From contig NZ_QAAD01000001.1 of assembly GCF_003046625.1 (NCBI RefSeq), positions 372,001 to 436,000 on the forward strand: a stretch of DNA of 64,000 bases. The letters run 5' to 3'. This document shows, one piece after another, positions 1 through 64,000 of the stretch. Numbering within the stretch: position 1 is the stretch's first letter; every line of letters begins with the position of its first letter. The notes below the pieces were generated by a model. It saw only the letters and a list, made by a program, of their open reading frames with translations. It had not been told where the DNA came from and made no database searches. The stretch comes from Mangrovibacterium marinum (GTDB lineage Bacteria; Bacteroidota; Bacteroidia; Bacteroidales; Prolixibacteraceae). The translations under genes were made by a program, and so were the position numbers.

Positions 1-650
1 TGGATTGGTTTATCAGCACAAAACATTCGGTGCCAACAATGCTCAAAATATCGCGAGCTGTAACGCCCTGCCTGAGCTTGTTACGCTGCTGTCCGTTCTC
101 CAGCACGACCCAGTTTGGTTTCTCTTTGGGGCCGTCTTTCTCGCATTGAAACATGACAATACTGTTCTTATCAACAAAATGAATCCCGGTGCTGGTGGGC
201 AGGGCAATCATCTCGGGCATTCCCTTGGGTGTATTCACCACTGCAAGCTGTTTTTGAGTCTTCTTTTTTTCCTGTTCTTTCACATAACGATCCACAACAG
301 CTTTAAGCTCATCCATGGTGAAGGGCTTTAACAGATAGTCGAAAGCCGATTCGCGCAGGGCCTGCATCATATACTGATCGTAAGCGGTATAAAAAACAAC
401 GCTCAGGTCGGTACAACCTTGCTCACGAACTTCGTGCAACAGTTCGAAGCCATTTCTCCCGGGCATCTCAATATCCAGAAAAACAAGGTCCGGTTTTTCA
501 TCCAGTAGTAGCTTTTTAGACTTTGGATACCGGCTCGCTCCCCCAACAAAATCGATATTGGGCAAAAAGCTCAGGAAATCCTTCAACACATTCAGGTTAT
601 CCTCGCGATCGTCGATTATGGCTGTTCGTATTTTTGTTTCAATATTCATC
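1..650 (-). CDS. LytTR-family two-component response regulator (3' end outside window)
   Basis: The minus-strand reading frame starts at the ATG at 650 and stays open to base 1, giving 216 codons without a stop, so the C-terminus lies outside the window. The N-terminal receiver domain (about residues 7-120) has the acidic pair D13/D14 in AIIDDREDN, the phospho-acceptor D59 in VFLDIEMPG and the conserved Lys in DYLLKPF. After a lysine-rich linker the remainder looks like the start of a LytTR DNA-binding domain. Such proteins are cytoplasmic transcription regulators, usually paired with a LytS-type histidine kinase; the kinase is not visible upstream here. The ATG overlaps a TGA of a short upstream frame (ATGA overlap), which may be coincidence. 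The family call is firm; target genes are unknown. Confidence 0.9.
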
Positions 651-1163
651 GTTTAGGTTTTTTCGTTGTTAGTTGTAGTGTCTGTTCTGATTCGTCCCAC
701 ACCAAAATGGCCATAATGGTAAGTGGGTGATCTTCGAGCCGGAGCAGAAAATCAATCGTTAGGTTACCGCGCCCGGAAGCATATAGATGCGAGGACTCCC
801 CCGAAATGCCTGATACGGGAGTTGATGAAAATGATGGAAAATGAAGCTGGTTGAATGCAACTGCGCCAGACTTACGGCCTGCGGAGTTTCGCGACTTGCC
901 TTTGGCTTATGGCTGCCTTGCACAACCGTGGCCCGAGGAATAAACCACTCCCCCGCCGGCGCACACTCAGAAGCATAAAGTGCCGCCGCCGGCAATAGCC
1001 GGTGTGCCCTCGGCAGGTTGCAGCCTGGCAACATGACACGCCTTATCAGCCAAGCCATAGCAATGCCTTGCGTGCTGTAACAAGTACGGTATAAACTGGC
1101 AGCACACGCCCCCGGCGGCGACTGCCTGTATATTTTAGTTCGAGGTTGCATAGCCCTTATCAA
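647..1163 (-). other. GC-rich block upstream of the response regulator, no convincing gene
   Basis: This stretch is visibly richer in G+C than the AT-rich DNA on either side. Its one long frame (759-1163, minus) has low-complexity composition rich in R, P, A and C, and matches no family I recognise. A different minus frame is open from the TAA at 907-909 to a TGA at 649-647 and ends in a protein-like tail (key residues LTIDFLLRLEDHPLTIM, then an acidic and lysine-rich end), but it lacks an ATG except 22 codons from the end. It could be a truncated gene end joined to a dispersed element, or simply noncoding DNA. Confidence 0.35.
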
Positions 1164-1603
1164 TCAATTGTAATAATCATTAACAAAACACAATTTTTCT
1201 GATTTTGCCCTGCATTCCACTCTTAATCGCACATACAAGTTACGAATAAATAATCATCAGAAGCAATAGTCAAACTGAAATTAAGATCAATTTACCGTGC
1301 AACTATCTGTAATTTCACTTTCACTTAACACTGACAGTCGAAACACAACAATACAGCGGCACAATGAATTACAACAATAAAAGGCAATGCAGATTACCTC
1401 TTATTCCTCATACAACTTAATGAAATGGGATTGAAACGATCGCAGAGAATGGCGATTCGCGCAGCGTCTATTTACTAAAAAACAAACTTAATTTCCGGTA
1501 CTTCCGGGACAAAGAATGGGACATTAGTTGCTCCGCAAGCTGACAACTACTCGCTTCACAAACGAGCAGCGCTACACCGACGCGGCAATAGATACCCCGG
1601 AAA
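1164..1603. other. Intergenic region with no gene seen
   Basis: About 440 bases between the GC-rich block and the tRNA unit terminator. The first part is AT-rich, the last 150 bases less so. I see no open frame of useful length and no recognisable RNA. The segment may contain 3' flanking remnants of the tRNA unit, but nothing in it can be supported. Confidence 0.4.
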
Positions 1604-1637
1604 ATAAAAAAGCAGCTACAAATTAATGTAACTGCTT
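1604..1637 (-). terminator. Intrinsic terminator after the tRNA unit
   Basis: Read on the minus strand, AAGCAG and CTGCTT (1632-1637 with 1610-1615) form a stem, extended inward by TTACA/TGTA around an AT-rich loop, followed by TTTTTATTTT. It lies 10 bases past the 3' end of the tRNA, so it closes the tRNA transcription unit. Confidence 0.75.
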
Positions 1638-1647
1638 AATTTTAAAG

Positions 1648-1721
1648 TGGGCCCAGCTGGGCTTGAACCAGCGACTCCCTGATTATGAGTCAGGTGCTCT
1701 AACCAACTGAGCTATAGGCCC
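1648..1721 (-). tRNA. tRNA with CAT anticodon (tRNA-Met or tRNA-Ile2)
   Basis: A 74-nt cloverleaf on the minus strand. The acceptor arm GGGCCTA pairs with TGGGCCC (one G-U pair) followed by discriminator A; the D arm is GCTC/GAGC, the anticodon loop is CTCATAA, and the T arm carries GGTTCAA. CCA is not encoded. A CAT anticodon can be elongator Met, or Ile2 after lysidine modification of C34; sequence alone does not settle which. It is preceded on the same strand by three degenerate tRNA-like repeats that share its 5' half. Confidence 0.93.
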
Positions 1722-2015
1722 TGAAATATCTTTAATACTTCGTTTCTTCTACCAATAATCTGAACCTGCGACTCTCCCGATTTTAATCGGGATGCTCTAA
1801 TCAACTGAGCTATAGGCTCTGAAATATCTCTAACACTTCGTTTTTTCTACCAATAATCTGAACCTGCGACTCTCCCGATTTTAATCGGGATGCTCTAACC
1901 AACTGAGCTATAGGCTCTGAAATATCTCTAATACTTCGTTTCTTCTACCAATAATCTGAACCTGCGACTCTCCCGATTTTAATCGGGATGCTCTAATCAA
2001 CTGAGCTATAGGCTT
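1722..2015 (-). repeat. Three tandem 98-bp repeats, each a degenerate tRNA 5' half
   Basis: The motif GCTATAGG recurs on the plus strand at 1711 (inside the real tRNA), 1809, 1907 and 2005, an exact 98-base period. Units are 1722-1819, 1820-1917 and 1918-2015 and differ at only a few bases. In tRNA sense each has GAGCCTATAG or AAGCCTATAG, an intact D arm (GCTC/GAGC), an anticodon-like arm with a perfect 7-bp stem (TCCCGAT/ATCGGGA) closing only TAAA, and the T-loop TTC. The 3' half of the T arm and the acceptor strand is replaced by a 40-base AT-rich tail ending GATATTTCAG. They cannot form a normal acceptor stem, so they are pseudo-tRNAs. They lie between a promoter and the intact tRNA and are probably co-transcribed. 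Confidence 0.9.
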
Positions 2016-2063
2016 TCAATAAAATATCCAGCGACTGTATTTCTCAGTCATTTTTTCGGTTTG

Positions 2064-2095
2064 CAAGTTTACGACATTCGGACTAGAAAGACAAA
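2064..2095 (-). promoter_or_regulatory. Bacteroidota-type promoter for the tRNA/pseudo-tRNA unit
   Basis: On the minus strand TTTG (2095-2092) is followed after exactly 20 bases by TAAACTTG (2071-2064), close to the TTTG-N19-21-TAnnTTTG consensus of the Bacteroidota housekeeping sigma factor. It lies between lspA and the first 98-bp repeat, with a start expected near 2057. Confidence 0.6.
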
Positions 2096-2129
2096 CAAAA
2101 ATTCAACTTTCACGAGCGGTTTCGTTAGC

Positions 2130-2786
2130 TTAGTCGTTGTCTTTTCCGGATTCCGGAGTAACCTTCGACCGCTCCTGGTCCAATTTACTAAACAGACGCC
2201 AGTAAAAAATGATCACGCTAAAGATCCCGACGGTAATTGCCGAGTCAGCAATATTGAATACAGGGCGGAAAAACAAAAATTCCTGCCCTCCTACTCCGGG
2301 GATCCAGCTTGGGTAATGCCCCGATATGAGCGGAAAATAAAACATATCGACCACCTTGCCGTGCAGGAAGGAAGCATATCCGCCGCCATCGGGAAAAAGC
2401 TCGGCAACGCGCCCGTAGCTATCGCTAAAGATGATGCCATAAAAAGCACTGTCGATAATATTTCCGACAGCGCCGGCCAGAATAAGCGACACGCAAGCAA
2501 TGAAGCCCATCGGTATATCGCTGCGTTTGACCAGCTTCAGCAGGTACCAGCCAATACCGACCACGGCCACTATACGAAACAAACTTAGAAAGATCTTTCC
2601 GTAACCTCCGGCAAATTCGAAGCCGAACGCCATTCCGTTATTTTCAACAAAGTGAATGAGAAACCAGTTTCCGATCACCGAGAATTCTTCTCCCAAATAC
2701 ATATTGGTTTTTATCCAGAATTTCAGGAGCTGGTCGATCACAAGCACCCCAACAATAATCAGAACCGACTTTTGTAGTTTTGACAT
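2130..2786 (-). CDS. lspA: Lipoprotein signal peptidase (signal peptidase II)
   Basis: This 218-aa inner-membrane aspartic protease cleaves the signal peptide of diacylated prolipoproteins before the lipobox Cys. Four hydrophobic segments are visible. The catalytic aspartates are D112 in GNIID and D181 in FNIAD, both in the expected family motifs. The loop between them is longer than in proteobacterial LspA (about 160-170 aa), as is usual in Bacteroidota. It is the last gene of an ileS-dksA-lspA minus-strand cluster, 66 bases after the DksA-like gene. Many lipoproteins in this window (SusD, SGBP, GH10, GH2) would be its substrates. Confidence 0.95.
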   Translation of the reverse strand: MSKLQKSVLIIVGVLVIDQLLKFWIKTNMYLGEEFSVIGNWFLIHFVENNGMAFGFEFAGGYGKIFLSLFRIVAVVGIGWYLLKLVKRSDIPMGFIACVSLILAGAVGNIIDSAFYGIIFSDSYGRVAELFPDGGGYASFLHGKVVDMFYFPLISGHYPSWIPGVGGQEFLFFRPVFNIADSAITVGIFSVIIFYWRLFSKLDQERSKVTPESGKDND

Positions 2787-2852
2787 GATTTTTCTAATTC
2801 ATAAAAAAGATTGGAAGAATAAATCTCCCAATCGTATCGTGTTTCGTCTTTC

Positions 2853-3230
2853 TTATTTTTGATTGTTCTTCGCCTCGATACTCAATGTTGCGTGAGGTAC
2901 CGCGCGTAAACGCTCTTTCGAGATCAGCTTGCCGGTTTCGCGGCAGATGCCAAAAGTTTTATTCTCGATACGGATTAAAGCAGCCTGCAAATGCTGAATA
3001 AACTTGAGTTGTCGGGCAGCCAACTTTCCGGCTTCCTCCTTCGACAATGTTGCAGCTCCTTCTTCCAACACTTTAAATGTTGGCGATGTATCCTGGGTAT
3101 CGTTCCCATCGCTGTGCGTAATGGAATTCTTATATAATTCGTAATCTTTTTGTGCTTTTGCAAGTTTTGTCAAGATCAAATCTTTGAATTCCGCCAACTC
3201 AGCATCCGAATATCTGGTTTTCTCAGTCAT
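2853..3230 (-). CDS. TraR/DksA-family protein with degenerate zinc finger
   Basis: A 125-aa protein from the ATG at 3230 (MTEKTRYSD); an ATG 15 codons upstream is less likely because the conserved family start is near TRYSDAEL. An N-terminal coiled-coil-like helical region is followed by the C-terminal FGICRETGKLISKERL block typical of TraR/DksA proteins. The second half of the zinc finger, normally two more Cys, reads ATLSIEA, so only one Cys remains and zinc binding is improbable. DksA relatives bind the RNA polymerase secondary channel and modulate transcription. In Bacteroidota this gene commonly sits between ileS and lspA, as here. Confidence 0.85.
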   Translation of the reverse strand: MTEKTRYSDAELAEFKDLILTKLAKAQKDYELYKNSITHSDGNDTQDTSPTFKVLEEGAATLSKEEAGKLAARQLKFIQHLQAALIRIENKTFGICRETGKLISKERLRAVPHATLSIEAKNNQK

Positions 3231-3340
3231 ACCAATAAATTTTAGTTCGTTAGTTGTATTCGAATGACAACTCATTCGGTTCCTAAATTAAAAAATATAT
3301 TTGATATCCGGCTGCTTTATATGGTCAGCAAACAGCCGAA

Positions 3341-6300
3341 TTATCTGTTTTTTTCAACAACAATCCCTGCTTCAACATCCTGATCAATTTCTACCAACTG
3401 TCCTTCTCCATCTTTCAACGAATCGACCAAACGCAATTCTTCGCAAAGTGTTTGACTACCGATATAGTCCTTGAAATTCTCAACTGCCTGATTATAAAAA
3501 TCATGCTTCATAATTTTCACATTGATGCGGTCGGTAACTTCAAAGTCACTTTCCTTGCGAATATTCTGAATCTTATTGATGAACTCACGGGCAATACCTT
3601 CCTGTTTCAACTCATCGCTAATGTTAATATCTAATGCAATGGTCAGCTCCCCTTCGGTTGCCACCAGCCAGCCGGGGATATCCTCGGTTGTAATTTCAAC
3701 ATCGGCAGGAGTCAGCTCCACCTGCTGATCGGCCACGTTCAGGCTAAAGTTTTCGTTTTTCTCCAGCTCGGCAATGTCTGTTTGTGAGAACTGCGCTACC
3801 GAAGCTGCAATTTGTTTCATAATCTTTCCATACTTCGGCCCGAGGGTCTTGAAGTTTGGCTTGATTTTCTTTTTGATAATGCCTGCTGTGTCGGTGAGGT
3901 ATTCCACTTCTTTCACGTTAACTTCGGAAAGAATGATATTCTCAACCGCCTCGAACTGCTCTTTGAAGCGACCATTCAACACCGGCACCATAATTTTGGC
4001 CAATGGCTGACGCACTTTCAGTCGCTCTTTACGGCGCAGTCCCAAAATCATAGACGAAGCACGCTGTGCAATATCCATTTTCTGCTCCAGATCTTTGTCG
4101 ATCAATGCGTCGTTGGCCGTTGGAAACTCGGCCAGGTGCACGCTTTGGTCAGGCTCCAGACCAGTCAGTTTATTCAAATCGGTATACAACTGATCGGAAT
4201 AGAAAGGTGCCAATGGTGCCGCTAATTTTGCCACAGTTACCAGGCAAGTGTACAGCGTTTGGTAAGCCGAAAGTTTGTCTTTATCGTATTCGCCTCCCCA
4301 ATAACGTTTGCGGCTCAAACGCACAAACCAGTTACTCAGGTTCTCGTTTACAAATTCCGAAATTGCCCGACCGGCGCGGGTTGGCTCATAATTTTCCAGG
4401 CTTTCACTAACCTCTTTAACCAAGGAGTTTAGCAAGGAGATAATCCAGCGGTCGAGCTCAGGGCGTTCTGCCACCGCGATTTCGTCTTCCTCAAAGCTAA
4501 AGCCATCAATATTGGCATAAAGCGCAAAGAAGTTATAGGTATTATATAATGTACCGAAGAATTTCCGGCGAACTTCGTCAACACCACCCACATCAAACTT
4601 CAGGTTATCCCACGGTGCCGAGTTGGTCAACATGTACCAACGCAGCGGATCGGAGCCATACTTTTCGATCGTGTCGAAAGGATCGACGGCATTCCCCAAA
4701 CGTTTCGACATTTTATTGCCGTTTTTGTCGAGCACCAGACCGTTTGAGATGATGTTGCGGAAAGCAACCGACTCATCAATCATCGTCGCTATGGCATGCA
4801 GGGTGAAGAACCAACCACGGGTCTGGTCCACACCTTCGGCAATGAAGTCGGCCGGGAACACCCCACGACCTTCAGCAGGCTGGTATTTCTCTTTGTTCTC
4901 GAAAGGGTAATGGTTTTGCGCGTAAGGCATCGCTCCCGAGTCGAACCACACATCGATCAGGTCGGGCTCGCGGAACATTTTTTCGCCGTTATCGGCCAAC
5001 AGAACAATGTCGTCCACATACGGACGGTGCAGGTCAATTTTATCGTAATTGGCTGGCTCGTATTGACCGGGCTCGAAGCCCGCATACGGGTTTTTATCCA
5101 TTACACCGGCAGCCACAGCCTTCTCAATTTCGGCAAACAGTTCTTCCACCGAACCGAAGCATTTGGTTTGCGCGCCATCTTCGGTACGCCATATAGGCAG
5201 CGGTGTTCCCCAGAAACGCGAACGACTCAGGTTCCAGTCAACCAGGTTTTCCAACCAGTTGCCAAAACGGCCGGTACCAGTCGATTGCGGCTTCCAGTTA
5301 ATGGTATTATTCAGTGCAATTAGCTTATCCTTTACTGCTGTTGTGCGGATAAACCAACTGTCCAGCGGATAGTATAACACCGGTTTGTCGGTCCGCCAGC
5401 AATGCGGATAGCTGTGCTCGTGTTTTTCAACTTTGAATGCTTTATTATCCTTTTTCAGCATGACCGAAAGATCAACATCTACCGTCGAATAACTTTCGTC
5501 CAGCGTTTCGTCGTATTCGTTTTTCACATAGCGGCCACTCCACTCGCCATAGGATTGGGCATTCACATTCGATGCAACAAATGCAGAATCCATTTCTTCA
5601 ATGGTATAGAAACGGCCTCTTTTATCGACCAGCGGCTGCTTTTTGCCATCCTTGTCGATCACCAACAGGGGCGCAATGCCGTTTTGTTTGGCAACACGGT
5701 CGTCATCGGCACCAAAAGTCGGAGCAATGTGCACAATACCGGTACCGTCTTCGGTGGTTACAAAATCGCCGGTTATTACGCGGAACGCATCGCCATCAGG
5801 CTTCACCCAATCAATTAGCTGCTGGTAATTTACACCGGCCAGCTGGGCTCCTGTATATTCTTCCAACACTTGGTAAGGAATTTTCTTATCGCCGGGCTTG
5901 TAATCGTCAAACGGAATTTCCGCATTTTTCGGGTTGAAATGCGAAGCCAACAGATCTTTTGCCAGGATCACAGTCATCGGTTCGCCGGTGTACGGGTTGA
6001 ACGATTTCACCTTTACGTAGGTGATTTTCGGTCCAACACAAAGCGCGGTGTTCGATGGTAAGGTCCATGGTGTTGTTGTCCAGGCCATGAAGTAAAGAGG
6101 TGAGTCTACCCCTTCATACAAAAACTCCGATTTCTCGTCGCGAATTACCGAAAACTGTGCAACCGCGGTGGTGTCTTTCACATCGCGGTAACACCCCGGC
6201 TGGTTCAACTCGTGCGAGCTCAAACCAGTTCCGGCAGCAGGCGAGTAAGGTTGAATGGTGTAACCTTTGTACAGCAAACCTTTGTCGAACAACTGTTTCA

Positions 6301-6793
6301 GCAACCACCAAACCGACTCGATGTAACGATTGTCGTAAGTGATATACGGATCGTCCATATTCACCCAGTAGCCCATTTGGCGGGTCAGTTGTTCCCACTC
6401 TTTGGTATATTTCATCACCTCGCGACGGCAGGCTGCATTATATTCCTCAACGGTAATTTTGCTACCGATATCTTCTTTGGTGATGCCAAGCGATTTTTCG
6501 ACGCTCAGCTCAACAGGCAAACCATGTGTGTCCCAACCGGCTTTGCGGTGAACACGGAAACCTTTCATGGTTTTGTAGCGGCAAAAAGTATCCTTAATGG
6601 CGCGGGCCATCACGTGGTGAATCCCCGGCATTCCGTTGGCAGATGGCGGCCCTTCATAAAAAACAAAAGTCGGGTTTCCTTCCCGGGTTGAAATACTTTT
6701 ATGAAAGGTATCATCTTCTTCCCATCTCTTCAGTACATCCTTATTGATTTGAGAGAGATCTAATTGCTTGTATTCACGGAATTTATCGCTCAT
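3341..6793 (-). CDS. ileS: Isoleucyl-tRNA synthetase
   Basis: This 1150-aa class I synthetase charges tRNA-Ile in the cytoplasm. The HIGH-type signature is GIHH at residues 57-60 and the KMSKS-type signature is KMSKR in the Rossmann core. A large CP1 editing domain lies between them, followed by an anticodon-binding helical domain and a long C-terminal extension. The length and the KMSKR/GIHH variants fit the eukaryote-like (type 2) IleS found in Bacteroidota rather than the roughly 940-aa E. coli type. Family members of this type are often less sensitive to mupirocin; that is family knowledge, not shown here. It is the first gene of the ileS-dksA-lspA cluster. Confidence 0.97.
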   Translation of the reverse strand: MSDKFREYKQLDLSQINKDVLKRWEEDDTFHKSISTREGNPTFVFYEGPPSANGMPGIHHVMARAIKDTFCRYKTMKGFRVHRKAGWDTHGLPVELSVEKSLGITKEDIGSKITVEEYNAACRREVMKYTKEWEQLTRQMGYWVNMDDPYITYDNRYIESVWWLLKQLFDKGLLYKGYTIQPYSPAAGTGLSSHELNQPGCYRDVKDTTAVAQFSVIRDEKSEFLYEGVDSPLYFMAWTTTPWTLPSNTALCVGPKITYVKVKSFNPYTGEPMTVILAKDLLASHFNPKNAEIPFDDYKPGDKKIPYQVLEEYTGAQLAGVNYQQLIDWVKPDGDAFRVITGDFVTTEDGTGIVHIAPTFGADDDRVAKQNGIAPLLVIDKDGKKQPLVDKRGRFYTIEEMDSAFVASNVNAQSYGEWSGRYVKNEYDETLDESYSTVDVDLSVMLKKDNKAFKVEKHEHSYPHCWRTDKPVLYYPLDSWFIRTTAVKDKLIALNNTINWKPQSTGTGRFGNWLENLVDWNLSRSRFWGTPLPIWRTEDGAQTKCFGSVEELFAEIEKAVAAGVMDKNPYAGFEPGQYEPANYDKIDLHRPYVDDIVLLADNGEKMFREPDLIDVWFDSGAMPYAQNHYPFENKEKYQPAEGRGVFPADFIAEGVDQTRGWFFTLHAIATMIDESVAFRNIISNGLVLDKNGNKMSKRLGNAVDPFDTIEKYGSDPLRWYMLTNSAPWDNLKFDVGGVDEVRRKFFGTLYNTYNFFALYANIDGFSFEEDEIAVAERPELDRWIISLLNSLVKEVSESLENYEPTRAGRAISEFVNENLSNWFVRLSRKRYWGGEYDKDKLSAYQTLYTCLVTVAKLAAPLAPFYSDQLYTDLNKLTGLEPDQSVHLAEFPTANDALIDKDLEQKMDIAQRASSMILGLRRKERLKVRQPLAKIMVPVLNGRFKEQFEAVENIILSEVNVKEVEYLTDTAGIIKKKIKPNFKTLGPKYGKIMKQIAASVAQFSQTDIAELEKNENFSLNVADQQVELTPADVEITTEDIPGWLVATEGELTIALDINISDELKQEGIAREFINKIQNIRKESDFEVTDRINVKIMKHDFYNQAVENFKDYIGSQTLCEELRLVDSLKDGEGQLVEIDQDVEAGIVVEKNR

Positions 6794-6829
6794 TAGAATC
6801 CTATTTTGACCTATTTTTTAAAAATTGCA

Positions 6830-6837
6830 CAAATATA
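6830..6837 (-). promoter_or_regulatory. Possible -7 box of the ileS promoter
   Basis: TATATTTG on the minus strand, a perfect match to TAnnTTTG, about 37 bases before the ileS ATG. A clear TTTG at -33 is not seen, so support is partial. Confidence 0.4.
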
Positions 6838-6917
6838 GGAAAAATTTGATGACCACTTCCGGAACCGAGGCTTAAGAAGACGCATTTAACATGGGCGAAA
6901 GTTTCAAGGGCTCAGCA

Positions 6918-7080
6918 AAAAACAAAAAGGTTGCCTGGGAACAGCAACCTTCGGGAATATCGGAAAAGGGAAAGAGGAAAATGCCGAACAACCTGCCGGG
7001 GCAGCATCATTCCAGACCAATCAACAAGAAGTTTTTTTGGGAGCCTTCGTAAGCGACTAAGGCCAAACCACTTGCTAACA
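6918..7080 (-). ncRNA. Candidate noncoding RNA ending in an intrinsic terminator
   Basis: On the minus strand AAGGTTGC and GCAACCTT (6951-6944 and 6934-6927) form an 8-bp hairpin followed directly by TTTGTTTTTT, a textbook terminator, yet no convincing gene precedes it on that strand. The 130 bases before it contain further small hairpins (GCCTT/AAGGC near 7062-7042 and CTGC/GCAG near 6999-6988). The only frame here (6912-7103) runs through the terminator stem and has no family resemblance. The 5' end is not defined; I could not match the sequence to 6S, SRP or tmRNA. Confidence 0.35.
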
Positions 7081-7316
7081 GTTTCAAAAATAGAAACATT
7101 CAACCGAAACTATTTAAACTCAAAATGATATAAAAATCAATAATCTGTTAAATGAAGACGATTGAATGTTAGCACACCGTTAACAAATTCATCCGGCAAA
7201 AGATACACAATCATCTGTGCAGCAAGCCGTCTTTAACGATCGTAAATCGAATCTGTCTGCTGTCGACATCCGTTTTTTTCGTAACTTAAGCTTTTCGCCA
7301 TCATACCCAAAACCGT

Positions 7317-8015
7317 ATGACCAACATTCTAGAAAACAGCGCCCAACAATTTATCGAACTCATATTTCCGCGAAGCTGTGTGGTTTGTCAATGCAAACTC
7401 ATCCAAAGCGAACAATACCTCTGCTTGCGATGCCTGCTTCAGATGCCCCGCACCAACCACCATAAACAACGCGAAAATGTGATGGAACAGTTGTTCTACG
7501 GCCGAGTACCAATTGAACGCGGCTGTTCGTTTTTTGAATTTAAAAAGGGAAGCCAATACCAACAAATCCTGCACGAGCTAAAGTATCGCGGACAAAAGCA
7601 GCTTGGCGAATATATCGGCGTGCTGTTTGGAACCAGCTTAAAAGAAGATGCCTCGATCAGCTCGGCCGATCTGATTTGCCCGGTGCCCCTTCACCCCCGC
7701 AAAGAAAAAAAGCGGGGCTACAACCAGAGCTATCATATTGCAGTGGGACTATCGCAATCGTTGGGCATACCGATCAACAACAGCAACCTGAGAAGGTGCA
7801 CGCACAGCTCAACCCAAACGCGCAAATCGCGCTGGGAACGATGGCAGAATGTGGAAAGTATTTTTGAGCTGCAAAAGCCGGAACAATTTGAGGGCAAGCA
7901 TCTCATTCTGATCGACGATGTTGTGACCACCGGCGCCACACTCGAAGCATGCGCCACAGCCATCCTCTCGCGCTGCAATGCGCGTGTCAGCGTGCTCACG
8001 CTGGCTATAGCCTGA
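7317..8015 (+). CDS. comF: ComF-family phosphoribosyltransferase-like protein
   Basis: A 232-aa protein with an N-terminal zinc ribbon (C21, C24, C36, C39) and a C-terminal type I phosphoribosyltransferase domain whose PRPP loop reads ILIDDVVTTGAT. The motif KRGYNQS upstream of it is also typical of ComF. Family members are linked to natural DNA uptake and to DNA repair, but the biochemical reaction is not established. No other competence gene is visible nearby. It converges on the sirtuin gene, with 36 bases between the two stops. Confidence 0.9.
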   Translation: MTNILENSAQQFIELIFPRSCVVCQCKLIQSEQYLCLRCLLQMPRTNHHKQRENVMEQLFYGRVPIERGCSFFEFKKGSQYQQILHELKYRGQKQLGEYIGVLFGTSLKEDASISSADLICPVPLHPRKEKKRGYNQSYHIAVGLSQSLGIPINNSNLRRCTHSSTQTRKSRWERWQNVESIFELQKPEQFEGKHLILIDDVVTTGATLEACATAILSRCNARVSVLTLAIA

Positions 8016-8051
8016 GCAGTATGGTGGCTGCAATTTTAGGAGCCACGCCCC

Positions 8052-8735
8052 TTATTGGCCAACCAACAACTTTTTCAGCTTCACCATGCCGGCACCGGCC
8101 TTCTCCTCGATAAAAGTTACCCCTTTCATCGATATTGGCGGCCGTTCCGGATCCACCACATAAAGCGGACAGGCCGATGGCGTGTAATGCACCAGTCCGG
8201 CTGCGGGGTAAACATTCAGCGAGGTGCCGATCACCAAAAACAGATCAGCCTGCGAGGCAATGTCGATGGCCTGATCCATCGCCGGCACGGCCTCGCCAAA
8301 CCAGACAATATGCGGGCGCAACAAACTTCCTTTGGGGCATTTCTGCCCCAGTTTCAGCTCCCAGCCATCCAGCTCAAGAATCAGATTCGGATCGACCGAA
8401 CTTCGCACCTTTTTCAATTCGCCATGCAGGTGAAGCACCTTTGAACTTCCGGCACGTTCGTGCAAATCATCAACATTCTGCGTGATGATATGGACATCAA
8501 AATCATGCTCCAGCTCGGCCAGCAGCCGGTGTCCCTGGTTGGGCTCACAATCCTGCAGCTGTCGGCGCCGCTCGTTGTAAAACCGGTTCACCAGCTCCGG
8601 ATTTCGTTCCCAGGCTTCGGGAGTGGCAACCTCCGACACATCATACTCTTCCCATAAACCACCCATATCGCGAAAAGTGCGCAAGCCACTCTCCTGACTC
8701 ATACCCGCTCCGGATAAGACGACTAACTTTTTCAT
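8052..8735 (-). CDS. cobB: Sirtuin, NAD-dependent protein deacylase
   Basis: A 227-aa sirtuin. The NAD-binding motif is GAGMSQESG with TFRD (residues 9-23), followed by TQNVDD (85-90) and the catalytic H104 in LHLHGEL. Y53 and R56 in FYNERRR match the Tyr/Arg pair that gives SIRT5/CobB-type enzymes preference for succinyl- and malonyl-lysine. The zinc-binding region between about residues 112 and 138 keeps only one Cys (GQKCP) instead of four, so this is a zinc-poor class III variant. It would remove acyl groups from lysines using NAD, acting in the cytoplasm. It stands alone, convergent with comF. Confidence 0.92.
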   Translation of the reverse strand: MKKLVVLSGAGMSQESGLRTFRDMGGLWEEYDVSEVATPEAWERNPELVNRFYNERRRQLQDCEPNQGHRLLAELEHDFDVHIITQNVDDLHERAGSSKVLHLHGELKKVRSSVDPNLILELDGWELKLGQKCPKGSLLRPHIVWFGEAVPAMDQAIDIASQADLFLVIGTSLNVYPAAGLVHYTPSACPLYVVDPERPPISMKGVTFIEEKAGAGMVKLKKLLVGQ

Positions 8736-9013
8736 TGCTCGATATTTTACGTTTGAACAGGGATCAAAAATTCAGCTTGATCAAGCAAACCTTCCATCCG
8801 AAGCGCTGCTCAATCAAGCTGACCTTATTATTTAGATCCGTCCAAAGTTACAAACCGAAGTCAAAACCGGCGAATCGGGGAACAAAAAAACATACGCCTG
8901 TAGTTACGGAGCAGAGCTGAAATGGCTTTTTTCCAAACACATTCATAGTCTGGCAACTTTCGGGCAAAACAACATTTGGCGAACACCGGTTTCACTTCCC
9001 AAAGAACGAATCG

Positions 9014-9283
9014 TTAATGAACCTCCTTACTTTTGCTGTTTTTCACAAAATTTTCGACGATCAGCCGCGCTTCATCAGCATCGGCACTCGCCACCATGAC
9101 AGAAACCGGGCCGACACCACCCGAGTCGGTATACCATGGAGCCAAAGTACCAACGTATTCATTTTTCACAAACGAATAGATCTTCGCGTCGTCGAGCATA
9201 CTCTTCAGCAGGCTGGCCTGAATGTTGGTACCCGCAAAAATTTCAATGGGAAAAATCTCACGATCAGGATGTCTTGTCTTCAT
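9014..9283 (-). CDS. DUF2007-type small protein
   Basis: An 89-aa soluble protein without signal peptide or membrane segment. The segment IEIFAGTNIQASLLKSMLDD, then SFVKNEYVGTLAPWY and VMVASADADEARLIVENF, fits the ACT-like fold annotated as DUF2007 (putative signal-transducing protein), common in Bacteroidota. The function is unknown. It is preceded on the same strand by another small uncharacterised gene about 300 bases upstream. Confidence 0.75.
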   Translation of the reverse strand: MKTRHPDREIFPIEIFAGTNIQASLLKSMLDDAKIYSFVKNEYVGTLAPWYTDSGGVGPVSVMVASADADEARLIVENFVKNSKSKEVH

Positions 9284-9586
9284 AATTATGCGTTTTATAT
9301 CAGTAATTGCCAGTCAAATTAGAATAATTCAGGCATTTATAGAACGCTTCATGCTGTAGAAAACAAGTGTTTTTGAGCAGTTTTACATCGTAGCTTCCCG
9401 AAATATTAGCACCCTGAGTGAAAGTCACGGTATGCCGGGCGAAACCGATCGCGGTGGGTAGGCTACTGTAAAGCTTAATGAATAACCACGCCAACTTTCG
9501 GCGGCGTGTTTGCATCAACGGCGGCGACCAGGCATTTTCTACGGATTTTCGGGGGGACTCCGACAGAGAAACAATCAAATCGATCT

Positions 9587-9964
9587 TTATTTTAAGAGCC
9601 ATTTTCGGGCAGCGTCAAGTGTGGTAAATGCCTTAGAGTGATAACCATCATCCTGGGTCTCAATCAGGATCGGGACAACAATATTCCGCGGTGTTGTGAC
9701 AATTGCCGCAATGCGGGCTCCCCCGAAATAAGCCTCATTTTCTTTGTAAAACCGGGCAACCCTGGTGTACTCTGACACTTTAATCTCGAGCGTGGCGGCC
9801 GTATAATCGACTACATACCGTTTAATTCCCGGGGAAACCTCTCCCGACTGAAATGCATCGATCCAGGACGAGACCAAACATTCGAAACTGACGGGCCCTG
9901 TGTAAACCTTATACAGGATTTGATCGTTCGGGTCGTAATGATATTTACAGGAAGTGACAGCCAT
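9587..9964 (-). CDS. Small protein of SpoIIAA/STAS-like character
   Basis: A 125-aa soluble protein. The pattern of an N-terminal beta pair (ILYKVYTGPVSFECL), a central VVDYTAA strand, a helix, then IAAIVTTPRNIVVPILIE and a C-terminal helix ending AARKWLLK resembles the SpoIIAA-like/STAS-fold proteins of unknown role found widely in Bacteroidota. No catalytic motif is recognisable. The start codon is followed by a beta strand of the domain, with no plausible alternative start. The family assignment is by eye. Confidence 0.6.
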   Translation of the reverse strand: MAVTSCKYHYDPNDQILYKVYTGPVSFECLVSSWIDAFQSGEVSPGIKRYVVDYTAATLEIKVSEYTRVARFYKENEAYFGGARIAAIVTTPRNIVVPILIETQDDGYHSKAFTTLDAARKWLLK

Positions 9965-10160
9965 GAACGTTGGTGTTTTCGATTCGCAATTTCATTTATC
10001 AGATTCTTGTTTATCGCAACAACCTTCAAAAGAAGTGTTATTCAATTTACGGATAAATTTTCAAACACAACTAATAAAGAGCTAATTAAATCGAACAAAC
10101 AGCACCAGCAGCCATCACAAGCCCTCGGCTTCTGTCGAAAGCAACACCCCATAATGTCAA

Positions 10161-10191
10161 ATAAAAAGCCCCATCCACCAGGGATGAGGCT
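10161..10191 (-). terminator. Intrinsic terminator of ilvE
   Basis: On the minus strand AGCCTCATCC and GGATGGGGCT form a 10-bp stem with one G-T pair around a five-base loop, followed by TTTTTATTT. It lies 24 bases beyond the ilvE stop codon. Confidence 0.85.
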
Positions 10192-10214
10192 CACTTATCA
10201 TTTGTTTTTATTCG

Positions 10215-11228
10215 TTATTCAATAATGGTTACCCAGCCGTGCACATCTTCTTCGTCGCCATATTGGATGTCTTGCAGTTTGTGGTAAAGCTTGGTGCTCC
10301 AGGGTCCCGGATCGAAGCCATATAAGTACTCTTTATCCTGATCCTCGTCGTAAATTCGCTTTACCGGCGAAATAACGGCTGCTGTTCCGCAGGCGCCAAC
10401 TTCTTCGAAGGTTTCCAGCTCTTCCACGGGCACTCTGCGCCGCTCCACTTTCAAGCCCAAATCCTCCGCCAGCTGCATCAAACTCATATTGGTAATGGAG
10501 GGCAAAATAGACTCCGATTTTGGAGTAATATAAGTATTGTCTTTAATGGCAAAGAAGTTGGCCGGGCCACATTCATCAATATATTTCTTTTCGCGGGCAT
10601 CCAGGTAAAGTACCGCCGAATAATGCCCCTCTTTGGCTTTTTTACCGGCAACAAGACTGGCGGCGTAGTTGCCCCCCACTTTATATTTACCGGTTCCAAG
10701 CGGTGCTGCCCGGTCGAACTGGCGATAAATCACCAACTCGGTGGGTTTAAATCCTTCGGGAAAATAAGGCCCTACCGGCATTACAAAAATGATGAACAAA
10801 TACTCCGGAGAAGGTCTTACTCCGATCTCGGGAGCTGTCCCGATCAGCAAAGGACGAATATATAAGGATGCTCCCGATCCATGAGGAGGCACAAATTCCA
10901 TATTTTCTTTCACGGCCAGACGAACAGCATCGCAAAAAAGATCAACGGGCACTTTCTCCATCAAAATACCTTCGCTGGACGATTGCATCCGGCGGGCATT
11001 TTCCTCCATGCGAAAAACACGAACCTTGCCGTCTTCTCCCATAAATGCCTTCAGGCCTTCAAAAGCTTCCTGTCCGTAATGCAAACAGGTCGCGGCCATG
11101 TGTAAATTGATATGTTCCGAATCGCTCACTTCCAATGGTCCCCACTGACCATCTTTGAACCAACAACGAATATTGAAATTGGTTTTTCGATAACCAAAAC
11201 CAATATTTTTCCAATCGATATTTTCCAT
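10215..11228 (-). CDS. ilvE: Branched-chain amino acid aminotransferase
   Basis: A 337-aa class IV PLP enzyme that interconverts Leu, Ile and Val with their 2-oxo acids using glutamate/2-oxoglutarate. The PLP-binding Lys lies in TGKYKVGGNYAAS, and the EVGACGTAAVI segment with downstream IYD fits the class IV fold. I chose the ATG at 11228 (MENIDWKNIGF) because family proteins begin close to this point; an upstream in-frame ATG at 11264 would add twelve unconserved residues. It is a single gene with its own terminator. Confidence 0.95.
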   Translation of the reverse strand: MENIDWKNIGFGYRKTNFNIRCWFKDGQWGPLEVSDSEHINLHMAATCLHYGQEAFEGLKAFMGEDGKVRVFRMEENARRMQSSSEGILMEKVPVDLFCDAVRLAVKENMEFVPPHGSGASLYIRPLLIGTAPEIGVRPSPEYLFIIFVMPVGPYFPEGFKPTELVIYRQFDRAAPLGTGKYKVGGNYAASLVAGKKAKEGHYSAVLYLDAREKKYIDECGPANFFAIKDNTYITPKSESILPSITNMSLMQLAEDLGLKVERRRVPVEELETFEEVGACGTAAVISPVKRIYDEDQDKEYLYGFDPGPWSTKLYHKLQDIQYGDEEDVHGWVTIIE

Positions 11229-11420
11229 AGTTACTATAATATTATAGGGCCCCTTAATCAACAATCAAATAAACGAAAAAAAAAGTTGACAAGGAAGATC
11301 GAAAGTCCTTATTCGCCTTAAAATTAAATGTTTTAGAAAAGAACTCTAAAACAAGCAGTTGCAATATGAAAGCAAGCAGCCACACCTGGCTTCGATTCGA
11401 AATAAAAGCAAAACTTCAGC

Positions 11421-12224
11421 CTACGATTCGAAAGTGAGCGTCAGAAAATAGCCGTTATGCTTGCGGATATTGAGCACCCGGCCGCCATCCAGCAACAGAT
11501 ATTGCCCCTTTATCCCCTGTAAATTTCCTTCAATAACGGGCTGCTTGTCGAAGCTGAGGCTGCTTATTTTTGATGGATATTCGAGCACCGGATACTGGAG
11601 ATGAACGACCTCGTCCTGTTCACTCCGATATTGCTGCAGTTCGGCGGGCAGTAAACGGAGTGCATTCTCCTTTTCTTCAACTAACTCCAGGTTTTCGGCG
11701 ACATGATTTTTCAACATATCGCGCCAATTGGTTTTATCGGTGAAATACTTTTTCAGAAAAACCTCGGCAACACCGGCAATATGGCGGTTGGGTGTTTTTA
11801 GCAGGCGAATGGCATACGAAGCGCCCTGATCGATCCAACGTGTTGGCACCTGATGATGGCGCGTAACACCAACCTTTAGCTCGCGCGATACAGCCAAATA
11901 CACAAAATGGTCAATCAGGTCGTGCTCTTTGGCCCATTCCGGATCGCGGGCCAGGCCAAATTCAGCTTTCGACAACTCGGGGCGCATAACCGTTTCGCTC
12001 GCCTCGGGGGCTGTTTGCAGGCAGGAGTAACAAAATCCCTGGCCGAACGAAGTTTTTGTTTTTTTCCCACATGATATGCAGTTGATCTGCCCGTCGAACT
12101 GCATGCGGATATATTTGCCCAGAAGGGCGTTCATATCGATTTCCTGATCACCGATGCGAAAAAAGTACTGAACCGGATCAGCCAACTCAGCACGCATCTT
12201 CAATATATTTCCTTGGTATTCCAT
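11421..12224 (-). CDS. DUF2797 family protein with zinc ribbon
   Basis: A 267-aa soluble protein. Four cysteines (C49, C52, C65, C68) form a zinc-ribbon pattern near the N-terminus, followed by conserved-looking LKVGVTR and WIDQGA segments characteristic of DUF2797. No biochemical role is known to me for this family. It lies 52 bases after the HAD hydrolase on the same strand and may be co-transcribed with it. Confidence 0.85.
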   Translation of the reverse strand: MEYQGNILKMRAELADPVQYFFRIGDQEIDMNALLGKYIRMQFDGQINCISCGKKTKTSFGQGFCYSCLQTAPEASETVMRPELSKAEFGLARDPEWAKEHDLIDHFVYLAVSRELKVGVTRHHQVPTRWIDQGASYAIRLLKTPNRHIAGVAEVFLKKYFTDKTNWRDMLKNHVAENLELVEEKENALRLLPAELQQYRSEQDEVVHLQYPVLEYPSKISSLSFDKQPVIEGNLQGIKGQYLLLDGGRVLNIRKHNGYFLTLTFES

Positions 12225-12276
12225 AGTTTAAAGGCAAAAAATTACAAGTAAAAAGGTAAAAGGAAGACGCTACATG

Positions 12277-12999
12277 TTACTCCTCCGCTTTTTCAAACAA
12301 ATCCAAAACGTCGTGAATTTGTTTCAGTTCAAAGAAGCGGTCACTTTGAATGTCTTCCGGGTTCATCTGTTCAAAAATCCAAGTGGTGTAATACGGAATA
12401 TGAGCCGCATAGCCGCCCAGCTCAATCACCGGCAGCACATCCGATTTCAGCGAGTTGCCGACCATCAACAGTTGCTCTGCCGGAATATCCAGGTGGTTGA
12501 GCAATTCGCGGTAATTCTCCTCTCGCTTGTGGGTCATAATTTCGATATGGTGAAAATACTTCAGCAGGCCCGATTTCTTCAGCTTTCGTTCCTGGTCGAG
12601 CAAATCGCCTTTGGTAGCCACCACCAGACGGTACTTGCCATAGAGCTTATCCAGCAGATCGACGATGCCGTCCAGTAGAATCACATCCTTTTGCAACATC
12701 TGTTTGCCAATGGCAATGATGGCTTCAATCTGTTCGGGCCGAACCTGCTGCTGCGAAACCTTCAGCGCCGTTTCAATCAACGACAAGGTGAAGGCTTTAA
12801 TGTCATAACCATAAAGCTCCATATTTTGCATTTCAACCCGAAACAACGCACTCATGGTTTTATCGGGTTCTTCAAATTCAGCCATCACCTTGCAAAACGC
12901 CTTCTCGGCATCGCGGAAGAAATTCTCGTTTTCCCACAAGGTGTCATCCGCATCAAAGGCAATCACTTTTAGATCGTTCAAACTCATCGTCAAGTCCAT
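12277..12999 (-). CDS. HAD-superfamily hydrolase
   Basis: A 240-aa cytoplasmic phosphatase-like protein. HAD motif I is FDADDTLW (nucleophile and acid Asp about residues 15-17), motif II is VVATKGD, motif III is the Lys in KREENY, and motif IV is MVGNSLKSDV. A helical cap lies between motifs I and II, as in class I HADs. Phosphatase substrates cannot be inferred. An internal ATG four codons downstream (MSLNDLK) is an equally possible start. It is divergent from the transporter gene, sharing a 180-base upstream region. Confidence 0.9.
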   Translation of the reverse strand: MDLTMSLNDLKVIAFDADDTLWENENFFRDAEKAFCKVMAEFEEPDKTMSALFRVEMQNMELYGYDIKAFTLSLIETALKVSQQQVRPEQIEAIIAIGKQMLQKDVILLDGIVDLLDKLYGKYRLVVATKGDLLDQERKLKKSGLLKYFHHIEIMTHKREENYRELLNHLDIPAEQLLMVGNSLKSDVLPVIELGGYAAHIPYYTTWIFEQMNPEDIQSDRFFELKQIHDVLDLFEKAEE

Positions 13000-13180
13000 T
13001 CAATATTTAAGACTCAAAAGTACGAAGTATATCGCGAACGCCGGCGCTTTGGCCGCCAAAGTTCTGAAACAAAAAATACAGCTCCCTCCGGCAAAACCGA
13101 ATCTTCGGGCGCAATTTCGGTGCATCCGTAAATTTTTCGCCATTTTTGCGGTTCAGTTCCCAGCAACGAAAAATCAGTTT

Positions 13181-14431
13181 ATGAAAACAAACTTTTGGAA
13201 AGCCCTTGGCCCCGGAATTATTTGGGCTGCTGCTGCTATTGGCGTGTCGCACCTGGTACAGAGTACCCGCGCCGGCGCCGACTACGGATTTCAACTTGTT
13301 GGCGTGGTAATTATCGCGAACATCCTGAAATACCCCTTTTTTCAATACGGTTCGCGCTATGCCATTGCCACCGGCGAAAGCCTGATTGACGGCTACCGGC
13401 GCATGGGCAAATGGGTGGTTGCCTTGTTTCTGCTGCTCACCATCGGCACCATGTTTACCATCCAGGCAGCTGTCACTTCCGTAACGGTGGGGCTGATCAG
13501 CTCGGTTTTTCATTCTCCATTGAGCTACATCCAGTTCGCCATTTTACTGCTGTTGCTTTGCGCGGTCGTCGTGCTCATTGGTCATTTCAAAACCCTCGAC
13601 CGCCTGATCAAATTTGTGGTCGTCATCCTGTCGCTATGCACCGTCACCGCACTGATTGCAGCCTTTCTGAAAAGCGATGTGCAGACCGTCATCGATAACC
13701 AGGCTCCGTTTGAGTTTTCAGTTGGGAACGTGGCCTTCCTGATTGCCCTGATTGGCTGGATGCCCACCGCGATCGACATTTCGGTGTGGAGTTCGCTGTG
13801 GACGCTCGCCAAAATGAAAGCCACCGGTTATCGCCCAAGCTTGAAAGAATCCTTGCTCGACTTTAATATCGGCTACATCGGCACCACCCTGTTGTCGCTC
13901 GCCTTTTTGGGGCTGGGAGCCCTGGTGATGTTTCATTCGGGTGAAAGTTTTGCCAACGGGGGCGTGCAGTTTTCGAACCAGTTGCTGGCTTTGTACACCA
14001 GCTCCATCGGCAACTGGTCGTACCCGATTTTGGCCGTTGCGGCTATTGCCACCATGTTTAGTACCACGCTGACGGTGCTCGATGCCTACCCGCGGGTGCT
14101 AACGCCGATTTTGGAAGTTTTCATCCCACGAGTCGAGTCGAAGTTGTCGGAAAACAAGCTGAAATTTCTTTGGATGGCTATCCTGATTACCGGCGCTGTG
14201 CTGCTCATCTCAGTCTTCGCCGACCAAATGAAATTACTGGTCGACATTGCCACCACGCTCTCGTTTATCACCGCGCCCGTTTTAGCCGTGCTGAACCTGA
14301 AAGCGGTCACCGCGGCACATGTTTCCAGTGAATACCAGCCGAGTCGATTTATGAGACTCTTCTCGTGGTTCGGAATCATCGTTCTTTCGCTGTTCGCTCT
14401 TTACTTTCTGTGGTTGAAGTTGGTTGGGTGA
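13181..14431 (+). CDS. Nramp-related membrane transporter with altered metal-site motifs
   Basis: A 416-aa protein with about eleven hydrophobic segments, related to the Nramp (SLC11) family by the order GPG...AAAAIGVSHLVQSTRAGA in TM1 and GWMPTAIDISVW in TM6. In canonical Nramps TM1 carries DPGN, whose Asp and Asn bind the metal. Here residues 10-13 are GPGI, so both ligands are lost; TM6 keeps MP but not the MPH arrangement. Substrate is therefore uncertain: a different divalent cation or something else. The frame extends upstream to 12854 without a stop, but that part overlaps the divergent HAD gene and has no transporter character, so I start at the ATG at 13181. Confidence 0.85.
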   Translation: MKTNFWKALGPGIIWAAAAIGVSHLVQSTRAGADYGFQLVGVVIIANILKYPFFQYGSRYAIATGESLIDGYRRMGKWVVALFLLLTIGTMFTIQAAVTSVTVGLISSVFHSPLSYIQFAILLLLLCAVVVLIGHFKTLDRLIKFVVVILSLCTVTALIAAFLKSDVQTVIDNQAPFEFSVGNVAFLIALIGWMPTAIDISVWSSLWTLAKMKATGYRPSLKESLLDFNIGYIGTTLLSLAFLGLGALVMFHSGESFANGGVQFSNQLLALYTSSIGNWSYPILAVAAIATMFSTTLTVLDAYPRVLTPILEVFIPRVESKLSENKLKFLWMAILITGAVLLISVFADQMKLLVDIATTLSFITAPVLAVLNLKAVTAAHVSSEYQPSRFMRLFSWFGIIVLSLFALYFLWLKLVG

Positions 14432-14454
14432 AGTAGTGCCAAGACTAATAAGAA

Positions 14455-14492
14455 GAAAAAAAGATCCGACCTCTTCCCAAGATCGGATCTTT
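14455..14492. terminator. Hairpin terminator between the transporter and the GH2 gene
   Basis: AAGATCCGA (14461-14469) pairs with TCGGATCTT (14483-14491). On the minus strand it is followed by TTTTTTTCTTCTT, so it chiefly terminates the GH2 gene ending at 14513. On the plus strand the T-tract is weak (TTTCC), but the stem may still serve the transporter gene. Confidence 0.8.
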
Positions 14493-14512
14493 CCATTTTA
14501 TCCGGTATTTAA

Positions 14513-17089
14513 TCAATACGAACTGTCGAGTGTTTGCAGGGTCAACACGTCGTTGAGCGTTTCCTTGGAGATGGCTGTTTTCAGGTGCACCGTCACCTCC
14601 TGGCCGGGGAACAAATCGAAATAATTATCGGAGAAGAAACCATCCTCGTCGCCGATGGTCAGGAACAGGTTCTTGGCCAGTTTATCCGATTTCAGCGTGA
14701 TATCGTAACCACCGTCAACCGCTGCAATTGATGATTCAACCGTTGGTTTGGGCAGGTTCAGATCTTTTACCGGGCTGAAGAAAAACTCGTTGGATGACAA
14801 CAACTGACCGCCATCGTACAGCTCAACCACAAACAGCTGGTTTTTGCTGTCCTTATCTTTCAGGAAGGCTTTCTCGTTCACGTCGAAGTAATCAGCCGAC
14901 GAATTGGCTGCTACCGTAACAGGCTTGTTTTCTTCCCAAATCACTTTGCCGTCAAAATCGATCACCTTCATTTTCAACTCCGCCTGAATGTCTTCCAGCT
15001 TGTCGTTCACCACGCCCACTTTAAACTGGTCGCCCGTGAGGTACGGCGATACCAAAACCGGGGCAAAACCTTTCTTCACATAGTATTGCAGGGCTTTCCA
15101 GCGCTGGTAATAGTCGGTTGAGCTCCACGAAGCAACCGGCCACACATCGTTGATTTGCCAGTACAAACTACCCATGCAATACGGCATGGCGCGGCGGTGC
15201 CCTTCGACGGCAAACTTAATACCTTCCGCTTGCAACAGGTGGTTCACGTACAGGAACGACTCAAAGTCCTTCGGCTTTTTATAGTCCTGCAGCATATAGT
15301 ATTCAATAGTCTCGTTGCCGATTGACGAGCGTTGATGCGAGTTCATCACTTCCGACAAAATATCGTAGTCCTCGGGCGTAGCGTACTGTTTCACCGACTT
15401 CAGCTCGGGGAACGACTGGAAGCCGTACTCACTCATAAAACGGGCAATGTGTGTGGCGTAGTTCGGAAAGGGCTCCTTGCCCCACCAAACGCCCCAATAG
15501 TGCTCGTCGCCATTTTTGAGGTCGGCCGGGATACCGGTTCCCGACGAAGGGCTTGATGCCCAGTAGGATCGTTGTGCGTCGTATTTTTGCACTGCATCGG
15601 GCAAAATTTCGTGGAAAATTTTCTGATAGGTCGCATAAATGCTATCGGCGTTGTCCTGACTTTTGGCTTCCTCAGCCCTTTTCCAGCCCCAGTCGAACCA
15701 GGCCGCCAGAATTTCGTTGTTGCCGCACCACACACCCAAACTCGGGTGATTGCGCAGGCGCTTCACATTGTCCTCGGCTTCAGCCTTTACATTATCCAAA
15801 AACTCGGGATTGCCCGGAAACATGGCGCAGGCAAACATGAAATCCTGCCAAACCAAAATCCCGGCTTCGTCGCACAAATCGTAAAATTCGTCATTCTCGT
15901 AAATACCGCCGCCCCACACCCGCAGCATGTTCATGTTCGATTCTTTGGCTGTGTTCACCACGTTTTGATACATCTGGTGCGTTACCCGCGAGGGGAAAAC
16001 ATCGTTGGGAATGTAGTTGGCGCCTTTCATAAACACCGGCACACCATTTAGTTTGAAGTAAAACGAAGTGCCTTGTTCATCCTGATCGCGAACCAGCTCC
16101 AGCGTACGAATACCGATGCGGTGGCTCAGTTCGGTTGTTTGCCCATCGATATCGAGACGGGCAGTAATGTTGTAGAGCGGTTGTTCGCCCAAGCCATTGG
16201 TCCACCACAGCTTCGGGTTGGCAATTTCAAACTCCAGCTTATTCAGGCTGATGCCTTTGCTCAGTTCAAATTCGGAAGAAGCAAGTTCAACTCCATCCGC
16301 CAGGACAGTGATGGTCGCGGGTTTGGCTTCCTCAACATCCAACTCAACCAGAGCCGAAAAAGTGGCTTTGTCCTTCGTCACCTCGTGTTGTACGATTTGC
16401 AGATCGTTAATTTTAGCTTCATCCCAGGCCTTCAGGTAAACCGGGCGCCAAATCCCGCTGGTCACCAGGCGGGGACCCCAGTCCCAGCCAAAATGGTAAC
16501 CGGCCTTGCGGGTGAAAACACTCACACGCTTGCCGCCTTCAACCTCGCCAATTTCAGCCAGGTCGTTTGCCGAAACCGGAACGACATAGGTATAAGCGTC
16601 GTATTTTTTAATTCCTTCGTTGATGGGCGAACGGAAGGTAATTTCCAGTTCATTGTTGCCTTCTTTCAGGAAAGGCTTTACATCGAGCTGGTACTCGCGG
16701 AACATGTTATCGGTTGAATCAACCAGGTCGCCATTGATGCGAATGTCGGCATAGGTGTCCAGTCCTTTAAAGTCGAGCATCACCCGGTCGTGTTGCAACA
16801 GGGCCGCATCGGCATCAAAAGTGGTTTTGTACACCCAATCCTTTTTATCGATCCATTGCAGTTTGCGTTCGTTCAACCGGTAGAAGGGATCTTCAATCTT
16901 GCCGTTGGCCAGCAGATCGGTGTGCACACAGCCCGGCACGATAGCCGGCAGCCAATCATCGGTGCCACTTTCGGCAAACTGCCATCCACTGTTCAGTTCC
17001 TGATTAATCATGAGTTCTTTGTTTTGGGAAGTGCAGCTTTGGAATAAACAAGCCACACTCAAAAGGAGTAAATATAAGCTTTTGGCCAT
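14513..17089 (-). CDS. GH2 beta-mannosidase lipoprotein
   Basis: An 858-aa exo-acting enzyme that removes terminal beta-mannose. It has a lipoprotein signal with C19 in LFQSC, a jelly-roll sugar-binding domain (about 30-220), an Ig-like domain, the TIM barrel (about 335-670) and C-terminal beta domains. The acid/base is E459 in WCGNNE and the nucleophile E554 in SEYGFQ. The GNNE motif and overall length fit the mannosidase branch of GH2 (compare the Bacteroides BtMan2A type). It is a single gene with its own terminator and no Sus genes beside it, so it is outside the xylan locus. Substrate could be mannan- or N-glycan-derived oligosaccharides. Confidence 0.93.
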   Translation of the reverse strand: MAKSLYLLLLSVACLFQSCTSQNKELMINQELNSGWQFAESGTDDWLPAIVPGCVHTDLLANGKIEDPFYRLNERKLQWIDKKDWVYKTTFDADAALLQHDRVMLDFKGLDTYADIRINGDLVDSTDNMFREYQLDVKPFLKEGNNELEITFRSPINEGIKKYDAYTYVVPVSANDLAEIGEVEGGKRVSVFTRKAGYHFGWDWGPRLVTSGIWRPVYLKAWDEAKINDLQIVQHEVTKDKATFSALVELDVEEAKPATITVLADGVELASSEFELSKGISLNKLEFEIANPKLWWTNGLGEQPLYNITARLDIDGQTTELSHRIGIRTLELVRDQDEQGTSFYFKLNGVPVFMKGANYIPNDVFPSRVTHQMYQNVVNTAKESNMNMLRVWGGGIYENDEFYDLCDEAGILVWQDFMFACAMFPGNPEFLDNVKAEAEDNVKRLRNHPSLGVWCGNNEILAAWFDWGWKRAEEAKSQDNADSIYATYQKIFHEILPDAVQKYDAQRSYWASSPSSGTGIPADLKNGDEHYWGVWWGKEPFPNYATHIARFMSEYGFQSFPELKSVKQYATPEDYDILSEVMNSHQRSSIGNETIEYYMLQDYKKPKDFESFLYVNHLLQAEGIKFAVEGHRRAMPYCMGSLYWQINDVWPVASWSSTDYYQRWKALQYYVKKGFAPVLVSPYLTGDQFKVGVVNDKLEDIQAELKMKVIDFDGKVIWEENKPVTVAANSSADYFDVNEKAFLKDKDSKNQLFVVELYDGGQLLSSNEFFFSPVKDLNLPKPTVESSIAAVDGGYDITLKSDKLAKNLFLTIGDEDGFFSDNYFDLFPGQEVTVHLKTAISKETLNDVLTLQTLDSSY

Positions 17090-17254
17090 AGAATAATGGT
17101 TTAACTGGTTTTAGTTTATCATGCTTTTGACGGGCTAATTTCCGAAAAAGCAAGGAATTTTCACAGAGTTAATTGTATTTTCTACAATTTGACTAAAACA
17201 TCATCATTTCGTTAAGGTTTAGGGCCACTCGACTGTACGACTGTCTGTTATTGC

Positions 17255-17262
17255 TATTTTTG
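17255..17262 (+). promoter_or_regulatory. Possible -7 box upstream of the MFS exporter
   Basis: TATTTTTG matches TAnnTTTG perfectly and lies 22 bases before the ATG at 17285. No clear -33 TTTG is seen. Confidence 0.4.
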
Positions 17263-17284
17263 TGTCGTAAACACGTATTGATTT

Positions 17285-18499
17285 ATGACGAAGAGATTCT
17301 TGATTTCGCGGGACAACCGCTTTTTTATTGCCCAAATCACCTTTTTGCTTGCCCTGCTAACCTCCCTTTCGCCATTTGCAACCGACACCTATATTCCGGC
17401 CCTGCCGGCCATGTCCGATTTTTTCGGGGTACCGATTAATCTACTGGAAGTATCGCTGACGGTTTATTTCATTGGGGTTGCTGTGGGTCAGTTCTTTGGC
17501 GGGCCACTATCCGATTCGTTCGGGCGCAAGAAAGTCGCCCTAAGCGGTGTGCTGCTATTCTCAATCAGCAGTTTGCTGGCGATCTTCATAACCGATGTGC
17601 GGATCTTATGGCTTTTGCGTTTTATACAAGCCATTGGTGGTGGCGCTGCCTCGGTGGTGAACATGGCTTTTGTGCGCGATTGGTTTGAAGGCAAGGATGT
17701 CGCCCGGATCTCGTCGCTGATCGGGATGATTATGATGCTGGCGCCCCTGGCCGCTCCGGTTATTGGCTCGTTCCTGCTACTGAGCCTGGGCTGGAAATCG
17801 ATTTTTGTCTTTATGTCAGCTGTGGCGATGCTCACCTTTTTCCTGTTCATCCTTTTTATGCCCGAGTCGCGGCACCCGCAACATATTACCCACCGGCTTA
17901 CCGCAACGCAACTCATCGGATCGTACCGCAAAATATTCAGTTCGCCTAAAGCAGTGGCCCTGGTGCTGGCCAATAGTTTCGCCGTAGCGGGTATGTTCGT
18001 CTTTTTGACCGGTTCTTCTTTTTTATACATCGGATTTTTCAAAGTTGATGTGAGCCTTTTCCCGATTTATTTTGGCGCTAATGTAGTGATGAACGTACTG
18101 CTCACCTTCCTGAATTTCCGCCTGGTGAAAACCATCGAGCCGGCCAAGATTCTGCATGTCGGGCTGCTTCTTCAGCTGGTTTCCGGTCTTTTGCTTTTCT
18201 TTGCTGTACGCGCGGCCGAACCAAGCTTGTGGCTGGTATTTCTGCTGATGGTTTCCTTTATTGGCAGCCTGGGACTAATTTTCTCGAACACGGTTGCGCT
18301 GGTTATTAATCAGTTTCACGAGATCTCGGGATCGGCCAATGCTGTGATTGGCGTTATTCGCTTTGCCTTTAGCGGCGCGGTTGGCTCGTTGTTAGCCGTA
18401 TTTCACACCGGCGACTTGATCCCCATGGGAACCATCATGGCGGCTTGTACCCTGATGGCCTATCTGCTCTTCACCGCTTCGCGATTCGCCAGGCATTGA
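17285..18499 (+). CDS. Bcr/CflA-type MFS multidrug efflux transporter
   Basis: A 404-aa inner-membrane protein with 12 predicted membrane segments. ATDTYIPALPAM in TM1 is the hallmark of the Bcr/CflA drug:H+ antiporter family, and GPLSDSFGRKKV after TM2 is MFS motif A. Family members export drugs such as bicyclomycin, or sulfonamides, or small peptides/cysteine; the substrate here cannot be told. It is divergent from the GH2 gene. Confidence 0.9.
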   Translation: MTKRFLISRDNRFFIAQITFLLALLTSLSPFATDTYIPALPAMSDFFGVPINLLEVSLTVYFIGVAVGQFFGGPLSDSFGRKKVALSGVLLFSISSLLAIFITDVRILWLLRFIQAIGGGAASVVNMAFVRDWFEGKDVARISSLIGMIMMLAPLAAPVIGSFLLLSLGWKSIFVFMSAVAMLTFFLFILFMPESRHPQHITHRLTATQLIGSYRKIFSSPKAVALVLANSFAVAGMFVFLTGSSFLYIGFFKVDVSLFPIYFGANVVMNVLLTFLNFRLVKTIEPAKILHVGLLLQLVSGLLLFFAVRAAEPSLWLVFLLMVSFIGSLGLIFSNTVALVINQFHEISGSANAVIGVIRFAFSGAVGSLLAVFHTGDLIPMGTIMAACTLMAYLLFTASRFARH

Positions 18500-18522
18500 T
18501 CAAGCGCAGTCCTCGTTGTGGT

Positions 18523-18694
18523 GAACCACATAGGCACACAGAACACATCGTTCTGGTTTAATGTGGCCAGTCTTTCTTTCTAACCACAGAGGGCACAGAG
18601 TTAGACACAGAGTTTCACAAAGGGCTCAAATAAACACCAGGAGATGGATACGCACAAACATACGCTCTTGTGACCTACTGTGCCTATGTGGTTC
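18523..18694. repeat. Intergenic element bounded by 16-bp perfect inverted repeats
   Basis: GAACCACATAGGCACA at 18523-18538 has its exact reverse complement at 18679-18694. Between them lies a related motif (AACCACAGAGGGCACAGAG, 18582-18600). The 172-base element fills the gap between the MFS gene and cyoD and encodes nothing I recognise. It resembles a dispersed palindromic intergenic repeat. It might also fold in RNA and end transcripts from both sides. Confidence 0.75.
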
Positions 18695-18811
18695 AAAACT
18701 TTGTCTTAATCCAGTTCTTCGCAAAATAAAAAAGCAATGCTGGCAGAGCGGAATAGCGATTTCCGGGAACTACCGACATTGCTTCAGAGCAATTCAGACG
18801 AAGTGTTGATC

Positions 18812-19141
18812 TTACATCATGCGCGAGTTCAGCGTTACCATCACCCAAATAGTACCACCAACGAAAATAAAGACCAGTACGGCGGTAAAGGCGATGAAAA
18901 CAACATTCCAGCGCTGTGCTTTCGACCTGTCCAGGTGCAGAAAATAGCGCAAATGCACCAGCATCTGCATCAAGGCGGCAATGGAAAGGCCGATAAAAGC
19001 GACTTTCTTAGGCACTTCTTCCATCATCACAAAGGCAAATGAAATAAGGGTGAAGGCCACGGCCAGCACAAAGCCAATGATGTACGACTTCACGCCCGTG
19101 TGGGCAGCCCCGGCAACTTCTGTATGTGTATGATTCGACAT
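18812..19141 (-). CDS. cyoD: Cytochrome bo-type quinol oxidase subunit IV
   Basis: A 109-aa protein from MSNHTHTE with three membrane segments, matching the small CyoD subunit that helps assemble the oxidase. The N-terminus is His-rich. An ATG four codons upstream is possible. It is the last gene of cyoABCD, 36 bases after cyoC. Confidence 0.9.
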   Translation of the reverse strand: MSNHTHTEVAGAAHTGVKSYIIGFVLAVAFTLISFAFVMMEEVPKKVAFIGLSIAALMQMLVHLRYFLHLDRSKAQRWNVVFIAFTAVLVFIFVGGTIWVMVTLNSRMM

Positions 19142-19177
19142 ATCTCTTTTCAATTTAAAATGACTAACAAAACCGGG

Positions 19178-19792
19178 TTAAATTAACCCGAACAGGTAAA
19201 CGAAGGTGAATACACCCACCCAAACGATGTCGAGGAAGTGCCAGAACAAGCTCAGGCGTTCCAGGCGCGATTGCACGCCGGTGGTGAATCCCATTTTGAC
19301 GATTTGGATGAACATGACCGTCAGCCACACGATCCCGAAGGTAACGTGCAGGCCGTGGAAACCGACCAAGGTAAAGAAGGCCGAGAGGAAGCCGCTGCGA
19401 TCGGGGCCTGCGCCTTCGCCGATCATGTGTACAAATTCGTACAATTCCATCCCCAGGAAGCCGGCGCCCAGCAAACCGGTAACAACCAGCAGGCTCAGCA
19501 TTTGTTGCTTTTTCCCTTGTTTCATGGCAATCATCGCGAAACCGAAAGTCACACTACTTACCAGCAGCAACATGGTTTCGATAAACAGGAAGGGCAGCTC
19601 GAAAAGCTCTTTGGCCCCGGGACCTCCAGCGTAGTTTTTACCGATGACGGCAAAGGTGGCGAAAAAGGTCGAAAACAGGATCAGGTCGGTCATCAGGTAA
19701 ACCCAAAAACCGAACGACTTGATTTCCGATTGGTCGTGGTGACCATGATCGTGATCGTGTGCGATATTAGTTGTTTTTGTCACTGTACTCAT
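19178..19792 (-). CDS. cyoC: Cytochrome bo-type quinol oxidase subunit III
   Basis: A 204-aa protein with five membrane segments after a His/Asp-rich N-terminal tail. [20 protein letters not shown] and the [13 protein letters not shown] segment are typical of subunit III of heme-copper quinol oxidases. It overlaps the end of cyoB by 26 bases, indicating translational coupling. Confidence 0.94.
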
Positions 19793-21806
19793 AAACTTCT
19801 TCTTTGCTTGATTTTTCGTTCTCTTCTTCTTTAGCAGCCTGTTTCATCCGGTCGAAACGCAGGTCCTCAACGCGTTTCACTTCCGACGCCGGAATCAGGT
19901 AACCATCATTGTCATTCGACCCGGAAATAATAATGGTCGCGATAATACCGATCAAACTGGCGATGGCCAACCACCAGATGTACCAGATCATGGCAAAGCC
20001 AAAGGCCAGCGCCAAACCTCCGATGATCACCCCGTAAGGTTGATTTTTCGGCATCTGGATGTCGGCATAAACCGGGTAGTGCTTGTAAGCGGTTCCGTTT
20101 TCTTTCATTTCCCAGAAAGCATCCAGGTCGCCAACAACCGGAACAACCGCAAAGTTGTACTCAGCCGGCGGTGAAGCCGTGGCCCACTCCAGCGTGCGTC
20201 CGTCCCAGGCATCGCCAGTCGCATCCACCAGCGATTCGCGTTTGCGGATGCTCACCACAATCTGAATCACCTGGCAGGCAATACCCAGTCCGACGATTGC
20301 CGTACCGATTGCGGCCGTAATCATATAAGGCTGCCAGCTCAGATCGTCGTAGTGTGCAGCTCGTCGCGGCATCCCCATGAAACCAACCGCGTAAAGTGGC
20401 ATAAAGGCGACCAGGAAGCCGATCATCCAGCCCCAGAAAGCGCGCTTACCCCATTTCTCATCCAGTTTGAAACCAAACATTTTCGGGAACCAGTAGCTGA
20501 AACCGGCAAAATAGCCGAACAGCGCACCCGGGATCAACATGTTGTGGTAGTGCGCCACCAGGAACACCGAGTTGTGCACCACATAGTCAGCCCCCGGAAT
20601 GGCCATCAGCACCCCCGTCATCCCTCCGATAACGAAAGCAGTCAGGAAGCCGAGCGTCCAGTACATCGGGCTGGTAAAACGAATCCGCCCGCGGTACATG
20701 GTGAAGAGCCAGTCGTAAACCTTCACCCCCGTTGGGATGGCAATCAACATGGTCGTAATGCCGAAGAATACATTCACATTCACCGTGTTACCCATTGTAA
20801 AGAAGTGGTGCAACCACACCGTGAACGAAAGGATCATGATCACAGCGGTGGCCCAAACCAGCGACTTGTAGGCAAACAGACGTTTACTTGAGAAGGTCGC
20901 AACGACCTCGGAAAAGATACCGAAAGCCGGCAGAATAACGATGTACACTTCGGGGTGACCCCACATCCAGAACAGGTTGTTCCACATCATCATGTTACCG
21001 CCCATATCGTTGGTAAAGAAGTGCATGCCCAGGTAACGGTCGAGCGTCAGCAAAGTCAGCGCACCGGTAATAACCGGGAACGAGAAGATGATGAGAACAC
21101 TTGAGGTCAGCGAGGTCCAGGTGAAAAGTGGCATCTTCATCAGGCTCATGCCCGGTGCACGCATTTTCAGGATGGTCACCACAAAGTTGATCCCCCCGAG
21201 CAAGGTTCCCATACCGGAGAGCTGGAAGGCCCAGGCCCAGTAATCGACCCCGACACCCGGGTTAAATTCTTTTTCAAACAAAGGCGCCAAACCGGTCCAT
21301 CCGGTGTTGGCAAACTCGCCCACGCCCAACGAGATCATCATCAGCCCGGCACCGGCAACAGTGAGGTAGAAACTCACCGAGTTCATCACCGGAAAGGCTA
21401 CATCGCGCGCCCCGATTTGCAGGGGAACGATAATATTCATCAAGCCAATGATGAACGGCATGGCCACGAAAATAATCATGATGGTACCGTGCGCGCCGAA
21501 TACCTGGTCGAAGTGATGTGACGTCAGGTAACCTTCGTTACCGCCGGCTGCAATGGCCTGTTGTGCGCGCATCATCACGGCATCGGCAAAACCGCGCAAC
21601 ATCATCACCCCGGCCAGGATGATGTACATGATCCCAATTTTCTTATGATCGACTGTGGTAAACCATTCATTCCAAAGGTATCCCCACCATTTTTTATAGG
21701 TTACAAGGCCAAGAAGCGCTATTGCACCGATCGTTGAGCTACCCAGGGCGCCCATAATAATCGGATCGTGCAACGGGATATCTGACCAACTTAACTTTCC
21801 TAACAT
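19767..21806 (-). CDS. cyoB: Cytochrome bo-type quinol oxidase subunit I
   Basis: A 679-aa catalytic subunit of a proton-pumping terminal oxidase that reduces oxygen to water with electrons from quinol. It has about 14-15 membrane helices. Heme and CuB ligands are visible in GAHGTIMI (H106), WGHPEVYI (His-Tyr crosslink motif), the HH pair in WLHHFF, and VAHYHN. R71, D75, H98 and Q101, the residues assigned to the quinol site in E. coli CyoB, occur here at the same positions. The C-terminus is highly charged. It lies 29 bases after cyoA. Confidence 0.97.
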
Positions 21807-21835
21807 ATATTTATTCCTCCAATTTTACAGCGTCA

Positions 21836-22789
21836 TTAATGCATTGTCCCATGGCCATGTATGTGCTTATGCCCTTCCGGCCCGGTTCCGTGTTTCATCT
21901 CCATCTCGCCATGCTCCGGTGTGTGCATCCACTGCATATACTCCATCATGATGGTGTTGAACAGGTTCGGCTCAACCGACGAAAAGCTGGTCACGGGGTG
22001 ATTCTGATGAAACATCGCATTGATCTTTTTAAACCGTGCAACAGTTAAGGTATCGGTCGCTTCCTTTACGCCTTTCAGCCAGTTTTCGAAACCTGCATCG
22101 GTGGTTGAAATGGCTTTGAAATGCATGCCGGCATAACCGTTACCGCTGTACTCCATATTGTGCCCGCGAAATACACCGACTTCACTGGCCATCAGGTGTA
22201 GCCTTGTTTGCATACCAGCCATCACATACATCTGGCTTCCCAAAGCAGGAATGAAGAACGAGGTCATGACCGACCCCGAAGTCAGGCGGAAGTTCAACGG
22301 CGTGTTGACCGGGAAAACCAATTGGTTTGCCACAGCAACATTATACTCCGGATACACAAACAGCCAGTCGCTGTCGGTGGAGATCACGTCGATTTTCAAC
22401 GGCTTGTTTTCCGACTCCAAAGGTTTGTAAGGATTCAGCTTGTGTGTGCTGTCCCAGGTCAGGTAACCCAAGGCAATAATAATGGCCACCGGTACTCCCC
22501 ACACCACGGCTTCAATCGCATTGGAGTGCGTCCACTTGGGTTTGTAGGTCGCTTTTTTGTTTGAAGCCCGGTAACGAATGGAAAACCAAATAACCATGAC
22601 AAATACCGGAAGAACAACAATCAGCATTAATAAAAATGCCACTTTAATCAGAAATGCCTGCTGCTCTCCGACCGGTCCGCTCGGCTCAAGTACAACCATT
22701 TTTTTGCACCCTCCGAGAATTGCCGCCGTGAGCAGGAACAGCATTCCTTTCAAAATTCCAATCCCTTTCTTTCTAGTTGATGAATTCAT
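21836..22789 (-). CDS. cyoA: Cytochrome bo-type quinol oxidase subunit II
   Basis: A 317-aa lipoprotein-type subunit II with C28 in ILGGC, two membrane helices, and a periplasmic cupredoxin domain. The Cys and His residues of the CuA centre are absent (FFIPALGSQMYVMAGMQT has no CxxxC), as expected for a quinol rather than cytochrome c oxidase. The C-terminus is rich in His and Gly. It is the first gene of cyoABCD; cyoE (heme O synthase) is not in the window. Confidence 0.95.
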   Translation of the reverse strand: MNSSTRKKGIGILKGMLFLLTAAILGGCKKMVVLEPSGPVGEQQAFLIKVAFLLMLIVVLPVFVMVIWFSIRYRASNKKATYKPKWTHSNAIEAVVWGVPVAIIIALGYLTWDSTHKLNPYKPLESENKPLKIDVISTDSDWLFVYPEYNVAVANQLVFPVNTPLNFRLTSGSVMTSFFIPALGSQMYVMAGMQTRLHLMASEVGVFRGHNMEYSGNGYAGMHFKAISTTDAGFENWLKGVKEATDTLTVARFKKINAMFHQNHPVTSFSSVEPNLFNTIMMEYMQWMHTPEHGEMEMKHGTGPEGHKHIHGHGTMH

Positions 22790-23210
22790 ACATTAATCCA
22801 ATTTTTCTTGCAAATCGAAGGTCCACTATGTCAACAGTAAACCCCATCTTTCTATTTTTAGTCGACAAAAAACAACTCCAGGATAGAAAAACCAGAAGTC
22901 CCTCCACCATTCAGTTTACCAATTCAAGCAACTGCTTCGTCTAATTCGTTTGCCCAGTTTAGTATGTTCCTGTGCTTAAGTCCCGTTTCCGTTACATTTC
23001 AACCGACTGAGCATCGCAACAACAGGAACAATCAACAAATTAAAATTTGAAAAGTTGGACGCATTTAAAAGATTTAAGAATCTTTTTATACTTCGACATC
23101 AGAACAACACTTAGCACATTACCTTTCTGGTTTTATCGAAAATGGAACACTAAAAAGACCGAACAAGAGCGAGCATTCCAGCGCAATTACCACCTCAATA
23201 CCTGGTTGCA
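22790..23210. other. Intergenic region upstream of cyoA, no gene seen
   Basis: About 420 bases with AT-rich stretches. It should carry the cyoA promoter, but I cannot pick a convincing TTTG/TAnnTTTG pair. A short plus-strand frame at 23047-23292 runs through the downstream terminator and shows no protein-family character. Confidence 0.4.
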
Positions 23211-23244
23211 AAAAAAGGGAAACACCAGCGGCATTTCCCTTTTT
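23211..23244. terminator. Bidirectional terminator at the 3' end of the xylan locus
   Basis: AAAAAAGGGAAA (23211-23222) pairs with TTTCCCTTTTT (23234-23244) around an 11-base loop. It lies about 80 bases beyond the last GH43 stop codon on the minus strand, and provides a T-tract on both strands. Confidence 0.8.
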
Positions 23245-23322
23245 CAAATCAGGATGAACGACCCAAGCCGTAGATCCACTTATCTCCAATAAAACAATAT
23301 TTCTAAAATCCGGACCGAGTTC

Positions 23323-24294
23323 CTATTCGCCTCCTCCGTCTATCGTTTTTATAGTTCCGTCTTCGTTGTATTCCATCTCCACAACTTTCAGGCTGCGCAG
23401 CCAGGTTTTTCCGTCCGATGGCACACAGTCGTGATGGAATAGGTACCATTTTCCTTTGAATTCGACAATACAATGGTGCGTCGTCCATCCCACTACAGGA
23501 GTAAGAATCACACCTTGGTAGGTGAACGGTCCGTAAGGGTTGTCGCCCACCGCGTAACACAATTTATGCGTATCACCGGTTGAGTAGGAGAAGTAATATT
23601 TACCCTGATATTTGTGCATCCAGGAAGCTTCGAAGAAACGACGATCGTTGTCGCCTGCTTTGATCACATCGCCATTTTCATCTAAAATGACCAGCGCACG
23701 TGGCTCTTCACCGAACTCCATCATGTCGTCGCGCAGCTTCACCACGCGCGAAGGCAATGCCGGCTCATCATCGGCCGGGAAAGCCGCACATTCCAATGCT
23801 TTATTGTCACGATAGCGCTGGAGCTGCCCGCCCCACAAACCACCAAAGTACATATAATGCGAACCATCATCATCGCAAAAAACGCAAGGATCGATCGAGT
23901 AACTGCCTTTCATCGGGGCATCTTCCGGAATGAACGGGCCTTCCGGTTTGTCACTTATGGCTACACCAATACGGAAAATATCGGTTTGGTCCTTCAACGG
24001 GAAATAGATGTAATACTTACCATCCTTGTACGCAGCATCGCAATCCCACAGCTGACGGCCAGCCCAGGGAATATCCTTCACCGCCAGTCCAACGCCGTGA
24101 TCAGTTACTTCTCCTTCGATGTCCTCCATCGAGAAAATGTGGTAATCACGCATGTCGAAGTGATCACCGTTGTCGTTCTCCGGAATACCGGATTCAACAT
24201 CATGTGAAGGGTAGATATACAGTTTACCATTGAATACATGCACTGCCGGATCGGCTGTGTACAAGTGCGGAACGAGGTATCTTGCTTTTTTCAT
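23323..24294 (-). CDS. GH43 beta-xylosidase / arabinofuranosidase, probably cytoplasmic
   Basis: A 323-aa single-domain five-bladed beta-propeller. The predicted catalytic residues are D15 (base) in TADPAV, D135 (pKa modulator) in SIDPCVF and E222 (acid) in FEASWM. There is no signal peptide. Size and motif style (HDVESG, WDCDAAYKDG) resemble GH43 subfamily 1 enzymes found at the end of Bacteroides xylan loci, which release xylose or arabinose from short oligosaccharides. It is the last gene of the locus, separated from GH10 by 160 bases containing two palindromic elements. Confidence 0.9.
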   Translation of the reverse strand: MKKARYLVPHLYTADPAVHVFNGKLYIYPSHDVESGIPENDNGDHFDMRDYHIFSMEDIEGEVTDHGVGLAVKDIPWAGRQLWDCDAAYKDGKYYIYFPLKDQTDIFRIGVAISDKPEGPFIPEDAPMKGSYSIDPCVFCDDDGSHYMYFGGLWGGQLQRYRDNKALECAAFPADDEPALPSRVVKLRDDMMEFGEEPRALVILDENGDVIKAGDNDRRFFEASWMHKYQGKYYFSYSTGDTHKLCYAVGDNPYGPFTYQGVILTPVVGWTTHHCIVEFKGKWYLFHHDCVPSDGKTWLRSLKVVEMEYNEDGTIKTIDGGGE

Positions 24295-24310
24295 TTTTAT
24301 AAATTTTAGC

Positions 24311-24340
24311 CTCCCCTACCCCCTCCGGCGGAGGGGAACT
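24311..24340. repeat. GC-rich palindromic repeat (copy A)
   Basis: CCCCTCC-GGC-GGAGGGG, a 7-bp perfect stem within a C/G-rich block (24311-24340) that sits 17 bases before the GH43 start. It is related to copy B about 110 bases away. Confidence 0.7.
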
Positions 24341-24438
24341 AGGAGTGTTGAATTATTTATTTTACTTCTTAACAACTTGACTTTCGGATAATCTGTTCAA
24401 TTTGAACCAGTCTAAAAAAAGGGGGTCAGATTCTTTTT

Positions 24439-24468
24439 CTCCCCCTCCGGGGGAGTCAGAGGGGGCTT
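24439..24468. repeat. GC-rich palindromic repeat (copy B) overlapping the GH10 stop codon
   Basis: CTCCCCC-TCC-GGGGGAG at about 24439-24455, extended by AGAGGGGG. On the minus strand the element reads through SPL and supplies the TGA stop (24458-24456) of the GH10 gene, so the last three residues of GH10 are element-encoded. The motif style is that of dispersed intergenic repeats seen in Bacteroidota genomes. Confidence 0.7.
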
Positions 24469-25592
24469 CTTGTTAATTCAATAATTTTTGCCACCACCGG
24501 CTTCGGGTTATTATCGCGGTCAAACAACAGCGGATAGTCTGTACGGCCTTCTATTGGCCAGTAATTACGCCAGCTTTGAGTATCATTCACCCCCCATTGC
24601 GTAACTCGTGAAATCACATCCTGGTGCTTCAAGAACAGTTTGAAAAAATCGAGATAGCGCTGTTCAAACTGAACATTAACAGAATCCGGTAATCCGTCTG
24701 TATAAGGGTCCATTTTCTGCTGATAGTCGAAACTTGCCGACACTTCGGCCCCCACATTCTGATCCGGAAAAGGCAAAAGCGTGAGGTCCAATTCAGTAAT
24801 CATCACCTTCACCCCAAGTGCACTAAATGCTTCGATGCTTTTTTCAAACTCGTTGATATCCGGCTGTGTCAATCCAATATGTGCCTGCATACCAATTCCA
24901 TCAATGCGAACACCTTCCTGCTGCAACTTCTTCACCATGGCAACAACACCGTCCCGTTTTTCAGGATTTGCCATTGAATAATCGTTGTAGTATAACTCGG
25001 CATCAGGATCAGCTTCGTGTGCAAATTCAAAAGCCAGCCGAATAAAGTCCTCACCAACGATTTGATAAAACTTACTTTGCCGGTAGGAGCCGTCATCCAG
25101 AATTGCTTCATTCACCACATCCCAGCCTTTGATGCGCCCTTTATAGCGACCAACAACTGTTTGAATGTGCGTTTTCATTCGCGCGATCATCTCCTCGCGC
25201 GAAATGTCATTGCCCAGACTATCGACAAATAACCAGGGAGGAGTTTGCGAATGCCAAATCAGCGTATGCCCTGTAACAAACATTCCGTTCTGCTCTCCAA
25301 ACTCTACAAATTTATCGGGCAGCATAAAATCGAACACGCCTTTCTGTGGCTGAATATTCTCACTTTTCATACAATTTTCAGGGACAATCGCGTTAAACTG
25401 TTCTTTCACTACGCGCATTGCAGCCGTGTCTTTCCCTTTTATCTGAACTGAATCCAAAGCCGCGCCGATATAAAATTTACCGGCATAAGCGTCCTTCAAA
25501 GTGGGAACTTCTTCTACCTTTTTTGCCGGAGTACAGGCAACCAAATAAGCGACAATAGCCAACAGTCCGGTGTATAAAATGTATTTACTCAT
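24456..25592 (-). CDS. GH10 endo-beta-1,4-xylanase lipoprotein
   Basis: A 378-aa enzyme cutting internal beta-1,4 bonds of xylan or xylo-oligosaccharides. It has a lipoprotein signal with C20 in YLVAC, then one TIM barrel of standard GH10 length. The acid/base is E162 in WDVVNEA and the nucleophile E267 in ITELDLT. I start at the ATG at 25592, 13 bases beyond the symporter stop; an ATG at 25622 would overlap that gene. Unlike the other GH10 of the locus it has no inserted binding modules, so it likely handles imported or soluble oligosaccharides. Confidence 0.95.
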
Positions 25593-25605
25593 TTTTCTGT
25601 CCTTT

Positions 25606-27060
25606 CTATTTACGTCTTTCAATCAATTCTTTTTCAATCTGCACTTCCATCTTCTTATTAATCACATAGAAGAAAAGCAGTGTAAATGCGATCAGGAAAG
25701 GGACAGCCGAATACACACTCATCAGCATTTTAACACCCGTTGCAACCGATTCCGGCTGAATAAGTTCCTGTCCTGTTGCGACAGCATCCTGGTGCAGGTA
25801 GCCGTACAAGCCCAAAATCCAGGCAACCAATGCTCCACCAATTGAAAGCCCTGCTTTCAATCCTACCATCATCGCTGAGAAAATGATTGCTGTAGCCCGG
25901 CGGTTGTTCTTCCACTCCGAATAGTCAGCCACATCTGCAATCATAGCCCATAATACAGGAATGGTAACACCATAAAACAGTCCATACAACATCTGGGAAG
26001 TGAACATTAACAGCACACTCTTGGGCGGGAAGACGTAAAAGATCAAAATAAATAAGGTGGATATAAAAAGTCCGGTCATGTAAACATCACGCTTTCCGTA
26101 TTTGTCGGCCAACTTTTTCGATAGCGCAATTCCAACCATCATAAAGATGATCCCTCCGGCATTGAATAAACCGAAGCCCGCAGAAACAGGGTCATTGCCA
26201 AAAAAGTTTAATCCTATGCCCGACAAAGCAGCCAATATCGGGCTGATAAAATCTTCGAGGGCTACGGCGTCCACGTAATTATTGAAGTAGTACACGTGCG
26301 CCCCGCCTTTAACGGCCAGCGTCACAAAAATCAAAATCGTAACCGTCAGCATGATCAACCAAGGTTTGTTTCTAATCAAATCCGAAAGATCTTCTTTCAA
26401 ACTTGAAGCTTGCTCGTCAGTAGGAACAATACGCTCCTTAGTTGTGAAGAAAGTAATCAGCAACATTACCGTTCCAACGATGGCTAACCAGGTCATCACC
26501 GTTTCCATCCCTACAGCTTTGTCACCTTTACCGGCAAATTCAATAATCGGCAACATAAACACCTGCACAAAAAATTGAGCAAACATAACTGCCGCAAAAC
26601 GATAGGAAGAAATACTGTTTCGCTCGCCCATATCGCCGGTTATTACACCGCTTAAAGCAGAATAAGGCAAGTTGTTTGAAGCATAAAGCAACAATAACAA
26701 GCTGTAAGTTGCAGCTGCATAAATCAGCTTTCCTTTGTAGGCAAAATGAGGCGTTGAAAAGGCCAGCAAAGCCATCACCCCAAGCGGAACAGCGGTGAAT
26801 AAAATCCAGGGCCGAAATTTCCCCCAGCGCGATTTTGTACGGTCGGCAATGGCACCGATAATGGGGTTGAAAAGAAAAGCAGCGACCAAGCCCACCGATA
26901 ACATGATGATGGAGGCATCGTTGTTTTTCAATCCGTAAATATCGGTATAGAAAAAGGCTAAATAGGTAATTAAGGTTTGGAAAACCAGGTTCGCAGCCAG
27001 ATCACCAAGGCTGTAACCGATCTTTTCCAAAACAGAGATTTTTTGTGAATTCGTTGACAT
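25606..27060 (-). CDS. GPH-family sugar:cation symporter
   Basis: A 484-aa inner-membrane protein with 12 membrane segments. [15 protein letters not shown] after TM2 is the signature of the glycoside-pentoside-hexuronide:cation symporter family (relatives XynB/XylP, GusB, MelB). The neighbours make xylosides, xylo-oligosaccharides or (methyl)glucuronate-containing products the most likely cargo, moved from periplasm to cytoplasm. It lies 27 bases after the esterase gene in the same operon. Confidence 0.92.
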
Positions 27061-27087
27061 CAGGTTTGTGTTTATTGGGTTTGTGTT

Positions 27088-29007
27088 TTAATTGCTCGTT
27101 GTAAACGGAGAAGCCGGAAGGCCCTCCTTATTTTTCAGGTTCGCATCAGCCGGGTTATTCGCCCAGCCATACCGAACCGTAGTGGGGTGCGGGACATTTT
27201 CATTCGACACTTTCACCGTATTTTTATCCAAAACGACGGCATGAGCCCATTCAAACCGGCCATCTTCTCCGGCAATCTGGAATCCCTGAAGGAGACTATT
27301 GGTGAATAGACCAGATCCTACCGAGGCGAAAGTCAGAACGATGCTGCTATCATCAATTTCCATCGATTGGTAAAGCGGTCCGCTGTAGACCACGCTACTA
27401 TCTCCATAAGCGACGGACTGCGCCAGCAGTGACAAGCGATGCCCCACCTCTTTTTTATTTAGGGGATGAATATCGTTCCACTCGCCAATGTCGTAAATGA
27501 CAGCCATCCCGGTTTTGGGTAGCTCAAGCGTGCGGCGCTGGGCATCGCGCAATTCCGCCCAATTGCTTTCGGCCGGCAATTTTTGAGGCTCGCCCAGGTT
27601 GGCTAACTGCACAAACAGGAAGGGTAATACGGGACGCTGGAATTGCGTTCGCCAATCCCGAATCAGATCGCCAAACAACTGCCGGTACTCTCCCGGCCGA
27701 TCCGTATTCGATTCGCCCTGATACCAGATCACACCCTTCAGCGTGTAATTCAGCGCCGGATTGATCATTCCCTTGTAAAGTCCGCCAGGTTTATATTGAA
27801 AGAAGGTTTGCGATTCCAACTGCGGCATCTCTGCACCAATCCGGTAATGCCATTGTCCGGTCAAATCGATCGTGTCATTCGGAAACCGCAGTGCATAAGG
27901 TTTATCCGGCATAAAGCCACCCCTGCCGCTTTGGCTGATCACCCGAACCATCAACTGGTTTTTGCCGGGCTTCAGAACCGACGCAGGAACATTGTAAATC
28001 CGCGGTGGATATTGGTAAGTAATGTTTCCGACGAATTTGCCATTCACAAAGGCTGAATCCGCATCAATAATTCGTCCTAGCCGGAGAACAGCATCCTCGG
28101 TCGCCAAGTCATCTGTCAATTCAAACTCTTTGCAAAACCAAAGCGAGCCATTTTTAAAGTCGATATTTTGCTCGCTCCAATAACCGGGCAGGGAAGTCTC
28201 GGACCAGTCGGAAACGTCAACGTCACCAGTCGACCAATGATTTACTCCCTGATCTTTTTTATTCAGCTCCTTATGCCACTCCCGGATTCGATTTTGATCG
28301 GCCGATTTCACACTGTCAACAAAAGCTGCGGAGCAGCATTGCTGGGCAGTCTGCCAGTAGTTGGGATATTTCTTCAAGCTTGTTTCGCTTAGCCAGGCTT
28401 CGGCGGGTGAACCGCCAACGGCAGAGCTAACCAGCCCAATCGGCACCTGATACTTCTGATACAAATCGGCTGCAAAAAAATAAGCAACCGCAGAAAAATC
28501 GAGTATGTTTTCGGCGGTCGCTGTCTTCCAATCGCCCCCTTCGTAATCTGTTTTAGTTTCGGTAAAAATGTAGCGCATCGGCACTTTAAACAGTCGAATT
28601 TGCGGGTTGTCCACCTTCCTGATTTCATTTTTATACAAATCCATGACCCGGCGAATCGGCAATTCCATGTTCGATTGCCCCGAGCACAACCACACATCGC
28701 CAATCAAAATATTTGTCAGTTCAATTTCATTCACTTTCAGCGAGTACGGTCCACCAGCTGCGTTAGCAGCGAGGTCTATTGCCCAATTCCCCTGCTTGTC
28801 CGCTTTCGTTTTGTAGCTTTGTCCTCTGAATTCAACATTCACCCGTTCTCCCGCATCTGCCCATCCCCAGATCTTAACAGGCATATCACGCTGAAGCACC
28901 ATGCCATTGCTGACCAAACGGGGCAGTCTCACGGCTGCCTGAGTTGACAAACCCAGCCCAAGCAACACAATCAGCAGCATCCAGATTTTAATGTTTCTTT
29001 GTTTCAT
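27088..29007 (-). CDS. Sialate O-acetylesterase-type SGNH esterase, probable acetyl-xylan esterase
   Basis: A 639-aa secreted protein (signal peptide about residues 1-24). The SGNH block with the nucleophile is S112 in CSGQSNMELP; WYQGESN and the Asp/His-bearing GEWNDIHPLNK complete the site. A beta-sandwich domain (about 260-370) is inserted in the hydrolase, as in sialate-O-acetylesterase-like enzymes. In xylan loci such enzymes act as acetyl-xylan esterases (CE6/CE20-like), exposing the backbone. Acetyl-xylan is inferred from context; sialic acid is unlikely here. Its start abuts the GH115 stop. Confidence 0.88.
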   Translation of the reverse strand: MKQRNIKIWMLLIVLLGLGLSTQAAVRLPRLVSNGMVLQRDMPVKIWGWADAGERVNVEFRGQSYKTKADKQGNWAIDLAANAAGGPYSLKVNEIELTNILIGDVWLCSGQSNMELPIRRVMDLYKNEIRKVDNPQIRLFKVPMRYIFTETKTDYEGGDWKTATAENILDFSAVAYFFAADLYQKYQVPIGLVSSAVGGSPAEAWLSETSLKKYPNYWQTAQQCCSAAFVDSVKSADQNRIREWHKELNKKDQGVNHWSTGDVDVSDWSETSLPGYWSEQNIDFKNGSLWFCKEFELTDDLATEDAVLRLGRIIDADSAFVNGKFVGNITYQYPPRIYNVPASVLKPGKNQLMVRVISQSGRGGFMPDKPYALRFPNDTIDLTGQWHYRIGAEMPQLESQTFFQYKPGGLYKGMINPALNYTLKGVIWYQGESNTDRPGEYRQLFGDLIRDWRTQFQRPVLPFLFVQLANLGEPQKLPAESNWAELRDAQRRTLELPKTGMAVIYDIGEWNDIHPLNKKEVGHRLSLLAQSVAYGDSSVVYSGPLYQSMEIDDSSIVLTFASVGSGLFTNSLLQGFQIAGEDGRFEWAHAVVLDKNTVKVSNENVPHPTTVRYGWANNPADANLKNKEGLPASPFTTSN

Positions 29008-31542
29008 CTATTCCGGCTTTTTCAGTTCACTTTGCGGCGCACCCAGGAAACTTGGTTTCAGTCCGCCACAATCGATTAGTATTTTTTGAAGCACGATTCC
29101 CGGCTCCAGCAGCCGAATCCGCAACCGATGCACTCCGGTTGTCGTTATTTCGTGTGCTGTTGTTTTCTCAATAATCCGCTCAGCCTGCCACTGCCCCAAC
29201 TCTCCGCGATACTCCCCATTGATGTTGACAATTTGCTCTTCGCCACCATCAATCGAAATGGCATAGCGCAATCCTTTATTGGCATTGAAATTTAGACTCG
29301 GCGAAACCAATACATGTACATCCAGCTTTCCGGTTGTATTAAACCGGATAGCATACTTCAGATAAACTGAATCGGTGTCGGCCGGATATTCATTTTGCGG
29401 AAAAGTGGTGATGCCCGAGCCGGTTCTTCCCAATCCAGGAATCACGTTCCAGTGAATTTTGTCGCTGCCTTTTGACTGTTGAAAGTTCGACGCCTCGATG
29501 GACACGTAGCCATCGCCCTCAACAAAAACTTTCTCCGAATTTGGCATTTCGGGAACCTCAACGCGGAAAACCTCGGGCATTTTGCGCACCTCAGGTTGCT
29601 GCCAATAGGTGTAGCCAATCCGAATCTGATCCATTTGGTGATTCCACTTTCCTCCTGCAATTTGCTGGTTGTAGTGGGCGGTCAACAAAGAATCGCGATC
29701 AAAGCACTTTTGGACTTCATCGGCCCAATTGTTTGCTGCGGGATCATTTGCTTCAGCCAATTGGTGGTTTTTCGCTACCGCGTAATACATTTCGTATAGG
29801 TTTGAGCTAGCGTTTGTCGGGAACAGCACCAACTGGTCGAAGGCATCTTTGTATTCAATCGGAATCAAGTTGTACAAACGCAAAGCGTCCATCGCCAGAT
29901 CGCGATAATCGTTGCGAACACGCTCAAATTCATTGTAATTTTCCAGGCTGAAGGTATTTTCATCCAGCAGTTCGGGCGTCACCCGGTGGTTGTACTTGGT
30001 GTACAAGTCGATGATCCGGGCAGATTCTTCCGCATAGGCTTCTCCAAACTGTTCGGCGCACCAATCGACTGTATGTTGAAACAGATTTTGCGCATTGAAT
30101 TGCTCAGGATTCCAGGCCATGTCCAGAAAGAAACTGATCGGGTATTCCATCGGTTTCAGATCACCGACATTCACAATCCAAACCCGATCAACACCATGGC
30201 TGTAGGTGAGATTCATTTGTTCCCAAACCCGTTGGATTTGACTCACATTCATCCATTTATAGTTTCGGGGCCCGCCAACATAATCGAAATGATAATACAT
30301 GCCGTATCCTCCGGGATGTTTCGGCGCATCCATGTTCGGAAGTTTGCGCACATCGCCCCAGTTATCGTCACACAATAGTAATGTCACATCATCAGGCACG
30401 CGCATGCCTTTATCGTAGTAGTCCTGCACTTCTTTGTACAAGGCCCACATTTGTGGTGTATCTTCTGCTTTCTTCCCGGTTACTTTACTGATGATCTTCC
30501 GCTGGTCGCGAACGATTTTTTCCAGCAAAGCAATGTTCGTTCCTTCGCTCATCGCTTCATCACCGTCGCCGCGCATGCCTACCGTTACAATGGTTTCGAA
30601 GTCCTTCATGCGCTCCATGCCTTTGGTCCAAAACGCGGTAAGCACTTTGGCATTTTTGCTGTAGTCCCAGGGGCCCGAGCCGTAGCGACGCCATTCGTCG
30701 TGTGCCCGGCCAAGCGGCTCGTGGTGAGAAGTTCCAATGACAATGCCCAGTTCGTCGGCCAGGCGGCCATTCTCCGGATCGTCATCAAAAAAGGCTTTTC
30801 CCCACATGGCCGGCCAAAGGTAGTTCCCGTGTAAACGCAGGATCAGTTCAAACAGATGGCTGTAAAATTTGGCATTGAAATCACCAAAATTCTCGCGCAC
30901 CCAGCCTCCCAAAGCAGGCTCTTCGTCATTCAGGAAAATTCCACGGTATTTCACTTTCGGGCTTTCTGTTACAAAACGACCGACATTGATGGACACCACT
31001 GAATGCTGATCAACCGGTACATCGGCCCACCAGTACCAGGGGGAAACCCCCATATCACGTGACAAATTCAGCATGGCATAAATGGTTCCGCGCTTATCGC
31101 TACCTGCCAAAACCAGTGCTTTGTCAACTCCGGGGAAGGGATTTTCAACAACCTGTACCAGGCTTTTTTCCCACTGCCCCCGCAGGTCCGACAAATCCAG
31201 TTTACCGGATTTCTCCAATTTATCCAGCACCGGATTTTGCCCAACAGTTCCGATCAATACAATATTCTTCTCAGTTGAAATATCGCCAATGATCAGCTTC
31301 GGCTCAGCCAGGCCAATTCGCTTCAAATCCTCCGCGAAAAGGTTGGCAACATACTTCACACCCTCATATTCACTCTCGCCCAAAAAGATGGGAGCCGTCT
31401 GAGCTTCATCAGACAAGACAAATCCGGCTTCATTTCTTTCAAACAAAACCAGGTCATCGAGTCCTCCGGCAATCAACGTTTTGTTGGAGAGCAACAGGAG
31501 AACCAGTGCGAAAAACAATATGCAAGATAGTCTGTTTACCAT
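29008..31542 (-). CDS. GH115 xylan alpha-1,2-glucuronidase
   Basis: An 844-aa secreted enzyme (signal peptide about 1-25) removing (4-O-methyl-)glucuronic acid from internal xylose units of glucuronoxylan. Family-typical blocks are RGIFLNDEEPALGGW (200-214), LWPAMWGKAF (242-251), TSHHEPLGRAHDEW (271-284), MRGDGDEAM (323-331) and CDDNWGDVRKLP (391-402). The C-terminal beta-domain (about 670-840) matches the C-terminal domains of long GH115 proteins. It complements GH67, which acts only on terminal residues. It is 13 bases after the GH43 gene. Confidence 0.95.
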   Translation of the reverse strand: MVNRLSCILFFALVLLLLSNKTLIAGGLDDLVLFERNEAGFVLSDEAQTAPIFLGESEYEGVKYVANLFAEDLKRIGLAEPKLIIGDISTEKNIVLIGTVGQNPVLDKLEKSGKLDLSDLRGQWEKSLVQVVENPFPGVDKALVLAGSDKRGTIYAMLNLSRDMGVSPWYWWADVPVDQHSVVSINVGRFVTESPKVKYRGIFLNDEEPALGGWVRENFGDFNAKFYSHLFELILRLHGNYLWPAMWGKAFFDDDPENGRLADELGIVIGTSHHEPLGRAHDEWRRYGSGPWDYSKNAKVLTAFWTKGMERMKDFETIVTVGMRGDGDEAMSEGTNIALLEKIVRDQRKIISKVTGKKAEDTPQMWALYKEVQDYYDKGMRVPDDVTLLLCDDNWGDVRKLPNMDAPKHPGGYGMYYHFDYVGGPRNYKWMNVSQIQRVWEQMNLTYSHGVDRVWIVNVGDLKPMEYPISFFLDMAWNPEQFNAQNLFQHTVDWCAEQFGEAYAEESARIIDLYTKYNHRVTPELLDENTFSLENYNEFERVRNDYRDLAMDALRLYNLIPIEYKDAFDQLVLFPTNASSNLYEMYYAVAKNHQLAEANDPAANNWADEVQKCFDRDSLLTAHYNQQIAGGKWNHQMDQIRIGYTYWQQPEVRKMPEVFRVEVPEMPNSEKVFVEGDGYVSIEASNFQQSKGSDKIHWNVIPGLGRTGSGITTFPQNEYPADTDSVYLKYAIRFNTTGKLDVHVLVSPSLNFNANKGLRYAISIDGGEEQIVNINGEYRGELGQWQAERIIEKTTAHEITTTGVHRLRIRLLEPGIVLQKILIDCGGLKPSFLGAPQSELKKPE

Positions 31543-31555
31543 TGCTTTTAAATCT

Positions 31556-33136
31556 TTAGCTCAATGCTTTATAATCAAACCAGTCAAAATCGGCGTGATT
31601 ATTCGATTGCTTCTTGTTCGAGCTTGCGTACATTCCAATGTAAGTGCCTGTGAAACCTTCGTTAACCGTTGAGCTCAGCAGCGATGCTTTTTGATTGGCT
31701 ACAAAAAGTTTCTCTTCACCATCGGGCAATCGATAGTAAAAATTGTATTTCGTATCGGCACCCCTTATTGTTAATATGACAGTTTTTGAAAATACCCCTT
31801 TCACTTCGCTTATCAAAACATTTTTACCGCTTTCAGTCTTGTATAGCCGTACAACATATTCTTCGCCTTTTCTGCCGGCAACAAAGATGTAATTGAAGCG
31901 ATCGTCGCTGAGCAAAACCATCCCTGCTTCGTCGTAGTCTGCCTTTGGTTCGAACTCCATCAAACAACTGGCTTCAAATTTCTTGTGCTGCTGTCTTCGG
32001 CCTACAAAAGCAGGTGTGCAGATTTCATTGATCACTTCCGGTTGCAAATGAATCCGCAGTTGGCCCGGACGTTCTTTCAGACTAAAAAATTCAGTTGAAT
32101 AAGGATGAATAGTATTCCAAACCAAGTCGAGATCACCATCAAAATCGTCCCGTACTTTTTTCGCGGGGAAAGGATGTGCCGGCAAATTCGGGCGCCGCTC
32201 TTTTTCCTGAATTAAACCATGAGGCGTATCCAGTCGAATCCATCCATCTTCGTCCCAAATAATCGGAGCCAAAAAGGTCTCGCGCCCCAGGTTGTAGTTG
32301 ATTCCTTCGTACGGTCGCACTCCCAGCAAAACCATCCACCATTCGCCGTTTTGGGTTTCCACAATGTCAGCGTGGCCAACTACCGAAATCGGATGCATCA
32401 GCGACAAATGCCGGTGCGAAACAATCGGGTTGCGAGGGCAAATCTCGTAATGTCCATCAATCTCTTTGGCCCGAGCCATCATCACACTATGGTTGGTAAA
32501 AGTGCCACCCTCGGCCACAATCATGTAGTAGAAACCATCTTTCTTGTAGATGTGCGGCGCTTCGATCCACTTGCTGGTGGTACGATTCCCGTTCCAGACG
32601 ATTTTCTTATCGCCAATAATTTGAAAGGTTTCGGGATCCAGCTCACACATATAAATCGCATGATGCCCCTCGTACTCTTGCTGGTCGTAAGGGATGATGC
32701 AGTTCCCAGCGTACCAAACACGTCCATCGTCATCAAAAAACAGCGACGAGTCAATTCCGTCGGCCCCCGCCACAAAAACCGGATCGCTCCAAGGGCCTTC
32801 CGGTTTTTCTGCGGTTATGATGTAGTTGTCTCTGCGAGCTTCCCTACCCTCAGACACAAAGGTGTTTATAATGTAAAAACGCCCTTTGTGATATCTGATG
32901 GTAGGTGCCCACAAACCCAAAGATGTCTCACAGTTTTTATAATCCAGCTGAGTGGTGCGATGAATACCATGCCCGATTTGTTGCCAGTTTACCAGGTCTT
33001 TGCTGTGGAAAATCGGCAAGCCGGGATAGTAAACAAAGGATGACGTTACCAGGTAGTAATCGTCGCCAACCCGGCAAATGGACGGGTCGGGATAGAAGCC
33101 ACTCAGAATCGGATTTTCGAAATATTGATGATCCAT
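31556..33136 (-). CDS. GH43 beta-xylosidase with C-terminal beta-sandwich
   Basis: A 526-aa protein without signal peptide, so probably cytoplasmic. The N-terminal beta-propeller carries D17 (base) in GFYPDPSI, D129 in GIDSSLF and E192 (acid) in WIEAPHIY. A C-terminal beta-sandwich (about 330-525, XylosidaseC/DUF1349 type) is the usual partner in exo-beta-1,4-xylosidases. It should release xylose from the non-reducing ends of xylo-oligosaccharides delivered by the symporter; arabinofuranosidase activity is possible. Only three bases separate it from the dehydrogenase gene. Confidence 0.93.
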   Translation of the reverse strand: MDHQYFENPILSGFYPDPSICRVGDDYYLVTSSFVYYPGLPIFHSKDLVNWQQIGHGIHRTTQLDYKNCETSLGLWAPTIRYHKGRFYIINTFVSEGREARRDNYIITAEKPEGPWSDPVFVAGADGIDSSLFFDDDGRVWYAGNCIIPYDQQEYEGHHAIYMCELDPETFQIIGDKKIVWNGNRTTSKWIEAPHIYKKDGFYYMIVAEGGTFTNHSVMMARAKEIDGHYEICPRNPIVSHRHLSLMHPISVVGHADIVETQNGEWWMVLLGVRPYEGINYNLGRETFLAPIIWDEDGWIRLDTPHGLIQEKERRPNLPAHPFPAKKVRDDFDGDLDLVWNTIHPYSTEFFSLKERPGQLRIHLQPEVINEICTPAFVGRRQQHKKFEASCLMEFEPKADYDEAGMVLLSDDRFNYIFVAGRKGEEYVVRLYKTESGKNVLISEVKGVFSKTVILTIRGADTKYNFYYRLPDGEEKLFVANQKASLLSSTVNEGFTGTYIGMYASSNKKQSNNHADFDWFDYKALS

Positions 33137-33139
33137 TGA

Positions 33140-34171
33140 TCAAAGTTTTATAACAGCTTTCACAATGTCAGCTTTGTTTTTCACACAGTTTTGCAAGCCA
33201 GCCTGAATGTCGTCGAAATCGAAATAATCCGACACAATATCTTTGATTGGCACAATGCCGGCTGCAACGCTTTCGATTGCCAGCGGGAAGATATTCCGGT
33301 AGCGAAAAACCGACTGGATCGACAATTCCTTATCCATGATCAGGTTGACCGGCAAGCTCACCGTTTCTTTGGCGCTGTAACCAACAAATACTACTGTTGA
33401 GCCTTTCTTCGCCATTTTCAGCAGCTGCGTCATGGTAATTTCGGTTCCGGCAGTTTCAATCGAAAGATCCACTCCTCGACCTTCTGTCAGTTCCATGATT
33501 TTTGCCACAGCATCTTCTTCCATGCCGTTAATCACACCAGTGGCACCAAGCTCAAGCGCTTTTTCGAGGCGTTTCGGCAACACATCCACCACGTACACTT
33601 TCGATACGCCCATCGCTTTTAAAGCCAGCAAACTTACGAGGCCAATTGCACCGGCTCCGGTCACCACAGCTGTTTGACCAACCGATGCACCTCCCTGAAT
33701 GGCGGCGTGGAAACCAACCGCCAACGGCTCAATCAGTGCTCCTTCCATGGTACTTACATTATCCGGCAATTTGAAGCAAAGACCAGCTTCGTGTGTCACA
33801 TATTCCTGGAAAGTTCCGGGTACTGGCGGAGTTGCGAAGAAAATCACATCCGGACACAGGTTATATTTTCCCGATTTGCAGTGTTCACAAACACCGCAGG
33901 TTTTTCCCGGCTCCAGGGCCACGCGATCTCCGACTTTCAAGTGAGTCACTTTTTCGCCAACCTTTTCCACTGTTCCGGCACATTCGTGCCCCAGCACAAA
34001 AGGTGTTTCAACAATGAAATTACTGATGCGTCCATGCTCGTAATAATGCAAATCCGAGCCACAAACACCTACATATTCTATCTTCACTAATACCTCATCG
34101 GCTGCGGGAACCGGGATCGCTGTATCGATAATCTCCACCTTCTCCAGTTCGGTCATTATTGCTGTTTTCAT
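33140..34171 (-). CDS. Zinc-dependent polyol/sugar-type alcohol dehydrogenase
   Basis: A 343-aa cytoplasmic MDR-family dehydrogenase. Catalytic zinc ligands are C37 (VGVCGSD) and H62/E63 (GHE); structural zinc is held by C92, C95, C98 and C106. The Rossmann motif is GAGAIG. DLHYYEHGRI resembles the xylitol/sorbitol (L-iditol) dehydrogenase branch, which interconverts polyols and ketoses with NAD. Placement between GH67 and GH43 suggests a role in pentose or uronate metabolism, but no polyol pathway partner is visible and the substrate is not known. Confidence 0.88.
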   Translation of the reverse strand: MKTAIMTELEKVEIIDTAIPVPAADEVLVKIEYVGVCGSDLHYYEHGRISNFIVETPFVLGHECAGTVEKVGEKVTHLKVGDRVALEPGKTCGVCEHCKSGKYNLCPDVIFFATPPVPGTFQEYVTHEAGLCFKLPDNVSTMEGALIEPLAVGFHAAIQGGASVGQTAVVTGAGAIGLVSLLALKAMGVSKVYVVDVLPKRLEKALELGATGVINGMEEDAVAKIMELTEGRGVDLSIETAGTEITMTQLLKMAKKGSTVVFVGYSAKETVSLPVNLIMDKELSIQSVFRYRNIFPLAIESVAAGIVPIKDIVSDYFDFDDIQAGLQNCVKNKADIVKAVIKL

Positions 34172-34220
34172 TTCCTTTATTCTTAAGTTTATGTTTGATT
34201 CGATTTGTTGTTTTGATTTG

Positions 34221-36365
34221 CTAGTTGTGGTGCGTCATATCGAACTTGAGCATTTTCAGCTTCTCAAGCACATGAACCGGCCGATCCAGTTCTTCCGGAA
34301 TTGGTTTACCGGAGAAGGTTTGGAAATAAAGCAGGCAGGCATCGCGCCACCAGATGGCTTCGGTAGCCTGAATCGCCAGTTTCGCCTGAACTTCCTTGAA
34401 GCGTTGCGCGTCAACTTTGCCTTCCATCCGATCCCAGATCTTTTGAAACACTTTCACGCGATCCACTCCCGAAGAATATTTATAGCACAGCTCGTCCCAC
34501 AGTGTGTTGCCGTTGTGCAAGACGTAATCCCAGGACAAATGGTGAAACCACAACAAGTACATTTCCGGACAAGTGGATACATTATCGTAGATTGAACGCA
34601 GCGGCTCGGCATATTGCAAAACAGCCTCGCTACCGGTTGTTGAGCGGTCGAAACCAATGCCCATCGAATCCGCTTTGTGGTAGTATGTCGGCAACCAGTC
34701 GGGGCGTGCTCCCGGCACCTCACACCAGGGTTCCGGCCCGTAGTGGTGGCTCCAGCCCATCAGATGGTGCAGGCCGATTGGCGTCATATAATTCACAACC
34801 GCCTCGCGCGATTGCAGCATCACCCGCTTCATTTGAGCCACGAAATCGGCGTCCTGGGTGAAGGTTTGTTCCAGCCACTCATTGGCAATTTCTGCTGAGG
34901 ACAGTTTATTGTTCCAGGCTAGGCGACCGAAAGCATACCAGTTTGACTGGGCGAAATGATGCCCGCACCAGTTGGTATCTTCTCCGATGTTAGCCACGCC
35001 GGCAATCGCGGTGATGGAGTCATTATACACTTCGCCATCGGTAATCCGGGCGATAGTGGTGTTCGGTCCTTCGGCGTAAGTATCGGTATCCAGGCATTCT
35101 TCGAACAGGGTTGACAAGAATACCAGGTGATCGGAAAATCCGAGATATTCCTGTGTAATTTGAAATTCAGGCATCAGCGTGGTGTGCTTCATGGCGCCAA
35201 ACATTGGGCTGAACGGCTCCCGCGGCTGAAAATCAATCGGACCGTTTTTCAACTGGATGATCACATTTTTCCGAAACTGTCCATCCAGCGGAACAAACTC
35301 TTTGTAAGCCTGTTTCGCACGATCATCGCCATCCGGATTGTACACAAAGGCACGCCACATCACGATGCCACCATGCGGTGCCAAAGCGTCGGCCAACATG
35401 TTGGCTCCATCGGCATGCGTACGTCCGTAATCCTGAGGCCCCGGAAGACCTTCGGAGTTGGCTTTCACCAAAAACCCTCCGAAGTCCGGTATCATCGCGT
35501 AAATTTCATCTGCTTTATCGTTCCACCAGCTTTTCACCTGATCATTTAACGGATCAGAATTCTCCAGTCCACCCAATTCTTTAGGCGACGAAAAGTTGAC
35601 TGACAAATAAACCCGGATCCCATACGGGCGGAAAATGCCCGCCAATACTTTTACTTTTTCGAGGTAGTCTTTCGTCAGAATATCCGGGTTGGCATTCACA
35701 TTATTCAACACGGTGCCATTGATTCCGATGGATGCGTTCGCGCGAGCATAGGCTTCGTAGCGCGGACTGATTGTTCCGGGCAGCTCGTCCCATTTCCAGA
35801 TCGAATATCCAGCATAACCACGCTCGACAGTTCCATCCAGATTGTCCCAGTGATTCAAAATACGACGCTGGTACGATGGAATTTCCACCCGGTCTATTTC
35901 TACTAAATCAGTAGCACTGGTTTTAAGCAATCGCAAAAATTCGTAAACCCCGTAAAGCGCTCCAAACTCCGTATTTGCAGCAATTAAAATTGTACCATCT
36001 CCTTGCTTTCTGCGAATGAGGAATCCGTCGTCTCCAAGCTTTGCAAACTCATCTTCACTCACCATACTAGCAATCGCCTTCGAGTCGGCAGTTCCGATCA
36101 GCACAATATTTTTAGTTGATTTTTTCGTGAAACTCACATCACCGACTCCCAATGCCGGGAAACTCTTGGCCAATTCTTCTTTTATTATTTTGAAGGTGGC
36201 CGATTCTTCCTGAATGCAAACAGTCGTCGGAATTGCGGTCTTCACTTTTGGAGAAAGCTGCTGGTTGGTGAACCACAATTGCGAACCATCAGTCGCCTGA
36301 GCGAATGAGGCTGAATTCACCAAAAACAGTATAAACAGGCTTAATATGATTGACTTTATTCTCAT
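34221..36365 (-). CDS. GH67 alpha-glucuronidase
   Basis: A 714-aa enzyme with signal peptide (about 1-23), probably periplasmic. It removes (4-O-methyl-)glucuronic acid from the terminal xylose of xylo-oligosaccharides. The acid is E305 in KANSEGLPGP, and the base pair is D378 in GPIDFQ and E406 in ITQE. The spacings of 73 and 28 residues equal those of the E292/D365/E393 triad described for the Cellvibrio enzyme. The order of N-terminal beta domain, TIM barrel and C-terminal helices is standard. It lies 27 bases after the GH2 gene and 49 before the dehydrogenase. Confidence 0.97.
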   Translation of the reverse strand: MRIKSIILSLFILFLVNSASFAQATDGSQLWFTNQQLSPKVKTAIPTTVCIQEESATFKIIKEELAKSFPALGVGDVSFTKKSTKNIVLIGTADSKAIASMVSEDEFAKLGDDGFLIRRKQGDGTILIAANTEFGALYGVYEFLRLLKTSATDLVEIDRVEIPSYQRRILNHWDNLDGTVERGYAGYSIWKWDELPGTISPRYEAYARANASIGINGTVLNNVNANPDILTKDYLEKVKVLAGIFRPYGIRVYLSVNFSSPKELGGLENSDPLNDQVKSWWNDKADEIYAMIPDFGGFLVKANSEGLPGPQDYGRTHADGANMLADALAPHGGIVMWRAFVYNPDGDDRAKQAYKEFVPLDGQFRKNVIIQLKNGPIDFQPREPFSPMFGAMKHTTLMPEFQITQEYLGFSDHLVFLSTLFEECLDTDTYAEGPNTTIARITDGEVYNDSITAIAGVANIGEDTNWCGHHFAQSNWYAFGRLAWNNKLSSAEIANEWLEQTFTQDADFVAQMKRVMLQSREAVVNYMTPIGLHHLMGWSHHYGPEPWCEVPGARPDWLPTYYHKADSMGIGFDRSTTGSEAVLQYAEPLRSIYDNVSTCPEMYLLWFHHLSWDYVLHNGNTLWDELCYKYSSGVDRVKVFQKIWDRMEGKVDAQRFKEVQAKLAIQATEAIWWRDACLLYFQTFSGKPIPEELDRPVHVLEKLKMLKFDMTHHN

Positions 36366-36392
36366 TGGTTTGTGGTTTTTCGTTGGTTATTA

Positions 36393-39134
36393 TCAGGGCT
36401 TCAATTGAAGGACAATCTCTGAGGATTTCAGTTGACCGGACTCCGCTTTTAACTGAATTGTTCCTTGTGCTCCGGGCTTGGCTTTTACAATTACCAGGCA
36501 GAGACCGCCAAATGCTTTTCGGGTGTGCGACGGGAAAGCGTTCATATCTGTGGGGTCGCCATTGTCGGTAGCCACAATCTCGCCGGGACCTTCCAAACTG
36601 AATTGAATTTCATCCGCAGCATCCCGAACCCAAAGCCCGTTTTCATCAGTCACTTTCACGGTGACAAATGCCAAATCTTTACCGTCAGCTTTTATTTCAT
36701 TTCGATCCGCTTCGGCTGTCAATCCTGCTGCTTCCCCGGTTGTACGGATCGTTTGTTCGGCCCACTCTTTTCCGTCTTTGTAGGCAACAGCTTTCAACTC
36801 ACCCGGTTCGTATTGCACATCGTCCCAGCGCAAGCGATATTCCAGTTCGCCTTTGGCTTTTTTACCCTGCGAACGGCCGTTCAGGAACAACTCAACTTCA
36901 TCGCCCGAGGTAAACACATGCACTGGAGTGACTTTGCCAATGCGATCGGGCCAGTTCCAATGCGGCAAGATATGCACTATGGGCAAATCCGGGCGCCAGC
37001 GCGACTGGTACAAATAATAGCGATCTTTCGGAAATCCGGCCAAATCGATGATGCCGGAATAAGAACTTCGGGCTGAGTAATACGGCGTAGGCTCGCCGAT
37101 GTAATCCCAGCCGGTCCACACAAACTCGCCGGCCACAAACGGGTGCGCATCCTGAGCAGCAAATACTTTATCGGCACTGGAGCCAAAATCGACAGCGTAA
37201 AGCTCATACGCACTTACATAGCCGCTGGCTTCATTTCCACCTTTTCCTTCACGAACCGGAGCACTCACCTTTTCAGAAACCGGGAACAGGTAGGTTCCGC
37301 GTGTGCTCAAAGCTGATGCAGACTCAGTACTGATAATTGCTTTTTCGGGGAATTGCTTGTGAAATGCAGGGTATTGAGGCGCCGTCCGAATGCGGTCGGT
37401 CCCTTCAAACATTGGATCCTGGCGAATACCTTCGCCCTGGTAATTCAAACCAACCAAGTCAGCCACCTTGGGTAGCTCCATATAGGGCTTGGCGTAGTTC
37501 ATTGCGGTTATTGTTGGGCGTGTCGGGTCTTCTTCCTTCACAAAATCGTACAGCCGCTGGCCAACAGCGGCTCCTTCTTCGGCTGTGTACTGTTCCCCCA
37601 CTTCGTTGCCAAAACTCCATACGATAACCGATGGACAATTGCGGTCGCGACGAATAAACGCGCGGGTATCAGCCTCCGACCAATCCGGGAAAATAAGGTG
37701 AAAATCGTGCGGTGTTTTTTTCATTTCCCAGCAGTCGAAAATCTCATCGATCACCAGGAATCCCATGCGGTCGGTCAGCTCCAAGAGCTCAGGAGCCGGC
37801 GGATTGTGCGACATACGGATGGCGTTGCAGCCCATTTCGCGCAATATCTCGAGTTGGCGTTCAGCCGCACGCGTATTGAAAGCGGCACCCAAAGCACCCA
37901 AATCGTGATGCTGGTTAACGCCGTGAATTTTGATCAGTTCGCCATTTACCAAAACGCCTTGATTCGGGTCGAATTTCACATCGCGAACACCAAATCGTGT
38001 TTCGTATTGATCGATTAATTTGTCCTTCTCATAAAGCTCGGTCACTGCAACATACAGGTTGGGCTGTTGCGTAGGGCGCGGCCCCCAAAGCTTCGGATTT
38101 TTCAAAACAATGCTCGCTTCAATTTTAGCTTGCGCTCCGGCTGCCACTGTTACGGTTTGCGGATCGAAATCACCGGCAACAGCTTCTTTGCGATTGCCGT
38201 TTTCGTCCAACTCAAAAATCCGTGTAATCAGTTTTGTTTCGCTATCTTTTTCTGAACTGTTTTCAATTTTCACTTCCAGATCGAGCTTGGCAGACTCGCC
38301 GGAAATATCGCTCGCTTTGACGAAGGTTCCCCAATGGGCAATGTGCACCGGGTTTGTTTTCACCAGCCATACGTTGCGGTAAATGCCGCCTCCGGGATAC
38401 CAGCGTGCTGAATAATTGGGATTATCAACCCGGATTGCCAGCTGGTTTGTGCCGCCGGGGATTAAATAGGGCGTGAGGTCCACGCGCCAGGAATTGTAGC
38501 CATAAGGCCAGCCACCAACCAGCTTTCCATTCAGCCAAACGATGGCATAGGACATGGCTCCATCGATATCGAGGAAAATAGATTTTCGCGCGTCTTCGGC
38601 AGGAATGCTTAGTTTTTTACGGTACCAGCCCACGCCGTTGCTCGGCAGGCGGCCCATACCTCCACCAACTTCGGGATTATCGCCCACAAAGAATGGCCCT
38701 TTGATCGCCCAGTCGTGCGGCAATGTGACCTGCTCCCACGAACTGTCGTCAAAATCGGCCTGAACAAAAGGAAAGTTTCCACCCGGATTTCCTTCCGGAC
38801 GGCTATGTTGTGTTTTCGAATCAGCGATAAATTCATTTGCTGTTGGCAATACCCAGGGTTTCAAAACCAGTTGCTCACTTTCAATATCGAGAGCCTCGGT
38901 CGGTTTTGAGTCGGCATCCTTGCTGTCGTTATTTTCTTTGACTTCCGGGCGTACATCGTAAATCAGGGAGTCACTCTTTTCGGCGCTGTCGTATTTATAG
39001 AAAGTCCAGCCGTTGTTTAAACTAATTCGTTCGCGGGCTAAATCCTTTGCTGCCGATTTTGGTTCGCATCCAAAAGCAACAAGGAGAAAACAAAGGAGAA
39101 GTAAGTTTCTGGTTTTCTTGTAGGTTCGATTCAT
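36393..39134 (-). CDS. GH2 glycoside hydrolase lipoprotein (beta-galactosidase-like)
   Basis: A 913-aa protein from the ATG at 39134 (MNRTYKK), which gives a good lipoprotein signal with C23 in VAFGC; the frame is open to 39224 but the extra residues have no signal character. Jelly-roll and Ig-like GH2 domains precede the TIM barrel with acid/base Glu in SFGNEVGEQ and nucleophile Glu in IISTESAS. A DUF4982-type domain and a bacterial Ig-like domain follow. Activity is likely on beta-galactose, beta-glucuronide or another side-chain sugar of complex xylan; exact specificity is open. It follows SusD across a hairpin. Confidence 0.9.
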   Translation of the reverse strand: MNRTYKKTRNLLLLCFLLVAFGCEPKSAAKDLARERISLNNGWTFYKYDSAEKSDSLIYDVRPEVKENNDSKDADSKPTEALDIESEQLVLKPWVLPTANEFIADSKTQHSRPEGNPGGNFPFVQADFDDSSWEQVTLPHDWAIKGPFFVGDNPEVGGGMGRLPSNGVGWYRKKLSIPAEDARKSIFLDIDGAMSYAIVWLNGKLVGGWPYGYNSWRVDLTPYLIPGGTNQLAIRVDNPNYSARWYPGGGIYRNVWLVKTNPVHIAHWGTFVKASDISGESAKLDLEVKIENSSEKDSETKLITRIFELDENGNRKEAVAGDFDPQTVTVAAGAQAKIEASIVLKNPKLWGPRPTQQPNLYVAVTELYEKDKLIDQYETRFGVRDVKFDPNQGVLVNGELIKIHGVNQHHDLGALGAAFNTRAAERQLEILREMGCNAIRMSHNPPAPELLELTDRMGFLVIDEIFDCWEMKKTPHDFHLIFPDWSEADTRAFIRRDRNCPSVIVWSFGNEVGEQYTAEEGAAVGQRLYDFVKEEDPTRPTITAMNYAKPYMELPKVADLVGLNYQGEGIRQDPMFEGTDRIRTAPQYPAFHKQFPEKAIISTESASALSTRGTYLFPVSEKVSAPVREGKGGNEASGYVSAYELYAVDFGSSADKVFAAQDAHPFVAGEFVWTGWDYIGEPTPYYSARSSYSGIIDLAGFPKDRYYLYQSRWRPDLPIVHILPHWNWPDRIGKVTPVHVFTSGDEVELFLNGRSQGKKAKGELEYRLRWDDVQYEPGELKAVAYKDGKEWAEQTIRTTGEAAGLTAEADRNEIKADGKDLAFVTVKVTDENGLWVRDAADEIQFSLEGPGEIVATDNGDPTDMNAFPSHTRKAFGGLCLVIVKAKPGAQGTIQLKAESGQLKSSEIVLQLKP

Positions 39135-39254
39135 CATTGATTCAGTTTTTCTAGGCGAAAGCATCTCCGGTTTGGATTCGCTTTCGGGGTCGGTCGGAAA
39201 TTCGATACTAGCCGACACGTTCACAAATTCAAATCGTGCCTGCCTTTATTGGGG

Positions 39255-39284
39255 AAAAACGGAACCGGAACAAAGTCCGGTTCC
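39255..39284 (-). terminator. Hairpin/attenuator between susD and the enzyme genes
   Basis: GGAACCGGA (39261-39269) pairs perfectly with TCCGGTTCC (39276-39284). On the minus strand it is followed by GTTTTTCCCC. It lies 42 bases past the susD stop. Since all downstream enzyme genes are on the same strand, it may be a leaky terminator that lowers enzyme expression relative to SusCD, or a 3'-end stabiliser. Confidence 0.7.
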
Positions 39285-39325
39285 ATCTCAATTTACTCAA
39301 TTAAACATTATCAGATCCTATCAAA

Positions 39326-41176
39326 CTAATAACCTGGGTTTTGATATGCTTCTTTTTCGGCATCGGTGTTATCCATGTTGTCGAACTGACTGGCCGGAAT
39401 CGGACGCAGGTAATGGTACGATTGAATTTCGCGGGTATGAGTAACCGCGTTAAAGCTGTTCGTTTCACAGATGGTATATTCGCCGGCATACTCTTCCAGT
39501 TTACCAGTGCGGGTCAGGTCGTACCAACGCAGGTTTTCACCGTAAAGCTCGCGAGAACGTTCCATCAAAACGTAATCGATGTCAATTGTAGCTGGCGTCG
39601 CAGCAACCATATCATCGCCATGATCAGGTGCCCCTGCTCTTCGACGGATTACATTCACCAGGTCTTTTGCGGTATAATTGGCTTGCGTATTGGCTCCTTT
39701 CACTGCTGCTTCCGCTGCAATTAAATAGGTCTCAGACAGCTTTGCAATCGGGAAAGGACGCGTAGAAGCATCGTTCTTATACGGTCCATCGGGAGTAATA
39801 TCGTCTGTCCGGTAAGGACCAAACTTCCAAACTGACGGATAGTTATGGCGAGAAATCATGGATGGAGTCCAAACGCCATAAGCCTTATTGCTGAAGTAAC
39901 CAAACTTACCGCTCGATTCCTGCATAAGAGAAGCTTTGTCGGCGTCTGTCGGTGGAAAATAGAATACAGTATCACCGTTATTAATATCCATGCCATTCAT
40001 GCCTTTCAGCACGGTGCCATCCCAAGCAGTTCTTCCTTGATAGTTTGCTTTGTAAACAGTTACAAAAGTTCCTGAAAATCGTGTATCCATATCGCGATCG
40101 GAAACCGGGAAAGTATTGGTAAATACTTCGTGGGTTGGTGTAATTAAACGCCACGGGCGACCTACTTCCTGAATTGCCTGACGGTAAATGAACTTGTTGC
40201 CGTTCACGGCCAATTCAAAGTCCATATTCATGGCGAAGCTGGAACGGTTCGACTTCATGTTGCTACTGGCGTTCGACCCCCAACTGTTAGCTGTACTTTC
40301 GTCATACACATAGCTACTTGAAGTGTGATCAGCACACAACAAAATCTCACTGTTGTAGTCATTCGATCCCAGGTTTACATCGCGGAAAGTCGCCTGCAGG
40401 GCAAATGGTCCCGGATTTTGGATGGCAGCTACGGCTACATCATAAGCCATTTGGTAATATTGGGCAGATGTTAAACCATCGGTATCTGTTTCACCGGTAC
40501 GTTCTAACCACCAGCCGTAAGTCAGGTAAGCTTTCGCCAGAAAGTGCTGCGCTGCGATCTTGTTTGTTGCACTTGTCAATCGTGGGGTCGAAGGCAACTC
40601 GTCAACTGCATCTTCCAAGTCGGGGAAGATCACCTTCGTATAGACTTCCTGTGTTGTATTTCGGGTTGAATAACGGGAAGGTGTTGTGTTGAACATTAAT
40701 TCGCCGGAACCTAAATCCAGCGGAACGCCACCAAAAGTTGTCACCAACAGGAAATAATTGTACGCACGGAAGAATTTTGCTTCAGCGATTAATGATGCGT
40801 CAACACCAGCCTCATCGCCCTTCTCAATAATTCCATTACAGGTATTGATGGCCGGGAACGTATTGTTCCAAATTGTTCCTAAGCCATCATTCCCTGATGT
40901 AATATTATAGGTATCCAAGTTCAATCCATAACCATCTTTATTGTCACCATAAGTTGCTTCGTCGGTACCGGCAGTCGACAAATACATCATCCCGGCAGGA
41001 CCGTGAATCCAACGTAATTGAGAGTAGACTGAACTCAAACCTGATTCGATCCCCTCGACCGTGCTAAAAAATTCAGGTGTCATTTCCGCGCGGGGCTGCT
41101 CATCCAGGATATCTGAACAAGATGGGGTTATAAATAGTGCAGCAACTACAAATGCTGATAAAAATATATTTTTCAT
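39326..41176 (-). CDS. SusD/RagB-family glycan-binding lipoprotein (module 2)
   Basis: A 616-aa outer-membrane lipoprotein with C20 in FITPSC. The N-terminal DEQPRAEMTPEFF segment, TPR-rich helical core (FRAYNYFLLVTTFGGVPL) and C-terminal VIRRRAG...RSRELYGENLRW are typical of SusD. It forms the lid of the SusC channel and binds xylan-derived oligosaccharides at the cell surface. It lies 23 bases after susC. Confidence 0.96.
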   Translation of the reverse strand: MKNIFLSAFVVAALFITPSCSDILDEQPRAEMTPEFFSTVEGIESGLSSVYSQLRWIHGPAGMMYLSTAGTDEATYGDNKDGYGLNLDTYNITSGNDGLGTIWNNTFPAINTCNGIIEKGDEAGVDASLIAEAKFFRAYNYFLLVTTFGGVPLDLGSGELMFNTTPSRYSTRNTTQEVYTKVIFPDLEDAVDELPSTPRLTSATNKIAAQHFLAKAYLTYGWWLERTGETDTDGLTSAQYYQMAYDVAVAAIQNPGPFALQATFRDVNLGSNDYNSEILLCADHTSSSYVYDESTANSWGSNASSNMKSNRSSFAMNMDFELAVNGNKFIYRQAIQEVGRPWRLITPTHEVFTNTFPVSDRDMDTRFSGTFVTVYKANYQGRTAWDGTVLKGMNGMDINNGDTVFYFPPTDADKASLMQESSGKFGYFSNKAYGVWTPSMISRHNYPSVWKFGPYRTDDITPDGPYKNDASTRPFPIAKLSETYLIAAEAAVKGANTQANYTAKDLVNVIRRRAGAPDHGDDMVAATPATIDIDYVLMERSRELYGENLRWYDLTRTGKLEEYAGEYTICETNSFNAVTHTREIQSYHYLRPIPASQFDNMDNTDAEKEAYQNPGY

Positions 41177-41199
41177 AATTACCTTTCGTTGTCAGTTAA

Positions 41200-44100
41200 T
41201 TAAAATGTTACATTTAATCCGAACAGGAAGTTACGTGTAGCCGGTGTATTGTACCCAACTACCTGAATCCGGTTTGTAACAACTGCATTATCTGCGACTG
41301 CCTGTGTGCTTGTGTCGCTACTATTCGAGTTAGGTTGCGGGTCTAATCCTGTTTCTTTGTAGAATTTCGAACCAAATACGAATGGATTTTGAGCCGTTAC
41401 ATAAAGTCTCAACTTATTCAATTTCAGCTTTTGCAACCAGTCTTGCTTGAAGTTATAAGCGAGAGTGATGGTTGAAACCTTCACGTACGAAGCATCGAAA
41501 TATGACAATGTACTCGCATATTTAGGGTTGTTTGTCACTTCCGGTCCATAAGGTTTTGGATAGGCATTCGTTGGATTATCCTCCGTCCAGTAGTCGATCT
41601 TAACCTGACCGCGGCGTCCGTTGTTCATGTTCAGGTAACTGGTTTGAGAGTGAAGAGCACTTACTAAAATACCGCCGCTCTTAAAGCTACCAATTACTGA
41701 TAGGTCGAATCCTTTGTAGCCAACACGTGTATTGAACCCGCCCTGGAAATCAGGCTCAACAGAACCCAGAATCTGACGGTCATCATCTTCCAGTGTCGTA
41801 CCTTGGCCAATTTGACGGGTTGGGTTTCCCTGTGCATCGTAATCGCCGGTATATTCAACTTTAATCATACCAACTTCGCCGGTGGAGCCTTCGTATTTCG
41901 TCACCTCATTTTCTTCACCTTTTTGCCAGATGCCGATTTTTTTGAAGTCATAGATTACATCAATTGGTTCGCCTACAAACCAGCCGTTCCCTTTATCATA
42001 CTGCTGACCACTGGCCAATTCCTTGATTTTGTTCCGGTTCACAAAGAAGTTCACACCAACGTCCCATGACCACCCGTTCAGATCTTTAATAACATTTCCG
42101 TTCAATGACAATTCAACCCCTTTATTCTGAGTTTTGCCAATATTGGTCATAAACGACTCGGTAACACCAGAGGTTGGAGGAAGACTTTGCGCCACAAGAA
42201 CATCTTTTGTTGTTTGCGTATAGTATTCGAGCGTACCGCTCAAGCGATTATCCAGGGCATGAAATTCCATCGCCAAGTTCCAGTTTGTGGAGTACTCCCA
42301 ACCGAGGTTGTAGTTTGGCAGATTCGATACATAGTATCCACTCACATTTCTACTACCAAAGTTGTAATAGTTAGTCGACAAGCCACCAAGCGTTTGGTAG
42401 GGTTGAATAGCCTGGTTAGACGTTTGTCCGTAACCGACTCTGAATTTCAGAAAGTTCAACCATTTAACGGACTGCATGAATTCTTCGCTTGATGCCAACC
42501 AGCCCACAGAAAGGGCAGGATAAGTGTGCCATTTTTTCCCTGAAGCCAATACAGAAGAACCGTCAGAACGAACCGTTGCTGTTGCCATGTATTTGCCATC
42601 GTAGTTATAAGTTGCACGGGCCATAGCCGATGTCAAACCTCGTTTGTAATAAATCTGCTTCTCCGGATCGACTGTAATTTCCCCGTCATCGCTCAGCAAA
42701 CCGAAGTTATAGTATTGTAGAAAATCCGCTGCAACATCCTGACCCGCCATATTAGAGGTGTTACTTTCAGTTTGCTCTGCTGAGTACATAGCAACTAAGC
42801 CCAGAGTATGTTTTTCGGCAAAAGTCTTGTCGTAGTAGAGCAAATTTTCTACTGCCCAATTGGTTGTCAACACGTTCTCGATCTGCGCATTCGAAATGGT
42901 ACTGGCATTATACGGAGTCTCTGCACCATTGTATTTACCATAGTTACTTTGACGGTAGTTTAAGCCCAAATTCATACGATACTTCAAGCCATCAACGATA
43001 TTAACTTCTCCGTAAAATGAATTATACGAGGCAAAATTCTTCCGTCTTTCTCTCCATTTGTCACCAAGCTGATCTACCATCAACGGATTGTAGTAAAGAC
43101 CAATATCCTGATTATTAATTGCCAATGATCCTGTTTTTATCGAGCCATCGGCGTTATACGGATTGGTGATGGGAGTTAATGAGAGTACAGTGCCCAGGAT
43201 GTTGCTGGTTTCGCCAGTTACAATACCATAAGAACTAATTGAACTAACACCAACCTTTACGCGCTCACCCAGTTTCTGATCGAAGTTGGCACGCAATGAG
43301 TAGCGTTCGTATTCTTGCCCCGGCAATACACTGGTTTCGTCATAGTAGCCAGCTCCAAAACTGTAACCACCGCCTTTTGTCGAGCCAGATAAACCAACAT
43401 CGTGGCTGGTAACCATTCCGGTTTCAAACATCAAATCCTGCCAATCGGTGCTGACCGATTTGTCTTCATCGACACCATACTGCCAACTAGCTCCGTTTTT
43501 AATGGCTTCTTCACGCCAAGTGATGAATTCGTCCGCATTCATCATCGGGTACTTGTTCATCAAGCTTTTCACACCATAATAACCGCTGTAAGTTACAACA
43601 GGCTCTTTGTCTTTAGAGTCGCCTTTAAATGTTGTTATGATGATTACACCGTTGGCACCACGAGAACCGTAAACGGCTGTTGCCGAAGCATCTTTCAGGA
43701 TGTCCAGACTTTTAATATCGCTTGGGTTAATGTCTTGCAATGAACCTGCAAATGGGATTCCATCCAGAACGATCAGCGGATCATTACTTGCGGTTAACGA
43801 ACGAGTACCGCGAATACGAATTTGCATTGAAGCTCCGGGACGAGAAGATGTTTGCATCATTTCGACACCGGCAACGCGACCTTGCAACGACTGAGAAATG
43901 TTTGAAGAAGCAACAGCTCGCAGTTCTTCGCCTCCCACTGAAGCCACAGAACCAGTCACTGCTTCTTTGCGTTGCACGCCGTAACCAATAGCGACAACTT
44001 CCTCCAAACCAATGGTCTGTTCCTGCATTACGACATCAATCAGTGATCTCCCGTCCAATGCCATTTCAATATTTTCCATCCCAACAAACGAGAAGATCAA

Positions 44101-44646
44101 CGTTGAAGTGGCTGCTATATCTCTCAATACATATTTACCGTCGAAATCGGTAATGGTACCGTTTGTGGTTCCTTTTTCAACAACGGTAACACCGGGCAAC
44201 GGTTGTCCGCCTCCATCGGTCACCGTTCCGCTAACCGACACTTGCTGTTGCTGCTGTTTTTGATCGAACGACCACACAACATCGCTTTTAGAAATGATTA
44301 CCGATTTGTCGACAATCTTGTAAGAGACGTCCATGTCTCCCAGAATTTGTTCAAGCACATTCTCGATGCTTGCATCATTCAGGTCTACATCAACACGGCG
44401 ACTGACATCAAAATCGTCGTTACTGTAGAAAAACTGGTAATCGCTTTGACTTTTGAGTTCATCGAACACATCCTTGATGGTTGTGTTTTTCAACTGAAGG
44501 TTGAATTTGCTTTGCTGGGAAAAGGAACTTGCCGTAGCACCCAACATACTCAAAAAGAATAAGAAGATTGTTAGTTTCATACACAAGAATAGTTTAGGTA
44601 CGAAATACCTCTGCCAATCAGGCGGATAGATCTGATTTTTTTTCAT
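41200..44646 (-). CDS. SusC/RagA TonB-dependent transporter with STN domain (module 2)
   Basis: A 1148-aa outer-membrane receptor importing oligosaccharides. A signal peptide with a long cytosolic-type leader (about 1-43) is followed by a secretin/TonB STN domain (about 48-115), a carboxypeptidase-regulatory-like domain (about 137-215), the plug (GSRGANGVIII) and a 22-strand barrel ending in FLFGLNVTF. The STN domain is the part that signals to FecR anti-sigma factors, which fits the upstream gene. The start is MKKNQ at 44646, opposite a TAnnTTTG box. Confidence 0.97.
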   Translation of the reverse strand: MKKNQIYPPDWQRYFVPKLFLCMKLTIFLFFLSMLGATASSFSQQSKFNLQLKNTTIKDVFDELKSQSDYQFFYSNDDFDVSRRVDVDLNDASIENVLEQILGDMDVSYKIVDKSVIISKSDVVWSFDQKQQQQQVSVSGTVTDGGGQPLPGVTVVEKGTTNGTITDFDGKYVLRDIAATSTLIFSFVGMENIEMALDGRSLIDVVMQEQTIGLEEVVAIGYGVQRKEAVTGSVASVGGEELRAVASSNISQSLQGRVAGVEMMQTSSRPGASMQIRIRGTRSLTASNDPLIVLDGIPFAGSLQDINPSDIKSLDILKDASATAVYGSRGANGVIIITTFKGDSKDKEPVVTYSGYYGVKSLMNKYPMMNADEFITWREEAIKNGASWQYGVDEDKSVSTDWQDLMFETGMVTSHDVGLSGSTKGGGYSFGAGYYDETSVLPGQEYERYSLRANFDQKLGERVKVGVSSISSYGIVTGETSNILGTVLSLTPITNPYNADGSIKTGSLAINNQDIGLYYNPLMVDQLGDKWRERRKNFASYNSFYGEVNIVDGLKYRMNLGLNYRQSNYGKYNGAETPYNASTISNAQIENVLTTNWAVENLLYYDKTFAEKHTLGLVAMYSAEQTESNTSNMAGQDVAADFLQYYNFGLLSDDGEITVDPEKQIYYKRGLTSAMARATYNYDGKYMATATVRSDGSSVLASGKKWHTYPALSVGWLASSEEFMQSVKWLNFLKFRVGYGQTSNQAIQPYQTLGGLSTNYYNFGSRNVSGYYVSNLPNYNLGWEYSTNWNLAMEFHALDNRLSGTLEYYTQTTKDVLVAQSLPPTSGVTESFMTNIGKTQNKGVELSLNGNVIKDLNGWSWDVGVNFFVNRNKIKELASGQQYDKGNGWFVGEPIDVIYDFKKIGIWQKGEENEVTKYEGSTGEVGMIKVEYTGDYDAQGNPTRQIGQGTTLEDDDRQILGSVEPDFQGGFNTRVGYKGFDLSVIGSFKSGGILVSALHSQTSYLNMNNGRRGQVKIDYWTEDNPTNAYPKPYGPEVTNNPKYASTLSYFDASYVKVSTITLAYNFKQDWLQKLKLNKLRLYVTAQNPFVFGSKFYKETGLDPQPNSNSSDTSTQAVADNAVVTNRIQVVGYNTPATRNFLFGLNVTF

Positions 44647-44653
44647 AAGTTTG
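44646..44653 (+). promoter_or_regulatory. TAnnTTTG box opposite the susC start codon (module 2)
   Basis: TAAGTTTG on the plus strand matches the Bacteroidota -7 consensus exactly, and its first base lies opposite the A of the susC ATG. It would start an RNA antisense to the susC leader near 44660. No -33 TTTG is seen. Confidence 0.45.
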
Positions 44654-44659
44654 TTCTTG

Positions 44660-44751
44660 AGTTTTAATACTTAATTAGGCCTGTTCTGGTAAAACAGGTT
44701 TGAAATTTTAGGTCGGATGATGCTGGTAACATCGCCGGCCTTTTTTTTTTT
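44660..44751 (+). ncRNA. Candidate DonS-like antisense sRNA in the fecR-susC gap (module 2)
   Basis: Plus-strand segment antisense to the whole susC leader. It contains a CCTGTT/AACAGG hairpin and ends in a terminator hairpin (GGTCGG 44711-44716 with CCGGCC 44735-44740, inner GATG/CATC) followed by eleven T residues at 44741-44751. No plus-strand gene is present to need this terminator. The arrangement matches the cis-encoded sRNAs reported upstream of susC genes in ECF-controlled Bacteroides loci. The 5' end is inferred from the TAAGTTTG box. Confidence 0.5.
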
Positions 44752-45706
44752 ATTTGTCCATTATCTCGATCTGTTCTTTATTGGTTTCAAATTTCACTTT
44801 ATTAATCTGCTGGATAATACGCAGCGTATACTCCAAGGAGCGGTCTTTGTTGATTACACCCGAAAAACGGTAATTCCTGATCTTTTCATTTTCAAATGTA
44901 AAGCTCACTTCGTACCAACGTTCCAGCTGTTTGGTTAGGTTCTGCAGCGTCTCGTCGTCGAAGTAGATTTTCCCGCCTTTCCACGATGTAAACTCATCCG
45001 TATTCACTTGTTTGGTTTCCACATTGCCCGATTCGCGGCTGAAAAGCAATTGCTGTCCGGGCTTCATCATCACATCATTGTTATCCGACATGAATTCAAC
45101 CTGTCCCTCAACCAATACTGTTTCAATCACCGGCTCGCTTTGGTAGGCTTTCACGTTGAATTGGGTACCATGCACTTTGACGGCCGAATTACCGGCATGC
45201 ACGATAAAAGGAATTTTTTTGTTTTTGGTAACTGAGAAGAAGGCTTCACCTTCCAGGTAAACTTCGCGGTTTTCGCTGCCGAAGGATTGCTTGTACTTTA
45301 GGTTTGATCCGGCATTCAACCACACGTTTGTGCCATCGAAAAGTGTCACGTTCGAGATTTGTCCGTTGGGTGCTGAGATGCAGGCAAAGGTATTCGGCAT
45401 TTCTGAAGGCGACTGGATTAGAAACAGTCCGCCGGTCAGCAGCACGGCCACCACAAAAACGGCTGCATATTTTGCAAAGCTGAGCCAAAGCTTCCGGCTG
45501 TTTTTCATGTTGCCTTTCACTTCTCTCCAGGCTTTGTCGGTCGATTTCAGGTTGCGGAGTTTAGCCACCTTGTCGCGCGCATCCAGAATTTGCTGAGAAA
45601 TCTTTAAATCCTCGTCGCCCGCTTCAAACTGCACCGACGAATCTGTTTCCTCGCCATGCAACTTTGCAGCTAACTCTTCCCACTTATTTTTTGCTTGTTC
45701 TGTCAT
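44750..45706 (-). CDS. FecR-type anti-sigma factor (module 2)
   Basis: A 318-aa inner-membrane protein from the ATG at 45706 (MTEQAKNKW). A cytoplasmic N-terminal sigma-binding part (1-70) is followed by one membrane segment (about 77-97) and a periplasmic FecR domain (about 120-215) with a DUF4974-type C-terminal domain, which contacts the STN domain of its SusC. It is 102 bases after the ECF sigma gene and just before susC, so it is the cognate regulator of this system. Confidence 0.95.
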   Translation of the reverse strand: MTEQAKNKWEELAAKLHGEETDSSVQFEAGDEDLKISQQILDARDKVAKLRNLKSTDKAWREVKGNMKNSRKLWLSFAKYAAVFVVAVLLTGGLFLIQSPSEMPNTFACISAPNGQISNVTLFDGTNVWLNAGSNLKYKQSFGSENREVYLEGEAFFSVTKNKKIPFIVHAGNSAVKVHGTQFNVKAYQSEPVIETVLVEGQVEFMSDNNDVMMKPGQQLLFSRESGNVETKQVNTDEFTSWKGGKIYFDDETLQNLTKQLERWYEVSFTFENEKIRNYRFSGVINKDRSLEYTLRIIQQINKVKFETNKEQIEIMDK

Positions 45707-45808
45707 TTCACTCTTATGACACAAAAAGCGACTGATAGGGTGAAGCCGAATTAAACTTTTTTTAACAGAAAACCACTTCGCCTTGATAATCAACACAATT
45801 ACAGAGTG

Positions 45809-46372
45809 CTATTTTTTTCGTCGACGGAATGAAAAACTGAAAAGATTCAGGAAATATGCGGATAGCTTGAAACGAATCATCTTGTAGGCAATGCCCATTT
45901 GGGTCTTAATGGTGTTTTTGGACAAATTCAGTGTTGAAGCAATTTCGTTGTAGGTCAAACGTTCGTGATAGGCTAGCTGAAAAACCTTTTTACACTGTGC
46001 CGGAAGCTCATCGATTGCTTTGGTAATGTGAACAGCCAGTTCTTCCTGCGAGAAATCGTCGTTGGGATCATCGATCAATTCCGCAGGAACAGCCGATTCC
46101 GTGATCTCATCCATCTGCTTTTCATCTCTCAGGTAATTCAGGCTCCGGTTGCGTACCATATTCAAAAGGTAACTTTTCAAACTGGTCCGGATCGTCAACT
46201 CATCTCTTTTCTGCCAAAGCGCCACAAAGACTTCCTGCACGATATCATCGGCTATCTGCTCACTTTTCACATAGCGTAAAGCAACCAGCAAGGCCAGATG
46301 ATAATTCGATTTGAAAAACCGTTCAAACGAAGATTCATCTGTCAACCCATATTTTTGATAAATAGCTCCCAT
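45809..46372 (-). CDS. ECF RNA polymerase sigma factor (module 2)
   Basis: A 187-aa sigma-70 family protein of the Bacteroidota type. Region 2 (SSFERFFKSNYHLALLVALRYV...DIVQEVFVALWQKRD) and region 4 (LTYNEIASTLNLSKNTIKTQ) are clear. The C-terminal tail is basic and hydrophobic. It should direct polymerase to the promoters of the downstream susC operon when FecR is released. It is the first gene of module 2, behind the terminator of module 1. Confidence 0.95.
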   Translation of the reverse strand: MGAIYQKYGLTDESSFERFFKSNYHLALLVALRYVKSEQIADDIVQEVFVALWQKRDELTIRTSLKSYLLNMVRNRSLNYLRDEKQMDEITESAVPAELIDDPNDDFSQEELAVHITKAIDELPAQCKKVFQLAYHERLTYNEIASTLNLSKNTIKTQMGIAYKMIRFKLSAYFLNLFSFSFRRRKK

Positions 46373-46506
46373 ACAAGCATTTCACAGAAGAACAATATTA
46401 TCATTTTTTGATTAAAAATGAAATGAATTGGAGAAACCATGGATTTGTCAATTAAACATTCAAAGAACGCACGGAGCTTGTTTCGCTCAAAAGAGCCAGA
46501 TACCCT

Positions 46507-46553
46507 TTATAAATAAAAGAGCAGAAGCAGCTCCGAAGAACTACCTCTGCTCT
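46507..46553 (-). terminator. Terminator between the two modules of the xylan locus
   Basis: AGAGCAGA and TCTGCTCT (46518-46525 with 46546-46553) form an 8-bp perfect stem around a 20-base loop, followed on the minus strand by TTTATTTAT. It lies 19 bases beyond the GH10 stop. Confidence 0.8.
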
Positions 46554-46571
46554 ATGGGAAAAATTGAAGGG

Positions 46572-48794
46572 TCAATATTGCAATTCGCCGGTGAAATCTT
46601 CGCTCACATCCCGGCCGGCCAGGCCATCGGCCGTTCCTTTGTAAGCATGTTTCCGGTTGTAATTCGCATCCCACAAGTTGGGCGATTCGTCAGGCAACCA
46701 ATACTCGTGTTCCTGCTCGTTATCCGAGATTCCCCAAATGGTGATGCCGTATTGTTGGGCAGCAGGAATAATCTCGCGGTACTGATCAATCACATACCGG
46801 TACATATCGGCCTGCGCCTCCAACTGCTCTGCTGTTGGAGAGGCTGTTCCCAGGCGGACATCCAGCTCGGAGATTTTAATCAGCTTACCTGAATCGGCCA
46901 GTTTCCGGAACATTTGACTGATCAGATCCTTATCCGAACTTACAGAAATGTGCATTTGCGTTCCGATGCCGTCCACCGTAGCTCCCTGCGCTTCAATATA
47001 AGTTACATAATCAATCAATCCCTGAAGCTTGGCCGGGCTGTATTCCAGATTATAATCATTGATGAACAGTTTATCGTCGGCATTGCCGTACTGACGGGCT
47101 AAATTGAAAGCCATTACGGCATAATCTTTACCAAGGTACATTGGCCACGAAAAATAATCGTCGGGTTCTTCACCGGCGGTGTAGTCATCAGAGCCATCAC
47201 GCACGTCGCCGCTTCCTTTCATCGGCTCGTTTACAACATCCCAAGCGTGAACATCTGCTTTATAATGGTCAACCATCCCGGAAATCCAGCTTTCCAGGGC
47301 ATCGCCAATAATTTCAGCTTTCTCTTCAGCGGTCTTCTCGATGATTGTGGGGCCGGAAGGCGCACCACCACCTTCAGCCTTGGCAAAAACAAGATCGTCA
47401 ATATGGTAAGTACAGGCAGTTTCGCCGAAGTCGAAGATGAACTTCGTGCGGTCAGCTTTCGAAGGGACAATCGTCTTTTGAATCTGGGTCCAGGTGGTTC
47501 CAACAGCAATGCCACCATAATAATCGCCGTTGTAATTTTCGCCCTGAATTTGCACCTGTAACACCGCACTCGTCGTCGCTTTCACCATAAATGTGCAGGT
47601 ATATTCAACACCCTGTTCCAGCGGCGATGCAAATGTATAAACCTGTTGCGCCTGGTAGTTGCTGGCCGCCGTTGGGTTGGTCAGCACCATGGCATAGCCG
47701 GTATCTCCGTAACCTTCACCGGCAGCCGAAACGGCACGAGTTGAGCCATTTCCCCAGCCACTCCAACCATCCAGGGTTCCGCTTTCAAAATCACCATTCG
47801 TAATTAAGTTGACAATTGTAGGTTCGGCATCCAAGTCAATAACCTTTATATTTTCAGCATCGATGTAATAAGTCACACCAGCGTCAATCCCCAAATCGAT
47901 ATAGAACTTAAAGCTGGTAATACCATTGGCAAAATCAGCGGGGGCTAATGTAATATTCACCTGTTGCCATTGGGTATTGGTATCGAAGTACTTCGTCCAA
48001 TTTCCTCCGGTATTATACCAATCCATCCATGGATATTGATTTTGTAGCGAATTATTGAATGAAATACGCCCCCGACCCGCTTGATCTGATTTTATAAAGA
48101 ACGAAACTTCGTAATTATGAGCCGGATCGACAATGACATCCGGGGTTCCAAGCTGCAAATCCCACTCATTTGCAGAACTGGCACCGGCAATGAGTTTAAT
48201 CGCCGAGGAAGAAGAAGATAAGCCATCTCCCTCAGCAAGGGTAATACCATCACCGGAATTCCAGGTAGCCCAGCCGCTAAAAGATCCATCTTGAATGCCT
48301 GACAGATCGAGCGCATTGGCTCCACCCGAAGCCGGAATAACCGTTGGCGCAATCAATCCATTCAGATAGCTGGCGTTCTGGTTTTGATGCCAAACCAAAG
48401 TATGTCCAAAAGTGCTCAGCCCGGCTTCTTTTGTTTTGGCAATGAAAGCGTCTACCGGCTCAAAGTCAATCGAGCCGTCCGACTCAACCATTGGTCCGTG
48501 CTTCATGGCGTAACCAACGGTGACTTCATCGAAATTGGCATTGGCAATCGTGCGGTAAGTTTCGTCTTTCATGTAAAGGTCCAACCCAACACCAACACCT
48601 AAGGTGAAATCGGTGTAGCTTTTCAGATCTTCGTAACGCTCAATTTTTTCGGCCAGCTCCAACGGAAGCTCGGCCACTGTCACTTCTCCCTTCGAGGGAT
48701 CCTTGGTCCAGTCCATGATCTGATCTTCGCAGGAGCTGAACATCATGGCCGCCAACGCGGCAAAGGGCAATATATTTTTGTAGTTCATCGTCAT
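46572..48794 (-). CDS. GH10 xylanase with two binding modules inserted in the barrel
   Basis: A 740-aa surface lipoprotein with C22 in FSSC. The GH10 barrel begins at about residue 55, is interrupted by two CBM4_9/CBM22-like beta-sandwiches (about 158-318 and 328-475), and resumes at about 490. The acid/base is E523 in WDVVNEP and the nucleophile E643 in ISELDV. This insertion is the hallmark of the outer-surface xylanase of Bacteroidetes xylan loci, where the modules hold polymeric xylan. It lies 11 bases after the surface glycan-binding protein gene and is the last gene of module 1. Confidence 0.97.
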   Translation of the reverse strand: MTMNYKNILPFAALAAMMFSSCEDQIMDWTKDPSKGEVTVAELPLELAEKIERYEDLKSYTDFTLGVGVGLDLYMKDETYRTIANANFDEVTVGYAMKHGPMVESDGSIDFEPVDAFIAKTKEAGLSTFGHTLVWHQNQNASYLNGLIAPTVIPASGGANALDLSGIQDGSFSGWATWNSGDGITLAEGDGLSSSSSAIKLIAGASSANEWDLQLGTPDVIVDPAHNYEVSFFIKSDQAGRGRISFNNSLQNQYPWMDWYNTGGNWTKYFDTNTQWQQVNITLAPADFANGITSFKFYIDLGIDAGVTYYIDAENIKVIDLDAEPTIVNLITNGDFESGTLDGWSGWGNGSTRAVSAAGEGYGDTGYAMVLTNPTAASNYQAQQVYTFASPLEQGVEYTCTFMVKATTSAVLQVQIQGENYNGDYYGGIAVGTTWTQIQKTIVPSKADRTKFIFDFGETACTYHIDDLVFAKAEGGGAPSGPTIIEKTAEEKAEIIGDALESWISGMVDHYKADVHAWDVVNEPMKGSGDVRDGSDDYTAGEEPDDYFSWPMYLGKDYAVMAFNLARQYGNADDKLFINDYNLEYSPAKLQGLIDYVTYIEAQGATVDGIGTQMHISVSSDKDLISQMFRKLADSGKLIKISELDVRLGTASPTAEQLEAQADMYRYVIDQYREIIPAAQQYGITIWGISDNEQEHEYWLPDESPNLWDANYNRKHAYKGTADGLAGRDVSEDFTGELQY

Positions 48795-48805
48795 AAGTTT
48801 TGAGT

Positions 48806-50206
48806 TTATTCTTCATCCGGGAAATCACTGTAGGCAGGCGTTACCAGTGAAACGATCCGCCAATTATCCGTGTAAACATCCACCGAGGTTTCAGCTGAAG
48901 GAAACTCAGTCTCACTGTCGCTGTCCTTACCGGTAATATTTTTCAGGGTAAAGTCAGAGTTTTCGAAGTAAAACCCGAAGTTTTTATAGCTGGACGTTTC
49001 ACGGGCAGTCAGCACATCGGCGAACGTAAAATCGCCATCGGCAAAACTGTAGAAATCTGTAAGCGGAATAGTAACCGTGGTCCAGCCTTCTGTTTGAAAC
49101 GGAACCACTTCGCCATCCACAACCCAGGGAACGTAGTTGTAGCAAAGGCCACTCCACTCGCCGCCATTGAAGCCATTCACAAGGCAGACTTTCAAATACC
49201 CCGATTCGGACCACGCCTCAGGCACATAAATATCAAACTGAAATGCGACTTCGTCCAACGGCGTACTTGCCGGAATATAGGGTGTCAGCTGTCCGCGCCA
49301 GTCATCACCCAAGTTTTCCTCCTCGTTGTAATTGCCGTAAGTCCACACTTCCGAGTTCCGGTTTTTGGCTGCCGGGAAGGAGGCAATCCGTGTCGGACGA
49401 TGCGGCACATAAGTTCCTTGTGATACATTTCCGACGCCAACGCCTGCTGATGCTAAATCTTCCGGTTTGATCATGCTGGCAGCAGTTCCCCAATAGCCGT
49501 GGGAGCCCATGCCATCAAAATCTAAAATCACGCCGTTTTTAAAGTTGAAGTAAGCCGGCGAATAGGCGCCACCATTGGAACATTCAATAAACAGCGATCC
49601 GCCTTCTTCCGAAACCCCATCGGGAACAGTCACGGTAAAAAATTCACCGTCTACGTCAGACTCGATTCCAGTGGTCACCTCCACATTGCCGGGGAACACA
49701 ACTTTGTTCACCTCGACCAGGCCGCTGCCATAAACCGTGATCGGCTCACCGGCCAAAGGCAAGGTGTTCGAGATGCTGGTGATCCCGGGAGCTTCGGCCC
49801 GGATCTCAAAATCAAATGTAACGTTGTAGTTGTCGTTCACCATCTGAATGGTATTGCGAAGTTCAGGATCAGCGTCAACGATCGGCGTTTCGCCCGATAC
49901 ACTCACGAGCATGGAATTATCAGAAACAAACACCGGGTTGAAATAAGTTGAATACCCATTGATATACAACTCTTTTAAGCCCGTAAAACCAGATCCCTCA
50001 ACACGTAACAACTGCCCCAAACGGGCAAAAGTTACTTCGCGGTCGGGTACTGTGGAGGAAGCGTTCTCCAAATAAATTTTACTGATTGTGATGGGCCCTC
50101 CTGTCGTGTCATCGTCTTCGCAAGCCGGGAAGAGCACACTGACAAGCAACAATCCCAGAAAAGCGATTGTGGCCCAGCGGTATTTTATTGAAAAGATGTC
50201 TTTCAT
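48806..50206 (-). CDS. Surface glycan-binding lipoprotein with IPT/TIG domains
   Basis: A 466-aa lipoprotein with C29 in LFPAC. Two IPT/TIG Ig-like domains (about 40-140 and 143-225; GSGF and GSGL motifs) act as a stalk, and the C-terminal half (about 230-455), rich in Trp and Tyr, resembles the ligand-binding domain of SGBP-B-type proteins. The position after SusD and before the GH10 xylanase matches the xylan-binding SGBP of Bacteroides loci. It should capture xylan at the surface. Confidence 0.92.
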
Positions 50207-50226
50207 GTCAAATAGGTTTTAGTTGA

Positions 50227-51873
50227 TTAGAACAGATCGGTAATTCTCTCTTCGGTAAATTCGTAGTCAACAGGATCTTCCTTCAACAACGGGTTTTGTA
50301 CCACTTCCGATTCGGGATAAGGCAGCAGGAAAATGCTTGCATCGATTATGCCGATTGACCGGGATCCCGGATCCCGGCTATCGTCGTCGGTCAGCGTGTT
50401 GGTTGATGTGTCGTAGGTAAATGGATGAATCGTTCCCCGATCCTGCGCAATAATGTCGTTAATTACTTCCTGTCGTTCGTAATAAGCGCGACGAACCAGG
50501 TCGTACCAATACTGGCCCTCCATACACAACTCGATTCGACGCTCTTGATGAAGATTCTTGTCGGTTAGTTCCGTCAGGTCCTCCAGGCCGGCACGCCCAC
50601 GAAGCTCATTCACATAACCAAGTGCTGTTGCATCGGTTGTACTTGCCGAATTGCCTAGAACAGCCTCGGCATAATTCAGGTAAACCTCAGCTAAACGCAT
50701 CATATACGTGTTCAGGGCTGAGTTCATGCGGGCAATCTTCGGGTTATCCTTTGTTGAACCGGTAACGCCTTTTTTCACATTCAGCGCTGTTTCGGTTTTT
50801 TCGTAGGTATAGCCACCATTGGCTTTGTTGATTTCATCATAATGATCGCCGTAGCCCATCCAGGTTGCTTTCCGGCGTAAATCATCTGATTCGTATTGAA
50901 CCAAAATATCATAAGAAGCACGGGTCCAATAGCCCCAGGAAGCATCATCGCCGGTGATTTCGGAACCTGCAGCAAAATAGGCTTGCTGTGTGTTGATGAC
51001 GCCGTAACCGGTTGAATTATTCAGGTAGGGCACCCATTGAAGTGCAAAAATTGATTCCGAATTATTGTTATTCTCAATCATAAACAGGTCGGCATAGTCT
51101 TCCATTAGTTGGTAGGGGCCGTCATTTATGGCAACTTCGGCTGCTTTTTTTGCTTTAGCCAGATACTCTGCATCTCTTGTCCCGCTATTGGGGTTATCAC
51201 CCATGCCGGCAGCCGACAGGTAAATACGTGATAACATGGCGTAGGCGCTATACTTGGTCAACCGGCCGTCGTTAACAGCCTGGGCGGGCAGGTATTTTGC
51301 AGCGAACTCCAAATCGCGCATCACAAACTCGTAAACCTGATCAAGCGGGTTGGTATTCACAATGGGATTATTCACCAACTCATTCGGGTCCTCGCAAAGG
51401 ATGACATCTCCCCAAAGAGAAGCCAAATACCAATAGGCCACGCCTCGCATAAAACGCGCCTCAGCGATGTATTTGTTTTTAATTTCATCGTCAACACTAC
51501 TCCCCTTAATTCCGATTACAACCCGATTGGATTGTTGGATCACATTGTAAAAAGATTGCCAGGCTGAAACCAAAGGCCCTGTCAATCCGGTCTCGGTTAA
51601 ATCACTAAACGGGTAAATGTAATCGGAGTAGGGAGCATACAAGTTATAAGCGCGGCCATCGCCCAATCCATAATAGAATTTATCGTTGAAGTCGAACCAA
51701 ACCTTGTTATAAAGCGGCGCTGTTGCAGCCTGGAAGTCTTCCTCCGACTGGTAGAAATTTTCACCGGTAATTTGGTCGTTCGGCGAAACTTCCAGAAACG
51801 AATCACATGCAGTTGCAAGCAACGAAAACGCGATCGCCAAAGTGTATATCAATTTGTATGTTTTCATAATCAT
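50227..51873 (-). CDS. SusD/RagB-family glycan-binding lipoprotein (module 1)
   Basis: A 548-aa lipoprotein with C23 in LLATAC. The N-terminal DSFLEVSPNDQITGENFY segment, TPR core (EARFMRGVAYWYLASLWGDV) and C-terminal ERRIELCMEGQYWYDLVRR are typical of SusD. It pairs with the SusC encoded 13 bases upstream. An ATG two codons downstream is an alternative start. Confidence 0.97.
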   Translation of the reverse strand: MIMKTYKLIYTLAIAFSLLATACDSFLEVSPNDQITGENFYQSEEDFQAATAPLYNKVWFDFNDKFYYGLGDGRAYNLYAPYSDYIYPFSDLTETGLTGPLVSAWQSFYNVIQQSNRVVIGIKGSSVDDEIKNKYIAEARFMRGVAYWYLASLWGDVILCEDPNELVNNPIVNTNPLDQVYEFVMRDLEFAAKYLPAQAVNDGRLTKYSAYAMLSRIYLSAAGMGDNPNSGTRDAEYLAKAKKAAEVAINDGPYQLMEDYADLFMIENNNNSESIFALQWVPYLNNSTGYGVINTQQAYFAAGSEITGDDASWGYWTRASYDILVQYESDDLRRKATWMGYGDHYDEINKANGGYTYEKTETALNVKKGVTGSTKDNPKIARMNSALNTYMMRLAEVYLNYAEAVLGNSASTTDATALGYVNELRGRAGLEDLTELTDKNLHQERRIELCMEGQYWYDLVRRAYYERQEVINDIIAQDRGTIHPFTYDTSTNTLTDDDSRDPGSRSIGIIDASIFLLPYPESEVVQNPLLKEDPVDYEFTEERITDLF

Positions 51874-51886
51874 CTGTCGTTTTCAG

Positions 51887-54800
51887 TTAGAAGGTTACAT
51901 TTAAGCCAAACGTATAAATCCGGGGAGACGGGTACCGGGCATTGTCGATACCGGTCATCAACGCATCCTGGTTTGTCGAACCAATTTCCGGGTCATAACC
52001 GGAGTATTTGGTGAAGGTGTATACGTTTTGCAGGTTCGTATAAATTTTTAGGTTGTCAACTCCCAGCTTGTTGGTGAACGAGCGCGGGAAGTTGTATCCC
52101 AGCGATATACTTTGAATACGCAGATAGGAACCGTCTTCCACAAAGCGATCGCTGAAACGGAAGTTTGAAGTAGACGATGCCGAAGAAGCAGCCATCCGGG
52201 GCATGTAAGGATCGCCACCTACAATTTCAACATTGCGGTAGTCATTGGGGCCTTCCGAATCAATTAAATCCAGTTGGGCATACCCCAGTGCCGATTTCAG
52301 CAAGTTGGTATTTCCACGCGGGTTTTCGAGCCAGCGACGCTGATAGTTCACAACCTCGTTTCCATAAGAGCCGGTCAGGTAAACATTCAAATCGAAACCT
52401 TTCCAGGCAAACGAGTTCCCAATACCAAAGATGAAATCGGGTTCAGGGTTGCCGATAAATGTCCGGTCTTCCTCGTTGATCACACCATCTTCGTTCACAT
52501 CTTTAAATATGTAATCGCCAATCCACATACCGTTCTCGCCAATGGCCATATCTTCCGGAAGCGCTGTTGGCACAAGCTCGCCGGCGCTGTTTTTATAGTA
52601 GAAATCGGTAGCTTTCTCAAAGCGTCCAATCACTTTGTAACCGTAGAACTGCCCGATTGCCTCATCGACTGCTGTACGCGTCACAACTGTAATTTCCGAT
52701 CCTTCTTGTATGGTTTTATTGATGATGCTGGTTTCGGTATCCAGCGAGCGTACTTTGTTGCGGTTCATCGAGAAGACCAGGTTGGAACGCCATTGAAAGT
52801 CGCCTTTGTCGATATTCACCGTATTCAATGTTAACTCCAGACCTTTGTTTTCAAGCGAACCAATATTTACCCAAGGAGCCGATGTTGAACCTTGCCCCTC
52901 GGTTCCAACATAGCTGGGTAAGGGCAAAGCAAGCAACAGGTTTTTCGTCTTTTTGTAATAAACATCAGCGATAAACTCGATCCGGTTTTGGAACATATTC
53001 AAGTCCAAACCGATGTTGCTCGAATAGGTTGTTTCCCACTGCAATTCCTGGTTTGGAGTATTCCCGGCCAGCAGCCCGGTTCCCCAGTTTGTCGCAACGG
53101 AACTATAAGTGGCGGTATAAGAATAGGCATTGGCGGGTATATTTTCGTTACCAACGGTACCCCAGCCCAAACGCAGTTTCAGGTTATTAATAGTCGCGTT
53201 GTCCTTCAGGAAATCTTCATTCGAAACCTTCCAGGCCAAAGCTGCCGAAGGAAACCAGCCCCATTGGTTGTCGGGGTGAAATTTCGAAGAACCATCGTAA
53301 CGCAAGGTGGTCGTCAGCAAATATTTGTCGTTGAACGAGTAAAACAGACGTCCAAAAAAGGACGAAATGGAAGCTTCCCAACTATTATTAGAGTTGGTTG
53401 CTGTTGTGGCATCGCCGGCATCCAGGTCGGTTGCACCGTTGGTCAGGTAACCGGTCCTGGTTCCAGACAGGTATTCGTAGCGCGACTGTTGTATTTCCTG
53501 CCCCAGCATGAAGTTGATACTATGAACTCCAAATTCGCGGTTGAACGTCATTATATTTCGCCAGCTCCAGTATTTCGAAAAGCTTTTTGAACGGAAGCCT
53601 TCCCGAACTTCGTTTGATTTAGCCCCGAATGTATAGGTTGGGGTAAACTTGTAACCGTTGCCTACGCCATAGTCGATTGCATATTCGGTTCTATAGGTTA
53701 AACCTTTCAACAAGGTAGCTTCCATAAATGTGTTTGCCCGAATGTTAAACTTCTCATTTCGGTTATCTTTTAACATCGCTAAACCGACCGGATTATCCTG
53801 AACGTACTGGTCGGTATCAGGTCCATCAAAGGTGCCGTCGGGATTCCGAACAGCGATGTTCGGTGTTTGCTTCAGCGCATTTTTAATCAGGGAATCATCC
53901 GAAACGGTGGTCTTTTGTTTCGAATTACTAAACGCGAAGTTGATCCCGACTTTCATGTATTCCTTCACCTGCGTATCGAAGTTTCCGCGAAGGTTCAGGC
54001 GCTTAAACCCCGAACCAATGGCGATACCATCCTGATCGAGGTAACCAACTCCCATCGCATAGGCACTTTTTTCGTTACCTCCCGCAACCGAAAGGTTATT
54101 ACTGGTCATCATCGCGGTTGTAAACAATTCGTCCTGCCAGTCAGTGCCTTCACCCAACAAATCAGGACGAACAAAATTGTTGTCGTACTCCACGATCCCC
54201 ATCGCAGCGCGGTCATTTTTGTGCATCGCATATTCCCGCAGATTGAGCAGGTCAAGCTTTGTTGGCATTTCCTGCCAGCCCATATAGCCATCGTAGGTTA
54301 TCCGGGCTTCACCTTTTTGACCCCGTTTGGTTGTAATAATGATGACACCGTTTGCCGCACGCGAACCGTAGATCGCTGTTGCCGAAGCATCTTTCAAAAC
54401 ATCCATCGTAACAACATCCGATGGGTTAATCGAGGATAACGGGTTGGATGTTTCGGAAGAGGTAGAACCATCGATGATGACGCCATCGATCACATAAATC
54501 GGTTCGTTCGACAGGTTCAGGGAACCAATACCACGAATGCGGATTGACGAACTGGCACCCGGCGCACCACTGTTTTGCTGGACTTGTACCCCTGCGGCAC
54601 GTCCCTGCAAAACCTGGTCAACCGACGTGGTCACCGATTTGGAGATCGCATCGCTCGACACCGACACCACCGAACCGGTCAGGTCGCTGCGGCGCATTTG
54701 CCCGTAACCAACCACCACCACTTCGTCGATATCAACCAGCGATTCTTTCAGGACAACATCAAACAGGATTTGGTCGCCAACAACAATTTCCTGCGGCTCC

Positions 54801-55357
54801 ATACCTATAAAACTAAACAGGAGTATTGCATCTGAAGGAACCTGCAGGTTAAACCGACCATCCAGATCGGTGATCGTTCCTGCGGTCGTACCTTTCACAA
54901 CCACCGAAACACCCGGTAACGGAAAACCCTCCTTGTCGGAAACGGTACCCATCACCTTCTTTTGCTGTTGGTTTACTTTGGTGTTGTTCGGCTGTTCGTC
55001 GCCTTTTTTGATCACTACGATCCGGTCATCAATCTCGTACGAGAAACCGTAAGGTAGAAGAACCTGATCGAGAATCTGTTCAACTTTGGCGTTGGACAGG
55101 TCGACATTAACGGCCGGAATCTCCTTCAACATGTCAGAGCGGTACAGGAAGTAATAGTTGCTCTGATCTTCAATATTTTTCAAGACCTCCTCAACTTTCG
55201 CATTCCCCATTTTTATATTTAGGTTCGTCTGTTGGGAATATGCTGCGGCCGAGACCTGCAACAACCCCAAAATGAGGAAGAATAGTGTTAATCTCATCAT
55301 AAGATAGAGTTTTTGCCACCCGCTCCCAAAAGCAGGATTACATCGATTTTTTTTCAT
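51887..55357 (-). CDS. SusC/RagA TonB-dependent transporter with STN domain (module 1)
   Basis: A 1156-aa outer-membrane receptor, started at MKKNRCNPAFG (55357) because this leader aligns with that of the second SusC; an upstream in-frame ATG at 55396 would lie within the fecR-susC gap. It has a signal sequence, an STN domain (about 45-115), a carboxypeptidase-regulatory-like domain (about 135-210), the plug (GSRAANGVIII) and a barrel ending YTFGLNVTF. It imports xylan fragments and should signal to the adjacent FecR. Confidence 0.96.
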   Translation of the reverse strand: MKKNRCNPAFGSGWQKLYLMMRLTLFFLILGLLQVSAAAYSQQTNLNIKMGNAKVEEVLKNIEDQSNYYFLYRSDMLKEIPAVNVDLSNAKVEQILDQVLLPYGFSYEIDDRIVVIKKGDEQPNNTKVNQQQKKVMGTVSDKEGFPLPGVSVVVKGTTAGTITDLDGRFNLQVPSDAILLFSFIGMEPQEIVVGDQILFDVVLKESLVDIDEVVVVGYGQMRRSDLTGSVVSVSSDAISKSVTTSVDQVLQGRAAGVQVQQNSGAPGASSSIRIRGIGSLNLSNEPIYVIDGVIIDGSTSSETSNPLSSINPSDVVTMDVLKDASATAIYGSRAANGVIIITTKRGQKGEARITYDGYMGWQEMPTKLDLLNLREYAMHKNDRAAMGIVEYDNNFVRPDLLGEGTDWQDELFTTAMMTSNNLSVAGGNEKSAYAMGVGYLDQDGIAIGSGFKRLNLRGNFDTQVKEYMKVGINFAFSNSKQKTTVSDDSLIKNALKQTPNIAVRNPDGTFDGPDTDQYVQDNPVGLAMLKDNRNEKFNIRANTFMEATLLKGLTYRTEYAIDYGVGNGYKFTPTYTFGAKSNEVREGFRSKSFSKYWSWRNIMTFNREFGVHSINFMLGQEIQQSRYEYLSGTRTGYLTNGATDLDAGDATTATNSNNSWEASISSFFGRLFYSFNDKYLLTTTLRYDGSSKFHPDNQWGWFPSAALAWKVSNEDFLKDNATINNLKLRLGWGTVGNENIPANAYSYTATYSSVATNWGTGLLAGNTPNQELQWETTYSSNIGLDLNMFQNRIEFIADVYYKKTKNLLLALPLPSYVGTEGQGSTSAPWVNIGSLENKGLELTLNTVNIDKGDFQWRSNLVFSMNRNKVRSLDTETSIINKTIQEGSEITVVTRTAVDEAIGQFYGYKVIGRFEKATDFYYKNSAGELVPTALPEDMAIGENGMWIGDYIFKDVNEDGVINEEDRTFIGNPEPDFIFGIGNSFAWKGFDLNVYLTGSYGNEVVNYQRRWLENPRGNTNLLKSALGYAQLDLIDSEGPNDYRNVEIVGGDPYMPRMAASSASSTSNFRFSDRFVEDGSYLRIQSISLGYNFPRSFTNKLGVDNLKIYTNLQNVYTFTKYSGYDPEIGSTNQDALMTGIDNARYPSPRIYTFGLNVTF

Positions 55358-55364
55358 AAATTTG
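55357..55364 (+). promoter_or_regulatory. TAnnTTTG box opposite the susC start codon (module 1)
   Basis: TAAATTTG, an exact -7 consensus on the plus strand, begins opposite the A of the susC ATG, the same geometry as in module 2. No -33 TTTG is seen at the expected distance. Confidence 0.45.
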
Positions 55365-55370
55365 AGCTGT

Positions 55371-55442
55371 TTGAATCCAACATTTAGTGTTAACACTGAG
55401 TGTTCAAATGACGGGGAATGGTGCGAACATTTCCCGTTTTTT
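55371..55442 (+). ncRNA. Candidate DonS-like antisense sRNA in the fecR-susC gap (module 1)
   Basis: Plus-strand segment antisense to the susC leader. It carries the perfect palindrome AGTGTTAACACT, flanked by TTTGAA/TTCAAA, and ends in a 9-bp terminator stem (ACGGGGAAT 55411-55419 with ATTTCCCGT 55429-55437, one G-T pair) followed by T residues that overlap the fecR stop codon. No gene lies on this strand. The 5' end is inferred from the TAAATTTG box. Confidence 0.5.
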
Positions 55443-55443
55443 A

Positions 55444-56610
55444 TTACTCAATGCGAATAGAATTTCCGTTTACATATATTTTGATTTCGTTAGTTTTTGC
55501 AATTTTATTCAGGACCTCATTGATGTCGTCGTAGCGCATGAGCGTGCCGGTAAATCTCATCTGCCGGGCCCGCTGCGAAGCAAATACCACATCGCAGTCG
55601 TACCAGCGTTGCAGCGTTTTCATAATTTCCGAAAGCTCTTCATCTTCAAACATTAGCTTGCCCTTTCGCCACGAGATGTATGGCAAGGTTTCAATCTTCC
55701 GTTTTTCCAATATGTTTTCGTTTTTATTGAAGGTGCATTGTTCGTTCGGAACCAGTGTTTCCTGCACTTCAGGATTGTCCTTCAAACTAATGCGAACACT
55801 TCCCTGCACCAATGTTGTAGTAATGGTCTCGTCATTTTGATAGGCTTTCAGGTCGAACTGGGTCCCCAAAACCCGAATTTCGTGGTTGCCCGACCACACC
55901 CGGAAAGGCCGCTGCCCATCGTGCGTCACTTCAAAATAAGCCTGCCCCTGCAGCTCGACCGTGCGTTCATCATCAGCAAAACAAATCGGATATCGAATGG
56001 AGCTTTCGGCGTTCATCCAAACATGGGTTCCATCGGGAAGGGTCAGCACATATTCGCCGCCACGCGGCACGCGCAAAATATTGTACCGAAGCTCGCCGTC
56101 GGCAAGTTCGCCACCCGAATAAGCCAAACCGTTCTCGGTGTTCCGGATGATAATTCCATCTTCGTTTAAAGCCAGATTGCCCGAATTGGTGAGATCGTAT
56201 GTTCTGCCGTCGTCGAAAAACAAGGTTGCTTTGCCGCTGCCCGGTTTGATCAGGCTCACCTGCTTTTTGGTAATGACTTCGGGAGCCGGCTGGAATTGCC
56301 AAATCAAGACAGAAGAAACGAGGGCAACCAAAGCAGCGATTGACGCAGCGATTGCCATTTTCTGCACAAACTTCCGCTTTTTAGCCGAACGTTCGCGCCC
56401 TTCGAAAGAACGCCAGGCCCGATCCAATTCCGACTTGGAGCCGGTGAAAGCAGAACCGCTTTCGTAGTATCGCTTGACCTGTTGGTAATAGCTGCGGTGG
56501 GAAGAATCTTCCTTCAACCAGTCTTGCAGGTGCTTTTCTTCATCGGCGGTCAATTGACCGTGAACCGATTTCCAAATGATATTAATATCGATTGCAGGCT
56601 TGGGTGCCAT
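55444..56610 (-). CDS. FecR-type anti-sigma factor (module 1)
   Basis: A 388-aa inner-membrane protein: cytoplasmic sigma-binding part (1-80), one membrane segment (about 86-106), periplasmic FecR domain (about 180-275; VPRGGEYVLTLPDGTHVWMN) and a DUF4974-type C-terminal domain. It holds the ECF sigma inactive until its SusC signals substrate. It lies 53 bases after the sigma gene. Confidence 0.96.
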   Translation of the reverse strand: MAPKPAIDINIIWKSVHGQLTADEEKHLQDWLKEDSSHRSYYQQVKRYYESGSAFTGSKSELDRAWRSFEGRERSAKKRKFVQKMAIAASIAALVALVSSVLIWQFQPAPEVITKKQVSLIKPGSGKATLFFDDGRTYDLTNSGNLALNEDGIIIRNTENGLAYSGGELADGELRYNILRVPRGGEYVLTLPDGTHVWMNAESSIRYPICFADDERTVELQGQAYFEVTHDGQRPFRVWSGNHEIRVLGTQFDLKAYQNDETITTTLVQGSVRISLKDNPEVQETLVPNEQCTFNKNENILEKRKIETLPYISWRKGKLMFEDEELSEIMKTLQRWYDCDVVFASQRARQMRFTGTLMRYDDINEVLNKIAKTNEIKIYVNGNSIRIE

Positions 56611-56663
56611 TTTATAAGCTTTTTACCCCTGTGACACGCCCCGGTGGAAAACAGGTGACAAGC

Positions 56664-57218
56664 TTAGAAGAAAAAAAGCAAAGATGTGTTGTCCAACAGT
56701 TTTTTGCGGAGCCGCTCCTTCGCCCGAAGCAGCTGTGTTTTGACGGTATTTTCCGAAACCTCTTTCAATTCGGCAATCTCGCGGGTCCGCAGGCCGTCGC
56801 GGTATTTCAGCAAAAAAAGCTCCTTCATCTGGTCCGGGAGCAACTCAATTGCCTGCTCCACTTCACGGCTCAAATCCACCTCCTCAAAAAAATCGGGATC
56901 ATCACAATCCAGGCTTGCTTCAATATAGAGAACCTTGTGTTTATCTTCAACCTGCAGATCACGCAGGTAATTCAAACAGCGGTTCCTCACAGCTTGGTAA
57001 AAATAAGCTTTCAGTGAAAATTGAATATTCAACTCAGCGGCCTTCTCCCAAAAATAAAGGAAAAGGGTTTGAACAATGTCCTCGCAAACGGCAGAATCAA
57101 AAACGAAGTTCTCTGCAAAACGGATCAATCCCGGGTAATATTCATAAAATAGAGCTTCGAACACCTTGCGATTGCCTTGCTTTATTTCATTGAAAAGTAT
57201 CCGGTCCTCAATTCTCAT
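56664..57218 (-). CDS. ECF RNA polymerase sigma factor (module 1)
   Basis: A 184-aa sigma factor with region 2 (FEALFYEYYPGLIRFAENFV and the ACxxDIVQxLFLYFW part) and region 4 (RTREIAELKEVSENTVKTQL). It is the first gene of the xylan locus and shares a 248-base divergent upstream region with asnS. It probably drives module 1, and possibly genes elsewhere. Confidence 0.95.
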   Translation of the reverse strand: MRIEDRILFNEIKQGNRKVFEALFYEYYPGLIRFAENFVFDSAVCEDIVQTLFLYFWEKAAELNIQFSLKAYFYQAVRNRCLNYLRDLQVEDKHKVLYIEASLDCDDPDFFEEVDLSREVEQAIELLPDQMKELFLLKYRDGLRTREIAELKEVSENTVKTQLLRAKERLRKKLLDNTSLLFFF

Positions 57219-57407
57219 GAGTCTGCTAAAGTTGTTGGTTGATGGATTAAAGTAAGACAGAAATTAGAAATTAAACAATATCAACACACAACAGAAATTA
57301 GTCTGTCTAAATGTTTGAAGAAGCTCTCTTGAAATACACTCAAGTTAATTGACGGCAAATGATGTAACATTAAAGTCACCGGATTCATGTTTTTCAACAG
57401 AAAAATG

Positions 57408-57415
57408 TACTTTTG
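57408..57415 (+). promoter_or_regulatory. Possible -7 box of the asnS promoter
   Basis: TACTTTTG, an exact TAnnTTTG match, 51 bases before the asnS ATG. The -33 element is not clear. Confidence 0.45.
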
Positions 57416-57466
57416 TTTCTTCTAAATTTTAACAGAATAGGTAACCTGCAAATAAATACGAACAGT

Positions 57467-58903
57467 ATGAAACGACTGAAAATTAAAGAAGTATTGGCTG
57501 GTGGACAAACAGGCCAGCAAGTTTTGGTGAAAGGATGGGTACGAACCAAACGCGGTAGCAAGAATGTCAACTTCATCGCCTTGAATGACGGGTCGACCAT
57601 CAATAATTTGCAGATTGTTGCCGACGTTGAAAAATTTGGCGAAAATTTCCTGAAAGACATCAACACCAGTACTTCGCTGGCTGTTACCGGCGATTTGGTT
57701 GAGTCACAAGGAAGTGGACAGTCGGTTGAGTTGAATGCCACCGAAATTAAAATTTACGGCAAAGCAGATCCGGAGAAATATCCGATTCAGCCCAAAAAGC
57801 ACAGCCTGGAGTTTCTGCGCGAAAATGCTCACCTGCGTTTCCGTACGGCTACATTCAGCGCGATCTTCCGCATTCGCCATGCCATGGCTTTTGCTATTCA
57901 CAACTACTTCAACAGCAAAGGATTTGTTTACCTGCATACACCAATCATTACCGGATCGGATGCAGAAGGTGCCGGACAGATGTTCCGCGTATCAACGCTG
58001 CCGGCGGTAGATCCTCCGATGACCGAAGAAGGCGAAATTGACCACGCACAGGATTTCTTTGGTCGCCCAACCAACCTGACTGTTTCGGGACAGCTGGAAG
58101 GCGAACTGGGAGCAACGGCGCTGGGCGAGATTTACACCTTTGGACCAACATTCCGCGCCGAGAACTCGAACACAACACGCCACCTGGCTGAGTTCTGGAT
58201 GATTGAACCGGAAATGGCTTTCTACGAGTTGAAAGACAACATGGACCTGGCTGAAGAGTTCCTGAAATATCTGATTAAATATGCCTTGGACAACTGCATG
58301 GACGACCTCAAATTTTTGAGCAACCGCCTGCAGCAGGAAGAGAAAAACAAGCCGGCCGATCAGCGCTCCATGGAGCTGATTGAAAAACTCGAATTTGTAT
58401 TGGCGAACGACTTTGTACGTTGTACTTACACCGAAGCCATCGACATCCTGACCAACTCGAAACCTTACAAAAAAGGAAAATTCCAGTTCCCGGTTGAATG
58501 GGGTGTTGACCTGCAAAGCGAACACGAGCGTTACCTGGTTGAGAAGCATTTCAAAAAACCGGTGATCCTGACCGACTACCCCAAAGACATCAAAGCCTTC
58601 TACATGAAGCAAAATGAGGATGGCAAAACGGTAGCAGCCATGGATGTCTTGTTCCCGCAAATTGGCGAGATCATTGGTGGCTCGGAGCGTGAAGCCGACT
58701 ACGACAAACTGGTAAGCCGCATGAATGAAATGGATGTTCCGGTCGAAGAAATGTGGTGGTACCTGGATACCCGCCGCTACGGATCGGTGCCCCACGCTGG
58801 TTTTGGTTTAGGTTTCGAGCGTTTCATCTTGTTTGTTACCGGCATGGGCAATATTCGCGACGTTATTGCTTTCCCTAGAACTCCGAAAAATGCCGAGTTC
58901 TAA
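57467..58903 (+). CDS. asnS: Asparaginyl-tRNA synthetase
   Basis: A 478-aa class IIb synthetase charging tRNA-Asn. An N-terminal OB-fold anticodon-binding domain (about 15-105) is followed by the class II core: motif 2 [19 protein letters not shown] and motif 3 [12 protein letters not shown], with [11 protein letters not shown] at the end. I start at MKRLKIKE (57467); 18 codons upstream in frame lack family character. It has its own terminator. Confidence 0.97.
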
Positions 58904-58942
58904 TCCTACTGTTAAAAACAAGTATACATTCCTATTTTCAAG

Positions 58943-58976
58943 CTCCCGGAGACCTTACCTCCGGGAGTTTTTTTTT
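58943..58976 (+). terminator. Intrinsic terminator of asnS
   Basis: CTCCCGGAG (58943-58951) pairs perfectly with CTCCGGGAG (58959-58967), followed by nine T residues. Confidence 0.92.
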
Positions 58977-59180
58977 GGTGATAAGCACACCCTTTACGTC
59001 CGTCTAAAAGCAGCTGAATGCTTTTCCACCAGTCGGTTACCAACAATCGTTCGTTCATAAAAATTGGCAAAAAAGCCACGCATCGCTCAATTTCCGACTA
59101 TCTTTACCGGGTCTCTTTCGAGGACTTTTGCTTCCGGCAATCTTTCGTCAACTCAAAACCACAAAAGCGCTTACAAACCC

Positions 59181-60650
59181 ATGACGGCTTTGAAACATTC
59201 ACCCCGATATCTGCTTTTGCTGCTCCTTCTGGTTTCAAGCGCAGGTTTGGCCCGGGCGCAGTCAAACATTCTTTTTTACCATTCTGACGGGTTTTACAAT
59301 GCAGCCGACTATAACCCGGCCAAACTCACGGAGCAGAAGGAATTCACAGTCAACATCTTCCCCTTGTCGGGCATGGGGTTTAGCTACAATAATTACGATG
59401 CCGTTGACAAAATCCGAAAAATTCTTTTTAACGAAGAAATCAATGACAAATCGAAAGAGATCTTTCGCAGTCTGATCAAAAAAGACCTGTCATACAACTA
59501 TCTGGATATAAACCTCTTCAATATCGGAATTAACGGTGCGTATGGCGCCCTGAATTTCCAGGTTAAGGAAAAGGCATACGTGCTGATGCGCTACGGGGGT
59601 TCCTTTTCGCGCTTTTTAATGGACACCTTAAGCACCGAGACAGTTCGCTTAAACGAACTTCAGCATTTTCCAACCGAAGCCATGCACTTCAGGGAATACT
59701 CGCTGGGCTATGCCAACGAACTTGTGCCAAAGATATTGACAGTAGGTGCCCGTCTAAAACTGTACTACGGAAAATCGTTTACGACCTCGGATGTCAGCGG
59801 CCGGATGATTGAAAAAGAGGGCGCCTTTTATGCCAAATCGAGCGGCAGTATCATACTTTCAGCTCCGGCGAGCGACAATGGAACCGACACCATACCACCG
59901 AGCAAAATCAATCTGATGGATGGCAAGTCGGTAAGCGATTATGTGTTCAACACCGGCAATAAGGGACTGGGGATAGACCTGGGAATGAGCTGGAAGATAA
60001 ACCCGCAACTAACTTTTACTGTCAGTGTTCTGGATCTGGGCAAAATAAGCTGGAAGAAATACCTCTACAAGCTCGACTTTGACGAAGGTCTTTACGAGAT
60101 CGAAAATATCCGTTACAACCCTCAAACCGAGCAGTTGGAAAAAGAAACCGACGAAGTAGATCTGATTGACAACATCTCGAGCCTGTACGAAATTACCGAC
60201 AGCCCCGAAACCTATACAACCCGGCTGCCAACAACCTGTTATGCCGGCCTAAATTACCAGGTTCACAGCCAGCTGAGCATCGGTATTGTTAACCGCTACA
60301 TCTACGAAAAAAAGATGGGGCACAACAGCTTTTCGGCATTAGCAAACTACAGGGCCAGCGAGCGATTAACGATCGTGGGCGGCCTGGGCGTTTACGGAAC
60401 ATCCTTAAAAAACCTTCCCGTTGGGCTGCTCTACAGCTGGCGGGCGGCGCAGTTTCATCTGGGCACCGACAACCTGCTGTCGCCCTTTGTACCCAAATTT
60501 TCGGACTACTGCAGCTTCACCTTCGGTGTCGATCTCAACTTATTTGGCCCCAAAGTACGTTATAAACAAGTGGATTATCTTCCCTTTTTCAAGCTGAAAA
60601 GAATTAAACGAAAGCGCAGCAATGGCCTCATCTTCCGCAATCCGTACTAA
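59181..60650 (+). CDS. DUF5723-type outer-membrane beta-barrel protein
   Basis: A 489-aa protein from MTALKHSPRY (59181), which places the signal peptide (about 1-26, ending ARAQ) at the N-terminus; the frame is open further upstream without signal character. The mature part has alternating beta strands, many aromatic residues, and segments (YSLGYANEL, LTIVGGLGVYGTS) like the DUF5723/PorV-like outer-membrane proteins of Bacteroidota. The function is unknown. It is preceded by the asnS terminator. Confidence 0.8.
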   Translation: MTALKHSPRYLLLLLLLVSSAGLARAQSNILFYHSDGFYNAADYNPAKLTEQKEFTVNIFPLSGMGFSYNNYDAVDKIRKILFNEEINDKSKEIFRSLIKKDLSYNYLDINLFNIGINGAYGALNFQVKEKAYVLMRYGGSFSRFLMDTLSTETVRLNELQHFPTEAMHFREYSLGYANELVPKILTVGARLKLYYGKSFTTSDVSGRMIEKEGAFYAKSSGSIILSAPASDNGTDTIPPSKINLMDGKSVSDYVFNTGNKGLGIDLGMSWKINPQLTFTVSVLDLGKISWKKYLYKLDFDEGLYEIENIRYNPQTEQLEKETDEVDLIDNISSLYEITDSPETYTTRLPTTCYAGLNYQVHSQLSIGIVNRYIYEKKMGHNSFSALANYRASERLTIVGGLGVYGTSLKNLPVGLLYSWRAAQFHLGTDNLLSPFVPKFSDYCSFTFGVDLNLFGPKVRYKQVDYLPFFKLKRIKRKRSNGLIFRNPY

Positions 60651-60746
60651 GCACAGGCAGCAAGGCTGATGGTGGCTAATTTTAAATGAGAAGCCGCAAT
60701 CGGCCGCTTTTTGAGCTTATCGCTCTCAATAACGCGTAAAAGTTTC

Positions 60747-60754
60747 TATTTTTG
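60747..60754 (+). promoter_or_regulatory. Possible -7 box of the rpoN promoter
   Basis: TATTTTTG, an exact TAnnTTTG match, 97 bases before the rpoN ATG. A -33 TTTG is not evident. Confidence 0.4.
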
Positions 60755-60851
60755 GGAAAGTATACTGCTGCAAAAAGCAGGAGTCGGCAGATGAGTGCAA
60801 AATTGTTCATCGGCCCCGAACATATTTAAGTTCCAAATACGTAATAACGGT

Positions 60852-62306
60852 ATGCCATCTCAGAAACTTAGTTTACAACAACGATTGCTGCAAAAGTTAT
60901 CACCGCAACAAATTCAGGTGATTAAACTTTTGGAGATTCCTACCGTGCAGTTGGAGCAACGCATCAAAAAAGAGCTCGAGGAAAACCCGGTACTGGAAAT
61001 GCAGAACGACCTGCCCGACGAGGAGGGGAATATGCAGGAAGAGGAAAATCCGAACGACCGCGACAACGAAGAATTCTCGCTGGAAGATTATATGGATGAA
61101 GACGATATTCCGGAGTATAAGCTGGCAGCCAACAACTATTCGAAAGACGACAAACAGATAGATATTCCGTTCTCGGCCGGAACCAGTTTCCACGAGTCCA
61201 TGCACGAACAACTGGGCTTGGCTGATCTGGATGAAGAAAAGCGCAAACTGGCAGAATACATCATCGGCAACATTGACGACGATGGCTATCTGCGACGCGA
61301 CCTGCTTTCGATCAGCGATGATCTGGCCTTCAACATGAACATGAATGTCACCGAGGAAGAGCTGGCCGAATTGCTGGAGGTTATTCAGGAATTTGACCCT
61401 GCCGGTGTGGGTGCCCGCGATCTGCAGGAATGTTTGTTGCTTCAAATTCAACGAAAAAGAGCAACTCCGGCAGCCATGCTTGCCGAAAAAATCCTGGCCC
61501 ACAATTTCGACGAGTTTACCAAAAAGCATTACGATAAGATTCTGCGCAAATACGAGGTGACCGAAGATGAGCTGAAAGATGCCCTGAACGAAATTCTCAA
61601 GCTCAACCCCAAACCGGGAGGCTCGTACAGCAATCCGCTCAATAAATCGAATCAGGTAATTGTCCCCGATTTTTTGCTCGACAATCTGGATGGCGAGTTG
61701 CAACTTTCGCTCAACCAGCGTAATGTACCCGATTTACGGATGAACAGCCATTATATGGAAATGCTGAAAGCTTACAGCCAGAATCGCAAAAACATCTCAC
61801 GCGACCAAAAAGATGCGATGCTATTTGTCAAGCAAAAGCTCGATTCGGCCAAATGGTTTATCGATGCCATTCGCCAGCGCCACCAAACCTTGCTGGTAAC
61901 CATGTCGGAAATCATCGACTTTCAGAAAGAATACTTTCAGGAAGGGGATGAAACGAAGCTTAAACCCATGATATTGAAAGACATTGCCGATCGTACAGGG
62001 CTCGACATTTCGACCATTTCGCGGGTGTCAAACAGCAAGTACATTCAAACGCACTTCGGCATCTTTCCGTTGAAATATTTCTTTTCGGAAGGCATGCAAA
62101 AAGATACCGGCGAGGAAGTTTCGACCCGTGAAATCAAAAAAATCCTGGAGGAATGTATCTCCAACGAAGATAAACGCAAGCCATTGACCGACGACAAACT
62201 GGCTCAGATTTTAAAAGAAAAATCGTACCCCATTGCCCGGCGCACGGTGGCCAAATACCGCGAACAACTGGGCATACCGGTAGCACGAATGCGTAAAGAA
62301 CTATAA
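60852..62306 (+). CDS. rpoN: RNA polymerase sigma-54 factor
   Basis: A 484-aa sigma factor needing an AAA+ activator. The N-terminal Gln/Leu-rich region I (LSLQQRLLQKLSPQQIQVIKL), the acidic region II (about 50-95), the core-binding region, the helix-turn-helix (DRTGLDISTISRVSNSKYIQT) and the RpoN box ARRTVAKYRE near the C-terminus are all present. I start at MPSQKLSLQ (60852). No sigma-54 activator is in the window. Fourteen bases separate it from the next gene. Confidence 0.97.
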   Translation: MPSQKLSLQQRLLQKLSPQQIQVIKLLEIPTVQLEQRIKKELEENPVLEMQNDLPDEEGNMQEEENPNDRDNEEFSLEDYMDEDDIPEYKLAANNYSKDDKQIDIPFSAGTSFHESMHEQLGLADLDEEKRKLAEYIIGNIDDDGYLRRDLLSISDDLAFNMNMNVTEEELAELLEVIQEFDPAGVGARDLQECLLLQIQRKRATPAAMLAEKILAHNFDEFTKKHYDKILRKYEVTEDELKDALNEILKLNPKPGGSYSNPLNKSNQVIVPDFLLDNLDGELQLSLNQRNVPDLRMNSHYMEMLKAYSQNRKNISRDQKDAMLFVKQKLDSAKWFIDAIRQRHQTLLVTMSEIIDFQKEYFQEGDETKLKPMILKDIADRTGLDISTISRVSNSKYIQTHFGIFPLKYFFSEGMQKDTGEEVSTREIKKILEECISNEDKRKPLTDDKLAQILKEKSYPIARRTVAKYREQLGIPVARMRKEL

Positions 62307-62320
62307 CACCCCTCAAGTCT

Positions 62321-62926
62321 ATGATTAAAAATGTGGCCAAAGCTTTATCCTATGTGTTTCATCCGCTGCTGATCCCAACACTGGGATTTTTGCTTTTAAT
62401 GAACAGTAGCTTTTACTTTACGCTCATCTCGTTTGAAGCCAAAAAATTTATCCTACTGATTGTGCTGATGAGCACCCTGGTTCTGCCATTAATCAGCATT
62501 GGCCTGATGATGCTTACCACGCGCTTCAAGCTAAACCTCGACAAAGCTTCCGACCGCATTATTCCGATGCTGAATACGGCCATTTTCTATTACCTGGGCT
62601 TTTATTTTTTGGGCAAGCTCCCCATTTTCCCCATCTACAAACTCATGCTCATATCCAGTGTGCTAACCATTGCCATACTGTTGCTCATCACCATACGCTG
62701 GAAAATAAGCGCACACATGGCGGCCATTGGGGGCCTAATTGGCATTTTTCTGGCTCTGTCGTTGCGACTCAACTTCAACGGTTCGTTATTGTTAAGCGTC
62801 CTGCTTCTGGTTGCCGGCCTGGTGGGTACATCGCGTATCCTGCTGCAAAAACACAGCCCGCAACAGGTGTACGCCGGTTTCGTCATCGGCTTGCTGGTAA
62901 ACTCGCTGGTAATCCTGTTGGTGTAG
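62321..62926 (+). CDS. PAP2-related membrane protein
   Basis: A 201-aa protein with six hydrophobic segments. The C-terminal part, KISAHMAAIGGLIG and GTSRILLQKHSPQQVYAGFVIG, preserves the order of the PAP2 phosphatase motifs (S-x-H then S-R-...-H...G), but the first motif with Lys and Arg is not clear. It could be a lipid phosphatase or an inactive relative. It is likely co-transcribed with rpoN. Confidence 0.75.
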   Translation: MIKNVAKALSYVFHPLLIPTLGFLLLMNSSFYFTLISFEAKKFILLIVLMSTLVLPLISIGLMMLTTRFKLNLDKASDRIIPMLNTAIFYYLGFYFLGKLPIFPIYKLMLISSVLTIAILLLITIRWKISAHMAAIGGLIGIFLALSLRLNFNGSLLLSVLLLVAGLVGTSRILLQKHSPQQVYAGFVIGLLVNSLVILLV

Positions 62927-63075
62927 ATATAAAACGTTTGACATTTCAATGCAATTTTCAAATCAAACCACCACAATATTCATTAATCGTACGATCCCCA
63001 AAACGACCATTATTCATCTGATATACAATGCGTAGTACTAACTACCAGCATTCCTCTATTCTCGGACTATTTAGT

Positions 63076-64000
63076 TTATATCCGCTTATTTTTGATCAAT
63101 ATTCTAAAGTACGGGCATTTCCCATTTATTGATAAATCTCTTTCGTCATTCCCTTTCCGGAATTTAACGATCTCAAATTGGTCAGGGTTAAATTTATGCA
63201 GAAATGTTATTGGCACCCCCATATATCCCTTAAAGTCTGATGGTATGTCTTGTGTTCTATTAATGTTAATTCCATCATAGTTGTCATATTTGGGATATTC
63301 ATCTTCGTGCCCAAAATATTTTTTTGTGAGCACTATATCTTCGTGTCGCTTTGATGTGTCCAAATTGGTTAACCATAAACAATTATTTGGAGAAACTATT
63401 CTATCCCCGGAACTATCAACACGAGCCTCTGTCCCATATAATTCATAGTGATCAGGTACAATAAAACCAGAAATTCCTCTACCTAGGTTTATCCCTAACC
63501 ACGCCTTGTTTTCTTTAATTAGCTTGAAAATCTCTTTATAAGTTATTGCGTTAATATTGCCAATTATCAAAAACTTTTTATTATATTTAACTAACTGAGC
63601 TACATACTCTCTGAATAATGAAAATGGAGGATTAGTGACAACAATATCGGACTGCTTTAATAGTTCAATACTCTCCGAACTACGAAAATCGCCATCCCCA
63701 TTAAAGGAAACAATGTCAGTTGACCCTGGCTCGTTCTTTTCCCCCTCTGCTCCTGTATATTCGAAGAAAAAACCATTTTTATCTTCTTCTGGATTAAATA
63801 AATCTCTTACTTGTTCTCTATAACAAGCTGCTATTAATTTTTTAAGACCTAATTTTTTAAAGTTTGAAGCAAAATACTTAAAAAAGTTACTAATTCGGGG
63901 GTCATCGCAATTGCAATAAACTATTTTATTGTAGAAATGACTTTTATAATGTTGTAGTTCACTTTCTATATCTGAAAGCTGTGTATAAAACTCGTCACTT
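63076..64000 (-). CDS. EcoRI-type adenine-specific DNA methyltransferase (5' end outside window)
   Basis: The minus-strand frame stays open from base 64000 to the stop at 63076, 308 codons, so the N-terminus is outside. The catalytic adenine-methyltransferase motif NPPF lies in DIVVTNPPFSLFREYV. The first visible residues (DEFYTQLSDIESEL, VYCNCDDPR) and IIGNINAITYKEIF fit the EcoRI methylase family. It would methylate adenine in a short DNA site. Composition is markedly AT-richer than the neighbours, suggesting acquisition. Whether a restriction enzyme accompanies it cannot be seen. Confidence 0.88.
   Translation of the reverse strand, partial: SDEFYTQLSDIESELQHYKSHFYNKIVYCNCDDPRISNFFKYFASNFKKLGLKKLIAACYREQVRDLFNPEEDKNGFFFEYTGAEGEKNEPGSTDIVSFNGDGDFRSSESIELLKQSDIVVTNPPFSLFREYVAQLVKYNKKFLIIGNINAITYKEIFKLIKENKAWLGINLGRGISGFIVPDHYELYGTEARVDSSGDRIVSPNNCLWLTNLDTSKRHEDIVLTKKYFGHEDEYPKYDNYDGININRTQDIPSDFKGYMGVPITFLHKFNPDQFEIVKFRKGNDERDLSINGKCPYFRILIKNKRI

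Follow-up and report, generated by a model that had tools for sequence, protein, structure and literature searches.

A tandem array of three partial tRNA copies in front of a tRNA gene of Mangrovibacterium marinum is probably (we put the chance at about 65%) a nuclease-less, tandemly amplified derivative of a cassette that invades, or homes into, tRNA genes. The array is tied to nuclease-bearing cassettes at tRNA genes, two of which lie in the same genome; this connection was missed in the preliminary description of the DNA.

The window, by which we mean the whole 64 kb stretch of DNA that was analysed, contains a single tandem array according to TRF, at 1664–2014, with a period of 98, 93% matches and a score of 602. 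It sits downstream of the signal peptidase II (lspA) gene at 2786–2130. The minus strand holds, in the direction of transcription from 2095 to 1604, a promoter, three 98-bp units, an intact tRNA with the anticodon CAT and a terminator, all where the preliminary description had placed them. That they form one transcription unit, as was then proposed, is plausible, and the promoter box is kept in congeners. The promoter was read against a Bacteroidota-type consensus with a TTTG −33 box, which we take to apply here. The parts are:

2092–2095, minus strand: −33 box TTTG of a Bacteroidota-type promoter (sequence reading).
2064–2071, minus strand: −7 box TAAACTTG, 20 nt from the −33 box (supported by its conservation in congeners, below).
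2015–2063, minus strand: leader preceding unit 1, about as long as that of unit-less congeners.
1917–2014, minus strand: unit 1, comprising tRNA nt 1 to about 57, a palindromic anticodon arm and a tail (TRF, unit alignment).
1819–1916, minus strand: unit 2, structured as unit 1 (TRF, unit alignment).
1721–1818, minus strand: unit 3, structured as unit 1, its final base being the first base of the intact tRNA (TRF, unit alignment).
1971–1988, no strand assigned: palindrome TCCCGATTAAAATCGGGA replacing the anticodon arm of unit 1 (unit alignment, genome palindrome scan).
1873–1890, no strand assigned: palindrome of unit 2 (same evidence).
1775–1792, no strand assigned: palindrome of unit 3 (same evidence).
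1917–1957, minus strand: tail of unit 1, probably what is left of a GIY-YIG gene's 3′ end (nucleotide match and the G244 parallel, below).
1859–1819 and 1761–1721, minus strand: repeats of the tail in units 2 and 3 (unit alignment).
1647–1721, minus strand: intact tRNA, anticodon CAT, called tRNA-Met (tRNA calling, Rfam).
1606–1636, minus strand: terminator, a hairpin followed by a T run (sequence reading).

Each unit runs from the tRNA 5′ end to the T loop, with nt 27–44 replaced by TCCCGATTAAAATCGGGA, and continues as a tail of about 40 nt up to the next copy. The anticodon arm had been described as modified, and altered it is; its nature has to be corrected, since what replaces the arm is a perfect inverted repeat. 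Units 1 and 3 are 97% and 96% identical to unit 2, the units differ at 3–4 of their 98 positions, and the palindrome is the same in all three, a degree of similarity that fits the unequal crossing-over earlier offered as an alternative. The intact tRNA scores 72.3 bits against the Rfam tRNA model, and within the window no other Rfam family reaches its gathering threshold. Covariance-model scoring of the units, which had been suggested as a check, recognised none of the three as a tRNA, either with Rfam or by tRNA calling, and only 1647–1721 was called. The array contains no GIY-YIG nuclease gene. A short open frame in the leader (2051–2016, minus strand, MTEKYSRWIFY) has the same first four residues as the DksA/TraR-type protein whose gene lies upstream, as judged by that protein's likely start, and is probably a chance occurrence.

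Partial tRNA copies recur beside an intact parent tRNA across the Bacteroidota and are of two types. The 5′-type, to which the window's units belong, stands upstream of the parent and has lost its 3′ end; the 3′-type stands downstream and has lost its 5′ end.

The order lspA, promoter and same tRNA is found in congeners and in other genera. The sequence TAAACTTGCAATCCGAAA stands before the window's tRNA, downstream of the signal peptidase II gene, in all three congeners (G001, G002 and G003). At this locus G001 and G002 have no unit at all, and G003 has a different unit, with an imperfect inverted repeat in the D arm. We examined 70 of the 99 family genomes that have the window's tRNA, chosen regardless of palindromes; the sample combines 30 loci already to hand with 40 that were fetched, part of the latter with no more than 500–600 bases per side. 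In the counts we dropped L224, which was flagged for a separate complete tRNA upstream. Partial copies lie upstream of the tRNA in nine of the 70, namely M. marinum itself, G003, G244, G242, G031, G268, G027, G018 and G028. A perfect GC-rich palindrome is present at seven of these nine loci and at two of the 61 without units. The palindromes themselves differ (TCCCGATTAAAATCGGGA, CCCCGATTCAATCGGGG, TCCCGAGTCCTCGGGA, TCCGCCAGCTGGCGGA, TCCGCCAGTTGGCGGA, TCCCGGTCATAACCGGGA and TCCCGATAGTTATCGGGA), and they occupy the D loop, the region between the D and anticodon arms, or the anticodon arm.

These comparisons bear on the proposal that the units function as tRNA-like decoys, or as small RNAs set free when the tRNA matures. 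The units lie between a conserved promoter and a tRNA and so are likely to be transcribed, and the altered arm is predicted to fold as a hairpin, with folding z-scores for the units of −1.8 to −2.2. However, units are absent or different in the congeners, and because the palindromes and the arms that they occupy differ among genomes, the units are not one conserved RNA and keep no common fold. No conserved small RNA with a single fold was found at the 70 family loci, and the comparison of repeats among relatives, proposed earlier as a check, thus yielded no conserved unit. Palindromes elsewhere also break the D or T arm, and 5′-type units are without the tRNA 3′ half. We regard a function as decoys or small RNAs as very unlikely.

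The same 70 loci contain seven GIY-YIG nuclease genes at the window's tRNA. Their reading frame is intact in G012, G015, G241 and G244, broken in G028 and G234, and cut by a contig end in G006, and in five of the seven (G012, G015, G028, G234 and G241) the nuclease gene is followed by a 3′ tRNA copy.

Large integrating elements classically target tRNA genes. In six genomes (G232, G256, G280, G284, G290 and G293), the window's tRNA recurs as 3′ parts, beginning at the anticodon region, 11–61 kb from the intact gene, which suggests that large integrative elements make use of its anticodon loop. The units of the window might accordingly be read as attachment-site scars of such elements, but the distant remnants are 3′ parts, whereas the window's units keep the 5′ part with a changed arm, and the 98-bp units contain no integrase; this origin is scarcely credible.

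Complete cassettes are found elsewhere in the M. marinum genome. At tRNA-Arg(CCT) (C6:268 kb), a promoter flank is followed by a tRNA 5′ copy whose D loop holds a palindrome, a GIY-YIG open reading frame (PF01541, E 6e-18) whose stop codon is the UAG of tRNA nt 8–10, and the intact tRNA-Arg. In G001, G002 and G003 the same flank leads directly into one intact tRNA-Arg, identifying an insertion of about 300 bp in M. marinum. A search of 100 family genomes gave 30 loci, and seven of these, M. marinum included, show this 5′-type order and an identical stop offset, although the query ended in three residues from the tRNA-Arg 5′ end and may slightly favour such matches; six of the seven are at tRNA-Arg CCT and one at tRNA-Arg ACG, and all seven have a palindrome in the upstream copy. 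At the second tRNA-Met of M. marinum (L264, C1:149200–152500) two nuclease genes stand in tandem, and behind each of them lies a tRNA 3′ copy that carries TCCGGCAGCTGCCGGA. This tRNA is present in G001 and G003 with no nuclease genes, the intergenic region being otherwise diverged. Occupied and empty alleles in close relatives are thus seen at tRNA-Arg, at the second tRNA-Met and, when compared with G001 and G002, at the window's array. The T arm of the intact tRNA-Met at L264 is unlike that of the congeners and like that of the copies, as if the 3′ half had arrived with the element.

The closest parallel to the window is G244. There a palindromic tRNA copy is followed by a nuclease ORF with an intact frame, a promoter, an ORF-less unit, a second promoter and the window's tRNA in intact form. 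The ORF-less unit is a tRNA 5′ part that has a D-loop palindrome and is broken off in the T loop, and its tail starts with the last 26 nt of the nuclease ORF, as part of 45 identical nt. The nuclease-less unit of G244 is plainly the nuclease cassette in a deleted form.

The tail of the window's units, which directly precedes each next tRNA copy, was originally described as unrelated. When aligned with the end of the GIY-YIG gene linked to tRNA-Arg in the same genome, it is identical at 23 of 31 nt without gaps, and this match together with the G244 parallel makes a relationship to the end of a GIY-YIG gene probable. A score as high was reached against the whole gene in four of 5000 dinucleotide shuffles, and against the last 48 nt of the gene in none of 5000; none of 68 leaders of other loci scored as high against the gene. 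The match was noticed post hoc, the score of 15 is obtained with this one gene only (its six closest relatives give 8–13), and the tail is not significant as a peptide (684 of 5000 shuffles); for these reasons we treat as suggestive the reading of the tail as a remnant of the last codons of a GIY-YIG gene.

The nuclease is encoded by a small ORF that often lies between the intact tRNA and downstream copies, with a match to the GIY-YIG domain PF01541 (E 1e-15). E values across related cassettes, including the two loci of M. marinum, range from 1e-15 to 6e-18. The nearest solved structures by profile are the UPF0213 protein BH0048 (E 1.3e-11) and SLX1 (E 8.3e-7). Among 18 nuclease sequences, Y6, Y17, G19, R27, H31 and E63 are invariant, and we take these to be the catalytic residues of a GIY-YIG nuclease. 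The stop codon often falls within a tRNA copy, either in the palindrome (...SEHPD*) or as the UAG at tRNA nt 8–10. The gene is under purifying selection as judged from sequence pairs: dN/dS is 0.09–0.25 in 12 of the 18 pairs listed, dS being saturated in the other six. Seven tandem, closely similar GIY-YIG genes stand at tRNA-Asn in G029 (L036:600–3950), where most of the copies have palindromes in the anticodon arm and T loop; some of these tandem copies differ by three non-synonymous and no synonymous changes.

Searching with the protein as query gave 26 loci in named genomes, from taxa that include Bacteroidales, Flavobacteriales, Chitinophagales, Ignavibacteria, Marinimicrobia, Patescibacteria and Deltaproteobacteria, with the proviso that these are often metagenome assemblies whose taxon labels may err. 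A same-strand tRNA was called no more than 430 nt upstream at 16 of the 19 named loci whose upstream sequence spans 400 nt or more (18 of all 26), and in the order sample at 16 of 20 such loci (18 of all 30); the two sets share some contigs, and for L185 the nearest tRNA call is a palindromic copy. The last five residues of the first nuclease query derive from a palindromic tRNA copy; they are not used by the search patterns, and the order-sample query left them out. The nuclease gene occurs in 33 of the 36 genomes that have the tRNA-palindrome pattern described below and in 59 of 162 others (p 8e-10), some of the matches being the same locus. This genome-level co-occurrence is weak on its own because relatives of the nuclease are common, being present in 73 of 100 family genomes. 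With one query, collections of phages and plasmids gave no match at E 1e-5, and thus no vehicle was seen.

The near identity of the units and the dispersed palindromes of the genome would fit plain tandem duplication, in which slippage or unequal crossing-over would have duplicated the leader and the 5′ part of the tRNA, and the spare copy would have decayed and gained a dispersed palindrome, with no nuclease involved. A dispersed palindrome is indeed available: the class TCCCGA-N4-8-TCGGGA occurs at 32 sites in the M. marinum genome, against one for the reversed control, and four of the 32 are in tRNA copies. Among the other 28, 26 were viewed and none is tRNA-like by eye. The palindrome TCCCGATTAATCGGGA and a variant of it also occur outside tRNAs in this genome, at L048 (C3:195 kb) and L066 (C39:9–11 kb), in surroundings that we take to resemble group II intron RNA. 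Duplication alone should, however, leave palindrome-free copies too. A scan that took no account of palindromes, looking for two D arms with starts 68–98 nt apart, matched 18 of 198 genomes of the order. In 13 of these both copies are complete tRNAs, and in the other five (G053, G067, G082, G099 and G180) the upstream copy is truncated, in every case before tRNA-Met. All five have an inverted repeat replacing or beside an arm, with a mismatch in G053, and in G099 one of three units is degenerate; the perfect palindromes at seven of nine family loci, noted above, point the same way. Furthermore, the tail is no copy of the locus's own leader (the best shared run is 7 nt), and elsewhere nuclease genes occupy the same architecture. 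Plain duplication is therefore unlikely. A point against the cassette model is that it predicts no palindrome by itself.

Within the order, 36 of 198 genomes contain the palindrome in its D-arm context (GAGCRTCCCGA-N3-9-TCGGGA), as do 19 of 118 across the phylum; the reversed control gave none in either sample. Thirty of these loci were fetched, of which 11 have no intact tRNA adjoining (nine have none and two only the copy itself). Six of the nine lie no more than a few hundred bases from a contig end, and L089, also among the 30, is plainly non-tRNA.

Near an intact parent tRNA, 113 palindromic partial copies were found, and in 90 of them the palindrome stands in place of the anticodon arm; both figures over-represent TCCCGA, since the D-arm-pattern loci were found via the window's palindrome. 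The scan for D arms, the 70-locus set and the nuclease sets obtained by protein query were chosen independently of that palindrome. Of 57 upstream copies, 43 start at nt 1–3, and a single one, L194 at tRNA-Leu, seems to reach the 3′ end, its parent being doubtful. Downstream copies (n = 56) keep the 3′ end in 40 cases and the 5′ end in five. Among 55 locus-sides, 35 have TCCCGAT or TCCCGAC as the arm and the rest are spread over 16 others, which makes 18 different 7-nt arms in all. The pairing of both arms provides no extra evidence, because the search demanded perfect palindromes.

The anticodon of the parent lies within the palindrome interior at 14 of 57 locus-sides, against 3.9 expected by permutation (one parent is itself a palindromic copy), and where a tRNA has copies on both sides they share the palindrome arm in eight of 15 cases, against 1.7 expected; our Fisher and permutation figures take loci as independent, which related genomes are not. 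The retained anticodon suggests that the arms may have been remodelled in place. Insertion of one ready-made hairpin was also considered and is weakened by the same observation, as well as by the diversity of arms. At the start of contig C15 of M. marinum (L021:104–186), at the very end of the contig, there is a full-length tRNA-Val-like copy with the palindromic arm TCCCGATTTAACATCGGGA, and G003 has two similar copies (L029). G111 has three tandem near-complete tRNA-Ala copies (L083); these retain the anticodon loop TTGCAA, enclosed in a palindromic stem of greater length.

Since the palindromes occupy D, anticodon and T arms, they could also be REP-like elements that are moved by a RAYT/Y1 transposase with a preference for tRNA hairpin loops. 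The genome has six Y1_Tnp matches, one of which (L044, C1:69 kb) has CCCGGGGCAACACCCCGGG on both sides, as expected of a RAYT with its REP. The TCCCGA palindrome, however, is found at none of the six Y1_Tnp loci, which weakens this explanation despite the flanks of L044, and the presence of the parent anticodon in the palindrome interior again suggests remodelling in place. We consider movement by a transposase of this kind distinctly improbable.

Returning to the cassette, we envisage the following course of events. A full 5′-type cassette comprises a palindrome-armed tRNA 5′ part, a small GIY-YIG gene and a fresh tRNA 5′ part. The fresh 5′ part completes the resident 3′ part, which leaves the host one functional tRNA, and the old 5′ part stays upstream as a scar. 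Insertion at the anticodon or D arm does no harm when the insert supplies what the tRNA lacks, as these cassettes do. The nuclease would cut tRNA genes that have no cassette, and repair of the break from a cassette-bearing allele would copy the cassette in. Unequal recombination between the repeated tRNA parts would then generate arrays, such as the three units in the window and the seven nuclease genes in G029. In the window, the nuclease gene would have been lost, probably leaving its last codons as the tail, and the remaining 98 bp would have been amplified to three copies. The palindromic arm may, as a guess, keep the scar copy from being cut or from being processed as a tRNA.

More broadly, and tentatively, with slightly less than even confidence, we suggest that these cassettes may represent widespread minimal mobile elements, mainly of Bacteroidota, that home into tRNA genes using an SLX1-like GIY-YIG nuclease of fewer than 100 residues and a spare half of the target tRNA. 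Each insertion would rebuild a working tRNA and leave the old half with a palindromic arm, either nuclease-resistant or a cruciform substrate, and the window's array would be a MITE-like, nuclease-less form. In the open-access literature searched, judged by titles and the starts of abstracts and with subscription journals mostly outside, we found no tRNA-linked GIY-YIG cassettes with palindromic tRNA copies; in the parts available to us of a phylogenomic study of GIY-YIG nucleases (PMC1564403) we found nothing on tRNA genes as sites.

Elements of only about 100–570 bp seem to use tRNA genes by carrying half a tRNA. If so, many of the ‘pseudo-tRNAs’ in Bacteroidota assemblies would be explained, together with many of the contigs that end at tRNA genes, and so would small GIY-YIG proteins in which translated tRNA sequence supplies the last residues. 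The cassette family also offers a simple biochemical test of the substrate of a UPF0213-type nuclease. By profile, the UPF0213 and SLX1 nucleases are the nearest solved relatives of the cassette nuclease, and to our knowledge they are not recognised as parts of tRNA-linked mobile cassettes.

The rtT repeats of Escherichia coli tyrT are, like the window's units, tandem repeats that contain a tRNA fragment within a tRNA transcription unit. Unlike the window's units, they hold the tRNA 3′ end, lie downstream, and have no altered arm.

REP and CGTC-tagged repeats are short palindromes dispersed in bacterial genomes (PMC3733652), whereas the palindromes described here are associated with tRNA arms and, in many cases, with a nuclease gene. 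SegB, a free-standing GIY-YIG homing endonuclease of T-even phages that adjoins tRNA genes, is reported to cut within them and to be needed for segmental or tandem amplification of the tRNA region by recombination (PMC13096335). Both the cutting and the amplification proposed here would therefore have a precedent. In both systems a GIY-YIG nuclease stands next to tRNA genes, cutting by the cassette nuclease being a proposal. The present system differs in that it is chromosomal, its nuclease is about 80–98 amino acids long, and its gene overlaps tRNA parts and is flanked by tRNA copies with palindromic arms.
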